Assembly (NCBI RefSeq): GCF_029211225.1
Contig: NZ_JARGEM010000005.1
Span: forward strand, 62,001-126,000
Length of the DNA: 64,000 nucleotides
Source: Antiquaquibacter metalliresistens
Lineage (GTDB): Bacteria > Actinomycetota > Actinomycetes > Actinomycetales > Microbacteriaceae
Reading direction: 5' to 3'
Shown here piece by piece: positions 1 to 64,000 of this stretch; positions within the stretch are counted from its first letter, which is position 1; every line of letters begins with the position of its first letter. The position numbers were made by a program, and so were the translations under genes. The notes beneath the pieces are model-generated. The model saw only the letters and a list, made by a program, of their open reading frames with translations. It was not told the origin of the DNA and made no database searches.

Positions 1-1
1 C

Positions 2-475
2 TTCGCGGTCGTCCTGATCGGGATGGCGGCGGTCGGCCTGCTGCACATCTTCGTTTGGAACCCGCTCGCCAAGCTGCCGCACCTGAGCCTCGACGAGATC
101 TATGCGGGCCTCGCCGCCGCAGGCGAGTCCGCGTCCCCGGTGATGCCCGTGATGTGGGCGATCACCGTGGTCGCCTCCGGCGTCGCGCTGCTCGTCGCGA
201 CGGTGATGCCCGGGCGACGGTTCCGCGACGCCTTCAGCACCCGGCGCGTCATCGGCATCGGTCTGGCGGCGGTGGCCGGCGCGGGGTTCTCGGTCTGGGT
301 GGCGGGATTCTCGATGGGCATGTCGCTCGCCGACGCCTTCGCCACGAGCGGCGGGGACACCGCCGGCACCGGTCGGGCGCTCATCGTCATCGCGGTCGCG
401 GCCGGGATTCCCGCCGTGCTCTTGGCGCTCGTTCCCGGTCCTCCCGCGAGTGCGGTCGCCGAACCTCGTGAATAG
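2..475 (+). CDS. Membrane protein, 5'-truncated by window edge
   Basis: The reading frame is open to the left edge, so the true start lies outside the window. The first ATG visible (23) is probably internal, because the upstream codons FAVVLIG continue a hydrophobic helix. About 158 residues remain, with roughly four hydrophobic segments (near residues 1-20, 50-70, 85-110 and 125-145) separated by short charged loops. It ends in a normal TGA stop. I do not recognise the family. The next gene has its own promoter-like box, so the two need not be co-transcribed. Confidence 0.6.
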   Translation, partial: FAVVLIGMAAVGLLHIFVWNPLAKLPHLSLDEIYAGLAAAGESASPVMPVMWAITVVASGVALLVATVMPGRRFRDAFSTRRVIGIGLAAVAGAGFSVWVAGFSMGMSLADAFATSGGDTAGTGRALIVIAVAAGIPAVLLALVPGPPASAVAEPRE

Positions 476-479
476 AACG

Positions 480-485
480 TAAGGT
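480..485 (+). promoter_or_regulatory. -10 box TAAGGT, leaderless
   Basis: TAAGGT ends six bases before the ATG at 492, the spacing expected if transcription starts on the start codon. No convincing -35 is seen. Confidence 0.5.
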
Positions 486-491
486 CTACTC

Positions 492-1253
492 ATGGCGTGG
501 GTGTTCGGGACTATCGCCGCGACACTCGGGGTGCTCCTGCTCTGGGGGCTCGTGGCGCCGCGCGGGCAGTGGCGGATCCTTCGCGCGTGGAGCGTCGCGG
601 ATCCGCACCGGGACGAGCCGGGCGGCGCGGTCTTCGGCTGGTTGCGCCTGAGCGCGGGCATCGGGGTGGTCGGGCTGGCCGTCGTGGGGATCGTCGGCGC
701 GACCTCGGTGGTCTCGAACATGCCCAAGCCGCCGCCGCCGCGCACGCCGCTGCAGCTCATGTGGGGCTCGCCCGCACCGCACCTGCTCGACCGCGTGTCC
801 CTCAACCTGGGCGCGCCGCCCGAGGGCCTCGTCGAGATTCCGGCGCTGGGCTACCAGGACTTCGACGACGGCATCCCGAGCTACCTGCTCGAGTTGCGCG
901 GCTACACCCTGCTCGGCGATCCGGAGCCACTCGGCCTCGAGGGCGCCGAACCGGAGGAGGGCACCTCGGCGCTCGGCGCCTCGAACCTCCTCGTGCACGT
1001 CCGCGGGCCGATCCTGTGCATCCCCCGGGAGATCGTGGTCATCGAGACCGAGACCACGGTGCAGATCGGGGTGTACTACGGTGCGCCGGACGACCCAGCG
1101 GGGGCACCGGTCGACCATGCGGCATCCTGCCGCGTCGACGATCCGCTCACGGGATCACTGCTGATTCCCGTGCAACTCACCGGGCCGGTGGGCGACCGCG
1201 AGGTGCAGAACCTCGCGGCCGAGCCCATCGACTACGTTCACGCGCCGGGTTGA
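492..1253 (+). CDS. Two-TM membrane-anchored hypothetical protein
   Basis: This 253-residue protein has two N-terminal transmembrane helices (about residues 4-22 and 54-76), followed by a proline-rich linker and a roughly 170-residue region likely to lie outside the membrane. The second half has two cysteines (in LCIPRE and SCRVDD) that could form a disulfide if exported. No catalytic motif is visible. A -10-like box six bases before the ATG supports the start. It converges on fumC, whose stop is only about 15 bases away. The family is not recognised. Confidence 0.6.
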   Translation: MAWVFGTIAATLGVLLLWGLVAPRGQWRILRAWSVADPHRDEPGGAVFGWLRLSAGIGVVGLAVVGIVGATSVVSNMPKPPPPRTPLQLMWGSPAPHLLDRVSLNLGAPPEGLVEIPALGYQDFDDGIPSYLLELRGYTLLGDPEPLGLEGAEPEEGTSALGASNLLVHVRGPILCIPREIVVIETETTVQIGVYYGAPDDPAGAPVDHAASCRVDDPLTGSLLIPVQLTGPVGDREVQNLAAEPIDYVHAPG

Positions 1254-1268
1254 TCCGGCCGGACCGAC

Positions 1269-2666
1269 TCAGCCCGGGTGCGTCATCGACATGACGTCGA
1301 GCGCCGTGTCGAGCTGCTCGAGCGTCAATTCGCCGCGCTCGACGAAGCCGAGGTCGATCGCGGCATCCCGCACGGTCATCGACTTCGCCACCGAGTGCTT
1401 GGCGATCTTGGCCGCGTTCTCGTAGCCGATGAACTTGTTCAGCGGAGTGACGATCGACGGGGACGACTCCGCGAGCGCGAGCGCGCGCACCAGGTTGGCC
1501 TGCAGCCCGTCGATGGTCTTGTCGGCGAGCGCCACCGAGGAGTTGGCGAGCAGCCGGATCGACTCCAGCAGCGCGGTGCCCATCACCGGGATCGCAACGT
1601 TCAACTCGAAGCTGCCCGAGGCGCCGGCCCAGGCGATGGTGGCGTCGTTGCCGATGACCTTGGCGCACACCATGAGCACGGCCTCGGGGATCACCGGGTT
1701 GACCTTGCCGGGCATGATCGACGACCCGGGCTGCAGGTCGGGGATGTGCAGCTCGCCGAGGCCGGCGTTCGGGCCCGAGCCCATCCAGCGCAGGTCGTTG
1801 CAGATCTTCGTGAGGCTCACGGCGATCACACGCAGTGCACCGGATGCCTCGACCAGCCCATCGCGCGCGCCCTGCGCCTCGAAGTGGTCCAACGCCTCGG
1901 TCACGGGCAGGCCGGAGTCCTTGGCGAGCTCGGCGATCACCTTCTGCGGAAAACCGAGCGGGGTGTTGATGCCGGTGCCGGTCGCGGTGCCGCCGAGCGG
2001 CACCTCCGCGACGCGGGGGATCGCGGACTGGATGCGCTCGATGCCGAGCCGCACCTGGCGGGCGTAGCCGGCGAACTCCTGGCCGAGCGTGACCGGAGTC
2101 GCATCCATCAGGTGGGTGCGACCGGCCTTCACCGCGTTCTTCCACAGCTCGGCCTTCGCCTCGAGGGCGACCGCGAGGTGCTCGAGGGCCGGGATCAGGT
2201 CGTGCAGCAGGGCCGCGGTGACCGCGACGTGCACGGAGGTGGGGAACACGTCGTTGGAGGACTGCGAGGCGTTGACGTGGTCGTTGGGGTGCACGGTCGA
2301 GCCGAGCGCACTCGTGGCGAGGGTGGCGAGCACCTCGTTCATGTTCATGTTCGAGGAGGTGCCGGAGCCGGTCTGGTAGGTGTCGACCGGGAACTGGTCG
2401 TGGTGCTCGCCGGCGATGATGCGGTCCGCCGCCCCGACGATCGCCTTGGCGATGTCCTTGTCGAGGATGCCCATCTCCGCGTTCACCTTGGCGGCCGCGC
2501 GCTTGATGCGGGCGAGGGCCACGATCTGCGCGGGCTCGAGCCCGGCGCCGGAGATCGGGAAGTTCTCCACCGCGCGCTGGGTCTGCGCGGCGTAGAGGGC
2601 GCTCGCTGGCACGCGCACCTCGCCCATGGTGTCGTGCTCGATGCGGTATTCGGTCTCGGTGCTCAC
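1269..2666 (-). CDS. fumC: Class II fumarate hydratase
   Basis: This enzyme interconverts fumarate and (S)-malate in the TCA cycle. The 465-residue length is normal for iron-independent class II fumarases. The family signature [11 protein letters not shown] is at residues 314-324, the substrate-contacting TSSNMN is at about 103-108, and HPNDHVN (126-132) matches the second carboxylate site. A Shine-Dalgarno-like AGAAGGA precedes the start. It lies about 50 bases downstream of the carbonic anhydrase gene on the same strand, so it may be read through from the xseA-led operon or have its own promoter. Aspartase and argininosuccinate lyase share the fold, but the overall sequence fits FumC best. 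Confidence 0.95.
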
Positions 2667-2716
2667 TGCGTCGTGGTCCTTCTGTTCTGGCGGCCGTAAG
2701 GAGTCAGTGGTGGAGT

Positions 2717-3337
2717 TCAGACCGCGCCCACGATCACGTCGGGTACTGCGCGGCCCTCGAGCAGGCGATAGTTCGCGCCCACAACAGCCAGCGTACCCGC
2801 GGCGACGGCGTCGCTGATCAGCTCCGACGACTCCAGCAGCTCGGCGATCGTGTCGCGCAGATGCTCGCGGCCGACGTCCTGGGCGTCGACCTCACCATCG
2901 GCCGTCTCCACACGGCGCACGGCCGGCACGATCTTGGTGATCAGGTGGGCGATGTGCGGCGGCAGCACCGGTGCATCCGGGCCGACCGAGTCGATTGCGG
3001 CGAGCACCGCGCCGCACTCGTCGTGTCCGAGCACCACGATCAGCGGCACCTCGAGCACTCCGACGGCGTACTCGAGCGAGCCGATCACGGAATCCGAGAT
3101 GATCTGACCGGCGTTGCGCACGACGAAGAGGTCGCCGAGGCCCTTGTCGAAGATGATCTCGGCGGCGAGCCGGGAGTCGCTGCAGCCGAAGAGCGCAGCA
3201 CTCGGGGTCTGCCTCGGCGCGACCTCCGTGCGCCGATCAACGTCTTGGCGGGGATGCAGCGGCTCCCCGGCCACGAATCGCTCGTTGCCGCGCAGCATCT
3301 CCTGCCAGGCCTTCGCCGGGGTGCGTCTCTCGGACAT
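2717..3337 (-). CDS. Beta-class carbonic anhydrase
   Basis: This zinc enzyme hydrates CO2 to bicarbonate in the cytoplasm. The zinc ligands and catalytic dyad are visible: CSDSR at residues 52-56 (Cys52, Asp54, Arg56) and HDEC at 105-108 (His105, Cys108), the normal beta-CA arrangement. I chose the ATG at 3337, giving 206 residues, because its first base is the last base of the upstream stop (TGATG). That indicates translational coupling to the DUF4245 gene. Longer frames upstream would overlap that gene completely. It is the fourth gene of xseA-xseB-DUF4245-carbonic anhydrase. Confidence 0.93.
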
Positions 3338-3954
3338 CAGCCGACCTCCACTTCGGCGGCGATGGCCTCCGCGAGCAGCGCGAACTCCGCGTCGGATGCC
3401 GTGCCGTGCAGTACCACGATGCCGCGATCGGTCTGCGTCGACATCGAGAAGGCGTAGTTGCCGGGATCCTGGGCGTCGCGGTCGTCGTAGACGGTCCACT
3501 CCAGCCCGCCGAGGCGAGTCGATCCGGTCGCGGCGACGCCGTCGACGGCCTGGGCGAGCCAGGTCGGGTTCGCGTCCAGGCCCTGCTCGAGGGCGATGAA
3601 CTGGCCTTCCGGCGTCAGGAAGCCGATCGACCAGGTGCGCACACCGCCGACGGTCTCGAGCTCCGCGGCGTTCGCGGTCCAGGTGTCCGGCAGTCGCGGG
3701 GCGATCGCGTCGACGCCCGCCTCGACGGCGATGCCCCGGTAGTCCACCGGTGGGCGCGGGGGAGCGGAGGGGCGCACGACGACGACGACCAGGAACAGCA
3801 CGATCAGCAGCGAGGCGGCGGTCGCGACGATGAGGTTGAAGACGGTCTGGTTGGATCGGCGACGAGCCGAGGCCTCGGCCTTGCGTCGCGCCGTCTCCTC
3901 GGGGGTCTCGGGCCGGCCCAGTTCGGCGACGACCGCGGGTTCGCGCGGGGCCAT
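3337..3954 (-). CDS. DUF4245-type membrane-anchored protein
   Basis: This is a 205-residue protein with an N-terminal cytoplasmic tail rich in Arg and Glu, one transmembrane helix at about residues 39-60, and an extracytoplasmic domain. The Pro-rich start of that domain, its length and its place next to xseAB match actinobacterial DUF4245 proteins, whose function is unknown. The ATG at 3954 overlaps the xseB stop (TGATG), and the carbonic anhydrase start overlaps its own stop in the same way, so three genes are chained by one-base overlaps. An upstream in-frame ATG would extend it inside xseB and is less likely. Confidence 0.8.
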   Translation of the reverse strand: MAPREPAVVAELGRPETPEETARRKAEASARRRSNQTVFNLIVATAASLLIVLFLVVVVVRPSAPPRPPVDYRGIAVEAGVDAIAPRLPDTWTANAAELETVGGVRTWSIGFLTPEGQFIALEQGLDANPTWLAQAVDGVAATGSTRLGGLEWTVYDDRDAQDPGNYAFSMSTQTDRGIVVLHGTASDAEFALLAEAIAAEVEVG

Positions 3955-4163
3955 CACTCGGGGTCTGCGGCGGCGCGCGCCGCCTCGAGTCGGGCGCGAG
4001 CGCCGACGAGCCATTCCTCGCAGCGCTGGGCGAGGGCTTCGCCGCGCTCCCAGAGCGCCAGTGACTGCTCCAGGCTCGATGAGCCCTGCTCCAGCTCGGC
4101 GACGACCTTGATCAATTCGTCCCTGGCCGCTTCGTAGCTCAGTTCGCTCACATCGGTGGACAC
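3954..4163 (-). CDS. xseB: Exodeoxyribonuclease VII small subunit
   Basis: This 69-residue helical protein has the pattern of Xse[18 protein letters not shown] at residues 8-24, then [20 protein letters not shown]. Several small subunits bind each XseA large subunit to form exonuclease VII, which degrades single-stranded DNA from both ends. It starts 13 bases after the xseA stop and overlaps the next gene by one base. Confidence 0.93.
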
Positions 4164-4176
4164 GGCTCGATCCTAC

Positions 4177-5385
4177 CTAAGCGTCGTCGACGGTCGCCGC
4201 GAGCGTCCCCACCGCGACCGTGAGCTTCAACCGAGTGCCGGCCGGAGCCTGGGCGGCGTCGCGCACCGCCGAGCCGTCGGGCAGTTGGGCGATCGCGTAG
4301 CCGCGTTCCAGGGTGCGCTGGGGTGAGAGCGCGCGCAACTGGCCGGTGAGCTCGGCGATCGACGTGTGCGCGCGTTCGAGCGTGCGATCGACGAGCTCGC
4401 GACTGCGCGCCACCCAGCGACCGAGCTCGTCGGCGCGGGTGTCGATCAGCCAGTGCGGGTTGGCGAGCACCGGGCGGGTGCGCAGCGCCTCGATGCGGTC
4501 CACCTCCACCGCGATGCGCTGCGTGACGCGCGAACGGATGCCGGCGCGCGCCTGCTGCACGCGCGCGAGCTCCTCGGCGACATCCGGCACCACGCGCTTC
4601 GCCGCGTCGGTGGGGGTGGAGGCACGCAGGTCGGCGACCTCGTCGAGCAATGGTCGGTCGGCCTCGTGGCCGATCGCCGACACGAGGGGGGTGGTGCACG
4701 CGGCGGCGGCGCGCACGAGCGCCTCGTCGCTGAAGACGAGCAGGTTCTGGAAGTCGCCGCCGCCGCGCGCGACGATGATGACGTCGACCTCCGGGTCGGC
4801 GTCGAGGATCGTGATCGCGCGAGTCACCTCGCCCGCGGCGCGGTCGCCCTGCACGGCGGTGTGCACGACCCGGAACTTCACGGCGGGCCAGCGCAGCTGC
4901 GCGTTGCGCAGCACGTCTTTCTCGGCATCCGAATCCTTGCCGGTGATGAGCCCGATGCAGCCCGGCAGGAACGGCAGGGGGCGCTTGCGGTCGAAGAGCC
5001 CCTCCGCCTTGAGCTTCTGGCGCAGCCGTTCGAGCTTCTCGAGCAGGTCGCCGAGGCCCACGTGGCGCATCTCGAACACCTGCATGGTGAGCGTGCCGCC
5101 CTTGAGCCAGTAGTTCGGCTTGACGAGCGCGATCACCCGGTCGCCCTGCTTGAGGTCGTCGGGCAGCTTGGCCTTGACCGACGACCAGATGGTGAACGAG
5201 ATCGTCACGTCGTCGTCGAGGTCTTTGAGCTTGCCGTAGACGTTGCCGCCCGAGACGCCCCACTGGGTGATCTCGCCCTCGACCCAGGCGGTGCCCAGTC
5301 GTTCGATCCAACCCTTGATCTTGCCCGCGAACAGCGCGACGCCCCAGGGCGCATCGACGGTCGGCGGCGGGGTCTCGATGGTCAC
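4177..5385 (-). CDS. xseA: Exodeoxyribonuclease VII large subunit
   Basis: This is the catalytic subunit of exonuclease VII, 402 residues. An N-terminal OB-fold (about 13-110) is followed by the catalytic domain with GLITGKDSDAEKDV (145-158), IIVARGGGDFQNL (203-215), AIGHEADRPLLD (237-248) and RASTPTDAAK (254-263), all typical of XseA. A coiled-coil-rich C-terminal region would contact XseB. Translation starts at GTG 5385; a TACCCT box ends six bases upstream, arguing for a leaderless message and confirming this start. It leads the minus-strand operon with xseB. Confidence 0.95.
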   Translation of the reverse strand: MTIETPPPTVDAPWGVALFAGKIKGWIERLGTAWVEGEITQWGVSGGNVYGKLKDLDDDVTISFTIWSSVKAKLPDDLKQGDRVIALVKPNYWLKGGTLTMQVFEMRHVGLGDLLEKLERLRQKLKAEGLFDRKRPLPFLPGCIGLITGKDSDAEKDVLRNAQLRWPAVKFRVVHTAVQGDRAAGEVTRAITILDADPEVDVIIVARGGGDFQNLLVFSDEALVRAAAACTTPLVSAIGHEADRPLLDEVADLRASTPTDAAKRVVPDVAEELARVQQARAGIRSRVTQRIAVEVDRIEALRTRPVLANPHWLIDTRADELGRWVARSRELVDRTLERAHTSIAELTGQLRALSPQRTLERGYAIAQLPDGSAVRDAAQAPAGTRLKLTVAVGTLAATVDDA

Positions 5386-5391
5386 CCCGTC

Positions 5392-5397
5392 AGGGTA
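5392..5397 (-). promoter_or_regulatory. -10 box TACCCT of xseA, leaderless
   Basis: Read on the minus strand, TACCCT (5397 to 5392) is followed by six bases and then the GTG of xseA at 5385. Confidence 0.6.
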
Positions 5398-5444
5398 CGG
5401 GATGCTGCGGACCCTGGCGCCGGGCCTGTCCAGACGGCCGACTA

Positions 5445-5474
5445 TTGATCTACTCCAACTAGAACAACTAGACT
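5445..5474 (+). promoter_or_regulatory. Leaderless promoter of the ABC exporter
   Basis: The -35-like TTGATC (5445-5450) and -10 TAGACT (5469-5474) are separated by 18 bases, and six bases separate the -10 from the ATG at 5481. The spacer carries two copies of AACTAGA-like sequence (5458 and 5466 onward) that could bind a regulator. Confidence 0.7.
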
Positions 5475-5480
5475 TGCGCC

Positions 5481-6380
5481 ATGCACGGACCCACGATCAC
5501 GATCGAACACCTCACGAAGAGCTTCGGGGAGGTGCTCGCCGTCTCCGACCTGAGCTTCACCGTCGAACCCGGCCGCGTCACGGGCTTCCTCGGCCCGAAC
5601 GGCGCCGGCAAGACCACGACACTGCGCACCCTTCTGGGGCTCGTGGCGCCGAGCGCGGGCAGCGCGCTGATCGACGGGCGGCGGTATCGCGAGCTCGAGC
5701 GTCCGCTCGCGATGGTCGGGGCATCCCTGGAACCGACCGTCTTCCACCCGGGGCGCAGCGGCCGCGACCACCTGCTCGTGCAGGCGATCGCCGGCGGCAT
5801 CGCGCGCGACCGGGTCGACGCCGTGCTCGAACGCGTCGGACTCGCGGATGCCGCGCGCCGCCGTGTCGGCGGATACTCCCTCGGCATGCGCCAACGTCTC
5901 GGTCTCGCGAGCGCACTGCTCGGCGACCCGGGTGCCCTCGTGCTCGACGAACCGGTCAACGGACTGGACCCGGAGGGCATCCGCTGGATTCGCGGGCTGC
6001 TCGGTGAGCTCGCCGCCGAGGGGCGCACGGTGCTCGTCTCGTCGCACCTGCTCTCGGAGGTGCAGCAGACCGTCACCGACGTGGTGGTCATCGCGCACGG
6101 TCGTCTGGTGCACCAGGGGCCGCTCGAGTCGCTCGGCGGCGGTGCGCAGGTGCTGGTTGACTCCCCGGATCGCGAACGCCTCCGGGCGGCGCTCGACGGG
6201 CGCGCGAGCGTGCATGCCGACGCGCGGGGCTTGCTGGTGACCGGCGTCACCGCCGCCGAACTCGGCCACCTCGCGTTCTCGCAGGGCATTGAGTTGAGCC
6301 AGCTGGCGACCGTGAACGAGGGGCTCGAGACGGTCTTCCTCGGGCTGGTCGGCGACGACACCGCGGCGGTGGCCTCATGA
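5481..6380 (+). CDS. ABC transporter ATP-binding protein (exporter type)
   Basis: This 299-residue ATPase has Walker A GPNGAGKT (38-45), signature YSLGMRQR (132-139), Walker B ALVLDEP (152-158) and the H-loop His in SSHLL (about 189). The YSLGMRQR form and roughly 80-residue C-terminal extension are typical of DrrA/CcmA-like subunits of two-component drug or lantibiotic-type exporters. Its stop overlaps the permease start by four bases (ATGA), so the two form one transporter. The substrate cannot be deduced. The pair sits between xseA and ispH. Confidence 0.9.
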   Translation: MHGPTITIEHLTKSFGEVLAVSDLSFTVEPGRVTGFLGPNGAGKTTTLRTLLGLVAPSAGSALIDGRRYRELERPLAMVGASLEPTVFHPGRSGRDHLLVQAIAGGIARDRVDAVLERVGLADAARRRVGGYSLGMRQRLGLASALLGDPGALVLDEPVNGLDPEGIRWIRGLLGELAAEGRTVLVSSHLLSEVQQTVTDVVVIAHGRLVHQGPLESLGGGAQVLVDSPDRERLRAALDGRASVHADARGLLVTGVTAAELGHLAFSQGIELSQLATVNEGLETVFLGLVGDDTAAVAS

Positions 6381-7210
6381 TCGCCATCGTTCGTGCGACG
6401 CGGGCGGAACTCGCCCGCACCTTCAGCGTGCGCTCGTGGTGGCTGCTCGCACTCGTGCTCTTCGGCTACGTGGCGTTCACCGCGGCCATCCTCGCCCTGT
6501 TCGTCAGCGACCTCGGCGCGCTCATGGGCGGCGGGGCCATCTCACTGGAGCCCGAGGCATCCGCCCTGCTCGTCTACACGACGGTCACCTCGATCGGGTA
6601 CCTGTTCCCGGTGCTCATCGGCGCGCTCGCGGCCACGACGGAACTGCGTCACCGCACCATCACCCCGACGCTGCTCGCCGAACCCCGCCGCGGCATCGTG
6701 CTGGCGGGCAAGGCGGTCGCACTCGCGCTCGTGGGCGCGCTCTACGGGCTCGTCGGGCTCGCCGCGTCGGTCGGCACCGGCGCGGCCGTGATCGCGGCGA
6801 CCGGCGGCGACCCGGCCCTCGACGACCCGAACGTGATCTCGGTGCTCGCGCGAATCGTGCTCGCGATGACGCTCTGGGCCGTGATCGGCGTCGGGCTCGG
6901 CAGCGTGGTCGGCAACCAGGTGATCGTGATCGTGATCGTGCTCGCCTTCACCCAGTTCGTGGAGCCGATCCTGCGGCTCGTCGGCGGACTGTGGGAGGGC
7001 ACCGCTCAGTTCGCGCGCTTCCTGCCGGGTGCGGCGACCGACGCGCTCGTCGGCGGGGGACTCTACGCGTCCCTCGGCGCGCTCGACCCGTCGATGCCCA
7101 GCGCGACGACGCTGCTGGACTGGTGGCAGGGCGGGCTCGTGCTCGCCGGCTTCGCGGCGGTGCTGCTCGCGGTCGGCTCGTTGACGAGCTGGCGTCGCGA
7201 CGTCACATGA
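6377..7210 (+). CDS. ABC-2 type transporter permease
   Basis: This 277-residue membrane protein partners the ATPase that overlaps its start. Six hydrophobic stretches are visible (about residues 20-45, 60-80, 105-130, 145-170, 175-195 and 245-265). The topology and the short loop with TTELRHRT after the second helix, the usual coupling region, fit the ABC-2 permease family. There is no substrate clue. It ends 42 bases before ispH, which has its own -10 box. Confidence 0.85.
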   Translation: MIAIVRATRAELARTFSVRSWWLLALVLFGYVAFTAAILALFVSDLGALMGGGAISLEPEASALLVYTTVTSIGYLFPVLIGALAATTELRHRTITPTLLAEPRRGIVLAGKAVALALVGALYGLVGLAASVGTGAAVIAATGGDPALDDPNVISVLARIVLAMTLWAVIGVGLGSVVGNQVIVIVIVLAFTQFVEPILRLVGGLWEGTAQFARFLPGAATDALVGGGLYASLGALDPSMPSATTLLDWWQGGLVLAGFAAVLLAVGSLTSWRRDVT

Positions 7211-7239
7211 GCTCCCAGCGGCCGACCGGTCGGGCCACG

Positions 7240-7245
7240 TAGAAT
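7240..7245 (+). promoter_or_regulatory. -10 box TAGAAT of ispH, leaderless
   Basis: TAGAAT ends seven bases before the GTG start at 7253. No good -35 is seen. Confidence 0.6.
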
Positions 7246-7252
7246 CGCCGAC

Positions 7253-8341
7253 GTGAGCACCATCTCGAACGGAGCCGCGACCGCACTCGAGACGCCTCGG
7301 GTTCCGGCCGCGCGCGGGCGCCTCGAGAACCGACCGGTCGCGGGAGGCAAGCGAGTGCTGCTCGCCGCGCCCCGCGGTTACTGCGCGGGCGTCGATCGCG
7401 CGGTCGTCGCCGTTGAGAAGGCGCTCGAGAACTTCGGCGCCCCGGTCTATGTGCGCAAGCAGATCGTGCACAACATCCACGTGGTCTCCACGCTCGAACG
7501 CCGAGGCGCGATCTTCGTCGACGACGTCGGCGAGGTGCCGCCCGGCTCGCACATCGTGTTCAGCGCCCACGGCGTCTCCCCGGCCGTGGTGCAGGGCGCG
7601 GCGGACCGCGACCTGCAGGCCATCGACGCCACCTGCCCGCTCGTGACCAAGGTGCACCGCGAAGCGACGCGCTTCTCGAAGGCCGGCCGTCACATCCTGC
7701 TGATCGGACATGCCGGCCACGAGGAGGTCGAGGGCACCATGGGCCATGCCCCCGAGCAGACCACGCTCGTGGGGAGTCCGGACGAGGTCGACGGGCTCGA
7801 GGTCGACGATCCCGACAACCTGGTCTGGCTCTCGCAGACCACGCTCAGCGTCGACGAGACCATGGAGACCGTGCGGCGGCTTCGCGAGCGCTTTCCGAAC
7901 CTGCAGGACCCCCCGAGCGACGACATCTGCTACGCGACGCAGAACCGCCAGGTGGCGATCAAGAAGGTCGCCGAGCACGCCGACCTCGTGATCGTGGTCG
8001 GCAGCGCCAACAGCTCCAACACCGTTCGACTGGTGGATGTCGCACTCGAGTACGGCGCGAGGGCCGCGCACCGGGTGGACTACGCCAGCGAGATCCAGCA
8101 GGAGTGGCTCGACGGCGTCGCGACCGTCGGTGTGACCAGCGGCGCCTCCGTGCCGGAGGTGCTCGTGCAGGAGGTGCTCGCCGACCTCGCCGATGCCGGG
8201 TACGGCGAGGTCGAGACGGTCGTCACGGCCGAAGAGGACCTGATGTTCTCGCTGCCGAAGGAACTGCGGGTCGACGCCCAGGGCAACCCCGACGAGCGCG
8301 GACTCGGTGGCCGCACCAAGCGACTGGACTGGCAGGCATGA
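7253..8341 (+). CDS. ispH: 4-hydroxy-3-methylbut-2-enyl diphosphate reductase
   Basis: IspH (LytB) catalyses the last step of the MEP pathway, reducing HMBPP to IPP and DMAPP with an iron-sulfur cluster. The three cluster cysteines are visible: Cys44 in [10 protein letters not shown], Cys128 in [11 protein letters not shown] and Cys226 in [10 protein letters not shown]. Substrate-site motifs [19 protein letters not shown] and SSNT are also present. The protein is 362 residues; the first 30 or so form an actinobacterial-type extension. The GTG start is supported by a TAGAAT box seven bases upstream. The next gene overlaps its stop (ATGA). Confidence 0.96.
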
Positions 8342-8832
8342 CCGACGAACGCCCGAGGCCGCGCTACGGCGAATACGCCGACGTGCCTCCCGTTCCGACC
8401 CCATCCCTGCCGCCCGCGCCGGAGCCGGCTCCGGAACCCGCGGCGGTCCCGGTCGTGCGGCGGCGCACCTGGGACGTCGTGCTCTCCACGGTGCTGCTGC
8501 TGTGGGGCGTCTTCGACGTGGTCACGGGACTCGCCGTGTTCGGCAACCTGGGCGTGGCGCTGCGCGCGGCATCCGAGCAGCAGGGCATCGAGGGCTTCAG
8601 CTCGGTCGAGTACGCCGATCAGATCGGCGGCTGGCTCAACATCGCGCGGGTGGCGCTGCTGGTGCTCGCGATCGTCGCGACGCTGCTGCGTCTGGCCCGC
8701 AACCGCATCGCCTTCTGGGTGCCGCTCACCGCCGGCGCGGTCGCGGCGCTGCTCGTCGTGATCTGCGTCATGGTGATCTTCCTGGCCGATCCCGGATTCG
8801 CCCAGTACGTGGTGGAGCAGACCGCGCGCTAG
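8338..8832 (+). CDS. Small membrane protein after ispH (DUF6264-like)
   Basis: This 164-residue protein begins [10 protein letters not shown] and has a Pro/Glu-rich cytoplasmic leader of about 45 residues. Three hydrophobic helices follow (about 46-75, 100-120 and 127-150). The start ATG overlaps the ispH stop by four bases, so the genes are coupled. The RYGEYA opening and the position behind ispH recall DUF6264 proteins of Microbacteriaceae, an assignment from memory. Function is unknown. Confidence 0.7.
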
Positions 8833-8919
8833 TGCCGTGGCGGTCCGCCCCACGCGCGATCGCGGATGCGAGAATCGTTGCAGCCGCGCAGAGGGCGGCT
8901 CACCGAGGGGAGACCAGGC

Positions 8920-10149
8920 GTGCGCGTCGCGGTGCTACCGCGCGAGGTCGCGGCCCGCGTGATCACGAATGGCATCGCGCGCGGCGCCTGGGCGGTCAAC
9001 GCGGTCAGTCTCAGCCTGACGATTCCGCTGCTGGTCGAGCACATGCTCGTGCGCGGACTCGGTGCCGACCTGCCCGGTCCTCTCGCGATCCTGATCGTGC
9101 TGCTCGCGTTCGTGATCGTCGCGGCGTTCCTGCCCAGACCGCAGATCGTGGCGGCGTTCCTGCTCGTCGGGGCGGCGGGTGCCGTGCTGTACCAGGTGTG
9201 GCTCATCCAGGCCGATCCCGCGATCACCGAGCAGGCGCTGTTCGTGCTCAACCGTCCCGCGGTGTCACTCGTGCTGGTCGGAGTGCAGTCGGCGAGCACC
9301 CTCGTCGGCGTCTCCTGGATCCTGGTGGGGTTCCTCATCTCCTCCGGGGTCAGTTTCGTCGTGGCGGGCGTCACCGGCATGCCGCTGACCACCGGGTGGG
9401 GGCCGCTGCTCATGCTCCTGCTCTACGTCACCGCCTATGCGGTGCTCGGGGCGATCCAGGCGCGGCAGCGGCGACTCGTGCCCAACTTCGAGGAACTCGA
9501 GCGGGAGACCCGCAGACTCTCCCTCGAGGAGCACCTGCGCGACCGGGTCACCGCGGTCGTCCACGACACCCTGCTCAACGATCTCTCGATCGTGATGAAC
9601 GCGCCGGACGAGCTCGATGAGCGTGCGGTGAAGCGCCTGCGTGCGGATGTCGCGACCCTCACGAGCGCGGAGTGGCTCGACGAGGCATCCGATCTCACCG
9701 TCGTCGACGACCAGGACAGCGAACTGCGCAATCGCATCGTCATGATGATGAGCGACCTGCAGTGGCGCGGTCTGACGGTGCGGGTGACGGGCAGTGGCAG
9801 CGGCATCTACCGCGTCGAGCCCGAGGTGGCCAACGCGCTCGTCGACGCCGTGCGCGCGAGTCTGGAGAACGTGCTGCGTCACTCCGGGGCATCCGTCGCG
9901 GAGGTCGACCTCGCCTACAGCGCCACGGAGATCACCGTCATCGTCAGCGACCAGGGCCACGGCTTCGATCCGGATGCCGTGCCCGACGACCGGCTCGGCG
10001 TGCGCCAGTCCATCCGCGGCCGCATCCGCGCCGTCGGGGGATCCGTGCGCATCTGGTCGTCACCGGTCGCTGGCACCTCCGTCGTGATCCGGGTGCCGGT
10101 GCTCGAGGTCGTCACCGAGCACGAGGGGGTGCCGGATGCCGAATCGTAA
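8920..10149 (+). CDS. Sensor histidine kinase, NarL/LuxR-partner type
   Basis: The 409-residue protein starts at GTG 8920, preceded by a GAGGGGAGA ribosome site. The N-terminal half has five to six transmembrane helices (about 25-180). A HisKA_3-like box follows, DRVTAVVHDTLLNDL with phospho-acceptor His215, but it lacks the usual ERxRIAxELHD form. The HATPase domain shows an N box ENVLRHS (316-322), G1 DQGHGFD (344-350) and G2 GTSVVIRVP (385-393). No response regulator is adjacent. It overlaps the next membrane protein by 14 bases, implying a joint function. The signal sensed is unknown. Confidence 0.82.
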   Translation: MRVAVLPREVAARVITNGIARGAWAVNAVSLSLTIPLLVEHMLVRGLGADLPGPLAILIVLLAFVIVAAFLPRPQIVAAFLLVGAAGAVLYQVWLIQADPAITEQALFVLNRPAVSLVLVGVQSASTLVGVSWILVGFLISSGVSFVVAGVTGMPLTTGWGPLLMLLLYVTAYAVLGAIQARQRRLVPNFEELERETRRLSLEEHLRDRVTAVVHDTLLNDLSIVMNAPDELDERAVKRLRADVATLTSAEWLDEASDLTVVDDQDSELRNRIVMMMSDLQWRGLTVRVTGSGSGIYRVEPEVANALVDAVRASLENVLRHSGASVAEVDLAYSATEITVIVSDQGHGFDPDAVPDDRLGVRQSIRGRIRAVGGSVRIWSSPVAGTSVVIRVPVLEVVTEHEGVPDAES

Positions 10150-11284
10150 CGCCCGCAGCTTCGCGATGTCCGCTCAGCAGGTCGATCCGCTGAGCTGGTT
10201 CACGGGGCCGTTCGTTCCGCTCGCCTTCAGCGCGCTCGCCGTGATCCACGGCACGATCCAGACGGCGCTCACGTGGCCGGTGGGCACCGCTCCGGTGCTG
10301 CAGCCGGTCGCCATCGCCCTCGTCGCCGGGGCGGGGCTGTTCATGCACTTCGCCACCCGTCCGCTGCGCCGAGGCATCGGATGGCGGTCCGCGTCGGCCG
10401 CCCTCGCGGTGGTCATCGTCGCCGTGCTCGTCTCGGCGGCGGGTCGTGCCGGCACCCAGTTCTCGCTCGAGCAGTGGTGGGCACCGCCCGCGCTGGCCCT
10501 GATCATCGCGAGTCTCGGCCCGTACCTGCCGGTGCGTCAGCTCGTCGCGCTCGGCTGCTCATCCACGATCATCGCGACGATCGCCGCCTTCTTCATCGTC
10601 TACCCCGCCCAGCCGGGATTCGGCCCCGTGGCCTCGGCTCTGCTGATCGCCTATTCGCCCATGCTCGCGACGGCGGCGACCGCCGTGTTCTCGTACACCG
10701 TCGTGAGCACCATGCTGCCGATGTTGGAGAGCCCGTCCCGGCTGCTGGTGGTCGGCAAGCACGTGCGCGACGAGGTGGCCCGGCAGATGGAGCGGGTGAC
10801 GGTGGCGCGACTGACCGCTCGTGCCGCACCGTTTCTCACCGGCATCGCCGACGCGGGCCGCATCACCCCGGCCGATCGCGCCCTCGCGGGTCAGCTCGCA
10901 CGCCGGATGCGCGACGAGCTCGTCACGCAGTCGAATCTCAGCTGGCTGGATTCGATCGCCAGCCAATCCCGGCTCGTGGTGGTCGATCCCGATCGACGCG
11001 CGCGCAGCATGAACCACGCGCAGCGCACCACGCTTCGGGCGATGCTTCGCGCGATCATGGAAACCCCCGGCACCGATACCGGCTCGCTCATGATCGAACT
11101 GCGCGCGGCACCGGATGGCGCGACCGCCGTCGGCGTGAGCCTCGACATCGCGCTGCCCGAGGGACGCAAGATCATGCACCTCGCGCCGTACTACCTCACC
11201 CTGGGCACCGCGGTCGAGGATCTCACCATCGACAGCCAGAAGCACCTGCGCATGTCGTTCCGGGTGCCTCCGGCCGAGGACTGA
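10136..11284 (+). CDS. Membrane protein paired with the histidine kinase
   Basis: This 382-residue protein has an N-terminal membrane domain of about five helices (roughly 25-205) and a cytoplasmic region of about 175 residues. The architecture mirrors the preceding kinase, but no HATPase N or G boxes can be seen, and the position expected for the H box (KHVRDEVARQM, near 202-212) is degenerate. It may be a kinase-derived co-sensor or regulator that lost catalysis. It begins 14 bases inside the kinase gene, so translation is coupled. Its stop lies two bases from the convergent fbaA stop. Confidence 0.65.
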   Translation: MPNRNARSFAMSAQQVDPLSWFTGPFVPLAFSALAVIHGTIQTALTWPVGTAPVLQPVAIALVAGAGLFMHFATRPLRRGIGWRSASAALAVVIVAVLVSAAGRAGTQFSLEQWWAPPALALIIASLGPYLPVRQLVALGCSSTIIATIAAFFIVYPAQPGFGPVASALLIAYSPMLATAATAVFSYTVVSTMLPMLESPSRLLVVGKHVRDEVARQMERVTVARLTARAAPFLTGIADAGRITPADRALAGQLARRMRDELVTQSNLSWLDSIASQSRLVVVDPDRRARSMNHAQRTTLRAMLRAIMETPGTDTGSLMIELRAAPDGATAVGVSLDIALPEGRKIMHLAPYYLTLGTAVEDLTIDSQKHLRMSFRVPPAED

Positions 11285-11285
11285 G

Positions 11286-12314
<1,029 letters not shown>

Positions 12315-12352
12315 GGAGATTCTCCTTCGGCGCGAACGGGGTTGCGCCTGAA

Positions 12353-12358
12353 AGTCTA
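12353..12358 (-). promoter_or_regulatory. -10 box TAGACT of fbaA
   Basis: Minus-strand TAGACT lies about 38 bases before the ATG at 12314. The predicted leader includes the AAGGAG ribosome site. Confidence 0.5.
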
Positions 12359-12373
12359 GCGATGCCGTCGCGA

Positions 12374-12379
12374 TAGGCT
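12374..12379 (+). promoter_or_regulatory. -10 box TAGGCT of glpX
   Basis: TAGGCT on the plus strand would start an mRNA with a leader of about 57 bases before the GTG at 12443; AGGACA near 12431 is a possible ribosome site. Confidence 0.4.
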
Positions 12380-12442
12380 GTTGGCGCGTCGATCCCGGAG
12401 CGGGGATCCCACCACCGCGCGTGAAACGAACAGGACACCCTC

Positions 12443-13432
12443 GTGGCGACCGCTGAATCCGGAACGCTGTTCCAGCATCCCGACCGCAACCTGGCGATGG
12501 AACTCGTGCGGGCCACCGAGGCCGCCGCGATCCGCGCCGTGCCCTTCATCGGCAAGGGCGACAAGCTCGGTGCCGACGGCGCTGCCGTCGATGCCATGCG
12601 CAAGTTCCTCGGCACCGTCGAGTTCGACGGCGTCGTCGTGATCGGCGAGGGCGAAAAGGACAACGCGCCCATGCTCTTCAACGGCGAGCACGTCGGCCTC
12701 GGCGTCGGCCCGTCGTGCGACATCGCCGTCGATCCGATCGATGGCACCTCGCTGACCGCCGCCGGTCGGCAGAACGCGATCTCGATGATCGCCGTCTCCG
12801 ACCGCGGCACGATGCTCGACGCCTCGAGCGTGTTCTACATGGACAAGCTCGTCTCCGGTGCCGAGGGCATCGGCGTGATCGACATCACCCAGCCCATCGG
12901 CGACAACATCCGCGAGTTCGCGAAGGCGAAGGGCAAGCCGGTCTCCGAGATCATCGTCGCCGTGCTCGACCGTCCGCGGCACGAGGGTCTCATCGACGAG
13001 ATCCGCAGCGCGGGCGCCGGCACCCGGCTCATGCTCGACGGGGATGTCGCGGGCGGCATCAACGCGGCGATCTACGGCACGCGCATCGACCTCTGCGTCG
13101 GCGTCGGCGGCAGCCCGGAGGGCGTCGCGACGGCGTGCGCGATCAAGGCGCTCGGCGGGTTCATCCAGGGCCGCCTCGCGCCGAAGACCGAGGAGGAGCG
13201 CGTCAAGGGCGCCGCTGCGGGGCTCAAGTTCGACTACGTCTACGAAGCCGACGAACTCGTGCGCAGCGACAACACCTTCTTCGTCGCCACGGGCGTCACC
13301 GACGGCACGCTCGTCAACGGCGTGCGCCGCCTCGGTCCGATCATCCGCACCGAGAGCATCGTGCTGCGTTCGCGCTCGGGCACGATTCGTCGCGTGAACG
13401 CCGACCACCTCGCCCAGAAGTGGCTCGACTGA
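12443..13432 (+). CDS. glpX: Class II fructose-1,6-bisphosphatase
   Basis: GlpX removes the 1-phosphate from fructose-1,6-bisphosphate, the committed step of gluconeogenesis. The 329-residue protein has the metal-binding IGEGEKDNAPML and DPIDGTSLTAAG motifs and the GVGGSPEGV loop characteristic of class II enzymes. Translation starts at GTG 12443. The gene diverges from fbaA, whose enzyme makes the substrate in the gluconeogenic direction. The stop is followed by a 14-bp tandem duplication and the convergent rmuC gene. Confidence 0.96.
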   Translation: MATAESGTLFQHPDRNLAMELVRATEAAAIRAVPFIGKGDKLGADGAAVDAMRKFLGTVEFDGVVVIGEGEKDNAPMLFNGEHVGLGVGPSCDIAVDPIDGTSLTAAGRQNAISMIAVSDRGTMLDASSVFYMDKLVSGAEGIGVIDITQPIGDNIREFAKAKGKPVSEIIVAVLDRPRHEGLIDEIRSAGAGTRLMLDGDVAGGINAAIYGTRIDLCVGVGGSPEGVATACAIKALGGFIQGRLAPKTEEERVKGAAAGLKFDYVYEADELVRSDNTFFVATGVTDGTLVNGVRRLGPIIRTESIVLRSRSGTIRRVNADHLAQKWLD

Positions 13433-13437
13433 GCCGC

Positions 13438-13465
13438 AGCTAGGCCGTCTTAGCTAGGCCGTCTT
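13438..13465. repeat. 14-bp perfect tandem duplication
   Basis: AGCTAGGCCGTCTT occurs twice in direct succession (13438-13451 and 13452-13465). The second copy contains the rmuC stop and its last codons; the first lies in the spacer before the glpX stop. Confidence 0.85.
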
Positions 13466-14779
13466 CGGCTTCTTCGCCGCGGGCAGCTCGGGGATGTCGA
13501 GTTCGGGGCGACCCACGCCCTCGAGCTCGTCGAGGGCCGCGAGCTCCATCTCGACCGCCGTGAGCTGCTTCGGCGCCTGCTCGATCGTCGCCGCGGTGCC
13601 GATCACCTTGGACTCGTCGAGCATGTTGAGCTTGCGCGCCGTCACGAGCACGCGGGTCTCGAGGGAGTTCGCGAACTGGTTGTAGCTCGCGACGGTGGAG
13701 TCGATCGAGCGGCGCAGGCGGTCGGCGTGATCGGCGAGGGTCGCGAGGCGTCCGTACAGCTCCTTGCTCAGGTCGAAGAGGGTCTTCGCCTCGTCGGTGA
13801 GCACGTCCTGCTGCCACGAGAACGCCACCGTCTTCAGCACCGACCAGAGCGTCACGGGCGAGGCGAGTGCCACGCGCTTGCCGAAGGCGTAGTCCATGAT
13901 CGCCGGGTCGGCCTCGAGCGCCGAGGAGACGAGCGATTCGCTCGGGATGAAGGCGATCACGAGTTCCGGCGACGCCTCGAGCCCGGCCCAGTAGGTCTTG
14001 CTCGCGAGCGCGTCGATGTGGCTGCGCAGCACCTTGACGTGCTGCTTGATGAGCGACTCGCGGCGCGCGCCCTCCTCGCCCGTGGCGGTCACCGGAATCT
14101 GGGTGGCCTCCAGGTAGGCGGCGAAGGGCACCTTCGCGTCGACGGCGATGTTCTTGCCGCCGGGCAGGTGGATGACCATGTCGGGGCGGCCGGCGCCGGC
14201 ATCCGAGGTGATGCTCGACTGCACGTCGAAGTCGACCCGTTCGATCAGCCCGGCCGCCTGCACGACGTTGCGCAACTGGGTCTCGCCCCACACGCCGCGG
14301 GTGGCATTGCTGCGCAGCGCCGACGCCAGCGACTCGGTGGTCACCCGGATCTGCTCCCCGGAGAGCTGCGTCTGCTTGAGTTGCTCGGCGATCGCCCCGT
14401 ACTGCTGACTGCGCTGCCGCTCGAGGTCGGCGACCTTCTGCTGCATGGTGCGCAGCGTCTCCTGCACGGGGGAGAGTGCCTGCAGCACCTTCGACTCGGC
14501 GCGCTCGCGTTCGGCTTGTTCGCGCTGCGCGCGCTCGAGAGCGACGAGCTGCTCGCGCAGCCCATCGGCTGTGGCCTGGATCGCCGCGCGCTCGGCGATG
14601 AGCTGCGACTGCACGGCCTGCTCCTGCATGCGCAACTCGACGAGCGCGTTCTGGTGCCGCGCCTCAAGCACCGCGGGATCGATGCCGGTTCGGCGGCCGC
14701 GCGCGAAGAGCAACGCGCCGACGCCACCGAGCACGATACCGACCACGAAGCCGAGAACGAGAGCGAGGATGGGGTCCAT
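13454..14779 (-). CDS. rmuC: DNA recombination protein RmuC
   Basis: This 441-residue protein of the RmuC family limits inversions at short inverted repeats in E. coli and is thought to be a membrane-tethered nuclease-fold protein. A single N-terminal transmembrane helix (about 4-25) is followed by a long coiled coil (about 40-145) rich in Gln, Glu and Arg. The RmuC domain contains GVWGETQLRNVVQAAGL (near 180) and the core KNIAVDAKVPFAAYLEA. I chose the ATG at 14779, where the membrane helix starts at once. The C-terminus ends KKPKTA within a tandemly duplicated 14-mer. Confidence 0.9.
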   Translation of the reverse strand: MDPILALVLGFVVGIVLGGVGALLFARGRRTGIDPAVLEARHQNALVELRMQEQAVQSQLIAERAAIQATADGLREQLVALERAQREQAERERAESKVLQALSPVQETLRTMQQKVADLERQRSQQYGAIAEQLKQTQLSGEQIRVTTESLASALRSNATRGVWGETQLRNVVQAAGLIERVDFDVQSSITSDAGAGRPDMVIHLPGGKNIAVDAKVPFAAYLEATQIPVTATGEEGARRESLIKQHVKVLRSHIDALASKTYWAGLEASPELVIAFIPSESLVSSALEADPAIMDYAFGKRVALASPVTLWSVLKTVAFSWQQDVLTDEAKTLFDLSKELYGRLATLADHADRLRRSIDSTVASYNQFANSLETRVLVTARKLNMLDESKVIGTAATIEQAPKQLTAVEMELAALDELEGVGRPELDIPELPAAKKPKTA

Positions 14780-14841
14780 GCCTTCAGTGTGACAGCGGCG
14801 ACGGACAATCCCCGGCTGCGAACCGCGGCCCGGGCGCATCG

Positions 14842-14847
14842 TAGGGT
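14842..14847 (+). promoter_or_regulatory. -10 box TAGGGT of lysR, leaderless
   Basis: TAGGGT ends six bases before the ATG at 14854. Confidence 0.6.
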
Positions 14848-14853
14848 GAAGGC

Positions 14854-15768
14854 ATGACGCCGGTGCCGCATCCACTCGACGTGAGCACGGACGACCTGCG
14901 CTACTTGCTCGCGGTCGCCCGCGCCGGTCGGCTGGTGTCGGCGGCGACCCTGCTCGGCGTCGATCACACGACGGTGCGGCGGCGCATTGACCGGCTCGAG
15001 GCCGCCCTCGGGGTTCGGCTGCTCGACCGCGGCGCCGATGGCTGGGAGCTCACGACGATCGGTCGTGCCGTGGCCGACCGTGCCGCGCCCCTGGATCGAG
15101 TCGTCGAGGAGGTCGTCGGCGCGGCATCCGCTGAGTCCGAGGGGATCCGGGGCACGGTGCGCATCGTCGCGCCCGAGGCGTTCGGCACGCTCTTCGTCGT
15201 GCCCGCCCTGGCGCGAGTGCACGCCGCGCACCCGGGCATCACGACCGAACTCGTCACCTCCACCCGCCCGCTGAGTCTGCGCGGCTCGGGCCACGACCTC
15301 GCGGTCACGATCGGTTCGGCGGCGAGCTCGCGGCTGACCTCCGAACCGCTCGCGCCCTACGCCTTGCGCCTCTACGCCTCGCCGGACTATCTCGCCGCCC
15401 GCGCGCCGATCCGTTCCCTGGGGGACCTGGACGCGCATCCGCTCGTCTTCTACGTGGATGCGCTGCTGAGCGTGCGCGAGCTCGACCTGGCGCCCGTGCT
15501 CAGCGGCATGCGCGTCGCGTTCGGTTCCACGAACGTGTTCGCGCAGCTCGAGGCCACCCGTCGCGGGGTCGGCATCGGACTGTTGCACGCGTTCATGGCC
15601 GAGCACGACCCCGCCCTGCGCCCGGTGCTGCCGGCGGAGGTCGACTTCCGGCTGCAGTTCTCGCTCTCGGTGCGCCGCGACAGCCTGCCGGTCGAGGCCG
15701 TCACGATCGTGCGGGCGGCGCTCACCGACGAGGTGCGGGCGCGGGCGGGTGAACTCGTCCCGGCCTGA
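14854..15768 (+). CDS. LysR-family transcriptional regulator (probable mmsA regulator)
   Basis: This is a 304-residue LysR protein. The N-terminal winged helix-turn-helix spans about residues 8-68, with recognition-helix sequence GVDHTTVRRRIDRLEAALG, and is followed by a substrate-binding domain (about 90-300). DHTTVRRR differs from the more usual SQPAVSRQ but is common in actinobacterial LysR proteins. It lies 72 bases upstream of mmsA on the same strand, and a T-N11-A palindrome just past its stop is the likely binding site. The effector is unknown; a branched-chain amino acid or propionate-pathway metabolite is inferred from context only. Confidence 0.88.
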   Translation: MTPVPHPLDVSTDDLRYLLAVARAGRLVSAATLLGVDHTTVRRRIDRLEAALGVRLLDRGADGWELTTIGRAVADRAAPLDRVVEEVVGAASAESEGIRGTVRIVAPEAFGTLFVVPALARVHAAHPGITTELVTSTRPLSLRGSGHDLAVTIGSAASSRLTSEPLAPYALRLYASPDYLAARAPIRSLGDLDAHPLVFYVDALLSVRELDLAPVLSGMRVAFGSTNVFAQLEATRRGVGIGLLHAFMAEHDPALRPVLPAEVDFRLQFSLSVRRDSLPVEAVTIVRAALTDEVRARAGELVPA

Positions 15769-15784
15769 TGTGCTGATCTGCACA
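15769..15784. promoter_or_regulatory. LysR-type palindrome upstream of mmsA
   Basis: TGTGC-TGATCT-GCACA is a perfect 5-bp inverted repeat that satisfies the T-N11-A rule for LysR operators. It lies about 22 bases upstream of the mmsA -35 box. Confidence 0.5.
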
Positions 15785-15805
15785 TCGGCTGTGCACGAAC
15801 GGAGC

Positions 15806-15834
15806 TTGATCGCAGATGACCTCGTGCTCAGACT
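15806..15834 (+). promoter_or_regulatory. Leaderless promoter of mmsA
   Basis: TTGATC (15806-15811) and CAGACT (15829-15834) are spaced by 17 bases; six bases then lead to the ATG at 15841. Confidence 0.7.
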
Positions 15835-15840
15835 GGTGGC

Positions 15841-17334
15841 ATGACTGAGATCCTGACCCACTGGGTCGACGGCACGGACTTCGCCGGCGAATCCACCCGC
15901 ACCGCTCCCGTCTACAACCCAGCCGAGGGCACCGTGTCGCGTGAGGTCACCCTCGCGAGCACCAAGGATGTCGCGGCCGCCGTCGCCTCGGCGAAAGCCG
16001 CCTTCCCGGCCTGGGCCGACGCCTCCCTCGCCAAGCGGCAGGCCGTGCTGTTCACCTTCCGCGAGCTGCTCAACGCCCGCAAGGAGGAGCTCGCCGCGAT
16101 CCTCACCAACGAGCACGGCAAGGTGTTCTCCGATGCGCTCGGCGAGATCGCTCGCGGCATGGAGGTCGTCGAGTGGGCGACATCCATTCCGCATCTGATG
16201 AAGGGCGAGATCTCGCAGAACGTCTCGACCGGCGTCGACGTGTACTCGGTGCATGAGCCGCTCGGCGTGGTCGGCATCATCAGCCCCTTCAACTTCCCGG
16301 CGATGGTACCGCTGTGGTTCTTCCCGACCGCGATCGCGGCGGGCAACACCGTGATCCTCAAGCCGAGCGAGAAGGATCCCTCCGCGGCGCTCTGGCTCGC
16401 GCGCCTGCTCAAGGAGGCAGGTCTGCCCGACGGCGTGCTCAACGTCGTCAACGGCGACAAGGAGTCGGTGGACGCGATCCTCGAGCACCCCGACATCCAG
16501 GCCGTCTCCTTCGTCGGTTCCACGCCGATCGCGAAGTACATCTACGAGAACGCCGCCAAGGCGGGCAAGCGCGTGCAGGCGCTCGGCGGGGCCAAGAACC
16601 ACATGCTCGTGCTGCCCGACGCCGACCTCGACCTCGTCGCGGACTCCGCGGTGAACGCGGGCTTCGGTTCGGCAGGCGAGCGCTGCATGGCCATCTCGGT
16701 GGTCGTCGCCGTCGAGCCGATCGCCGACGACCTGATCGCCAAGATCACGCAGCGGATGTCGGGGCTGACCGTCGGGGACGGCATGCGCGGCTGCGACATG
16801 GGGCCGCTCATCACGCGGGAGCACCGTGACAAGGTCGCCGGCTACATCGACATCGCGATCGCGGACGGCGCCGATGTCGTCGTCGACGGTCGCGGTGTGG
16901 TGCCGGATGGCGCGGCCGACGGATTCTGGCTCGGCCCGACCCTCATCGACAAGGTGTCGACGTCATCGGATGTCTACCAGCACGAGATCTTCGGGCCGGT
17001 GCTCTCTGTGGTGCGCGTGAAGACCTACGAGGAGGGCGTCGCCATGATCAACGCCTCGCGCTACGGCAACGGCACCGCGATCTTCACCAACGACGGCGGT
17101 GCAGCGCGTCGCTTCCAGCGCGAGGTCACGGTGGGCATGGTCGGCATCAACGTGCCGATCCCGGTGCCGGTCGGCTACTTCTCGTTCGGTGGTTGGAAGG
17201 ACTCGCTCTTCGGCGACACCAAGGCCTACGGCCCGCAGGCGGTGCACTTCTTCACGCGGGAGAAGGCGGTCACCTCGCGCTGGCTCGACCCCTCGCACGG
17301 CGGCATCAACCTGGGCTTCCCGCAGAACGGCTAG
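15841..17334 (+). CDS. mmsA: CoA-acylating methylmalonate-semialdehyde dehydrogenase
   Basis: MmsA converts methylmalonate semialdehyde (valine, thymine or inositol breakdown) or malonate semialdehyde to propionyl- or acetyl-CoA with NAD+ and CoA. The protein is 497 residues, the normal length. Catalytic Cys282 lies in GSAGERCMAIS, and the NAD-binding SPFNFPAMVP is at 149-158. The usual aldehyde dehydrogenase glutamate is absent (ALGGAKNH rather than ELGGK), which is diagnostic of the CoA-acylating family. A LysR gene precedes it. No other valine or inositol genes are near. A strong hairpin about 100 bases downstream probably ends transcription. Confidence 0.94.
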   Translation: MTEILTHWVDGTDFAGESTRTAPVYNPAEGTVSREVTLASTKDVAAAVASAKAAFPAWADASLAKRQAVLFTFRELLNARKEELAAILTNEHGKVFSDALGEIARGMEVVEWATSIPHLMKGEISQNVSTGVDVYSVHEPLGVVGIISPFNFPAMVPLWFFPTAIAAGNTVILKPSEKDPSAALWLARLLKEAGLPDGVLNVVNGDKESVDAILEHPDIQAVSFVGSTPIAKYIYENAAKAGKRVQALGGAKNHMLVLPDADLDLVADSAVNAGFGSAGERCMAISVVVAVEPIADDLIAKITQRMSGLTVGDGMRGCDMGPLITREHRDKVAGYIDIAIADGADVVVDGRGVVPDGAADGFWLGPTLIDKVSTSSDVYQHEIFGPVLSVVRVKTYEEGVAMINASRYGNGTAIFTNDGGAARRFQREVTVGMVGINVPIPVPVGYFSFGGWKDSLFGDTKAYGPQAVHFFTREKAVTSRWLDPSHGGINLGFPQNG

Positions 17335-17360
17335 CCCGCCCGGGCCGTCGGTGAGGCGCG

Positions 17361-17540
17361 CCTGGCGGGGGTTGCCTTCGCCTGGCGGGGGTTGCCTTCC
17401 GTTGGCGGGGGCAATCACGGATCCGGCGGGAGAAGCACACGGGTGGCGGGGTGTATAACTCCCGCCACCCGTCGTTTTCACCCGCCAGAGGCGAGGGGTG
17501 GGTGGGGGCTGCTCCCGCCAAGCGCCCGGCTCTCCCGCCG
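17361..17540. repeat. GGCGGG array with 20-base period
   Basis: GGCGGG begins at 17364, 17384, 17404, 17425 and 17445. Its complement CCCGCC begins at 17461, 17481, 17514 and 17534. The first two units (17361-17380 and 17381-17400) are identical except for the last base. The spacing is therefore 20, 20, 21 and 20 on one side, then 20, 33 and 20 on the other, converging on a central hairpin. No gene is seen between 17335 and 17581. Confidence 0.75.
17440..17477. terminator. Probable bidirectional terminator
   Basis: An 11-bp perfect inverted repeat, CGGGTGGCGGG (17440-17450) and CCCGCCACCCG (17461-17471), encloses the 10-base loop GTGTATAACT and is followed by CGTTTT. It lies between the convergent mmsA and exonuclease genes. 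Confidence 0.65.
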
Positions 17541-17581
17541 AGGGCAGCCCGAGGCGACCCTGGGCAAGCCGGGGGAGTCGA

Positions 17582-18181
17582 TCAGGCCGAGAGCTGCGCG
17601 GGCTCGATCATCGGCGCGCCGAGCCGCTTGACGCGCGCGCCGGTGAGCTCCGAGAGCTCGCCGATGCTCGAGGCGCCGTGCCGCCCAGCGGCGTGCACGA
17701 TGATGGCGGCGCACGCCTGCGCGTCGGCGAGGGCGTCGTGGTGTGCGAAGTCCTCGAAGCCCGCCGCCATCGCCGCCGACGGCAGTCGGTAGGAGTCCAG
17801 GTGGTAGGTCTTGCGCGCCACCTGCAGGCTGCACAGGTAGTCGTAGCTCGGGGTGGGAACGTACGACGCGGCGCAGGCGGCGGCGATCACGCCCATGTCG
17901 AATCCGGCGTTGTGCGCGACGAGGTGATCGTTCTCGGCGAAGGACTGCAGGTCGTGCAACTGTTCGCTCCAGAGCAGGGCGTCCGCGACATCCACCGCCA
18001 TGATGCCGTGGATGCGCACGTTCCACTCGAGGAACTCGTCGTGACCGAGCGGCGGCTTGATCAGCCAGGATGCCGTGTCCACGACGCGCCCGTCGCGCAC
18101 CTTGACGAGGCCCACCGAGCACGCGCTCGCCGCCGAGTTGTTGGCGGTCTCGAAGTCGATCGCGGTGAAATCCAGTGGCAC
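17582..18181 (-). CDS. DEDDh-family 3'-5' exonuclease (DnaQ-like)
   Basis: This 199-residue protein carries the RNase T/DnaQ exonuclease motifs: Exo I DFETAN (Asp and Glu, about residues 8-13), Exo II HNAGFDMG (about 91-98) and Exo III with HHDALADAQA supplying the His and final Asp. The fold degrades single-stranded DNA or RNA from the 3' end with two metal ions. The length suggests a stand-alone enzyme, not a polymerase subunit. GTG 18181 gives the start VPLDFTAIDFE, so the first catalytic Asp is close to the N-terminus, as usual. Which nucleic acid it trims is not determinable. Confidence 0.88.
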   Translation of the reverse strand: MPLDFTAIDFETANNSAASACSVGLVKVRDGRVVDTASWLIKPPLGHDEFLEWNVRIHGIMAVDVADALLWSEQLHDLQSFAENDHLVAHNAGFDMGVIAAACAASYVPTPSYDYLCSLQVARKTYHLDSYRLPSAAMAAGFEDFAHHDALADAQACAAIIVHAAGRHGASSIGELSELTGARVKRLGAPMIEPAQLSA

Positions 18182-18231
18182 GAGACGATGTTCACACGGG
18201 GTACCGACGCCGGGACGTCGGGCACGCCGCA

Positions 18232-18237
18232 TACCCT
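18232..18237 (+). promoter_or_regulatory. -10 box TACCCT, leaderless
   Basis: TACCCT ends six bases before the ATG of the CPBP gene at 18244. Confidence 0.6.
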
Positions 18238-18243
18238 GGAACC

Positions 18244-19197
18244 ATGAGCGAAGCCCTCGAGCCGCAGCGCCGCTACGACCACGCCCTGCACGGCATCACG
18301 CCCGGATGGTGGCGTGGCGCCCTCGCGATCGTGTGCTTTGTGGTGTTGTTCTTCGGCATCTCCACCGTGCTCAGCGGCATCGCCATCATCGTCGAGACGC
18401 TGGCCGGCACGATCACGCCCGAGCAGCTCGCCTCGGGGATCGTGCCGCTGACCCCGCTCGTGCTCCTGGCCACGAACGTCGGTCTCGCCCTGATGATTCC
18501 CGTCGCGATGGGTTTGCAGTGGGCGTTCTTCGGGGTTCGTCCGCGCTGGATCTGGTCGGTCACCGGCCGGCTGCGGTGGGGATGGCTCGGCCGCCTCGCC
18601 CTCGTGATCGTGCCGTTCTGGGTGCTCTACGTGGCCGGCAGCTTCGCGCTGGCCCCGGAGGGCGGCTTCACCGTGGACGGCACCGTGATCGCCGTCGTCG
18701 CCGTCATCGTGCTCACCACTCCGCTCCAGGCGGCGGGGGAAGAGGTCGGCATGCGCGGCCTCGTGCAGCGCTCGGTCGGCTCGTGGTTCCCGTCGCCGCG
18801 TGCGGCATTCTTCGTCTCCACTGCTGTCTCCGCCGTGGTGTTCGGCCTCGCGCACTTCGCGGGCGACCCGTGGCTCATCGCCTACTACGTGCTCTTCGGG
18901 GTGGCGATGTCGGTGGCCGCGCACGCGACGGGCGGACTCGAGGCGCCCATCCTCATCCACACCGTCAACAACCTGCTGCTGCTGCTGCTCGCGGCGTTCG
19001 CCGGTCAGCTCGGCGAGGGCATCGACCGCAGTGCGGGAGCGGGCGGTCCGTTCATCCTGCTGCCGATCGCGGTGGTGCTCGCCGGGGCTGGCATCGCCTG
19101 GTGGTGGGGTCGTCGCAACCGCGTGGTCGTGACCGCGCCGCCGCCACCGAGTCACTACACGGTGCCGCGGGCGGTCGACGCAGAGCCCGCCGGCTGA
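18244..19197 (+). CDS. CPBP-family intramembrane metalloprotease
   Basis: This 317-residue protein has about eight transmembrane helices. The CPBP (Abi/CAAX protease-like) motifs are complete: EEVGMR (EExxxR, about residues 166-171), FGLAH (FxxxH, about 202-206) and HTVNN (HxxxN, about 239-243). Bacterial members act in membrane proteolysis, bacteriocin self-immunity or prenyl-protein processing; which applies here is not visible. The start at ATG 18244 is supported by a -10 box six bases upstream. It lies between the exonuclease and ychF with no shared operon logic. Confidence 0.88.
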   Translation: MSEALEPQRRYDHALHGITPGWWRGALAIVCFVVLFFGISTVLSGIAIIVETLAGTITPEQLASGIVPLTPLVLLATNVGLALMIPVAMGLQWAFFGVRPRWIWSVTGRLRWGWLGRLALVIVPFWVLYVAGSFALAPEGGFTVDGTVIAVVAVIVLTTPLQAAGEEVGMRGLVQRSVGSWFPSPRAAFFVSTAVSAVVFGLAHFAGDPWLIAYYVLFGVAMSVAAHATGGLEAPILIHTVNNLLLLLLAAFAGQLGEGIDRSAGAGGPFILLPIAVVLAGAGIAWWWGRRNRVVVTAPPPPSHYTVPRAVDAEPAG

Positions 19198-19238
19198 CCT
19201 GACCGATCCGCGCGCAGAGGTTGCCCGCCATGCGCCGG

Positions 19239-19244
19239 TACCCT
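19239..19244 (+). promoter_or_regulatory. -10 box TACCCT of ychF
   Basis: TACCCT ends eight bases before GTG 19253, placing the transcription start at or next to that codon and favouring it over the TTG at 19244. Confidence 0.55.
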
Positions 19245-19252
19245 TGAGCCTC

Positions 19253-20326
19253 GTGGCTCTCACTATTGCGATCGTCGGACTGCCCAATGTCGGCAAGTCC
19301 ACCCTGTTCAACGCGCTCACCCGCAACACCGTGCTCGCGGCGAACTACCCGTTCGCGACGATCGAGCCGAACGTCGGCGTGGTGAATCTGCCCGATCCGC
19401 GCCTGCAGGTGCTCGCGGGCATCTTCGGCAGCGAGCGCATCCTGCCTGCTCCCGTGTCGTTCGTCGACATCGCGGGCATCGTCAAGGGCGCGAGCGTCGG
19501 GGAGGGGCTCGGCAACAAGTTCCTCGCCAACATCCGGGAGGCCGACGCGATCGCCCAGGTCGTGCGCGGTTTCAGCGACCCGGATGTCGTGCACGTCGAC
19601 GGCAAGGTGGATGCGGCATCCGACATGGAGACCATCAACACCGAGCTGATCCTCGCCGACCTGCAGACCCTGGAGAAGGCGGTCGCGCGGTACGAGAAAG
19701 AGGTCAAGACCAAGCGCGTGGAGCCGATCGTGCTGGAGACCGCGCTCGCCGCGCAGAAGGCACTGGATGCCGGGAAGCCGCTGTCGGCATCCGGCCTCGA
19801 CCTCGAGCCGATCCGCGAACTCGGCCTGCTGACCGCGAAGCCCTTCATCTACGTGTTCAACGTCGACGAGGCGGTGCTGACGGATGACGCGAAGAAGGCC
19901 GAGCTCGCCGCCCTCGTCGCCCCCGCCAAGGCCGTGTTCCTCGACGCCAAGCTCGAGTCGGAGCTCATCGACCTCGACCCGGAGGACGCGGCGGAGCTGC
20001 TCGCCTCCACCGGCCAGACCGAGTCGGGTCTCGACCAGCTCGCCCGCATCGGCTTCGACACCCTCGGCCTGCAGACCTACCTGACCGCCGGACCCAAGGA
20101 GGCGCGGGCCTGGACGATCGGCAAGGGCTGGAAGGCGCCGCAAGCCGCGGGCGTCATCCACACCGACTTCGAAAAGGGCTTCATCAAGGCCGAGGTGATC
20201 GGTTTCGAGGATCTCGTGGAGACCGGCTCGATCGCCGAGGCCCGCGCGAAGGGCAGGGCGCGCATCGAGGGCAAGGACTACGTCATGCAGGACGGGGACG
20301 TGGTGGAGTTCCGGTTCAATGTCTGA
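19253..20326 (+). CDS. ychF: Redox-regulated ATPase YchF (Obg family)
   Basis: YchF is a universally conserved ribosome-associated P-loop protein that prefers ATP to GTP. The 357-residue protein has G1 GLPNVGKST near the start, the Obg-family switch sequence VDIAGIVKGAS, and NVDE in place of NKxD, the change that gives ATP specificity. A C-terminal TGS domain ends GDVVEFRFNV. I chose GTG 19253 (MALTIAIVGL) because the -10 box lies eight bases before it. The PhnA-like gene overlaps its 3' end by eight bases. An echo of its last ten residues appears at 21390-21422. Confidence 0.95.
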   Translation: MALTIAIVGLPNVGKSTLFNALTRNTVLAANYPFATIEPNVGVVNLPDPRLQVLAGIFGSERILPAPVSFVDIAGIVKGASVGEGLGNKFLANIREADAIAQVVRGFSDPDVVHVDGKVDAASDMETINTELILADLQTLEKAVARYEKEVKTKRVEPIVLETALAAQKALDAGKPLSASGLDLEPIRELGLLTAKPFIYVFNVDEAVLTDDAKKAELAALVAPAKAVFLDAKLESELIDLDPEDAAELLASTGQTESGLDQLARIGFDTLGLQTYLTAGPKEARAWTIGKGWKAPQAAGVIHTDFEKGFIKAEVIGFEDLVETGSIAEARAKGRARIEGKDYVMQDGDVVEFRFNV

Positions 20327-20681
20327 CGCACTGCCCGCATGCCCGCAGTGCCACGAGGCATTCACCTACGAGCAGGGTGCGCTGCTGGTGTGCCCGATGT
20401 GCGGTCACGAGTGGACCGCCGACTCGGCTCCGGAGGAGAGCACGTCCCGCTCGACCCAGATCACGGACGCCGTCGGCAATGTGCTCGCCGACGGCGACAC
20501 AGTCACGATCGTCAAGGACCTGAAGGTCAAGGGTGCCGGTGGCGGAGTCGTCAAGGTCGGTACCAAGGTGCGCGGCATCCGTCTCATCGACGACGGGGTG
20601 GGCGATCACGACCTTGACGCGACGGTGCCGGGATTCGGTCGGATGCAGCTGAAGTCCGGTGTGGTGAAGAAGGTGCTCTGA
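20319..20681 (+). CDS. PhnA/YjdM-family zinc-ribbon protein
   Basis: This 120-residue protein has an N-terminal zinc ribbon with two CxxC pairs (CPQC at about 8-11, CPMC at about 25-28) and a C-terminal domain with KDLKVKGAGGGVVKVGTKVRGIRLID, cut here to about 110 residues of beta-rich sequence. This is the layout of PhnA/YjdM proteins. Despite the name, these are not shown to act in alkylphosphonate use. It overlaps ychF by eight bases, so it is likely co-translated. Confidence 0.87.
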   Translation: MSDALPACPQCHEAFTYEQGALLVCPMCGHEWTADSAPEESTSRSTQITDAVGNVLADGDTVTIVKDLKVKGAGGGVVKVGTKVRGIRLIDDGVGDHDLDATVPGFGRMQLKSGVVKKVL

Positions 20682-20736
20682 GGGCACCCGGTACGACCTC
20701 GTTCTGTCGAGGAGTCGTGGTTTAGCGTGTGAAGTT

Positions 20737-21312
20737 GTGACCGACCAGACGCCGCAGTTCGTGCGCTACCGCGCGCGCATCCCGAACGCCCGGGGCGTGA
20801 AGGTCGGGATCTTCGCCCTCGCCAACGGACTCGCCCAAAACGGTCGCTTGGCCGTCGAGGATGAGGCGTGGTTGCGCGAGGCGAACGACTGGTACAACCG
20901 CGCCTACCCGAACCCGAGCGATGTCGACCCCGGTGTCTACGATCGGGTCGTGAATCCAGGGGCCGTGTCGTGGTTCAAGGTCGGCGCATCCGACGCCCTC
21001 ATCGAGCGGCTTGCCGACTACGTGCGACTCCTCGACGCGCACAGCGTCGAGTGGGAGCGCGTCGTGACCGCGCGGCCGGGTCGCATCGTCTACGAGGACG
21101 AGGTGCAGGTCGTCGCTGTTCCCGAGAGAGGAGATCGAGCTCTCGTACGAGTTTGTTCCCGAGCGCTGGGGACATGGGTTCGCCCGAGAAGCCTGCGTGC
21201 CGGTGCTCCGCTGGGCTCAACGCGAAGTGACGGATGGTACCCCGATCATCGCGGTCACGCAGGCGGCGAACACGCGCTCGTTGGAACTCCTTCGCGCTCT
21301 CGGCATGGTTGA
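20737..21312 (+). CDS. Hypothetical protein with scrambled C-terminus
   Basis: The first 128 or so residues look like a real protein: MTDQTPQFVRYRARIPNARG, then WLREANDWYNRAYPNP and YEDEVQVVAVP. From about 21120 the frame runs through DNA whose neighbouring frame encodes the tail of a GNAT acetyltransferase, so the last 60 residues (Arg/Ser/Gly-rich) are probably noise. A deletion or recombination junction near 21118-21125 is inferred. TAGCGT at 20723-20728 lies eight bases before the GTG start. The N-terminal family is not recognised. Confidence 0.5.
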   Translation: MTDQTPQFVRYRARIPNARGVKVGIFALANGLAQNGRLAVEDEAWLREANDWYNRAYPNPSDVDPGVYDRVVNPGAVSWFKVGASDALIERLADYVRLLDAHSVEWERVVTARPGRIVYEDEVQVVAVPERGDRALVRVCSRALGTWVRPRSLRAGAPLGSTRSDGWYPDHRGHAGGEHALVGTPSRSRHG

Positions 21313-21415
21313 ACGCGAGCGCTTTGTGGAGTTCGGGGCGCCGCAAGTGCTCATGGTTTGGTCCGGTGAAGATTCGGCGACCGTACGATGGGGACATGAC
21401 GGAGTTTCGGGTTAA
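21119..21415 (+). pseudogene. GNAT acetyltransferase, C-terminal remnant
   Basis: In the frame offset by one from the preceding gene, the sequence reads REEIELSYEFVPERWGHGFA, then REACVPVLRWAQREV and AANTRSLELLRALGMVERE. These are the acetyl-CoA-binding and C-terminal motifs of RimJ/RimL-type GNATs. Nothing resembling the N-terminal half of such an enzyme precedes it, and no start codon with a ribosome site is present before 21197. It is best read as a 5'-deleted remnant fused out of frame to an unrelated gene. Confidence 0.7.
21384..21389 (+). promoter_or_regulatory. -10 box TACGAT before an eight-codon frame
   Basis: TACGAT ends six bases before ATG 21396, the same geometry as leaderless genes elsewhere, but the frame (MTEFRVNV) closes at 21422. 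It could transcribe the gene at 21451. Confidence 0.35.
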
Positions 21416-21450
21416 CGTGTGAGTGTGGGCTCGCTGCCGCTGGAGGAGTT

Positions 21451-21873
21451 ATGGCGATTTTGACCGGGGGGATCTTCTCCGAGCACGGCGCCCCGGGCGC
21501 GGCACACCGTGCCGTTCTGCGCGAGATACGTGACTATTCTCCTCGAACTGAGCCGTCCGACTATGTGGTCGACATCGCGTTCGTCACTGGTCATCAGTTC
21601 GGGCCGGATCCGATCCCCATAGGAGTCTCCCCGGGGCCAGTCGGCCGCACGCAAAGACGCTTCATTGTGTGGCATCGGCTTCCCGAAGGCATGGAGGACG
21701 TGTCGGCTGTGCGAGGTTGGTTTGCGTCTGCGCTCGTCGACACGGAGGCGCTGGTTCGTGAGTACCTTCCCCGAAAGTCGAAGGCATATCCCGCGACCGA
21801 ACTCGCATCCGAGGTGCGTTCCCTACGCGACCAGATGTCTGCGGTGCAGGATCGACCTCACGACACCCCTTGA
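21451..21873 (+). CDS. Hypothetical protein, 140 residues
   Basis: A good ribosome site, GGAGGAG (21442-21448), precedes the ATG. The protein has no signal peptide or membrane helix. It opens MAILTGGIFSEHGAPGAAHR and ends in a short amphipathic helix, ASEVRSLRDQMSAV. The base composition is visibly lower in GC than its neighbours, and it lies in the accessory block between a broken GNAT gene and an HNH endonuclease. No family is recognised. Confidence 0.6.
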   Translation: MAILTGGIFSEHGAPGAAHRAVLREIRDYSPRTEPSDYVVDIAFVTGHQFGPDPIPIGVSPGPVGRTQRRFIVWHRLPEGMEDVSAVRGWFASALVDTEALVREYLPRKSKAYPATELASEVRSLRDQMSAVQDRPHDTP

Positions 21874-21894
21874 CAGTGGAACCTGCGTCTACTC

Positions 21895-21929
21895 CTCCAC
21901 AGGCTGTCCGCACACGATCTCCTGTGGAG
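21895..21929. repeat. Inverted repeat upstream of HNH gene
   Basis: CTCCACAG (21895-21902) and CTGTGGAG (21922-21929) form 8-bp perfect arms around a 19-base loop, 65 bases before the HNH endonuclease start. Confidence 0.55.
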
Positions 21930-21993
21930 AAACTGACACCTGAACAGCACTTTCCCGCACAAGAATGTCGGTGGCCCCTGCTTGACTGTGTCC

Positions 21994-23202
21994 ATGGAAC
22001 CCCTCCTGCTCGACCAGGCGAACGCGGAGATCCGCGTGGAGTTCGGCATGGCCGAGGCCGAGTTCGCCCAGCGCGCGCAGTGGCGGGCGTCGGCCGAGGT
22101 GTTCCGCGCGATCGACGCGACCCTGCGCGAGGCCGCCGCGCATCCCGAGGTCTTCGTCGACGCGGCGATGCTGCGCGGGGATGCGGTCGAGTTCGCCGAG
22201 CGCGCCGCCGCGGCCGACCTTGCGGTGCGGCTCAATCTCGCCGAGTCCACGGTCCGAGCCCACGGCACTGTGGCGAGCACGCTGCGGCAGCGACTCCCCG
22301 AGCTGTGGGCGTGGTTCACCGAGGGCGAGATCTCAACGCAGAACGCCCGCGAGGCCGCGGCGATCGCCATCGAGCTGCCCGCCGATTGCTGGGCCGCCTT
22401 CGAGCGCCAGACCCTGGATGCCGCGCGCACCCTCGCTCCCGCCCGCTTCCGCACTCGCGCTCGCGCCGTCCGCGAGAAGCTCCACGCCGACACCCTCACC
22501 CAGCGCCACGCAGCCGCCCAACTGCAGCGCGGAGTGTGGACCGAGGTCGATCGCGACGGCATGGGCTGGCTGCACGCCCGGTTGTCGAGCGAGCACCTCA
22601 CGATGGTCAGCGCTCATCTGGACGGGATCGCCTTCGACCTGTTCACCGCCGCCGACGAGCAACGCACGATGGCACAATTGCGCGCCGATGCGCTCGTCGA
22701 TCTGCTCACGGGAACCGGCGAGCAGAAACCGGGGGTGACCGTTGCGCTGACGGTGCCCGTACTCAGCCTGCTCGGGCAGTCGAACGAGCCCGCGCTGCTC
22801 GAGGGCGTCGGCCCGATCGACCTCGACACCGCCCGGAGGCTGTGTGCGACCGCGCCGTCGATCACGCGTCTGCTCACCGATCCGGTCACCGGCACGGTGC
22901 TCCAGATGGACCCCCACCAGTACCGCAGTTCGGCGGCCCTGAAGCGATGGCTCGCCATCCAGCAGGTCACGTGCGACTTCCCGGGCTGCGGGCGCCGCGC
23001 GGCCAATTGCGACCTCGACCACACCGTCGCCTGGGCCGATGGCGGCGCGACGACGGCCGACAACCTCAGCCATCGCTGCCGCAAGCACCACACCATGAAG
23101 CACCAGACGGCTTGGCGGGTGGAGCGGCCGCCGGGGTCGGAGCGTGCCGTGTGGACCAGCCCCACCGGATACCGCAGGGAGGCCGACCCGCCACCGTTCT
23201 AG
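21994..23202 (+). CDS. DUF222 / HNH endonuclease (13E12 type)
   Basis: The 402-residue protein has an N-terminal DUF222 region (about residues 30-310) and a C-terminal HNH nuclease motif: CDFPGCGRRAANCDLDH, then the WADGGATTADN linker and CRKHHTMKH. This is the layout of the multicopy 13E12-repeat family of Actinobacteria, of uncertain role and often variable between strains. I chose ATG 21994 (MEPLLLDQANAE); GTG 21988 and TTG 21982 are in frame just upstream. An 8-bp inverted repeat and a TTGACA (21870) lie upstream. It may be part of a mobile or recombination-prone unit. Confidence 0.88.
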   Translation: MEPLLLDQANAEIRVEFGMAEAEFAQRAQWRASAEVFRAIDATLREAAAHPEVFVDAAMLRGDAVEFAERAAAADLAVRLNLAESTVRAHGTVASTLRQRLPELWAWFTEGEISTQNAREAAAIAIELPADCWAAFERQTLDAARTLAPARFRTRARAVREKLHADTLTQRHAAAQLQRGVWTEVDRDGMGWLHARLSSEHLTMVSAHLDGIAFDLFTAADEQRTMAQLRADALVDLLTGTGEQKPGVTVALTVPVLSLLGQSNEPALLEGVGPIDLDTARRLCATAPSITRLLTDPVTGTVLQMDPHQYRSSAALKRWLAIQQVTCDFPGCGRRAANCDLDHTVAWADGGATTADNLSHRCRKHHTMKHQTAWRVERPPGSERAVWTSPTGYRREADPPPF

Positions 23203-23232
23203 CACCTTCGGCAACCGAACGGTGGGCGTCGC

Positions 23233-23238
23233 TAGGGT
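23233..23238 (+). promoter_or_regulatory. -10 box TAGGGT, leaderless
   Basis: TAGGGT ends six bases before the cupin ATG at 23245. Confidence 0.6.
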
Positions 23239-23244
23239 GATGCC

Positions 23245-23673
23245 ATGAGCGACTACCAGGTGCTTGAAATGGGTGGTCTCGGCCAGTGGCGCGACCACTT
23301 CGGAGGCTTCCGCCCGACGACGTCGAGGGATGGCCGACGGGTCGTCGATCATGACATCGCCATGCAGTACATCGGCATGACCGCCAACTCGTTCGAGCCG
23401 GGGGAGCAGGCCGGGTATTGGCATACGCACTCGCGGATCGAGGAGCTCTACGTCTTCCTCGAGGGCCGCGGGCAGATGGGGCTCGACGCCGACATCGTCG
23501 ATGTCGGGCCGGGGACAGTCATCCGCGTCGGTCAGGGCGTCTGGCGCACCTGGCGTTGCCTGCCGGAGAGCGCCGAGGGGCTGCGCTGGCTGTGCATCCG
23601 TGCCGGCGGCGGCGAGCTGCCACACCTGCCCGACGACGCCGATCGCGACGAGGAACGACCCTCGCCCTGGTGA
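23245..23673 (+). CDS. Cupin-domain protein
   Basis: This 142-residue single cupin has the first metal-binding motif seen as [20 protein letters not shown] (about residues 53-72) with two His and a Glu, and a second strand block around [17 protein letters not shown]. Such proteins bind a metal and can be sugar isomerases, dioxygenases or small-molecule binders; nothing here decides. Its TGA overlaps the GTG of the DNA glycosylase (GTGA), so the two are translationally coupled. Confidence 0.8.
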
Positions 23674-24326
23674 CCGAGTCAGTGCCGCCCGGCTACACCC
23701 GCCCGCCCCGCGACTTCTTCGCGCGCGAGGTGCTCGAGGTCGCACCCGACCTCCTCGGCGGGCTGCTCGAACGCACGACCGTCGACGGCACAATCGGCAT
23801 GGTCGTCACCGAGGTGGAGGCCTATGCAGGTGAGCGCGACCCCGGTTCGCACTCCTACCGCGGTAAGACGGCCCGCAACGCGACGATGTTCGGGCCGCCC
23901 GGGCACGTCTACGTCTACTTCACCTACGGCATGCACCATGCCATCAACCTCGTCGCGGGCGAGCCCGGGCATCCGTACGGCTGCCTCATCCGCGCCGGCC
24001 GCATCGTCGAGGGCGAGGAGCTCGCCCGTCATCGCCGCGCCGCCGGCCGCCGCCTGAGCGCCCTCGCCGACCGCGACCTCGCGCGCGGCCCCGGCAACGT
24101 TGCCCAGGCCTTCGGTGCGACCCTCGCCGACGACGGAGCAGATCTCTTCGATGGCCCCTGGGGATTCCTGATCCCGGATGCCCAGCTCACCCTGCCGATC
24201 GCCACCGGTCCGCGGGTGGGCGTCAGCGGTCCCGCCGGTGACGGCGGGGCCTTCCCGTGGCGCTTCTGGATCGCGGGCGACCCCACCGTCAGCGCCTACC
24301 GCCCCGCGAAACCGCGGCGCCGCTAG
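23670..24326 (+). CDS. DNA-3-methyladenine glycosylase (AAG/MPG type)
   Basis: This 218-residue base-excision repair enzyme removes alkylated purines such as 3-methyladenine and hypoxanthine. The conserved active-site run is plain: [20 protein letters not shown] (catalytic Glu in EVEAY), then [20 protein letters not shown], with the Tyr that intercalates into [13 protein letters not shown] follows in the second half. The start is GTG 23670, overlapping the cupin stop by four bases; a longer upstream frame lies wholly inside the cupin gene and is rejected. Confidence 0.94.
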
Positions 24327-24353
24327 CCGGGCTAGTCGAGCGCGGGTCCGGCG

Positions 24354-25208
24354 CTACTGCGCGTTGTCCTCGTCGACGGTGGTGCGCAGGGTGCGCACCT
24401 CCTCGACGATCGCGTCGACGTTCTCGGGCACGGGCAGCGCGCACGCCTCGAGCTCGTCCTGGATCTCGAGGGTCAGACCCTCCTTGCCGTCCGAGTGTGC
24501 AGCCGCGACCGTGCCGCTCCTGATGACGTTGTTCTCCGCGTCCTGCGACTCCTGCTTCAGCTCGGGCACGTCGGAGCAGATGTGGTACACGGTGCCCTGG
24601 GGGGTCCAGAAGACCTCGTCGCCGCCCGTGAGGTCGCCGACGATCGCGGTGTACTCGTCGACCTGGCCCTCGTTGGCGATCATCTCGGCCGTGTTCTCCT
24701 CCACCGAGGGCGGGTTCCAGGAGATACCGAAGAGGCCCGCGATGACGAGCAGGCCGATCGCGATGCCGCCGGCAATGCCCTTCTGCTTGCCGTCCATGTC
24801 CTTGTTCAGGAAGATCAGCACGATCAGCGGCAGGAAGGCGATCACCGTGATGATGAGCCCGAGCTGGTTCTGCACGAAGAACCGGACCTTGTCGGACTTC
24901 TTGGCGGGGTCGTAGCGGTTGGCCTTCTTCCAGAGCAGCGAGCCGACGATCGCGAGAATCGCGATCACCACGAGCGCGCCGATGACGGCCCACAGGAACC
25001 AGTCCTGGGACGTGTCCTGCTTGAGCAGCCAGAAGATGGCGAACGCCTCGGCGCCGATCGCGAGAGCCCAGAGCACCGCGGCGATGATCCGCAGCGTCGT
25101 CGCCTTGCCCTTCGCCTCGCTGGTCGGCTTCCACTGCGCCGAACCTTCGGGAGCGACGGGCGTTTCGGCCTCGACGTGTACGACCTTCTTCTCGCTCTTG
25201 CTGGCCAC
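24354..25208 (-). CDS. Multi-pass membrane protein of unknown function
   Basis: This 284-residue protein has a charged N-terminal tail of about 35 residues, four transmembrane helices (about 38-60, 69-92, 108-130 and 138-158) and a C-terminal acidic domain likely outside the cell with two cysteines (in YHICSDV and EACALP). GTG 25208 is preceded by GAGGATCC. The gene is rich in Lys for this genome. No family is recognised. It is convergent with the glycosylase gene and about 100 bases from the APC transporter stop. Confidence 0.65.
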   Translation of the reverse strand: MASKSEKKVVHVEAETPVAPEGSAQWKPTSEAKGKATTLRIIAAVLWALAIGAEAFAIFWLLKQDTSQDWFLWAVIGALVVIAILAIVGSLLWKKANRYDPAKKSDKVRFFVQNQLGLIITVIAFLPLIVLIFLNKDMDGKQKGIAGGIAIGLLVIAGLFGISWNPPSVEENTAEMIANEGQVDEYTAIVGDLTGGDEVFWTPQGTVYHICSDVPELKQESQDAENNVIRSGTVAAAHSDGKEGLTLEIQDELEACALPVPENVDAIVEEVRTLRTTVDEDNAQ

Positions 25209-25308
25209 AGGATCCTCTCGGCTCGATTGCTGGCACGAGCATAGTGGAGACCGGTATTGCCTCGGCGGCGCCCGAGGCGCGCTGCTGCCCTCGCGCCCCG
25301 CGGGTGAG

Positions 25309-26526
25309 CTAGTCGCGCCGCACGAGCGTCCGCACGCCGTAGACCGCCGCCCCGACCGCGAGCACGGCGGCACCGGCCACGGACGACTGCCAGGGCAGGG
25401 TGACGGCGAGCACGAGGCATCCCAGCAGCCCGGCGATCGGCAGCACCGGTCGCTCGCGCAGGGTGAGCGCCGAGGCGTTCGCGATCGCGTAGTAGACGAG
25501 CACCCCGAAGGAGGAGAACCCGATCGCCCCGCGCAGGTCCGCGAACGCCGCGAGCACCGCGACCATGAGCCCGATGGCCAGCGCCGCCACGTGGGGCACG
25601 CCGGTGCGCGGATGCTGCGCCGCGAGCCCGCGCGGAAGATCCCCGTTGCTCGCCATCGCCATGGTGGTGCGCGAGATGCCGAGCAGCAGCGCCAGCAGGG
25701 AGCCGAGCGCCGCGAGCCCCGCGACCGCGCTCACCACGGGCACGAGCCAGCCGGCGCCGGCGGCGCGGGCCGCGTCGGCGAGGGGTGCCGCGGAATCGGC
25801 GAGCGAGGTGCCGAGCAGGGCGAGCAGGGTCACCGCGAGCAGCGCATAGAGCACGAGCACGATGCCGAGTGCGATCGGGATGGCGCGGGGGATCGTGCGT
25901 TCGGGTTCGCGCACCTCCCCGCCGAGCGTGGCGATGCGGGCATATCCGGCGAACGCGAAGAACAGCAGGCCGGCACCCGTGAGCACCCCGAACGGGTCGA
26001 GGTCCGCGGTGGGCAGCAGCGCCGCGGCATCCGTCGCACCGGACGACCAGCCGACCGCGATCACGGCTGCGATCGTCACCACCACCACCGCGACGATGCC
26101 GGCGGTGACGGCCAGGGACTTGCGCAGCCCAGCGACGTCGAGCGCGGTCACCAGGATGACCGCCCCCACCGCGACCGGGTGCGCGTACTCCGGCCACAGG
26201 TAGCTGCCGACGGTGAGGGCGATCGCGGCGGACGAGGCGATCTTGCCGACCACGAACGCCCAACCGGCGAGGTAGCCCCAGAACGGCCCGAGTCGCTCGC
26301 GACCGTAGGCGTAGGTGCCGCCCGCCACGGGATAGAGCCGAGCCAGTCGCGCCGACGACTGGGCGTTGCAGAAGGCGACGGCCGCGGCGATCACGAGACT
26401 GATGAGCAGGCCCGTTCCCGCGGCAGCGGCGGCGGGGGCGAAGGCCACGAACACGCCTGCCCCGAGCATCGAACCGAGGCCGAGCACGACAGCGCCGGCA
26501 AGTCCGAGCACACGCTGTGATTGCAC
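25309..26526 (-). CDS. APC-superfamily amino acid permease
   Basis: A 405-residue transporter with eleven or twelve predicted helices. The first helix carries GLGSMLGAGVFV, the unwound glycine-rich substrate-binding segment typical of APC amino-acid permeases. YPVAGGTYAYGRERLGPFWG follows, as in the YfnA/cationic amino acid transporter branch. I chose GTG 26526 (VQSQRVLGL), where the first helix starts promptly; CAGGAT six bases upstream fits a leaderless start. It diverges from the next gene across 55 bases. The substrate is unknown. Confidence 0.88.
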   Translation of the reverse strand: MQSQRVLGLAGAVVLGLGSMLGAGVFVAFAPAAAAAGTGLLISLVIAAAVAFCNAQSSARLARLYPVAGGTYAYGRERLGPFWGYLAGWAFVVGKIASSAAIALTVGSYLWPEYAHPVAVGAVILVTALDVAGLRKSLAVTAGIVAVVVVTIAAVIAVGWSSGATDAAALLPTADLDPFGVLTGAGLLFFAFAGYARIATLGGEVREPERTIPRAIPIALGIVLVLYALLAVTLLALLGTSLADSAAPLADAARAAGAGWLVPVVSAVAGLAALGSLLALLLGISRTTMAMASNGDLPRGLAAQHPRTGVPHVAALAIGLMVAVLAAFADLRGAIGFSSFGVLVYYAIANASALTLRERPVLPIAGLLGCLVLAVTLPWQSSVAGAAVLAVGAAVYGVRTLVRRD

Positions 26527-26569
26527 GCGCGTATCCTGCCATGCCCAGGTGTCGCGCGAACGACGCTGG

Positions 26570-26575
26570 TACTCT
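26570..26575 (+). promoter_or_regulatory. -10 box TACTCT, leaderless
   Basis: TACTCT ends six bases before ATG 26582. Confidence 0.6.
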
Positions 26576-26581
26576 CGGCCC

Positions 26582-27226
26582 ATGAGCAGCACCCCGGACG
26601 AGCCGATCAAGCCCATCATCCTCGACGGCTACGTGGAGTCGGGGTCGTACCAGACCGCGACGACCGCGACCGTCACCGGCATCGCGATGCGCGCGCCGAG
26701 TTCGCTGCACGCCGGCATTCGAGGCGGCGTGGCCGCCCTGCTCATCGTGCTCGGCATCGGCAACTTCGTCGCGGCGACGGGGTTTCCGTACAACGCGCCG
26801 GTCGAGATGCTGTTCATGTTCCTGCTGTCGTTGGACATGTTCATCGCCGCGGTCGTGCTCATCGTGTTCGCCGTGCTCGCCGGCGCGCGCCGCAGCGTGC
26901 CCGTGCTCTCGGAGCGCACGTCGCCGCTGTCGATCGCGGGACTCGTCGTCTCGGGGGTCGCCTTCGTCGCGTGGGTGCTGTTCGGTCTGGTGCCGACGCT
27001 CGGCAGCGTCGGCTCGGGCGAGGATGCGCGCTACATGACCCTCGTCGGAGTGCTCGTCTTCTTCGGCGTCCCGTGGATTCTCGGCCTCGTCTTCGGCACC
27101 ATCTCGCTGCGCAGCGGCGGACCCCGCACCTGGCTGTTCGGATGCCTCGCGGCGGGCCTCGGCGTGCTGCTCGCATTCGCCGTGCTCGCGGCGACGATCC
27201 TCTACGGGTTGGGCCTGACCGAGTAG
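26582..27226 (+). CDS. Four- to five-TM membrane protein
   Basis: This 214-residue protein has a cytoplasmic leader of about 45 residues, then hydrophobic segments at about 48-66, 78-102, 115-136, 152-172 and 182-208. There are no catalytic residues or recognisable motif. The start is fixed by the -10 box six bases upstream. It shares a short divergent promoter region with the APC permease but there is no evidence of joint function. Confidence 0.65.
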   Translation: MSSTPDEPIKPIILDGYVESGSYQTATTATVTGIAMRAPSSLHAGIRGGVAALLIVLGIGNFVAATGFPYNAPVEMLFMFLLSLDMFIAAVVLIVFAVLAGARRSVPVLSERTSPLSIAGLVVSGVAFVAWVLFGLVPTLGSVGSGEDARYMTLVGVLVFFGVPWILGLVFGTISLRSGGPRTWLFGCLAAGLGVLLAFAVLAATILYGLGLTE

Positions 27227-27241
27227 GTTCCGCCGCCGGGC

Positions 27242-27247
27242 TACGCT
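27242..27247 (+). promoter_or_regulatory. -10 box TACGCT, leaderless
   Basis: TACGCT ends six bases before ATG 27254. Confidence 0.55.
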
Positions 27248-27253
27248 CGGAAC

Positions 27254-27700
27254 ATGACGAAAGCACACCGAGGCACCTGGACCGCGTTCGCGTTCGCCCT
27301 CGTCGTCGCGGCGTGCGCGGCGTGCGTGCCCTCCGGCGGTGGCAGCCCCGAGTCGGGCCCGACCACGCAGGATCTGGTGGTCGAGGCGGTCGCCGAGGCG
27401 CTGCCCGACGCCACGACCATCCTCGCGAGCGTCAGCCAGTCGGGCTTCGACCAGGGGTGGTCGCTGGAGATCGACTACCCCGCCGTGCCGCTGACGCCCG
27501 ACGTGCTCTCCGCCGCCCTCATCGCCGCGACCGAAGCGGACCCGAGCGCCGTCGGCGTGCATCTGTACTTCTTCGAGGCGGGCACCGACAACCCGCTGCC
27601 GATCCGCGAGGCGGCCGACGAGCTCGGCATCCCGTGGACGCGCATCGGCTCAGGCGGTGGCTGGCTGGCCGGCCAGATACCCGACATCGACCGAGAGTGA
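27254..27700 (+). CDS. Small putative lipoprotein
   Basis: This 148-residue protein has an N-terminal signal sequence with a hydrophobic stretch (about 9-21) ending in VAAC and CAAC, either of which could be a lipobox cysteine (about residues 21-24). A Gly/Ser/Pro linker and a roughly 110-residue domain follow, opening LVVEAVAEALPDATTIL. The family is unknown. It ends about 70 bases upstream of the glycine riboswitch, which has its own promoter-like region. Confidence 0.65.
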   Translation: MTKAHRGTWTAFAFALVVAACAACVPSGGGSPESGPTTQDLVVEAVAEALPDATTILASVSQSGFDQGWSLEIDYPAVPLTPDVLSAALIAATEADPSAVGVHLYFFEAGTDNPLPIREAADELGIPWTRIGSGGGWLAGQIPDIDRE

Positions 27701-27768
27701 TCGGACCACGCGCCGGGCTCCTCGTGCGTTGCTAAGCTGGCCGCACAACAGAACATCGGGCCGCAACA

Positions 27769-27980
27769 CGATGCGGGAGAGCCGGCGGCGCCGGCACCGA
27801 AGGAGCAAGCCTCCCCGCCAATCTCTCAGGTACCTGTACCGCATCGGACTGGCCACTCTGGAAAGCGCGCTCGATCCACGTGAGCGCCGCCGTCGGTGAA
27901 AGCGTGCAGAACACGCGAAACTCTCAGGCACCCATGACAGAGGGGGAGTTCAACCGCAGCCCAGCGCTCAGGAGAACTCC
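27769..27980 (+). promoter_or_regulatory. Tandem glycine riboswitch controlling gcvTHP
   Basis: Two glycine aptamers precede gcvT. Aptamer 1 has GGGAGAG (27775), CCGAAGGAGCAA (27798) and CTCTCAGG (27823), closed by a perfect 8-bp P1: CGATGCGG (27769-27776) with CCGCATCG (27839-27846). Aptamer 2 runs from about 27854 to 27942 with a second CTCTCAGGCA (27921). The expression platform is a 7-bp hairpin, GGAGTTC (27945-27951) with GAACTCC (27974-27980), abutting the GTG start and enclosing the ribosome site AGGAG (27970-27974). Glycine binding should switch the operon on. TAAGCT at 27733-27738 is a possible -10. Confidence 0.95.
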
Positions 27981-29099
27981 GTGACCGAAGCCCCACCGCC
28001 CGATGTGAAGCGATCGCCCCTGCATGCCGTGCACGAGGCGGCCGGCGCGAGCTTCACCGACTTCGCGGGCTGGCTCATGCCCGTGCGCTACAGCTCCGAC
28101 CTGGCCGAGCACCACGCCGTGCGCACCGCCGCCGGCATCTTCGACATCTCGCACATGGCCGAGTTCCTGGTCGAGGGCGCGGATGCCGCCGCCTACCTCG
28201 ACCACGCGCTCGCCGGTCGCCTCAGCGCGATCGCCATCGGGCAGGCCAAGTACACCCTGCTGCTCACGGAGGGCGGCGGCATCGTCGACGACCTCATCGT
28301 CTACCGCCAGGGTGACGAGCGGTTCCTCGTCGTCGCGAACGCGGGCAACCACGATCCGGCGCTCGCCGCACTGCGGGCGAGGCTCGGCGACTTCGCGGTC
28401 GCGCTCACCGATCTCAGCGACGAGATCGCGCTCATCGCGGTGCAGGGTCCGGCCGCACGCGCCGTGCTCGAGGCCACCGCGGGCCTGGTCGCCGAGGGCC
28501 TCGACGGGCTCGGCTACTACCGGCACCTCGACGGCAGCTTCGACGGCATCCCGGTGCACATCGCCCGCACCGGGTACACCGGCGAAGACGGCTTCGAGCT
28601 CTACATCCGCACGAATGCCGCGGTCGCCCTCTGGAACGCCCTCACCGCCGCCGGTGCGCCGCTCGGCCTCGTGCCGGCGGGACTCGCGAGCCGCGACACC
28701 CTGCGGCTCGAAGCGGGCATGCCGCTCTACGGGCATGAGCTCGGCCTCGACACCTTCCCGGAGCAGGCCGGCCTCGGCCGTGTGGTCGCCGTGAAGAAGG
28801 ATGAGTTCGTCGGCAAGCAGGCGGTCGAGGCGGGACCGGGCGAGGACGCCCGAGTGCTCGTGGGCCTTGCCTCCGAGGGCAAGCGCGCCGGTCGCGCCGG
28901 CTATGCCGTGTACTCCGGCAACGAGCTCGTCGGCGAGATCACGAGCGGGGCGTTGTCCCCGACGCTGGGTCATCCGATCGCGATGGCGTACGTGGACCGC
29001 GCGGTGAGCGCCGTCGCCACGCCGTTGGAGATCGATGTTCGGGGTAGTCGAGTGGCGGCATCCGTCGTCTCGCTGCCGTTCTACGAGAGGGAGAAGTGA
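27981..29099 (+). CDS. gcvT: Glycine cleavage T-protein (aminomethyltransferase)
   Basis: GcvT transfers the aminomethyl carbon from lipoyl-GcvH to tetrahydrofolate, releasing ammonia. The 372-residue protein shows the start region [20 protein letters not shown], then [11 protein letters not shown], the folate-site Asp in GEDGFELYI, and [17 protein letters not shown], all family hallmarks. It starts at GTG 27981, one base after the riboswitch hairpin. It leads the operon gcvT-gcvH-gcvP. The reading frame touches gcvH with a TGATG overlap. Confidence 0.97.
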
Positions 29100-29463
29100 T
29101 GGCTGCACCTGAGGAACTGAAGTACACGTCCGAGCACGAGTGGGTGCTCGTCGAGGGCCAGGTCGCGACGGTGGGCATCACCGCCTACGCCGCGGAGAAG
29201 CTCGGCGACATCGTCTACGTCGACCTGCCCAAGGTCGGCTCGACGATCGCCGCGGGCAAGGTCGTCGGCGAGATCGAGTCGACGAAGTCGGTCGGCGAGC
29301 TCTTCGCGCCGGTCGAGGGCACCGTGGTGGAAGCCAACGAGGCCGTCGTCGCGAACCCCGAGCTCGTCAACGCCGACCCGTTCGGCGAGGGCTGGCTCAT
29401 CAAGGTCGAGTTCACTCAGCTGCCCGAGCTGCTGAACCTCGAGCAGTACACCGCGCTGACCGT

Positions 29464-29467
<4 letters not shown>
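29099..29467 (+). CDS. gcvH: Glycine cleavage H-protein
   Basis: This 122-residue lipoyl carrier shuttles the aminomethyl group between GcvP, GcvT and the lipoamide dehydrogenase. The lipoylated Lys lies in [11 protein letters not shown] (about residue 64), and the fold motifs YTSEHEWV and [10 protein letters not shown] are present. I chose ATG 29099, which overlaps the gcvT stop (TGATG) behind a GAGAGGGAGAAG ribosome site; GTG 29096 would add one residue. Its stop overlaps the gcvP start (ATGA). No lipoyl synthase gene is nearby. Confidence 0.97.
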
Positions 29468-32382
<2,915 letters not shown>

Positions 32383-32386
32383 CCGC

Positions 32387-33169
32387 TCAGTCCGCGGTGG
32401 CGGGCGCCGCGAACAGGCCGGGGAACGCCGCCGCCGCCCAGGGATACCCGATGAAGATCGCCGCATCGATCAGCACGTGCGCGATCACCAGCGGCAGCAG
32501 GCGACCGTATCGGGCGTAGAGCCAACCGAACAGCACACCCATGGCCAGGTTGCCCACGAAGGCTCCCACGCCCTGGTAGAGGTGGTACGTGCCCCGCAGC
32601 GCCGCCGTGGACAGGATGATCGTCCAGCGCCCCCAGCCGAGCTCACGCAGCCGCGCGAACAGGTAGCCGACGACGATCACCTCCTCGGTGATGCCGGCGT
32701 CGAGGGCGCGCAGCACGAGCACCGGCACGGTCCACCAGTGCTCGCCGAGGTTGGCGGCGCTCACGGTGGTCGTGAGGTCGAGCGCCTTGCCGCCGAGATA
32801 CACGAGGATGCCCGGCACCCCGATCACGAGCGCGAGCACCGCCCCCCACCCCAGGTCGCGCGCCGGTCGCGTGAGGTCGATGCCGAGCCGGCCGAGCCTC
32901 GGACGCGCGCTCTGCCACAGCAGGAACACCACGAGCGCCACCGGCACGAGGTCGAAGAACACGGCCATCAGCTGATACGTCAGGTCGAAGATCTCGCGGT
33001 CGCTGAGCGCGGTGTTCAGCGCCGTCGTCTGCTGCGAGAGCGGGGTCTCGCGTGTCGCCTTGTTGAGGAACGACACCACCGAGTACGCCGCGGACATTCC
33101 GAGCGAGAGTCCGAGCACGATGAGCACCTCGGCGCCGATGCGCCGTCGGCTGAGCGGTTGCTCGATCAT
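32387..33169 (-). CDS. CPBP-family intramembrane protease, divergent motif
   Basis: This 260-residue protein has about seven transmembrane helices. The CPBP region is recognisable: the pair EEVIVVGYLFARL keeps both glutamates but has Gly-Tyr where EExxxR has Arg, then TYHLYQGVGAFVGN and IAHVLIDA supply the His and Asp of the later motifs. Catalysis is therefore uncertain. Its ATG overlaps the stop of the upstream DCC-family gene by four bases (ATGA), so the two are co-translated. It converges on gcvP with almost no spacer. Confidence 0.8.
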   Translation of the reverse strand: MIEQPLSRRRIGAEVLIVLGLSLGMSAAYSVVSFLNKATRETPLSQQTTALNTALSDREIFDLTYQLMAVFFDLVPVALVVFLLWQSARPRLGRLGIDLTRPARDLGWGAVLALVIGVPGILVYLGGKALDLTTTVSAANLGEHWWTVPVLVLRALDAGITEEVIVVGYLFARLRELGWGRWTIILSTAALRGTYHLYQGVGAFVGNLAMGVLFGWLYARYGRLLPLVIAHVLIDAAIFIGYPWAAAAFPGLFAAPATAD

Positions 33170-33564
33170 GCGCGCGGCATCGCGCACGCGGGGGTGCCGC
33201 CGGGCAGCCGATGCCGGTTCGCCGCCACCCAGCGGTAGCCGAGGGCGGCAGCCCACGAGAACGGGGGAGTGGCCAGCAACCAGCCGCACAGGCGCCAGCC
33301 GAAGCCCCGCTGCATCCTGAGCAGGGCGGAGAGCGCGAGGTGCCCCGCGTACTGGTGGGATGGCGTGATCACCCAGACATACCGCGCCACGTCGTCGTGG
33401 GTCAGCCCGTACTCGTCCAGGTCGAGCCACTGCCACGGCGTGCTGCGGGGAAACCGCGGCAGCAGTGTCTGCAGCCGGTGCACCGTGCTCGTGCAGAACG
33501 CGCAGTCGCCGTCGAAGACCAGCAGGGGCGCTTTGGAGGAATGCTGAAATCGAGCGCCGGTCAC
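33166..33564 (-). CDS. DCC-family thiol-disulfide oxidoreductase-like protein (DUF393)
   Basis: About 132 residues. The N-terminal FDGDCAFCTSTVHRL holds the DxxCxxC motif that defines the DCC/DUF393 family (two cysteines in a thioredoxin-like fold); YAGHLALSALLR matches the later family region. Proteins of this family are predicted redox enzymes without a settled role. The start is chosen at GTG 33564 because a TACGAT box ends six bases upstream; ATG 33567, one codon earlier, is the alternative. It is coupled to the CPBP gene by a four-base overlap. Confidence 0.85.
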   Translation of the reverse strand: MTGARFQHSSKAPLLVFDGDCAFCTSTVHRLQTLLPRFPRSTPWQWLDLDEYGLTHDDVARYVWVITPSHQYAGHLALSALLRMQRGFGWRLCGWLLATPPFSWAAALGYRWVAANRHRLPGGTPACAMPRA

Positions 33565-33570
33565 CATACG

Positions 33571-33576
33571 ATCGTA
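33571..33576 (-). promoter_or_regulatory. -10 box TACGAT of the DCC gene, leaderless
   Basis: Minus-strand TACGAT (33576 to 33571) is followed by six bases and GTG 33564. Confidence 0.55.
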
Positions 33577-33689
33577 CGCCGCACGGGACGCGGGTTCGGA
33601 GCATACGCCCGGCAATGCCGCAAGATGTTTGCGTTCCGCGCGGATTTGGAGCACGTTTCCGCCGCCTGGCGCAAGGAATTCAACGAGGA

Positions 33690-33705
33690 GTTACCACTGT
33701 GTAAC
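33690..33705. promoter_or_regulatory. Palindrome GTTAC-N6-GTAAC
   Basis: A 5-bp perfect inverted repeat (33690-33694 and 33701-33705) lies upstream of the peptide-transporter promoter and could be an operator. Confidence 0.35.
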
Positions 33706-33720
33706 GTTTGCACCTAGGGT

Positions 33721-33749
33721 TTGGCGGGGGGTTTCCCCCCGTTTAGGGT
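33721..33749 (+). promoter_or_regulatory. Promoter of the peptide ABC transporter with G6/C6 palindrome in the spacer
   Basis: TTGGCG (33721-33726) and TAGGGT (33744-33749) are spaced by 17 bases. The spacer is nearly filled by a palindrome, C-G6-TTT-C6-G (33725-33741). The predicted leader is about 63 bases, with AGGAGG at 33808-33813 as ribosome site. Confidence 0.5.
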
Positions 33750-33818
33750 GTGAATCATCAAGGGCCGCGCGGCACTAGGAATTGTCGCGTCGAGTTCAAC
33801 TTTGCACAGGAGGAAATT

Positions 33819-35627
33819 GTGAGAATCAGACGACTCGGGGCAGCAGCTGCCACGGTCGCCGTCGGTGCTCTCATCCTCTCGGGCTGCGCAGCGCCGCAGT
33901 CCGAGATCGTTGAGGGATCATCGCTGTCGGTGGCGTGGAATCAGCCGTTCTACTCGTACAACGGCAACACCTCGTTCGGCAACGCGACCGCGAACAACAA
34001 CATCACGTACGCGACGCTCGGCGGTTTCAACTACTACAACGACGTGCCGGAGCTGGTTCGTGACGAGTCCTTCGGCACGATCGAGCTCGTGAGCGAGGAC
34101 CCGCTGGTCGTCAAGTACACGATCGCCGATGGCGTGAAGTGGTCGGATGGCACCGCGGTCGACGCGGTCGACATCATGCTGCAGTGGGCCGCGCTCTCTC
34201 GCGCCCTGGACACCCCCGACTTCGACGCGTCGGAGTTCACCGACCCCGACACGGGCGAGTTCACCGAGGACTTCCCGACGGATGTCGTCTACTTCGACTC
34301 CGGCGCCGACCCGTCGTTCGGTCTCGGCCTCGTCTCGCAGACCCCCGAGGTCTCGGACGACAAGAAGTCGGTCACGATGACCTACGACGAGCCCTTCGTG
34401 GACTGGGAGCTTCAGCTCACCTCTCCGCTGCCGGCACACGTCGTCGGCAAGAACGCGCTCGACATCGAGGACAACCAGGCCGCCAAGGACGCGGTGCTGA
34501 AGGCCATCCTCGACGGTGACGACGCGGCACTCGCCCCGATCTCCAGCTTCTGGAACGGTGGATTCAACTTCACCGAGATGCCGGAGAACACCGACCTGGT
34601 GCTCTCGAGCGGCCCGTACGTGATCACCGACTTCGTCGCCGACCAGTACGTGACCCTCAAGGCGAACCCGGAGTACAACGGCGACCACCTCCCGAAGGTC
34701 GAGGAGATCACCGTCCGCTTCATCACCGACCCGCTCGCGGCCGTCCAGGCTCTGCAGAACGGTGAAGTGCAGGTCATCTCGCCCCAGGCCACGGCCGACG
34801 TCGCGACGGCGCTCGCCGACCTCGACGTCACCGTGATCGGCGGCTACGAGGGCACCTACGAGCACATCGACCTGCAGTTCGACCAGTCGAAGAGCGGCAA
34901 CTTCAACAACCCCCTCATCCGTGAGGCGTTCATGAAGGTGATCCCGCGCCAGGAGATCGTCGACAAGCTCATCAAGCCGCTGCAGGAGGACGCCGAGGTT
35001 CGTAACTCGCAGGTCTTCCTCCCGGGTGCCGATGGCTACGACGAGTCCGTCGAGAACAACGGCTCGCTGAACTACATGGAGGTCGACGTCGCGGGCGCCC
35101 AGGCGCTGCTGGCCGAGGCCGGCGTGACCAACCCCGAGGTGTGCATGCTCTTCAGCTCGACGAACCCTCGTCGTGCCAACGAGTTCCTGCTCATCCAGCA
35201 GTCCGCCGCGCAGGCCGGTTTCAACGTGACCGACTGCTCCAGCCCCGACTGGGGTGGCCTCCTGGGTACGCCCGGTGCGTACGACGCGTCCCTCTTCGGA
35301 TGGCAGTCGACGAGCCTCGGTGTCACCAACGGCCCGCCGCCGAACTACACCACCGGTGGTGTGAACAACCTCAACTTCTACTCCAACCCGGAGATGGACA
35401 AGCTGACGGCCGCTCTCGGCACGACGTTTGACCTCGAGGAGCAGAAGCAGATCATGATCGACATCGACAAGCTCCTGTGGGATGACTTCTACGGTGTCAC
35501 CATCTTCCAGTTCCCGGCCGTGACCGCGTTCGACCCGAACGCGATCAGCGGGATCTCCCCGTCGACGCTCGCGCCGACGATCTTCTGGAACATCTGGGAT
35601 TGGGAGCCTGTCACCGCCGAGGGCTAA
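33819..35627 (+). CDS. Peptide/nickel-type ABC transporter substrate-binding lipoprotein
   Basis: This 602-residue solute-binding protein of family 5 (SBP_bac_5) starts at GTG 33819 after a clear AGGAGG. The signal peptide ends in the lipobox LILSGC (Cys at about residue 23), so it is a membrane-anchored lipoprotein outside the cell. Family features include WSDGTAVDAVD, the SGPYVI strand, YNGDHLPKVEEI and the late WQSTSLGV region. It delivers oligopeptides or similar solutes to the permeases encoded downstream. A long hairpin follows its stop. Specificity is unknown. Confidence 0.93.
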   Translation: MRIRRLGAAAATVAVGALILSGCAAPQSEIVEGSSLSVAWNQPFYSYNGNTSFGNATANNNITYATLGGFNYYNDVPELVRDESFGTIELVSEDPLVVKYTIADGVKWSDGTAVDAVDIMLQWAALSRALDTPDFDASEFTDPDTGEFTEDFPTDVVYFDSGADPSFGLGLVSQTPEVSDDKKSVTMTYDEPFVDWELQLTSPLPAHVVGKNALDIEDNQAAKDAVLKAILDGDDAALAPISSFWNGGFNFTEMPENTDLVLSSGPYVITDFVADQYVTLKANPEYNGDHLPKVEEITVRFITDPLAAVQALQNGEVQVISPQATADVATALADLDVTVIGGYEGTYEHIDLQFDQSKSGNFNNPLIREAFMKVIPRQEIVDKLIKPLQEDAEVRNSQVFLPGADGYDESVENNGSLNYMEVDVAGAQALLAEAGVTNPEVCMLFSSTNPRRANEFLLIQQSAAQAGFNVTDCSSPDWGGLLGTPGAYDASLFGWQSTSLGVTNGPPPNYTTGGVNNLNFYSNPEMDKLTAALGTTFDLEEQKQIMIDIDKLLWDDFYGVTIFQFPAVTAFDPNAISGISPSTLAPTIFWNIWDWEPVTAEG

Positions 35628-35656
35628 TCCTCCCGGCAGTACGGACAGTCAATCCG

Positions 35657-35688
35657 GGGCGCCGGGACCTGCGAAGGTCCCGGCGCCC
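35657..35688 (+). terminator. 14-bp hairpin with GCGA tetraloop, intercistronic
   Basis: GGGCGCCGGGACCT (35657-35670) pairs perfectly with AGGTCCCGGCGCCC (35675-35688) around GCGA, a GNRA-type loop. No U-tract follows, so it is likelier a partial terminator or mRNA-3'-end stabiliser that raises binding-protein expression over the permeases. Confidence 0.8.
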
Positions 35689-35715
35689 ATCCCAGTGGAA
35701 TAAGGTGGTGCCTTC

Positions 35716-37248
35716 GTGGCCACATTCGTCGTGAGGCGCTTGATCGCCTCGATCTTCATCTTCATCGCCGCCACGTACCTGATGTACGTGCTGACGGCGT
35801 TCGCGGGCGACCCCCTCGAAGACCTGCGAACCGGTAACGCCCCCAACAAGCTCGAGCTCATCGAAGCCCGAACGCGGCTGTTGAACCTCGACGTCCCCGT
35901 GTTCCTGCGCTATTTCATCTGGCTCGGCGGCATCTTCGGTCTCACCGGCAAGGGCTTCGACCTCGGCGTCACCGTGCAGAACCAGCCCGTCACGGTGCTG
36001 CTGGCCCAGGCGGCCGGCTCGACGCTGCAGCTGGTCACCCTCGCGAGCCTCATCGCGATCATCCTCGGCGTCATCGTCGGCATCACGACCGCGCTGCGCC
36101 AGTACTCCGGCTACGACTACGGCGTCACGTTCCTGTCGTTCCTCTTCTTCTCGTTGCCCATCTTCTGGGTCGCGGTGCTGCTCAAGCAGTACCTCGCGAT
36201 CGGCTTCAACGACTTCCTCCGAGATCCGCACATCGAATGGTGGGTCATCGTCGCGCTCGCGATACTGGCGGGCCTGATCTGGGGCTCGATCATCCCGGGA
36301 AGCCTCAGACGCAAGGCCATCACGTTCGGCATCGCGACGCTCGCCACCGGCGGCGTGCTCGCCTACATCGAGCTCAGTGACTGGTTCAAGTACCCCCACA
36401 TCGGTCTGCCGGGTGTCGCGGTCACCGCGATCGGCATCGCCTTCGGTGTCACGGCGATCTCCACGGGCCTGCGCCGCAAGCAGGCACTCCGGGCATCCCT
36501 GGTCGTCGCGGGCATCGGCATCGCCATCTACTTCCCGTTCATGGCCTGGCTGTCGTTCTACCTCGACTTCTGGACGTTCATCCTGCTGGCGGTCGCCACC
36601 GTCGCGATCAGCTTCGGTATCGGCTGGTTCATGGGCGGGGACGATCGGATGCCCGTGGCCCGCACCGCGGCGATCGTCGGCTTCCTCGTCGGCGGCATCA
36701 TCGCCCTCGACCGGTTCATGCAGGTCTGGGACGACTACGCGGCATCCGGGCGCATCAAGGGGCGGCCGATCGCGACGATCGGCTCCCAGACGCCGGGCCT
36801 CGAGGGCTCGCTGTGGGTGCACGGCATCGACTTCTTCACGCACCTGTTGCTGCCCACCGTCGCCCTCATCCTCATCTCGTTCGCGAGCTACACGCGGTAC
36901 TCGCGCGCGAGCCTGCTCGAGGTGATGAACCAGGACTACATCCGCACCGCGCGGGCGAAGGGCCTCACCGAGCGCACCGTCGTCGTGCGGCACGCGTTCC
37001 GCAACGCCCTCATCCCGATCGCCACGATCGTCGCCTTCGACATCGGCGGCATCATCGGCGGTGCCGTCATCACCGAGCGAGTGTTCGGCTGGACGGGCAT
37101 GGGCGCGCTATTCCAAAACGGCCTCGACCATGTCGACCCGAACCCCGTGATGGCGTTCTTCCTCGTCACGGGCGGACTGGCCATTCTCTTCAATCTGATC
37201 GCCGACCTCGTGTACGCAGGTCTCGACCCGAGGATCCGGGTGTCCTGA
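35716..37248 (+). CDS. Peptide ABC transporter permease, OppB/DppB type, enlarged
   Basis: This permease has 510 residues, against 305-340 for most OppB/DppB proteins. The N-terminal first helix and extracellular region (1-110) and the C-terminal core are normal; the core includes the EAA loop SRASLLEVMNQDYIRTARAKG at about 396-415. Between them, residues 172-355 form an extra block with about six hydrophobic helices. GTG 35716 is the start, with the weak AAGGTGG upstream. Its stop overlaps the next permease start (TGATG). It pairs with the DppC-like protein in the membrane. Confidence 0.9.
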   Translation: MATFVVRRLIASIFIFIAATYLMYVLTAFAGDPLEDLRTGNAPNKLELIEARTRLLNLDVPVFLRYFIWLGGIFGLTGKGFDLGVTVQNQPVTVLLAQAAGSTLQLVTLASLIAIILGVIVGITTALRQYSGYDYGVTFLSFLFFSLPIFWVAVLLKQYLAIGFNDFLRDPHIEWWVIVALAILAGLIWGSIIPGSLRRKAITFGIATLATGGVLAYIELSDWFKYPHIGLPGVAVTAIGIAFGVTAISTGLRRKQALRASLVVAGIGIAIYFPFMAWLSFYLDFWTFILLAVATVAISFGIGWFMGGDDRMPVARTAAIVGFLVGGIIALDRFMQVWDDYAASGRIKGRPIATIGSQTPGLEGSLWVHGIDFFTHLLLPTVALILISFASYTRYSRASLLEVMNQDYIRTARAKGLTERTVVVRHAFRNALIPIATIVAFDIGGIIGGAVITERVFGWTGMGALFQNGLDHVDPNPVMAFFLVTGGLAILFNLIADLVYAGLDPRIRVS

Positions 37249-38333
37249 TGAGCAACATCCCCCCACCCGTCGAAGAGCCGGGCCACCACGAGCCTGGCGT
37301 CACCGAGAACGAGAACGCGATCGAGCTCAAGGAGGTCGCGGGCCTCTCGCAGGGCCAGATCGTGCGCCGCCGCTTCTTCCGGCACCGCGGTGCCCTCGTT
37401 GCGATGTTCGCGCTGGCCTTCATCATCCTGCTGGCCTTCACCTCCGTCGGCCCGCAGTTCGGCAGCTGGAAGCCGGGCGGATGGTGGCAGTACACCTGGA
37501 ACGTCGCGGTCGACATCGAGAACGGCGGCCGGCCGACGTTGAGCCTGTTCCCGTTCTCGATCGGCAACCACCCCTTCGGGCAGGACGAGGTGGGGCGCGA
37601 CATCTTCGCCGTCGTCATGCGCGGCACCCAGCAGTCGCTCATGATCATGGTGATCACGGGTCTGATCGCGACCTTCATCGGCACGGTCGTTGGCGCCATC
37701 TCCGGCTACTACCGCGGGTGGACCGACTCGGTGCTCATGCGCTTCACCGACATCATCATCACGATTCCGGTGATCGTCATCGGCGCGGTGCTCGGCCGTC
37801 GATTCGGCATCCAGGGCGCACAGGTGCTCGCGATCATCCTCGGGCTCGTGCTCTGGACCGGGCTCGCGCGCCTCGTCCGCGGCGAGTTCCTGTCGTTGCG
37901 CGAACGGGAGTTCGTGGATGCCGCGCGCGTGGCCGGGGCGCGGGATCGGCGCATCATCTTCCGCCACATCCTGCCGAACGCCATCGGCGTGATCATCGTC
38001 AACTCCACCCTGCTCATGGCCTCGGCGATCCTCATCGAGACCGGTCTGAGCTTCCTCGGCTACGGGGTGCAGGCGCCGGACACCTCACTCGGCAAGATCA
38101 TCAGCGAGAACCAGGCCGCGTTCGCGACCAGGCCGTGGTTGTTCTGGTGGCCGGGTGTGTTCATCATCGCGATCGCGCTGAGCATCAACTTCATCGGCGA
38201 CGGTCTGCGCGACGCCTTCGACCCGCGTCAGCGTCGCATGCCCACGGACCGTGCGCTGCGCCGTGCCAAGCTCGGCAAGATCGACCCCAACCTGATGGAC
38301 GCGAGCCCGGCCAAGAAGCGGGACGACTCGTGA
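37248..38333 (+). CDS. Peptide ABC transporter permease, OppC/DppC type
   Basis: A 361-residue second permease of the importer. It has a cytoplasmic N-tail of about 45 residues, the OppC_N helix, a periplasmic-type loop with HPFGQDEVGRDIF, and the core domain with EAA loop RGEFLSLREREFVDAARVAGARD. The C-terminal FLGYGVQAPDTSLG is diagnostic of OppC/DppC. Its ATG overlaps the upstream permease stop by one base. An antisense PH-domain gene separates it from the ATPase gene. Confidence 0.94.
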   Translation: MSNIPPPVEEPGHHEPGVTENENAIELKEVAGLSQGQIVRRRFFRHRGALVAMFALAFIILLAFTSVGPQFGSWKPGGWWQYTWNVAVDIENGGRPTLSLFPFSIGNHPFGQDEVGRDIFAVVMRGTQQSLMIMVITGLIATFIGTVVGAISGYYRGWTDSVLMRFTDIIITIPVIVIGAVLGRRFGIQGAQVLAIILGLVLWTGLARLVRGEFLSLREREFVDAARVAGARDRRIIFRHILPNAIGVIIVNSTLLMASAILIETGLSFLGYGVQAPDTSLGKIISENQAAFATRPWLFWWPGVFIIAIALSINFIGDGLRDAFDPRQRRMPTDRALRRAKLGKIDPNLMDASPAKKRDDS

Positions 38334-38359
38334 TCCGGGTGATCGAGCGCAGCCGCGAT

Positions 38360-38965
38360 CTAGATCGCGAAGCCCACGATCGTCGCGAGCGTGAGCGCGC
38401 CCAGCACGATGATCGTCGGCCAGTGGATGTCACGGCGGATCGCCGACGCATCGACCCCGAGCTCGAGCAGCCCGTCGTCGCGCAACTGCTCCCAGTGACT
38501 GCGGATCACGAGCGCCGCCGCACCGCTCGGAGTGCTGGGCAGGTCGCCGGGACGCACGCTCGTCATCCCGTCGCGTGCCGCCAGGCGGGTCTCGCTGCTC
38601 GCACCCACCTGCGCGCCGTAGCGGTTGGGGGCCGGGCTCGCCCAGGCCGTGACCTTGCGGCCCCCCGGCAGGTGCAGGGTGAGCGCGTACTTGGTGTCCA
38701 CGCCCTGGATCGCAGGCCACGGCACGTGCTCGGTCACGAACACGTTCACGACCGTGACCTCGTGCTCGGCGACGTCCAGCCGCGGAAACCAGAACAGCGC
38801 GAAGGCGAGGGCGATCAGCAGCAGCAGCGCCCAGCCGTAGCGCAGCAGACTCAACCAATCGCCGGCGACCACGAATCCGCCGAGCCCCAGCGCGGCGATG
38901 ACCGCGGTCACGATGCTCAGCACACGGCCGAAGGTCGGTCGAAAGCTCGTCGGGGCGAATCGCAT
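38360..38965 (-). CDS. PH-domain membrane protein (bacterial PH type)
   Basis: This 201-residue protein has two N-terminal transmembrane helices (about 14-35 and 38-62). A PH-like domain follows (about 68-125): LDVAEHEVTVVNVFVTEHVPWPAIQGVDTK is its typical opening, given here in outline, with LHLPGGRKVTAWASP. A last helix lies at about 183-200. Such actinobacterial proteins are common and of unknown function. It is transcribed against the transporter operon that surrounds it, ending 27 bases from dppC and starting 30 bases from the ATPase start. GAAGCT six bases upstream could be its -10. Confidence 0.8.
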   Translation of the reverse strand: MRFAPTSFRPTFGRVLSIVTAVIAALGLGGFVVAGDWLSLLRYGWALLLLIALAFALFWFPRLDVAEHEVTVVNVFVTEHVPWPAIQGVDTKYALTLHLPGGRKVTAWASPAPNRYGAQVGASSETRLAARDGMTSVRPGDLPSTPSGAAALVIRSHWEQLRDDGLLELGVDASAIRRDIHWPTIIVLGALTLATIVGFAI

Positions 38966-38994
38966 GAACCAAGCTTCGCAGAGAGGGGGCGTGC

Positions 38995-40668
<1,674 letters not shown>

Positions 40669-40671
40669 GAC

Positions 40672-42579
<1,908 letters not shown>

Positions 42580-42627
42580 GTCGGCGAGTCGCTCGAAACC
42601 GCACTGTCGCCCGGTCGTCGCCGGCGC

Positions 42628-42633
42628 TACGCT
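42628..42633 (+). promoter_or_regulatory. -10 box TACGCT of lipoprotein gene
   Basis: TACGCT would give a leader of about 60 bases before ATG 42698, with AGGAG at 42687-42691 as ribosome site. Confidence 0.45.
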
Positions 42634-42697
42634 GTGCGCGTGCGTGAAACCGAGGGAGTTTCGCGCGCTCGGATCCTCGCACCCACAGGAGCACAGC

Positions 42698-43159
42698 ATG
42701 AACATCTCGCGCAAAGGCGTCACCGTCCCACTGGCAATCCTGATCGCCCTGGCGGTCACGCCGGCGCTCAGCGGCTGCTTCGGCAACCCGGTGGAGCAGA
42801 TCATCGAGGGCGCAACCGGCGGTGACGTGGATCTCGGCGGCAAGAGCGTGCCGGACGGCTTCCCGTCGGAGGTGCCGCTCGCCCAGGGCGAGGTGCTCTT
42901 CGGGGCGAGCCTCGGCAACGACGAGGGCCACGTCTGGAACGTGACCATCAAGGTCGCGGATGCCGCGGCGATCGACCAGATCGTCGCCCAGCTCGAGGGC
43001 GCTGGCTTCAGCACCGCCGCGGAGGGCTTCGGCGGCAGCACGGCCGACGGCGGCACCGCGATCGTCGAGAACGACCGCTACGGCGTGCTCGTGGTCGTGA
43101 GCAAGGACGGCGAGAACGGCTTCGTCGCCAACTACACGGTCACCGAGAAGACGCCCTAG
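42698..43159 (+). CDS. Small lipoprotein
   Basis: This 153-residue protein has a type II signal peptide: the hydrophobic run after ISRKGV leads to lipobox ALSGC (Cys at about 27). The mature part opens FGNPVEQIIEGATGG and contains VPDGFPSEVPLAQGEVLFG, a motif seen in small actinobacterial lipoproteins of unknown function. A ribosome site AGGAG lies six bases before the ATG. The TAG stop shares the palindrome CTAG with the stop of convergent efeB. Confidence 0.8.
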   Translation: MNISRKGVTVPLAILIALAVTPALSGCFGNPVEQIIEGATGGDVDLGGKSVPDGFPSEVPLAQGEVLFGASLGNDEGHVWNVTIKVADAAAIDQIVAQLEGAGFSTAAEGFGGSTADGGTAIVENDRYGVLVVVSKDGENGFVANYTVTEKTP

Positions 43160-44436
43160 GCGAAGAGCCCGTCGCCGATGAAGCCGCCCGGTCGCACGCC
43201 GGGCGGCACGGCGAAGACGCCCGAGCCGACGTGGCGGATGTACTCGTTCAGGGCATCCGTCGCCAGTGAGCGCTGCACCGCCACGAACTGCTCGGGTGAG
43301 CGCTGGTAGCTGATGAAGAACAGTCCGGCGGCGAGCTGGCCGAGGGCGTTGGTGCCGTCGACGAAGTTGTAGCCGCGGCGCAGCATCCTCGTTCCTGCCG
43401 CTTGCTGATGCGCCAGGCGCACGTGCGCCGTCTCCGGGATGGCGGGCGCACCGTCGGTGCGTCGCACCGCGAAGTCGGGCTCCGTGAACTCGGTGCCGCC
43501 CGACAGCGGGGCGCCCTCGCCCTTGTCGCGGCCGATGATCTCGTTCTGCTCGCGCAGCTTCACCCGATCCCAGTTCTCGATGGTCATGAGGATCTTGCGG
43601 GTCACCAGATAGCTGCCGCCGCGCATCCAGGACTGGTCGGTGTCGTCGCCGACCCAGACGAACTCGTCGAGATCGGCGGGTTGCTCGGCCTTGAGGTTGG
43701 CCGTGCCGTCCTTGTAGCCGAACAGGTTGCGCGGGGTGGCCTGTGCCGTGGAGGTCGACGACGTGCGCCCGAAGCCGAGCTGGCTCCAGCGGATGCGCGC
43801 CGTGCCGAACGCGATGCGGCTGAGATTGCGGATGGCGTGCACCGCCACCTGCGGATCGTTCGCGCACGCCTGGATGCACAGATCGCCCCCGCTGATGGGC
43901 TCCTCGAGCAGGTCGAAGGGGAACAGGGGGAGCGGGTTCAGGTCCGCCGGGCGGCGCGCGGCGAGCCCGAAGCGATCGTCGAAGACGCCGGGGCCGAAGC
44001 CGAACGTGAGCGTGAGTCCGCTGGGGGGCAGGCCGAGCGCCTCCCCGGTGTCCTCGGGCGGCAGCAGGTCCGGCCCGTCGACCGCGCCGGTCTCGCCGAC
44101 CTCGCGGCCCTCGGTGAGGCGTGCCGCGGCATCCGTCCACGCCTGCAGCAGGGCGATGAGGTCCTCGCGGGTCGCGCGCTCGGTGAGATCGAAGCTCGCG
44201 AAGTGCAGGCGGTCCTGGGCGGGCGTGGCGATGCCGGCCTGATGCGCCCCGTGGAAGGGGTAGCGCACGTCCGGTCCGCTCGAGGACGCGTTCATCGCCG
44301 CGGCCGTGCCGAGTCCGCCGACGAGCGCTCCCGCACCGACGCCGGCGCCCGCGGCGACGAAGAGGCCGCGGCGGCTCACCTCGCTCGACGGGGCCTGCCC
44401 GGGGTCGGAAGCGTCCGCCCCGGACTCATCACTCAC
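43156..44436 (-). CDS. efeB: DyP-type heme peroxidase, iron-uptake protein EfeB
   Basis: EfeB is a secreted dye-decolorizing peroxidase that, with EfeU and EfeO, supports iron uptake. The 426-residue protein opens with a Tat signal: SRRGLFVAAGAGVGAGALVG at about 21-40 carries the twin arginines. The DyP distal-heme motif is GYKDGTANL, and the proximal His lies in the second half. It starts at GTG 44436, 11 bases after efeO, and ends in a CTAG shared with the convergent lipoprotein gene. It needs Tat export; a TatA/B gene is at 55265. Confidence 0.94.
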   Translation of the reverse strand: MSDESGADASDPGQAPSSEVSRRGLFVAAGAGVGAGALVGGLGTAAAMNASSSGPDVRYPFHGAHQAGIATPAQDRLHFASFDLTERATREDLIALLQAWTDAAARLTEGREVGETGAVDGPDLLPPEDTGEALGLPPSGLTLTFGFGPGVFDDRFGLAARRPADLNPLPLFPFDLLEEPISGGDLCIQACANDPQVAVHAIRNLSRIAFGTARIRWSQLGFGRTSSTSTAQATPRNLFGYKDGTANLKAEQPADLDEFVWVGDDTDQSWMRGGSYLVTRKILMTIENWDRVKLREQNEIIGRDKGEGAPLSGGTEFTEPDFAVRRTDGAPAIPETAHVRLAHQQAAGTRMLRRGYNFVDGTNALGQLAAGLFFISYQRSPEQFVAVQRSLATDALNEYIRHVGSGVFAVPPGVRPGGFIGDGLFA

Positions 44437-44447
44437 GATCGTTCACC

Positions 44448-45653
44448 CTACTCGGCCTGCTCGACCCCGAGCACGGTGAACGTGAGCTTGGCGAGCGGCT
44501 CGCTCAGCGCGTTCAGTTGGGCGCCGAGCTCGTTGCGGGCATCCTGGTCGACGGTGTCGTAGAGCGCGAAGCCGGCCTCGTAGTCGCCGTAGGTGCCGAG
44601 CAGCTCCTTCATCGCCTCGAACTGCTCATCGAGCTGGGCGACGAGCGCCTCGCCGTCCGCGCCCTTGCCGAGCGCGATGTCGCGCACGGAGAGGTACGCC
44701 ACCTCGGCGCCCTCCACGTTGGCGAAGAAGTCGTAGAGATCGGTGTGGGCGAACTCGTTCTCCTCGCCGGGCAGCTTGCCATCCGGGGCGGCGACCTCGT
44801 CGAGCAGGCCGATCGCGCCGTTGGTGATGTCGGCGACCGTCAGGGCGAAGTCGGGATCGTGCACCGCGTCGTAGAGCGCCTGCACGTCGGTGACGAGCTG
44901 GTCGCCGACCTCCGCGCGGCCGGCCGGGTCGAGGGGAAGAAGAGTCTCGCCGGGGTAGTTGGCGATCGCGGCATCCAGCCACAGGTCCATCTCGATGCGG
45001 TGGAAGCCGGTGAACTCGAGCCCCTCGGCCTCGGCGCCGGGCTTGCGGTAGTCGATCTTCGGGTCGAGGTCGCCGAACGAGCCCGCCGTCGGCTCGATGC
45101 GCTCGTAGTTGATCCTGGCGATCGGGAACAGCGCCCGGGCGCGGTCGTCGTCGCCGGCCTTGTAGGCGTCGACGAACTCCTGCACGTTTGGCACGAGCTC
45201 GGCCGTCTGGTCCTTCACGTACGCGGTGTAGCTTGCGACCGCGGCGGCCATGGCCTCGTCCTCTTCGACGGCGACGGCATCCCCGGTGACGGTGAAGGCG
45301 GCCTTGCCGATGCCCTCGCCGATCATGCCCGGCTTGCACACGGTGAAGTAGTCGCCCGGCTGGGCGACGACGGTGAGGTCGCGGGATGCGCCGGGCGCGA
45401 TGTTCTCGACCTCGGAGACGATGCTGAGCTCGTCGGCACCGAGCAGGTAGAACTCGGTGACGCGGTCGCCGGAGTTGCTCACCGTGAAGGTGACGTTGCC
45501 GCTGGCCACGGTGTCGGTTTCGACGATGCACTCGTCGTTGGTGCTCTCCACCGCGATCAGCGTGGTGGCCGCGTCGGTCGGTGCGTTCGGCACGCAGCCG
45601 GCGAGCAGCAGGGCGGCCAGGGCGCCGGGGGCGAGCAACACGGACTTACGCAT
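44448..45653 (-). CDS. efeO: Iron-uptake lipoprotein EfeO (cupredoxin plus M75 domain)
   Basis: This 401-residue protein has a lipobox LLLAGC (Cys at about 20), a cupredoxin-like domain (about 30-130) and an M75/imelysin-type domain. The HxxE metal motif is in FHRIEMDLW (about 220-228). EfeO is thought to bind iron outside the membrane and pass it to EfeU. Start ATG 45653 overlaps the efeU 3' end by eight bases, showing tight coupling in efeU-efeO-efeB. The cysteine in [10 protein letters not shown] may bind copper or form a disulfide. Confidence 0.94.
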
Positions 45654-46530
45654 GGATCTCCTTGGTTTCGACAGGGGCGACGGTGGGGCGGCGAGTGAAC
45701 CGCACGAAGACGACGAGCATGACTGCGACATACAGCGCCCACACGATCACCTCGAGCCAGGTCATCTCGGGGCTGAAGCCGACGGTGCCCTTGAGCACCG
45801 CGGCGAGGGGGCCGTCGGCGGGGATGATGTGCCCGATGCGGAACGCGTACTCCCACATCCAGACCAGGCCGGACGGCGTGCCGGCGGGCACGGGCTGGAA
45901 CGGGCCGGGCAGCACCCGCGCCTCTTGCAGGTCGTGGATCGCGTACGCGAGCACGCCACCGGCGACGACGATCAGGATGCCGCCGGTCCACGTGAAGAAT
46001 CGACCGAGGTTGACCCGGATCATGCCGCGGTAGATCAACCAGCCGAGCACGATCGCGGTGAGGATGCCGAGCACCGCCCCGACGATCGCGAGCGGGAACT
46101 CGCCGCTGGATCGGGCGGCGGCCCAGATGAACAGGGCGGTCTCGACGCCTTCGCGCGCGACCGAGACGAAGGCGAGGGCGATGAGCGCCCAGGTGCCCGT
46201 CTCGAGTGCGCGCTCGACGCCGCCCTCGAGCGAGGCGCGCAGGCCGCGGGCGGTGCGCAGCATCCACAGGATCATCCAGGTGATGAAGCCGACCGCGACG
46301 ATCGACAGCGTGCCGCCGATGATCTCCTGGGCCTCGAAGCTCAGGCCGTAGGCGCCGAAGGTGAGCACCGCCCCGACCACGAGGGAGAGCAGCACGGCCA
46401 GGCCCGCTCCCACGGCGATCGGGCGCGCGAGCTGCCGGCGACCCGTCTTGGTGACGTAGGCCACGAGGATGCCGATGACCAGCGAGGCCTCGAGCCCCTC
46501 ACGCAGGCCGATCAGATAGTTCGCGAGCAC
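45646..46530 (-). CDS. efeU: Iron permease EfeU (FTR1 family)
   Basis: This 294-residue membrane protein has seven helices. The two FTR1-family iron-binding motifs are visible: REGLEASL in the first helix (about residues 10-17) and REGVETALF in the fourth (about 150-158). It moves iron across the membrane with EfeO and EfeB. GTG 46530 is the start, preceded by GAGG. A DtxR/IdeR-like box 22-39 bases upstream overlaps the likely promoter, so the operon should be iron-repressed. Confidence 0.95.
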
Positions 46531-46551
46531 GCAGGACCTCGGGTTGGAATG

Positions 46552-46569
46552 TTGGTAAGGCTTACCTAA
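46552..46569 (-). promoter_or_regulatory. DtxR/IdeR iron box upstream of efeUOB
   Basis: TTAGGTAAGCCTTACCAA (read on the minus strand) is a near-perfect palindrome, close to the known TTAGGTTAGGCTAACCTAA iron box, one base shorter. GGAATG and CATTCC extend the symmetry on both sides. Confidence 0.85.
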
Positions 46570-46646
46570 TAGGCATTCCGACTGTAGTGCGTCGGTGGCC
46601 ATCGGCGCAACACGGCAGGCGAGCCGACGCCCAGCGTCACCCGGGA

Positions 46647-46652
46647 TAGACT
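46647..46652 (+). promoter_or_regulatory. -10 box TAGACT of fdxA
   Basis: TAGACT gives a leader of about 28 bases before GTG 46686; GAAAGG near 46668 is a possible ribosome site. Confidence 0.5.
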
Positions 46653-46685
46653 GAAACCCCCTTCCGCGAAAGGCCTGAACGCCCT

Positions 46686-47018
46686 GTGACGTACGTCATC
46701 GCCCAGCCCTGTGTCGATCTGAAAGACCGCGCGTGCATCGACGAGTGTCCCGTCGACTGCATCTACGAGGGCGAACGCATGCTCTATATCCAGCCCGACG
46801 AATGCGTCGACTGCGGTGCTTGCGAGCCGGTCTGCCCCGTCGAGGCCATCTACTACGAAGACGATCTGCCGCAGAAGTGGGCCGATTACTACACCGCGAA
46901 CGTGGAGTTCTTCAGCGAGACGGGAATCGGCTCGCCCGGCGGCGCCTCGAAGGTCGGCGTGATCCACGCGGATCACTCCCTGATCGCCGCACTGCCCGCC
47001 GGCGGCGGCGGCGAGTAG
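46686..47018 (+). CDS. fdxA: Ferredoxin, 7Fe type
   Basis: This 110-residue ferredoxin has seven conserved cysteines in [17 protein letters not shown] (cluster I) and [12 protein letters not shown] (cluster II), the 3Fe-4S plus 4Fe-4S pattern of actinobacterial FdxA. It transfers electrons in the cytoplasm. The C-terminal 45 residues extend past the fold and end in PAGGGGE. GTG 46686 is the start. Its TAG shares its final G with the GTG of dapC, so the two genes are coupled, an arrangement common in Actinobacteria. Confidence 0.94.
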
Positions 47019-48124
47019 TGCCCCGAACTCCGCTCGCGCTGCCCGAGTTCCCCTGGCACTCGCTCGTGCCGTACGGGGATCGCGCGCGACAGCATCCGGA
47101 CGGCATCATCGACCTGTCGGTGGGCTCGCCGGTCGACCCGACGCCAGAGCCGATCCGCGCGGCGCTCGCGGCGGCGACGGATGCCCACGCCTACCCACAG
47201 ACGGCAGGCACCCCCGCGCTGCGCGAGGCCATCGTCGCCTGGTTCGCACGCCGCCGGGGCGTGACGGACCTCTCGGTCGCCAACGTCATCCCGACCATCG
47301 GCTCCAAGGAGCTCGTCGCGCTGCTTCCGCTGCTGCTCGGTGTGCGCTCCGGCGATGTCGTCGTGCATCCGAGTGTGGCTTACCCGACGTACGCGATCGG
47401 TGCGGCGCTGGTGGGGGCCCGGGCCGTGGCATCCGACGATCCCGCCGAGTGGCCCGAGAACACGGCGCTCGTCTGGCTCAACAGCCCCGGCAACCCGGAT
47501 GGGCGGGTGCTGTCAGTCGAACAGCTGCGGGCCGCGGTCGCGCGGGCCCGGGAGCTCGGCGCCGTCATCGTCAGCGACGAGTGCTACGCCGAGCTGAATT
47601 GGGAGGGCGTCGGCACCACGCCGTCGATCCTGCATCCCGACGTGATCGCCGGTGACCGCAGTTCGGTGCTGGCCGTGTATTCGCTGAGCAAGCAGTCGAA
47701 CCTCGCCGGCTACCGGGCGGGCCTCGTCGCAGGCTGCAGCGGCCTGGTCGGGGAGTTGCTCGAGGTGCGCCGCCATGCCGGTCTGATCCCGCCGGAACCC
47801 GTGCAGGAGGCGATGATCGCCGCGCTCGCGGACGACGCGCACGTCGCGGAGCAGCGCGAACGGTATCGGGCGCGCCGCGAGGTACTGGCCGCGGGGCTGC
47901 GGGATGCGGGCTTCGCCATCGACGAGAGCGGCGCCGGGCTGTATCTGTGGGCCACTCGGGGCCAGGACGCGTGGGCGACCGTGGCCGAGCTGGCCGAGCT
48001 CGGCATCCTGGTGGTACCCGGTTCCTTCTACGGCGAGGAGCCGGCGCGGCACGTGCGGGTCGCACTCACGGCCACCGATGAGGCGATCGCGGATGCGGCG
48101 CGCCGCCTGAGCGCGTCCCGATGA
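47018..48124 (+). CDS. dapC: Succinyldiaminopimelate transaminase
   Basis: This is a class I/II PLP aminotransferase, 368 residues. PLP Lys225 lies in YSLSKQSNLAGYR, with NSPGNP at 155-160 and the Asp in SDECYAELNW. Its place behind fdxA, and with dapD and dapE 3-4 kb downstream, points to DapC, which aminates N-succinyl-2-amino-6-oxopimelate in lysine and peptidoglycan precursor synthesis. The start is GTG 47018, overlapping the fdxA stop by one base. An N-acetyl variant of the pathway is excluded by the succinyl-type DapD here. Confidence 0.9.
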   Translation: MPRTPLALPEFPWHSLVPYGDRARQHPDGIIDLSVGSPVDPTPEPIRAALAAATDAHAYPQTAGTPALREAIVAWFARRRGVTDLSVANVIPTIGSKELVALLPLLLGVRSGDVVVHPSVAYPTYAIGAALVGARAVASDDPAEWPENTALVWLNSPGNPDGRVLSVEQLRAAVARARELGAVIVSDECYAELNWEGVGTTPSILHPDVIAGDRSSVLAVYSLSKQSNLAGYRAGLVAGCSGLVGELLEVRRHAGLIPPEPVQEAMIAALADDAHVAEQRERYRARREVLAAGLRDAGFAIDESGAGLYLWATRGQDAWATVAELAELGILVVPGSFYGEEPARHVRVALTATDEAIADAARRLSASR

Positions 48125-48189
48125 CTGTCGATTCCTCCAACGCCCTCGCGCGGTCGTTGACGACGACCACAGTGGCTCTCGGGACCTTC

Positions 48190-48195
48190 TAAGCT
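48190..48195 (+). promoter_or_regulatory. -10 box TAAGCT of gltA, leaderless
   Basis: TAAGCT ends six bases before GTG 48202. Confidence 0.6.
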
Positions 48196-48201
48196 ATAAG
48201 C

Positions 48202-49497
<1,296 letters not shown>

Positions 49498-49555
49498 CCG
49501 CGCCGCGCGGCCTGGCGCTCGGGCATACTGGGGGCACTCGGGATGGGAGTGCGCT

Positions 49556-50860
49556 GTGGTGAAAGAGTCCGTGTCGGCGCGCGCTGAGCGCCTTCGCCTC
49601 GAGAACGAGCGGTTGCGGTCGGAGCTGGATGCCGCGCGCACCGCACAACGGACCGGCCGACAGTGGCGAGCGGTGCTCTCCGGCCTGCTCGTCGTACTCG
49701 GGGTGATCGTGACTCCGGCGGCGCTGCTGGCCTCCTACGCGAGCACCCAGCTCGACGACACCGACACCTTCGTGCGGGCCCTCGCTCCGCTCGCCGCCGA
49801 CCCCGATGTGCAAGCGCTCATCGTCGAGCAGTCGGTCGCCGCGATCGATGGCGCAGTCGATATCGACGGCCTCACCGCCGACCTCTTCGACGGCATCGCA
49901 TCGCTCGGCCTTCCGCCACGCGCGGGCGAGGCGCTCGGGCTGCTCTCCGGCCCTGCGGCGGCCGGGCTGCGTTCCCTCGTGCGCGAGGCGGTGACCACCG
50001 TCGTGAGCGCCCCGGCATTCGCCAACGTGTGGGAGGGCGCGCTGCGACTGACCCACGAGCAACTCGTCTCCGCACTGCGCGGCGAGCCGGATGCCGTGCT
50101 CGCCCTGACCGAGCAGGGCAGCATTGGCGTGCAGGTCGGCCCGATCATCGCCGCGGCGAAGCAGCAGCTCCTGACCCAGGGCATCGCCTTCGCCGAGTTC
50201 ATCCCGGAGATCGACCGCACGATCGAGGTGGCCCAATCGGACGGGCTCGCCCAGGCCGTCGGCGTGTACCACCTCACCACGACCCTCGGGCTCTGGCTGC
50301 CCTGGGTCGCAGCACTGCTGCTGCTCGCGGGCATCCTCATGGCGCGGGCGCGCTTTCGCGCCGTCGTCGCGACCGGAATCGTGCTCGCGGTGTCCCTGGG
50401 GCTCGTGGCCATCGCCATCGCGATCGGGCGGGCGCTCTTCCTGGGAGCGGTCGCGCCGTACCTGCCGGCCGGGGCCGCCGGGTCGCTCTTCGACGCACTC
50501 ACGGCGTCGTTGTCGGCGACGACGCTCGCGCTGCTCGTCCTCGCCTCGCTCGTCGCGATCGGTGCGTACCTCGCTGCGCCCTTCCGATCCAGCGCCGCGC
50601 TGCGCGGGCTCACCGCCGACGCGCTGGCACGCCTGCGTTCCCGCGCCGACGCGCGGGGGATCGGCACCGGTCGCTTCGGCGACTGGTTGCACCGCGCGCG
50701 GATGGTGCTGCTGGCCGCGCTGCTCGCCGCGGTGGTGCTGGTGCTCGCGCTCGTGCGACCGCTCACCCCGGCGCTGGTGGGGTGGACGGCGCTCGGGGCT
50801 CTCGTGCTGCTCGTGGCGTTCGGACTGCTGCAACGGCCCTCGGCGGCGCGTGCCGACTGA
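49556..50860 (+). CDS. Large membrane protein with extracellular domain
   Basis: This 434-residue protein has an N-terminal coiled-coil leader (about 8-34: RAERLRLENERLRSELDAA), a first helix (about 42-62) and an extracytoplasmic region of about 180 residues. That region opens with LDDTDTFVRALAPLAADPDVQ, a signature of a widespread actinobacterial membrane family of unknown function. Four more helices follow at about 243-262, 267-290, 320-345 and 380-428. GTG 49556 is the start. It converges on dapD with five bases between stops. Confidence 0.75.
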   Translation: MVKESVSARAERLRLENERLRSELDAARTAQRTGRQWRAVLSGLLVVLGVIVTPAALLASYASTQLDDTDTFVRALAPLAADPDVQALIVEQSVAAIDGAVDIDGLTADLFDGIASLGLPPRAGEALGLLSGPAAAGLRSLVREAVTTVVSAPAFANVWEGALRLTHEQLVSALRGEPDAVLALTEQGSIGVQVGPIIAAAKQQLLTQGIAFAEFIPEIDRTIEVAQSDGLAQAVGVYHLTTTLGLWLPWVAALLLLAGILMARARFRAVVATGIVLAVSLGLVAIAIAIGRALFLGAVAPYLPAGAAGSLFDALTASLSATTLALLVLASLVAIGAYLAAPFRSSAALRGLTADALARLRSRADARGIGTGRFGDWLHRARMVLLAALLAAVVLVLALVRPLTPALVGWTALGALVLLVAFGLLQRPSAARAD

Positions 50861-50864
50861 GCGC

Positions 50865-51803
50865 TCAGGCGTGCAGGGCGGCGTTGAGGGTGATGCCCGA
50901 ACCGGTGCGTGAGGTCGCCTCCACGGCGCCCGTCTGCGAGTTGCGGCGGAACAGTAGCCCCGGGGTCCCGCTCAGCTCGGCGGCCTTCACGACGCGTTCG
51001 GCACCGTCGATCAGCACCGTGACCTTCGTGCCGGCGGTGACGTAGAGGCCCGCCTCCACGACGCTGTCGTCGCCGATCGCGATGCCGACGCCGGAATTCG
51101 CGCCGAGCAGCGCGCGTGCGCCGATCGAGACCCGCTCGGTGCCGCCGCCGGAGAGCGTGCCCATCGTGGACGCCCCGCCGCCGATGTCCGCCCCGTCGCC
51201 GACGACGACGCCCTGCGAGATGCGCCCCTCGACCATCGATGCGCCGAGGGTGCCGGCGTTGTAGTTGACGAAGCCCTCGTGCATCACGGTCGTGCCGGGG
51301 GCCAGGTGCGCCCCGAGCCGCACGCGCGAGGCGTCGGCGATGCGCACCCGCTCCGGCGTGACGTAGTCGATGAGCCGGGGGAACTTGTCGATGCCGTGCG
51401 CGGCGATCCCGGCCCGTTGCAGGCTCGGGCGCAGTCGCTCGAAGTCCTCGGGATGCACCGGCCCGGCATTCGTCCACACCACGATCGGCAGGTGGGCGAA
51501 GATGCCGTCGAGGTTGATCGTGTTGGGGGCGACCAGCAGGTGACTCAACAGGTGCAGGCGCAGGTAGGCGTCCGGGGTGCTGGTGGGTGCGGCATCCAGG
51601 TCGATCTGCACCGTGCGGAACTCGAGCTCGACGCCGCGGCGCTCGTCGGCCCCGGTGAGCGCCTCGAACTCGGCGGGGGCGATGTACGGATCGGTGCCGA
51701 CGGGCAGGGCGCCGAGCTGAGGGTGCGGGAACCAGGTGTCGAGCACGGTTCGGTCGCCGGAGACAGTGGCCAGGCCGTAGCCCCAGGCAGCGCGCGTGGT
51801 CAT
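50865..51803 (-). CDS. dapD: 2,3,4,5-tetrahydropyridine-2,6-dicarboxylate N-succinyltransferase
   Basis: DapD transfers succinate from succinyl-CoA to tetrahydrodipicolinate, the first step of the succinylase branch of lysine synthesis. The 312-residue protein is the actinobacterial form, with a left-handed beta-helix of hexapeptide repeats (about 165-265). Typical segments are [31 protein letters not shown] and [12 protein letters not shown]. The start is ATG 51803; a TAAGGT box ends six bases upstream, so the message is leaderless. It diverges from dapE across 22 bases. Confidence 0.95.
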
Positions 51804-51809
51804 GCACCC

Positions 51810-51819
51810 ACCTTAAACT
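51810..51819. promoter_or_regulatory. Overlapping divergent -10 boxes of dapD and dapE
   Basis: TAAGGT on the minus strand (51815 to 51810) serves dapD (ATG 51803). TAAACT on the plus strand (51814 to 51819) serves dapE (ATG 51826). Each ends six bases before its start codon and the two share bases 51814-51815. Confidence 0.7.
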
Positions 51820-51825
51820 GTTCGG

Positions 51826-52911
51826 ATGCCGCTGACCGATCCCACCCTCCCCGTGCTCGATCCCGGTGCCGGCGTCGTGGGTCTCACGCGCCAGCTGTGC
51901 GACATCGAGTCGGTCTCCGGTAACGAGGCCGCGATCGCGGACGCGATCTGGGCGAGCCTGGCGACCGTCGACCATCTGGAGCTGCACCGGGACGGCGACG
52001 CGATCGTGGCGCGCACGAACCTCGGTCGCGACAAGCGCGTGATCATCGCGGGGCATATCGACACGGTGCCGGTGAACGCGAATCTGCCGGTGCGCGAGCA
52101 CGACGGCATGCTCATCGGCCGCGGCACCGTCGACATGAAGGGCGGCGTGGCCGTCGCGCTCGCCTTGGCTCTCGATCTCGACACCCCGCCGGTGGACCTC
52201 ACGTGGATCTTCTACGACCACGAGGAAGTCGACAGCGCGCTCAACGGCCTCGGCCGCCTCGCGCGTAACCACCCCGAACTGCTCGAAGGCGACTTCGCGA
52301 TCCTCGGGGAACCCACGAGCGCGACCATCGAGGGCGGCTGCAACGGCACGGCCCGCATCGACGTGCGGCTGCACGGGGTGCGCGCCCACAGCGCGCGATC
52401 GTGGGTCGGCCACAACGCCATCCACGACGCCGCCGGCGTGCTCGCGATCCTCGCCGCCTACGAGCCCGCCGCGATCGAGGTCGACGGGCTCGTGTACCGG
52501 GAGGGGCTCAACGCGGTCGGCATCACCGGCGGGGTCGCCGGCAACGTCATCCCGGATGAGGCGGTCGTCAGCGTCAACTACCGCTTCGCGCCCAGCCGCA
52601 GCGCCGCGGATGCCGAGGCTCACCTTCGCGAGGTCTTCTCCGGCTACGACGTGGAGATCACGGATCTCGCCGAGGGCGCCCGCCCTGGACTCGACGCGCC
52701 GCTGGCTCAGGACTTCCTCGCCGCGGTCGGCGGGCAGGCGAGCCCCAAGTACGGCTGGACGGATGTCGCGCGCTTCTCCGCCCTCGGCATCCCCGCCGTC
52801 AACTACGGCCCTGGTGACCCGCTCAAGGCGCACGCGGACGACGAAGCGGTGGCGATCGAGGAGATCCTCGCTTGCGAGCGGGGGCTGCGGGCGTGGCTGA
52901 CCGGCGGCTGA
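51826..52911 (+). CDS. dapE: Succinyl-diaminopimelate desuccinylase
   Basis: DapE, a dinuclear zinc M20 peptidase, hydrolyses N-succinyl-L,L-diaminopimelate. The 361-residue protein shows the metal ligands in HIDTVPVN (His), GTVDMKGGVAVAL (Asp), YDHEEVDS (catalytic and ligand Glu), GEPTSATIEGGCNG and the C-terminal GDPLKAHADDEAV (His). Its expected partners DapC and DapD are encoded nearby. The ATG is six bases after a TAAACT box. The membrane-protein gene that follows overlaps its 3' end by 19 bases. Confidence 0.95.
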   Translation: MPLTDPTLPVLDPGAGVVGLTRQLCDIESVSGNEAAIADAIWASLATVDHLELHRDGDAIVARTNLGRDKRVIIAGHIDTVPVNANLPVREHDGMLIGRGTVDMKGGVAVALALALDLDTPPVDLTWIFYDHEEVDSALNGLGRLARNHPELLEGDFAILGEPTSATIEGGCNGTARIDVRLHGVRAHSARSWVGHNAIHDAAGVLAILAAYEPAAIEVDGLVYREGLNAVGITGGVAGNVIPDEAVVSVNYRFAPSRSAADAEAHLREVFSGYDVEITDLAEGARPGLDAPLAQDFLAAVGGQASPKYGWTDVARFSALGIPAVNYGPGDPLKAHADDEAVAIEEILACERGLRAWLTGG

Positions 52912-54128
52912 GCGCCGCGCGCCGGTTGAGCACCGCCGTGCGGGTGCGCTACCGGCTGACGCCGTGGTGGCTCAAGGTGATGGCGGTCTTCGCCGTCTCT
53001 CGGGTGGTGACCACGAGCATCCTGCTGTTCTACGCGGCGCGCCAGGAGTCGAACGCCTGGACCGGCGCGAACCCGGACTACTTCGACTTCGCGAAGATGT
53101 GGGACGGCCATTGGTACTACATCATCGCCGTGGCGGGATACCCGACCGAGCTGCCGGTCACCGACGACGGGTACGTCGGCGAGAACGCCTGGGCCTTCAT
53201 GCCCGCCTTCCCGGCGATCGTGCGTCTGCTGATGTTCGCCACCGGCGCGAGCTACTCGGTGCTGGCGGTGGTGGTCTCGGTCGGGTTCGCGCTCGCCGCC
53301 GCGCTCATGTTCTTCAAGCTCATGCGTCTCGTGCTGCCCGGCGGCACGGCGCTGTTCGCGGTCGTGCTGTTCTGTTTCGCGCCGCTGTCGCCGATCCTGC
53401 AGGTGGCCTACGCGGAGTCGATGCAGCTGTTCCTGCTCGCCCTCGCCCTCTACCTGCTCGTGCAGCGGCGCTACTGGATCATGCTGCCGGTCATCGCGGT
53501 GATGGCGCTCACCCGGCCCAGCGGCCTCGCGTTCGCGTTCACGATGCTGCTGCACGTGGGGTGGCGGTGGTGGCGGCGCGGGCACGAGCCGTTCCCGGTG
53601 GGCGAGCGCGTGGCATCCGTCGTCGTCGGCCTGTTCAGCGCGTTCATGGGCGTCGCCTGGCTCCTGATCGCCGCGGCCGTCACTGGGTCGCTCACGGCCT
53701 ATACCGACACCGAACTCGCCTGGCGCTCGGCCTACGTCGGGCACGGCGAGCTGCTGCCGTTCACGCCGTGGGTGCAGGCCGCGGGCTTCTGGGCTCCCTG
53801 GTTCGGGATGCCCCTGCCGCTGCTGCTCGTGCTGCTCACCCTCGGCGTCGCGGCCTTCTTCGGCGCCCTGTTCCTGCCCGCCGTGCGCCGGCTGGGGCCG
53901 GACATCCGCTTCTGGCTCGCCAGCTACGCGCTCTACCTGCTCGCAGTGTTCTTTCCGCAGTCGAGCACGTTCCGCCTGCTCATGCCGCTGTTCCCCGCGC
54001 TCGGCGCCGTGGCCCAGCCGCGCTCACCGTGGTACCGGGTGGGGATCGTGGCGCTCTTCATCGCCGGACAGGTCGCCTGGGTGCACATCGCGTGGTGGGT
54101 CAACGGCTACGACTGGAGTCCGCCGTGA
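52893..54128 (+). CDS. Polytopic membrane protein, mannosyltransferase-like
   Basis: This protein of about 411 residues has ten or so transmembrane helices. Near the N-terminus, after the first helix, lies DFAKMWDGHWYYIIAVAGYP. An Asp-containing WDGxWY loop of this kind is seen in PIG-V and related GT-C glycosyltransferases, which use lipid-linked sugars on the outer face of the membrane. AYAESMQLFLLAL in the middle also fits that fold. GTG 52893 overlaps dapE by 19 bases; GTG 52938 is an alternative start. Acceptor and sugar are unknown. Confidence 0.75.
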   Translation: MADRRLSAARRLSTAVRVRYRLTPWWLKVMAVFAVSRVVTTSILLFYAARQESNAWTGANPDYFDFAKMWDGHWYYIIAVAGYPTELPVTDDGYVGENAWAFMPAFPAIVRLLMFATGASYSVLAVVVSVGFALAAALMFFKLMRLVLPGGTALFAVVLFCFAPLSPILQVAYAESMQLFLLALALYLLVQRRYWIMLPVIAVMALTRPSGLAFAFTMLLHVGWRWWRRGHEPFPVGERVASVVVGLFSAFMGVAWLLIAAAVTGSLTAYTDTELAWRSAYVGHGELLPFTPWVQAAGFWAPWFGMPLPLLLVLLTLGVAAFFGALFLPAVRRLGPDIRFWLASYALYLLAVFFPQSSTFRLLMPLFPALGAVAQPRSPWYRVGIVALFIAGQVAWVHIAWWVNGYDWSPP

Positions 54129-54167
54129 TCGGTCCCGCCGCGTGCGGGTAGCTGCGGTCGATCGCGC

Positions 54168-54318
54168 GTGCGTGACCGCGCACCGCGGGCGAGCGCAACC
54201 GCGCGCGATGACCGCCCGTGCGTGACCCTGAGTCGCGCGCAGGCCCAACTGCACGGATCCCGCGCGCCGCGCCGCCACGCATCCCGCGACACGCGGAGGG
54301 ACCGCACGAATCCGTGCA
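54168..54318. repeat. Repeat-bearing spacer
   Basis: CGTGCGTGACC occurs at 54168-54178 and again at 54218-54228, 50 bases apart. TGCACGGAT (54250-54258) is matched by ATCCGTGCA (54310-54318). The 287-base gap 54129-54415 otherwise shows no open frame or tRNA. Confidence 0.5.
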
Positions 54319-54378
54319 TCTGCGCACACCCAGACGCGATGCCGTGACCCATGGTTCCCGGGAAGGCGAGGAATGAAC

Positions 54379-54384
54379 GATAAT
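54379..54384 (+). promoter_or_regulatory. -10 box GATAAT of DUF3117 gene
   Basis: GATAAT is one base from consensus and gives a leader of about 25 bases before ATG 54416, with AAAGGGG as ribosome site. Confidence 0.55.
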
Positions 54385-54415
54385 GGAGGAGTATCCGTGT
54401 GAAAGGGGAACACTC

Positions 54416-54586
54416 ATGGCAGCCATGAAGCCGAGGACCGGTGACGGGCCGATGGAGGCTGTGAAAGAGGGTCGCCTCATCATCGTGCGCGTACCCCTCG
54501 AAGGTGGCGGCCGCCTCGTCGTGTCGGTGAACGACGCCGAGGCCAAGGAACTGCACGACGCCCTCGCCGGAGTCGTCGCCGTCTAG
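54416..54586 (+). CDS. DUF3117 family small protein
   Basis: A 56-residue acidic protein beginning MAAMKPRTGDGPMEAVKEGR and continuing IIVRVPLEGGGRLVVSVNDA. This is the highly conserved DUF3117 protein found across Actinobacteria; its function is not established. ATG 54416 follows AAAGGGG. The TAG stop shares CTAG with the stop of the convergent methyltransferase gene. Upstream in-frame codons lack a ribosome site. Confidence 0.9.
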   Translation: MAAMKPRTGDGPMEAVKEGRLIIVRVPLEGGGRLVVSVNDAEAKELHDALAGVVAV

Positions 54587-55215
54587 TCGGAGACCTTCGT
54601 CAGCTGCAGCAGCCCGTCCCCGATCGGGGAGAGGGCCGCGAGCACGGCGTCGGATGCGGCGATCTCCTTCAGGAGCAGCCGGAATCCGGCGACCGTGTCG
54701 TCGCGTTGTGCCGGGTCGGCGACGCGACCCCGCCACAGCGCGTGCGCGACGATGATCGTGCCGCCCTTGCGGGCGAGACGGATGCCGTGCTCGACGTACT
54801 CGATCACCGAACCCGGGTCGGCGTCGATGAACACGAGGTCATAGCTGGTCTCGTTCATGCGCGGGAGCACGTCGGCCGCGCGTCCGCCGATGAGGCGCAC
54901 GCGGTTCGCGGGGATCTCGGCGTCGAGGAAGGCCTTGCGGGCGAGCTGCTGGTAGTCGAGCTCGGCGTCGATCGTGGTGAGCGTGGCATCCCCGGCCCCC
55001 GTCATGAGCCACAGACCGCTGACGCCGAGGCCCGTGCCGATCTCGATGATCTGGCTGGGGGCGCTCGCCGCGGCGAGCATCGCGAGGTGGGCGCCGACCG
55101 AGGGCGAGACGGGTTCGACCCCGAGTTCGATGGAGTGCTGGCGCACGGCCGCGATGTCGTCGCGTTCGACGACGAACTCCTCGGCGTACTTCCAGCTCAG
55201 CAGCATGTCACTCAC
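54583..55215 (-). CDS. Class I SAM-dependent O-methyltransferase
   Basis: This 210-residue methyltransferase of the MT_3 (catechol/caffeoyl-CoA O-methyltransferase-like) family has the SAM-binding motif IIEIGTGLGVSGLWL (about 55-69), the acidic VFIDADPGSVIEYV (about 125-138) and GGTIIVAHALWRGRV. The substrate is unknown. Start GTG 55215 (MSDMLLSWKYAEEF) is preferred over GTG 55224 and ATG 55206 because the TAGAGT box ends seven bases before it. In Actinobacteria this gene commonly neighbours TatB and Mrp genes. Confidence 0.88.
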   Translation of the reverse strand: MSDMLLSWKYAEEFVVERDDIAAVRQHSIELGVEPVSPSVGAHLAMLAAASAPSQIIEIGTGLGVSGLWLMTGAGDATLTTIDAELDYQQLARKAFLDAEIPANRVRLIGGRAADVLPRMNETSYDLVFIDADPGSVIEYVEHGIRLARKGGTIIVAHALWRGRVADPAQRDDTVAGFRLLLKEIAASDAVLAALSPIGDGLLQLTKVSD

Positions 55216-55222
55216 GGAGTTC

Positions 55223-55228
55223 ACTCTA
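55223..55228 (-). promoter_or_regulatory. -10 box TAGAGT, leaderless
   Basis: Minus-strand TAGAGT (55228 to 55223) is followed by seven bases and GTG 55215. Confidence 0.5.
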
Positions 55229-55252
55229 CGGTCGCCTCGCGGACTCGGGAGC

Positions 55253-55258
55253 TATCCT
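55253..55258 (+). promoter_or_regulatory. -10 box TATCCT of tatB, leaderless
   Basis: TATCCT ends six bases before GTG 55265. Confidence 0.6.
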
Positions 55259-55264
55259 GAACGA

Positions 55265-55627
55265 GTGTCCTTCGGCCTGACCTTCGACAAGCTACTGATC
55301 ATCGCGATCATCGCGGTGTTCCTGCTGGGTCCGGACCGGCTGCCGTACTACGCCTCCCAGCTCGCCCGGCTCGTCAAGCGCCTGCGCGGCATGGCGAACG
55401 GGGCGAAGGAGCGCATGCGCGAGGAGATGGGCCCGGACTTCGACGACATCGACTGGAAGAAGCTCGACCCGCGCCAGTACGACCCGCGCCGCATCATCCG
55501 CGAGGCCCTGCTCGAGGACGAGGAGGCGCCCGTCGCGATCCGCCCGCCCATCGAATCCGCCTACGCGCAGCGGCAGCGGCTGCTCAAGGAGGGGCGCCCG
55601 GCGCCGTTCGACGCCGAGGCCACCTGA
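55265..55627 (+). CDS. tatB: Sec-independent translocase subunit TatB (TatA/B family)
   Basis: This 120-residue protein has a single N-terminal transmembrane helix (about 8-22: LLIIAIIAVFLLGPDRLP), the conserved Gly-Pro hinge and a long charged amphipathic helix (about 25-60). A polar tail follows. This is the TatA/TatB architecture; the length and gene context favour TatB. It serves twin-arginine export, for which EfeB in this window is a predicted client. The GTG start is supported by TATCCT six bases upstream. Confidence 0.85.
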   Translation: MSFGLTFDKLLIIAIIAVFLLGPDRLPYYASQLARLVKRLRGMANGAKERMREEMGPDFDDIDWKKLDPRQYDPRRIIREALLEDEEAPVAIRPPIESAYAQRQRLLKEGRPAPFDAEAT

Positions 55628-55636
55628 GCGGGGAAC

Positions 55637-57181
55637 TCAGCGGCGGCGGATCGCCTTGAGGGCCTTCAGCAGCGTCACGAGCACGCCCGAGAGGCGCTCG
55701 AACTCGGGGCCGACCCGCGGCAGGCCGATGAGTCCGGTGGCCTCGGCGATCGTCGTCGAGTCGACGTAGCGCAGCATGCCCTCGGGGCCGTTGCGGCGGC
55801 CGAGTCCGGACATCTTGAGCCCGCCCATCGGGGCGGCGACGGTGCCGAAGCTGGCCCGGTACCCCTCGTTGATGTTCACGCTGCCCGCCTCCAGTCGCGC
55901 GGCGACCCGGCGGGCGCGGGCACGCGATCCGGAGAATACCGAGGCGTTGAGCCCGAACTCGGAGTCGTTGGCGGCCGCGATCGCCTCGTCTTCGTTGTCG
56001 ACGACGTAGATCGAGACGACGGGACCGAAGGTCTCCCCGGCGAAGCACTCCATCTGCTCGGTCACTCCCGAGAGCACGGTGGGGGCGTAGAAGAAGGGGC
56101 CGAGCTCCGGCCGGGCGACACCGCCGGCGAGCACCGTCGCGCCCTTGGCGACCGCGTCGTCGACGTGGGCCTGCACGCGCTCGAGCTGGGCGGCGGAGGT
56201 CAGGGAGCCGACATCGGTGCTGTAGTCCAACGCCGAGCCCTGCTTGAGGCCGGCGACGCGCTCGGCGAACGCGGTCGTGAACGCCTCCGCGACACCGCGC
56301 TCGACGTAGATGCGCTCGATCGAGACGCACAACTGCCCCATCGAGGAGAAGGCCGCGTACGCGGCATCCGCGGCGGTCTTCACCGGGTCGACATCGTCGA
56401 GCACGATCATCGGGTTCTTGCCGCCGAGCTCCAGGGATGCCCCGTGCAGCTTGCCGATCGCCCGTGCGCCCACCCCGAGCCCCGTCGGGGTCGAGCCGGT
56501 GAACGCGACGTAGTCCCCGGCGTCGACGACCGCGTTGCCCACGACCGCCCCGGGACCGGCGACGACCGCCCAGAGCGCGGCGGGAACCCCGGCGTCGATG
56601 AACGCGCGGCGGGTGGCGAGGATGCTGAGCGCCCCCTGGTTGTCGGCCTTCTGCAGCACGGCGTTGCCGGTGGCGAGCGCGGGCACGACGTCCATCGCGG
56701 CGAGCGAGATCGGGTAGTTCCACGGGGTGACGATCGCGATGAGGCCCTTGGGGCGATAGCTGACCTTGGCGCGCAGCACCAGCGGGATGGCGGAGCGCCG
56801 CCCGTGGGTGCGCAGCACCCGGGCGGCCGAGAGCGCGCTGTACCGGGTGACGGATGCCGCCTGGAACACCTCCTCGAAGGCCTGGCCTCGGGTCTTGCCC
56901 GACTCGGTCTGCAGCAGGTCGAGCAGCTCTCCGCGGCGCTCCAGCAGCAGGTCGTGGGCCTTGAGCAGCACCGCGCGGCGGTGGGCGGGGCTGGTGGCGC
57001 GCCAGGCGGCCTGGGCGACGCGGGCGGCGGCTGCGGCATCCGCGACGTCCTGGGCGCTGCTGATCGGCAGCTCGTGCAGCACCTCGCCCGTGAATGGGGC
57101 GATGACGGCAGCGGTCTCGCCGCTCGTCGCGGTGAGATCGGTGGTGAGTTCGGCGGCGCGCGACGACACTGTTGCTGGCAT
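55637..57181 (-). CDS. Succinate-semialdehyde dehydrogenase (NAD(P)+)
   Basis: This 514-residue aldehyde dehydrogenase has catalytic Glu251 in ELGGKNPMIV, Cys285 in SSMGQLCVSIER, and the cofactor motif VTPWNYPISL at 151-160. It is closest to the GabD2-type SSADH group that oxidises succinate semialdehyde to succinate, but the exact aldehyde is inferred. TAGGCT ends six bases before ATG 57181. It diverges from a GPH transporter gene by 35 bases and may act on the product of the nearby PLP enzyme. Confidence 0.85.
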   Translation of the reverse strand: MPATVSSRAAELTTDLTATSGETAAVIAPFTGEVLHELPISSAQDVADAAAAARVAQAAWRATSPAHRRAVLLKAHDLLLERRGELLDLLQTESGKTRGQAFEEVFQAASVTRYSALSAARVLRTHGRRSAIPLVLRAKVSYRPKGLIAIVTPWNYPISLAAMDVVPALATGNAVLQKADNQGALSILATRRAFIDAGVPAALWAVVAGPGAVVGNAVVDAGDYVAFTGSTPTGLGVGARAIGKLHGASLELGGKNPMIVLDDVDPVKTAADAAYAAFSSMGQLCVSIERIYVERGVAEAFTTAFAERVAGLKQGSALDYSTDVGSLTSAAQLERVQAHVDDAVAKGATVLAGGVARPELGPFFYAPTVLSGVTEQMECFAGETFGPVVSIYVVDNEDEAIAAANDSEFGLNASVFSGSRARARRVAARLEAGSVNINEGYRASFGTVAAPMGGLKMSGLGRRNGPEGMLRYVDSTTIAEATGLIGLPRVGPEFERLSGVLVTLLKALKAIRRR

Positions 57182-57187
57182 GTGAGC

Positions 57188-57193
57188 AGCCTA
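57188..57193 (-). promoter_or_regulatory. -10 box TAGGCT of semialdehyde dehydrogenase, leaderless
   Basis: Minus-strand TAGGCT (57193 to 57188) is followed by six bases and ATG 57181. Confidence 0.6.
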
Positions 57194-57204
57194 ATTCCTG
57201 CCAC

Positions 57205-57210
57205 TATGCT
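57205..57210 (+). promoter_or_regulatory. -10 box TATGCT of transporter gene, leaderless
   Basis: TATGCT ends six bases before ATG 57217; only 11 bases separate it from the divergent -10 of the dehydrogenase gene. Confidence 0.6.
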
Positions 57211-57216
57211 CGCGAC

Positions 57217-58560
57217 ATGAGTGCAGCGCTGCCCACCCTCAGTCGTCGCAGCATCGCGACCTACGCCATCGGCTCGCTCGGCACCGGCGGCTTCGCCACA
57301 CTGCCGGGCCTCGTGCTCGTGTTCTACCTGACGGACACCCTCGGGGTGGCCGCGCTCGCCGCCGGGCTGCTCGTGACGCTCGCGAAGGTCTGGGACGTCA
57401 TCATCGATCCCGTCATCGGTGCCGGCAGCGACCACAGCCTCGCGCGCCGCGGTTCGCGCCGCCCGCTCATGCTGCTCGGTGCGATCGCGCTGCCGGTGTT
57501 CTTCGTGCTGACCTTCGCGGTGCCGGCGGGGATCTCCCCGCTCGTGGCCGGGGTCTGGGTGATGGTCGCGTTCCTGCTGACGGCGACGGCATTCAGCCTG
57601 TTCCAGGTGCCCTACATCGCGCTGCCCGCCGAGCTCTCCGAGGGCTACGACGAGCGCACCAAGCTCATCTCGGCGCGCGTGGTCGTGCTCACCATTGCGA
57701 TCCTGCTGTTCGGCGCGGGCGGGCCCGAGATTCGCGACGCGTTCGGCGCCGACGAGCACCTCGGCTACCTCGTGATGGCGATCGTCGCGGGGCTGGTGAT
57801 CGGCATCGGGATGCTCGTCTCATCCTTCGTCGCCCCCACCGGCCTGCCGACCCAGAGCCTCCCGCGCCGCTCGGTCGTGGAGGACTACCGCGCCGGCTTC
57901 GCGGCGCTGCGCCGCAGCCAGCCATTCCGGGCGCTGCTGCTGACCTTCCTGCTGCAGGGGCTCGCCACCGGGCTCATGCTGGCCGGGGCACAATACGTGG
58001 CGCAGTGGGTGCTCGGCACCGGGGTCACGATCCTCTTCGTCTCCCTGATCGCCCCCGCCGTGCTGTTCGCGCCGGTCTGGGCGATCATCTCGCGGCGCAT
58101 CGGCAAGGAGCGCGCCTTCGGTCTCGCCTCGCTGCTGTTCGGCATCGCGGCGGCCTCGATGGTGCTGCTCGTGTGGTTGCCGGGGGAGTGGGTGTACGCG
58201 CCGGTCGCGCTCGCCGGCGCCGGGTATGCGGGCATGCAGTCGCTGCCGATGGCGATGCTGCCCGATGTGATCTCCCACGACGCCCGTGCCAGCGGCCCGG
58301 GCAATGCGGGCACCTTCGGCGGCGTCTGGACCGCCGGGGAGACCACCGGCATGGCCTTCGGGGCGACCGTGCTGACCATCGTGCTGGCCATCACCGGCTA
58401 CCTGGAGTCCACGGGGGCGCAGCAGGTGGTGCAGCCCGACTCGGCGATCCTCGGCATCGTGCTGGCATTCAGTGTGGTGCCCGCCCTGATCATCGCGGCC
58501 TCGCTTGTCGCCTTCGCGCGGTACCCCCTCCGGAAGGCGGATGTCGATGCGGTTCGCTGA
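57217..58560 (+). CDS. MFS transporter, GPH (glycoside-cation symporter) type
   Basis: This 447-residue protein has twelve predicted helices. The early sequence FYLTDTLGVAALAAGLLVTL, then KVWDVIIDPVIGAGSDH, is the MFS_2/GPH signature with its Asp pair. It usually imports sugars or related solutes with a cation. The substrate is unknown; the semialdehyde dehydrogenase and PLP enzyme around it suggest an amino or sugar-derived compound. Its stop overlaps the start of the PLP-enzyme gene by 14 bases, so the two are coupled. Confidence 0.85.
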   Translation: MSAALPTLSRRSIATYAIGSLGTGGFATLPGLVLVFYLTDTLGVAALAAGLLVTLAKVWDVIIDPVIGAGSDHSLARRGSRRPLMLLGAIALPVFFVLTFAVPAGISPLVAGVWVMVAFLLTATAFSLFQVPYIALPAELSEGYDERTKLISARVVVLTIAILLFGAGGPEIRDAFGADEHLGYLVMAIVAGLVIGIGMLVSSFVAPTGLPTQSLPRRSVVEDYRAGFAALRRSQPFRALLLTFLLQGLATGLMLAGAQYVAQWVLGTGVTILFVSLIAPAVLFAPVWAIISRRIGKERAFGLASLLFGIAAASMVLLVWLPGEWVYAPVALAGAGYAGMQSLPMAMLPDVISHDARASGPGNAGTFGGVWTAGETTGMAFGATVLTIVLAITGYLESTGAQQVVQPDSAILGIVLAFSVVPALIIAASLVAFARYPLRKADVDAVR

Positions 58561-60028
58561 AGACCCGGCCCGGATCCTCGCGCGGCTGGGTGAGCTGCGC
58601 GCCGCGGATGCCCCGACCCACGGCGGGCACGTGCTCTCCTACGTCTACGACTCGGGCGTCGCGGAGCTCGACGAGTTGGCGGCATCCGCGATTCGGCTCG
58701 TGCAGCCCGTCAACGGGCTCGACCCGACGACGTTCACCTCGGTCGCCGTCATGGAGCGCGAGGTGGTCGGCTTCGCACGCGAGCTGTTGCACGGCGACGA
58801 CGCGGTGGTCGGCAGCGTGACCACGGGCGGCACCGAGAGTTGCCTGCTGGCGGTGAAGACCGCGCGTGACGTCTGGCGGGCATCCGCCGACCCGGCTCTG
58901 GTGCCGCGGCTGCTCGCCCCGGTGACGGTGCACGCGGCGTTCCAGAAGGCCGCGCACTACTTCGGGCTGGAACTCGATCTGGTGCCCGTGCAGCCCGACG
59001 GTAGGGTCGCCGCCGCCGACCTGATCGCGCGCATGGGGCCGGATGTCGCGCTCGTCGTCGTCTCCGCGCCGAGCTACCCACACGCCGCCCTCGACCCGAT
59101 CGCCGAGGTCGCGGCGGCGGCCTCGGAGCGGGGCATCTCCTGCCACGTGGACGCGTGCATCGGCGGTTGGGTGCTGCCGTTCTGGCCGGGCCTGGCGCCG
59201 TGGGACCTCCGAGTGCCCGGAGTGACGAGCGTCAGCGCCGACCTGCACAAGTTCGGCTATGCGCCCAAGGGCGTCTCGGTGCTGCTGACCCGCGGTCGCG
59301 ACCGCCAGCGCCTGCAGTACTTCGCCACGACGCGTTGGCCGGGGTATCCCGTGGTGAACCCGACGATGCTCGGGTCCAAGTCGGCGGGGGCGCTCGCGGC
59401 GTCCTGGGCGATCCTGCACGCGCTCGGGCGCGACGGGTTCGCGGAGCTCGCGGCATCCACCCTGCGCGCCACGCATGCGCTCGTCGAGCTGATCGGCTCG
59501 ATCGAGGGGCTTCGGGTCGTCGGCGAGCCGGTCGGGCCGCTGCTGGCGGTGGCGACGGATGACGCGGCCCCCGTCGAGCGCCGCATCGACCCGCACCACT
59601 GGGCCGACCAGGTGCGCGCCCACGGATTCCTGCTGCAGCTGCAGCCCGGTCTCGTGCAACCGGACGGCACCGCGCTGCCACCGACCACCCACCTGACGAT
59701 CACGCCCGTGACGGAGGCCGTGCTCGAGGAGCTCTCGGCAGCGCTCGTGACAGCGGCGGACGAGGTGCGCGGGGTGGCGCCGGTCTCGCCCGCCGACGTG
59801 CTCGGTGCGCTGCCGCCGGAACTCGTCGCAGGGCTGACCACGCCCGGAGCACCGCCGCTGGACTCGGAGTCCGCGCTCGCGATCCTCGGCGGCATCGGTC
59901 TCGCCCCGGGCGATGGGGGACTGCCGGAGCGCATGGCGCCGTTCCTCGCGCTCATCGCAGCGCTCCCTGCGCCGTTGACCGAGCGGCTGTTGACCGAGCT
60001 GATCGCGCGCACGTTCGAGCCGCGTTAG
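58547..60028 (+). CDS. PLP-dependent decarboxylase/lyase (sphingosine-phosphate-lyase-like)
   Basis: This 493-residue PLP enzyme is of the group II decarboxylase fold. The PLP lysine is in VSADLHKFGYAPKGVSVLL (about 235-253), with the phosphate-binding GSVTTGGTESCLLA (about 88-101) and HVDACIGGWVLPF (about 197-209). Group II decarboxylases and sphingosine-1-phosphate lyases share these motifs; the true substrate is unknown. ATG 58547 lies nine bases after GGAAGG; ATG 58541 is the alternative. It is co-translated with the transporter and ends in a stop shared with the convergent LysR gene (TTAG). Confidence 0.85.
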   Translation: MRFAEDPARILARLGELRAADAPTHGGHVLSYVYDSGVAELDELAASAIRLVQPVNGLDPTTFTSVAVMEREVVGFARELLHGDDAVVGSVTTGGTESCLLAVKTARDVWRASADPALVPRLLAPVTVHAAFQKAAHYFGLELDLVPVQPDGRVAAADLIARMGPDVALVVVSAPSYPHAALDPIAEVAAAASERGISCHVDACIGGWVLPFWPGLAPWDLRVPGVTSVSADLHKFGYAPKGVSVLLTRGRDRQRLQYFATTRWPGYPVVNPTMLGSKSAGALAASWAILHALGRDGFAELAASTLRATHALVELIGSIEGLRVVGEPVGPLLAVATDDAAPVERRIDPHHWADQVRAHGFLLQLQPGLVQPDGTALPPTTHLTITPVTEAVLEELSAALVTAADEVRGVAPVSPADVLGALPPELVAGLTTPGAPPLDSESALAILGGIGLAPGDGGLPERMAPFLALIAALPAPLTERLLTELIARTFEPR

Positions 60029-60936
60029 GCGTGCTGCGCCTCGAACCGTTCGGCGACCTCCCGCAGCGCATCGACGACCGCGCGCACTGACGGTCGCTCG
60101 GCGCGATCCGGGCGCAGCAGCGCCGAGATGAGCCGGCTCGCTCGAACGCCCTTGAGGGGCCTCGTGATGAGCCCGTTCTCCCGGTCGCGAGTGGTGTAGC
60201 GCGGGAGGATCGCGATGCCGCGGCCGGCGGCGACGAGCGACTCGACGATGCCGTTGTCGGTGATGCGCTGCGCCACGCGGGCCGGGCTGCCGTTGGCGGC
60301 CTCGACGCCGCGCAGGATGCGGTCGAACGGCAGCCCCGAGGGCACCCCGATCCAGGTCTCGTCGATGAGGTCGGCGGGCGTCAGCTCGCGCTTGGCCCCG
60401 AGCGGATGCCCCTCGGGCATCGCCACATCCAGCGGCTCGCGCATGAGGGGCACCACGGTCAGGCCGCGCTCGGTCCAGGCGGGCAGCACGTTGGGGGAGT
60501 CCGCGAGCACGATGTCGAAGTCCGCGGTGAGGTCCATCACCTGCTGCACCTGGCCGTCGAGGTCGTGCACCGTGAGCGTGAGGCCGGGCATCCGGTCGAC
60601 CGCGGCGAGCACGCCGGGCAGCAGCATCTCGCCGGCGGTCGGGAAGAGGTTCATGGTGACCTCGCCGCGCGGCGACGAGCGAAAGTCCGCCCACAGGGCC
60701 TCCGCACGCTCGATCGCGGTGGCGATGTCGGTCGCGGTGCGCACGAGCGCGCGGCCGGCCGCGGTCAGCTGGATGCCGCGCCCCGAGCGCTCCGTGAGCG
60801 GGATGCCCGCCTCCCGTTCGAGGATCTTCAGCTGCTGCGACACCGCCGATGCGGTGCGACCCGTGGCGCGGGCGACCGCCGTCACGCTGCCGCGATCGGA
60901 GAGCTCGCGAAGCAGCTCCAGGCGCCGAACATCCAT
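60025..60936 (-). CDS. LysR-family transcriptional regulator
   Basis: A 303-residue LysR protein. The N-terminal helix-turn-helix includes ATGRTASAVSQQLKILEREAG (about 24-43); the substrate-binding domain spans about 90-290. It probably controls the neighbouring transporter, PLP-lyase and dehydrogenase genes, though they are not divergent from it. Leaderless: TAGCCT ends six bases before ATG 60936 and lies inside GTAGTTAGGCTAC, a partly palindromic sequence that could be an autoregulatory site. Confidence 0.88.
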   Translation of the reverse strand: MDVRRLELLRELSDRGSVTAVARATGRTASAVSQQLKILEREAGIPLTERSGRGIQLTAAGRALVRTATDIATAIERAEALWADFRSSPRGEVTMNLFPTAGEMLLPGVLAAVDRMPGLTLTVHDLDGQVQQVMDLTADFDIVLADSPNVLPAWTERGLTVVPLMREPLDVAMPEGHPLGAKRELTPADLIDETWIGVPSGLPFDRILRGVEAANGSPARVAQRITDNGIVESLVAAGRGIAILPRYTTRDRENGLITRPLKGVRASRLISALLRPDRAERPSVRAVVDALREVAERFEAQHA

Positions 60937-60942
60937 GTAGTT

Positions 60943-60948
60943 AGGCTA
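60943..60948 (-). promoter_or_regulatory. -10 box TAGCCT of lysR, leaderless
   Basis: Minus-strand TAGCCT (60948 to 60943) is followed by six bases and ATG 60936; GTAG/CTAC arms (60937-60949) surround it. Confidence 0.6.
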
Positions 60949-61007
60949 CACAATAGCTTTAGCAACGTGTACTCGATCCGAACGGTGCTGTCCGGTTCAC
61001 TAGAGGC

Positions 61008-61121
61008 ATGACCTTCGAACTCCACCCGCCGCGTCTGACGACGCCGCCGCCTCGCGCGGTCCACGCAACGCCTCGGCTCCGCCGGGGCGTTCTTGCGTTG
61101 ACGGCCGCCGACGGGTTCTAG
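61008..61121 (+). CDS. Short open frame, 37 codons, possibly a decayed gene start
   Basis: MTFELHPPRLTTPPPRAVHA opens a 37-codon frame divergent from the LysR gene. The peptide is rich in Pro, Arg and Thr. Its TAG uses the same CTAG as the mrp stop on the other strand, as two established convergent pairs in this window do. It might be a real small gene, the surviving 5' end of a lost LysR target, or chance. No ribosome site beyond GAGG (61003) is seen. Confidence 0.25.
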   Translation: MTFELHPPRLTTPPPRAVHATPRLRRGVLALTAADGF

Positions 61122-62236
61122 GCGCCGCCCACGCCGAACGGCAGGGGCTTGCCGGCGAGCCCGCGCGGTCGGGTGGCGAGTCGTTCGGCGAGCTCGAGGA
61201 TGACGCCGGCCGCGGCATCCGACGGCTGCGCGAGCACCACGGGGTGCCCCGCGTCCCCGCCCTCGCGCAGGGCCTGGCTGAGGGGGATCGAGGCCAGCAG
61301 GGGAGCACCCAGGCGGGCCGCGGCATCCGCACCGCCGCCGGCGCCGAAGATGCCGCCGGCCATGTTCTCGACCACACCGATCACGCGCTGCCCGGTCTGG
61401 CGGGCGACGAGGCCGCTGCGCTCGGCGACCTCGGCGGCGGCCGGCTGCGGGGTCGTGACCACGAGCACCTCGGCGTGCGGCAGCAACTGTCCCAGCGAGA
61501 TCGCGATGTCGCCCGTGCCCGGCGGCAGGTCGACGAGCAGCACATCGAGGTCGCCGAAGTACACGTCGGTGAGGAACTGCGTGAGCGTGCGGTGCAGCAT
61601 CGGCCCGCGCCAGGAGACCGGGGTGCCGGGGTCGACGAACATGCCGATCGAGATGACCTTCACGTCGAAGGCGATCGGCGGCAGGATCATCTCGCCGACC
61701 TTCGTCGGCTTCGCGTCTGCCACCCCCAGGAGCCCCGGGATGGAGAATCCGAACACGTCGGCGTCGACCACGCCGACCGCGAGCCCGCGAGCGGCGAGCG
61801 CCACGGCGAGGTTCGCGGTGAGGGTGGACTTGCCGACCCCGCCCTTGCCGCTGGTGACCGCGACGACGCGGGTGAGGGTGTCCGGCCCGAACTGCAGCGC
61901 CTTCGGGCGGCCGCCGCGCAGTCGTTCGGTGAGGGCCGTGCGCTCCTCGGCGCTCATCACCGAGACGTTCACGGTCACCGCGGTCACGCCCGGGGTTCCG
62001 GCGGTGGCGGCCCGCACGTCGCGCTCGATGGTGTCGGCGGCGGGGCATCCCACGATCGTCAGCTTGAGGTCGACGGATGCCGCGCCCGCCGCATCCACGG
62101 AGACCGCCCCGACCATGCCGAGCTCGGTGATCGGGCGCCGCAGTTCGGGATCGATGACGCGCTCGAGCGCGTCGCGCACCCGCTGATCGAGCCCCTCGTC
62201 CCGATCGGGTCCGCCGGGATCCACGTCCTTACCCAC
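61118..62236 (-). CDS. Mrp/ApbC-family iron-sulfur carrier P-loop ATPase
   Basis: This 372-residue protein has an N-terminal MIP18/DUF59 domain (about 15-95, with Cys64 in IVGCPAAD) and a C-terminal Mrp NTPase with deviant Walker A TSGKGGVGKS (128-137) and LLVDLPPGTGD. Mrp proteins carry Fe-S clusters to targets. The CPxC pair that many Mrp proteins have after the VENM motif is missing here (VVENMAGGIFGAGGG). GTG 62236 is the start, overlapping the DUF1003 gene by eight bases. Confidence 0.9.
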   Translation of the reverse strand: MGKDVDPGGPDRDEGLDQRVRDALERVIDPELRRPITELGMVGAVSVDAAGAASVDLKLTIVGCPAADTIERDVRAATAGTPGVTAVTVNVSVMSAEERTALTERLRGGRPKALQFGPDTLTRVVAVTSGKGGVGKSTLTANLAVALAARGLAVGVVDADVFGFSIPGLLGVADAKPTKVGEMILPPIAFDVKVISIGMFVDPGTPVSWRGPMLHRTLTQFLTDVYFGDLDVLLVDLPPGTGDIAISLGQLLPHAEVLVVTTPQPAAAEVAERSGLVARQTGQRVIGVVENMAGGIFGAGGGADAAARLGAPLLASIPLSQALREGGDAGHPVVLAQPSDAAAGVILELAERLATRPRGLAGKPLPFGVGGA

Positions 62237-62771
62237 GCTGGTCTCGGCCGCGTTCGACCGCTGGCTCGTCGCCCTTCTCCAGCTCCTCCAGCAGGGCGCG
62301 CAGTTCGGCGCGGATGAACTCCTTGCTCGCCATGTCCTGCATCGCCAGGCGCAGCGCGACCACCTCGCGGGCGAGGTACTCGGTGTCGTTGAGGTTGCGC
62401 TCGGCGCGTTGCCGGTCCTGCTCGATCTGCACGCGGTCGCGGTCGTCCTGTCGGTTCTGCGCGAGCAGGATCATCGGCGCCGCGTAGGAGGCCTGCAACG
62501 ACAGGATGAGGGTCAGCAGCGTGAAGTTCGTCAGGCGCGGGTCGAACTGCGCCTCCTCCGGAGCCGTCGAGTTGTAGACGAGCCACACGACGACCACGAC
62601 GGTCATGCCGACGAGGAACCAGGGCGTGCCCATCGCGCGCGCGAAGGCCTCGGAGAAGCGGCCCATGCGATCCCGGCTCTGGAAGAGCGAGAAACTGCCG
62701 GCCGAGCGCATGCCGCGCGGGGTGTCGAGGCGGGCACCCTGCCGGGTGGAGCGGTGATCAGCTCTGGCCAT
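62229..62771 (-). CDS. DUF1003 membrane protein
   Basis: This 180-residue protein has two transmembrane helices (about 53-70 and 85-103) and a long C-terminal charged helix (about 110-170). The family core is visible as QFDPRLTNFTLLTLILSLQA, then YAAPMILLAQNRQDDRDR. The function of DUF1003 is not known. It starts 14 bases inside the 3' end of the upstream PRC/CBS gene and overlaps mrp, making a three-gene coupled set. Confidence 0.9.
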   Translation of the reverse strand: MARADHRSTRQGARLDTPRGMRSAGSFSLFQSRDRMGRFSEAFARAMGTPWFLVGMTVVVVVWLVYNSTAPEEAQFDPRLTNFTLLTLILSLQASYAAPMILLAQNRQDDRDRVQIEQDRQRAERNLNDTEYLAREVVALRLAMQDMASKEFIRAELRALLEELEKGDEPAVERGRDQRG

Positions 62772-64000
62772 GGGATGTCCTCCTTCCCTTGCGGACGGCT
62801 ACTGCTGCGGTCGAGGTGCTCACGGGACTCGGGGTCTCGTCGCTCGTACTTCGCCAGTCGTCCGGCAGCAGGTAGTCGAGGACATCGTCAATGGTCACCA
62901 CCCCGACGAGGCGATGGTTCTCGTCCACGACCGGCACCGAGACCAGGTTGTAGCTCGCGAGGATGCGGGAGACCTCGGCCGCGCTCGTGTGCCCCTGCAC
63001 CGGTTCGAGGCTCGGGTCGATGAGCGTGCCGAGCCGCTCATTGGGCGGATAGCGCAGCATCCGCTGGAAGTGCACCATGCCGAGGAACCGACCGGTCGGC
63101 GGCTCGTACGGTGGCAGGGTCACGCAGATCGCCGCGCCCAGGGCGGGGGCCAGTTCGTGCCGACGGATGAGGGCGAGCCCCTCCGCGACGGTGGCGTCGG
63201 CCGAGACGATGATCGGCTCGGTGGTCATGAGGCCGCCGGCGGTGTCCGGGGCGTAGGAGAGCAGGAAGCGCACGTCCTCGGCCTCTTCGGGCTCCATGAG
63301 GTCGAGGAGGGCCTCGCCGCGCTCGTTGGACAGGTGCGCGATCAGGTCGGCCGCGTCATCCGGCTGCATCTGGTCGAGCACGTCGGCGGCACGGTCGTCG
63401 TCGAGGTGGCCCAGGATGTCGACCTGTTCGCTCTCCGGCATCTCCTCGAGCACGTCGGCGAGACGGTCGTCGCTGAGCTCCTCGGCGACCTCGAGCATGC
63501 GCTGCTCGGGCAGGTCGAGCATCGCGTTGGCGAGGTCGGCCGCCTGCAGGTCGGCGTAGGCCTCCACGAGCTGGGATGCGGACTGCGATTCGCCCTTCGG
63601 CGTCTCGTCGTCGATCTCGTCCCAGGTGGCGAAGGTGGTCGCGCCGCGCGCGAAGGGGGATGCGATGCCGCGTGGGCGGCGCAGGAACACCTGCGTGATC
63701 GCCCACTCGGCGGGACCGGTTTCCTCGATCGCGACGTCCTCGATGTGCGCTTCGCCCGAGCCGTCGCGCAACCGCACCTTGCGGCCGAGCAGTTCGGCGA
63801 GCACGCGGGTCTCACCACCGCGCTGCTCGAAGCGGCGCAGGTTGATCAAGCCGGTGACGATGACCTGACCGGAGGCGATGCTGGAGACCCGCCCGATCGA
63901 CAGGAACACCCTGCGCTTACCGGGCACCTCGATGACCATGCCGACCACCTTCGGGCCGCCCTTCGAACGGCCGACGACGAGCACGTCGCGCACCTTGCCG
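62758..64000 (-). CDS. PRC-barrel / MgtE_N / CBS protein, cut by right edge
   Basis: The frame stays open to the window end; GTG 63993 is only an internal codon, and the preceding codons read GKVRDVLVVG. About 413 residues are visible: a PRC-barrel-like N-terminal region, an MgtE_N superhelix with LPEQRMLEVAEELSDDRLAD-type repeats, and a CBS pair (about 250-385). MgtE Mg2+ channels have this cytosolic module followed by a membrane domain, but here the chain ends in a basic tail without one. It is probably a Mg2+ or nucleotide-sensing regulator. It leads the DUF1003-mrp set. Confidence 0.85.
   Translation of the reverse strand, partial: GKVRDVLVVGRSKGGPKVVGMVIEVPGKRRVFLSIGRVSSIASGQVIVTGLINLRRFEQRGGETRVLAELLGRKVRLRDGSGEAHIEDVAIEETGPAEWAITQVFLRRPRGIASPFARGATTFATWDEIDDETPKGESQSASQLVEAYADLQAADLANAMLDLPEQRMLEVAEELSDDRLADVLEEMPESEQVDILGHLDDDRAADVLDQMQPDDAADLIAHLSNERGEALLDLMEPEEAEDVRFLLSYAPDTAGGLMTTEPIIVSADATVAEGLALIRRHELAPALGAAICVTLPPYEPPTGRFLGMVHFQRMLRYPPNERLGTLIDPSLEPVQGHTSAAEVSRILASYNLVSVPVVDENHRLVGVVTIDDVLDYLLPDDWRSTSDETPSPVSTSTAAVAVRKGRRTSHGQS

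Follow-up and report, generated by a model that had tools for sequence, protein, structure and literature searches.

Bacterial bidirectional promoters are reportedly the subject of a 2021 Nature Microbiology paper by Warman, Grainger and colleagues. In the portion of PMC12825309 available, the two transcription starts of such promoters are most commonly 18 bp apart, with spacings of 10 and 23 bp also common; strong activation of one direction is described there as capable of repressing the other, and in the five E. coli promoters that were tested the basal activity was too low for the two directions to compete. For actinobacteria, passages of PMC3898074 report that 73% of primary starts in M. 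tuberculosis carry TANNNT and that no -35 motif is conserved, and describe closely juxtaposed divergent promoters as common in that organism, while 33% of the mRNAs of C. glutamicum are given as leaderless in an excerpt of PMC3890552.

The locus described here lies in a 64,000-nucleotide stretch of the Antiquaquibacter metalliresistens genome (the window, whose numbering we use). Within it, dapD, for tetrahydrodipicolinate N-succinyltransferase, occupies 50865-51803 on the minus strand, and dapE, for succinyl-diaminopimelate desuccinylase, 51826-52911 on the plus strand. The products score 482.4 bits against TIGR03535 (DapD_actino; cut-off 441.5) and 499.2 bits against TIGR01900 (dapE-gram_pos; cut-off 304.2), respectively, and DapD aligns with its genus relatives from residue 1. 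Among the succinylase-specific steps of lysine synthesis, DapD carries out the first, DapC the one between and DapE the last, so that the preliminary description, which had called the pair the third and last enzymes of the branch, placed DapE correctly but not DapD. Shortly before the dapD region, at 46733-49497, are a DapC-like (aminotransferase) open frame and a citrate synthase-like one, and three genes of the succinylase branch may thus lie within about 6 kb of the window, the DapC-like frame being judged from its translation. A membrane-protein-like open frame (49556-50860) converges with dapD, the two ending 4 bp apart (50860-50865).

The plus strand at 51801-51828 reads CAT GCACCC ACCTTAAACT GTTCGG ATG, with the dapD start codon at 51803-51801 on the minus strand and that of dapE at 51826-51828 on the plus strand. 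Between them, the 22-bp spacer (51804-51825) is made up of two 6-nt discriminators flanking a 10-bp double -10: the predicted dapD element TAAGGT (51815-51810, minus strand) and the predicted dapE element TAAACT (51814-51819, plus strand) have two bases in common, a self-complementary TA at 51814-51815, and each of them stands exactly 6 nt from its ATG. This layout had been read right to the base in the preliminary description. A search for start, box, box and start in this order gives a single hit in the window and no hit in 100 dinucleotide shuffles, and the feature by which a bidirectional promoter is recognized, opposite-strand -10 elements that overlap such that key bases serve both directions, is found at 51814-51815. 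If both RNAs begin at the A of the ATG, as the distance from the boxes suggests, the starts of dapD (51803, minus strand) and dapE (51826, plus strand) would be 23 bp apart.

We consider it likely that the spacer is a bidirectional promoter for the housekeeping sigma factor, in the 23-bp register, and that it gives rise to two leaderless mRNAs. RNA polymerase, presumably with sigma-A, would open the shared, TA-centred and AT-rich -10 region in either orientation: facing rightward it would use TAAACT and begin the dapE transcript with the A of the start codon, and facing leftward it would use TAAGGT and begin the dapD transcript in the same way. Because the distance from box to ATG is 6 nt, both mRNAs are predicted to be leaderless, a point absent from the preliminary description; neither would have a 5' UTR, translation would presumably start without a leader, and the 22 bp would hold little beyond the two discriminators and the two TA-sharing boxes. 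At any instant one orientation would exclude the other, probably with little effect on output at the modest activity to be expected of promoters of this kind.

What makes the two boxes credible is that relatives retain a box at each gene, since the bare pattern also arises by chance. In all of 110 loci, comprising that of the window, 80 from named relatives and 29 additional ones drawn from 299 family genomes, dapD lies opposite dapE, with spacers ranging from 17 bp to 2.4 kb. Four loci, L071 and L072 (Agromyces), L131 and L136, have the genes about 0.6-2.4 kb apart and keep leaderless-type boxes at both. All 110 loci have TANNNT 6-7 nt before dapD; before dapE it is found by script in 108 and by eye in the other two. 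Both boxes are at this distance by script in 108 of 110 loci (window included), with 94 distinct spacer strings; in L029 and L048, which the script missed, the spacer is 17 bp long and the motif lies farther upstream than the script's range. In an offset profile over 108 loci, which excludes L071 and L072 (spacers above 1 kb) and in which one locus may count at both distances, the motif ends 6 nt before the dapD start in 91 loci and 7 nt before it in 17, and the corresponding numbers for dapE are 78 and 30; the start codons are candidates near the aligned N-terminus, a choice that favours boxes at 6-7 nt, and the control for it is the low count of 0 to 6 at all other offsets. Three of four decoy hexamers occur 0-3 times at offsets 6-7, with peaks of up to 24 elsewhere, and the fourth, TNANNT, which overlaps the TANNNT motif, likewise peaks there (37 and 20 loci).

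The double-box test is passed by 169 of 171 loci in a larger family set, the relatives being an uneven sample, taken from the best matches downward, in which some genomes recur between collections under a second locus id, as with L003 and L152; L029 fails the script although its motif can be made out by eye, and L113 is a genuine exception, with no dapE box by the test. The full survey of 201 loci contains 179 with both boxes, 12 without and 10 without dapE. The mark of a leaderless gene, a TANNNT conserved in orthologues 6-7 nt ahead of the start codon, is therefore present at dapD and at dapE alike, and because the motif ends 6-7 nt before the start codons the boxes fit the leaderless actinobacterial promoter. 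This suggests that both hexamers are -10 boxes of leaderless promoters, and the conservation of a box at leaderless distance at each gene supports the proposal of a minimal divergent promoter whose -10 boxes overlap. Longer spacers without matching boxes in related genomes had been named as evidence that would speak against it; many relatives do have longer spacers, but the boxes are kept.

The overlap is a different matter from the boxes. All 27 genus loci have TANNNT 6-7 nt from the starts of both genes, and TAAACT is the dapE box in 13 of them (44 of 169 family loci). The two boxes are 2 bp apart in 24 of the 27 genomes, as in AGAGTA-CT-TAAACT, 18 bp apart in two, and overlapping in the window only. 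Because the 2-bp layout is that of these 24 genomes and also of the four loci closest in the tree, the shared-TA overlap is most likely young within the genus, derived most simply from that layout by a net loss of 4-5 bp, as read from one assembly. After such a small deletion dapD would have switched to a new box in which the TA of the dapE box serves a second time, and the new box is again 6 nt from the dapD ATG.

By simple reasoning, there are only two registers in which fixed bases of TANNNT can coincide with those of its reverse complement: TANNNTA, with starts 18 bp apart, and ANNNTANNNT, with starts 23 bp apart. The window has the second. The 18-bp register is found at 31 family loci, most often as CTAGATTAG or CTAGGTTAG, in seven pure clades within one larger group of 41 rows; 25 of the 31 loci are named, and 22 of these 25 are Cryobacterium or Leifsonia. 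The shared-TA register is found elsewhere in the family at L149, with distances of 6 and 7 nt and predicted starts 24 bp apart, and in another family at six loci of one genus, with distances of 7 and 7 nt and predicted starts 25 bp apart, these last being less certain as they have GTG starts and depart by a summed 30 nt from the starts projected from the alignment. In the remaining 113 family loci with both boxes, the boxes are at least 4 bp apart. Parsimony on a FastTree tree of 186 rows requires at least four changes for each register. Outside the family, 30 loci at class level, chosen as the best by DapD from 244 genomes that gave a match and not an even sample, divide into 10 that pass the double-box test, among them the six shared-TA loci of that one genus, 10 that fail it and 10 without a dapE match, as judged in a locus that reaches 1.5 kb beyond dapD. 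L038 (Cryobacterium adonitolivorans) has two tandem copies of the box that its relatives share between the genes, TAGATTAG followed 14 bp on by TAGATTAG, one for each gene; from its sequence this looks like an escape from a shared promoter by duplication, the reverse of the formation of an overlap.

Boxes of the leaderless type are abundant in the host genome. Over 464 kb, TANNNT is located at 6 nt for 68 and at 7 nt for 30 of 437 genes, as called by a simple codon-usage script and not a published gene finder, vs 0-10 at other offsets. The 77 divergent pairs in this sample have such boxes on both sides in 13 cases, on one side in 39 and on neither in 25, and the shared-TA register accounts for two of the 13 double-box pairs. 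Genome-wide, the exact 6/6 shared-TA pattern occurs at 7 sites as against 2 in a backwards control, from which it follows that the bare pattern can also arise by chance. Five of the 7 separate a divergent pair of open genes whose third positions are G or C in 78-96% of cases: dapD/dapE, cation-efflux-like/proC-like, M3-peptidase-like/methyltransferase-like, LysR-substrate-domain-like/short gene and mutY-like/kinase-like, the neighbours being named from their translations without a family search. An additional divergent pair, SMR-like/VOC-like, shares its TA at 7/6 spacing; the five shared-TA divergent pairs other than dapD/dapE are located at position 1501 of each of L224, L225, L229 and L230, and near 285020 of contig C30. 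With four more exact sites and one 7/6 site, all between divergent genes, dapD/dapE is not singular in its genome. Across 150 family genomes the 6/6 shared-TA pattern occurs at 340 sites vs 102 in the control, and the 18-bp register at 170 vs 170, that is, with no enrichment, which rules out a genome-wide enrichment of both shared registers in favour of the 23-bp one only. In the window, divergent pairs with leaderless-type boxes on both sides are also seen at 57181, 55215 and 5385, where the boxes are 11, 24 and 71 bp apart.

It had been proposed that each -35 region lies inside the opposite gene. As a position this is right, but an actual -35 element within the opposite gene has to be rejected: a sigma70 scan of 51000-52700, not designed for actinobacterial promoters, gave 0 sites, and in a set of 146 distinct spacers, some of them from outside the family, every position 17-23 bp upstream of the boxes stays at or below about 0.25 bit. 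The 27 genus sequences alone give higher values there, probably because they are closely related and the region is coding sequence. The TTGACA-like -35 at 16-18 bp spacing of a classical sigma70 promoter is not found at dapD/dapE. As for the boxes themselves, TAAGGT has G at box position 5, where 95% of the 146 spacers have C, and is without the T-C-G context usual before dapD boxes; among 169 family loci it is used at dapD by the window only (it is found at dapE in three others). Because it departs from the common pattern in this way, the dapD box may be weak, and dapD the weaker side of the pair.

The odd dapD box could also be coincidental, with dapE leaderless as proposed and dapD made from a longer transcript that would start inside dapE and be translated by way of AAGGTGG. 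This Shine-Dalgarno-like sequence is indeed present upstream of the dapD ATG, the TAAGGT of the window is newly formed relative to the genus, and some Shine-Dalgarno-like 5-mer is found no more than 16 nt from dapD in 24 of 169 family loci. However, AAGGTGG ends 4 nt from the ATG, closer than usual, and 1 of 169 family loci has it, the window alone, which disposes of it as the main reading; in the genus, a Shine-Dalgarno-like 5-mer precedes dapD in only 2 of 27 loci as against 27 of 27 with TANNNT at 6-7 nt, and no sigma70-type site was seen in 51000-52700, although that scan is a poor test for actinobacterial promoters. We regard a longer dapD transcript as improbable. It is even conceivable that the overlap does not exist, the 4-5 bp deletion behind it being an assembly or sequencing error that conceals a layout with boxes 2 bp apart, given that one genus genome of 27 has it. 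Both frames are nevertheless open and a TANNNT still stands exactly 6 nt from dapD, an outcome that we infer would be rare for a random error, and an artefact of this kind seems to us very improbable.

Another possibility takes the overlap at face value but gives it a regulatory purpose: the balance of DapD and DapE would be set by mutually exclusive firing. Expression by mutually exclusive firing was the suggestion of the preliminary description, and the part of it that stands is that simultaneous occupancy of the overlapping boxes by two polymerases is sterically excluded. Shared boxes do recur at the dapD/dapE locus in several lineages, and the repression of one direction by strong activation of the other is on record in the available part of PMC12825309. 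As a mode of expression, however, it does not hold up well against the low basal activity of all five promoters tested in that same source, and the boxes do not overlap in 24 of the 27 genus genomes, with spacers elsewhere of more than 100 bp. Because of these 24 genomes the overlap is apparently not needed to express dapD and dapE, and a balancing device is unlikely. One could also see the dapD-dapE junction as an evolutionary hot spot that collapses repeatedly onto one or other of the two sharing registers, since one shared opening site would balance or de-noise DapD and DapE output; this we find doubtful, but were it true, the junction would amount to a replicated natural experiment on how double-leaderless bidirectional promoters are selected.

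If instead the spacer is the bidirectional leaderless promoter that we favour, the control region of two genes can be as small as 22 bp and leave both mRNAs without an untranslated leader. For the same two genes, the relatives supply a series in which the boxes overlap by five bases, share two, are 2 bp apart or are far apart, and such a series would permit a direct test of the effect of -10 overlap on expression or noise; the work in PMC12825309, as far as the available text goes, is on E. coli.

A literature search on dapD/dapE promoters found nothing on the subject, one on leaderless and bidirectional promoters returned, in the parts retrieved, only work on Pyrococcus furiosus (archaeal), a review, work on E. 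coli synthetic tandem promoters and work on yeast, and a term search of the available text of PMC10937400 found nothing on divergent promoters. Like the bacterial bidirectional promoters, as these appear in the accessible parts of PMC12825309 and PMC10268837, the dapD/dapE spacer has overlapping, pseudo-symmetric -10 elements on opposite strands, a predicted start spacing of 23 bp and two mRNAs as its predicted products. It differs from them in that both mRNAs are predicted to be leaderless, such that the intergenic region would be promoter only, and in that its boxes are of the TANNNT type with no -35 found and with starts that are predicted. With the actinobacterial leaderless promoters, as described in passages of PMC3898074 and PMC3890552, it has in common a TANNNT 6-7 nt upstream and no conserved -35 found, whereas here two such promoters face apart and share bases. 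Also comparable are the juxtaposed divergent leaderless promoters of M. tuberculosis, such as prpD/Rv1129c, in which both mRNAs of a divergent pair are leaderless, as is predicted here, although the passage concerned of PMC3898074 does not state whether the -10 boxes overlap. The dapD/dapE spacer is probably a tidy new example of an already known type of two-way bacterial promoter, and its mechanism is probably not new.
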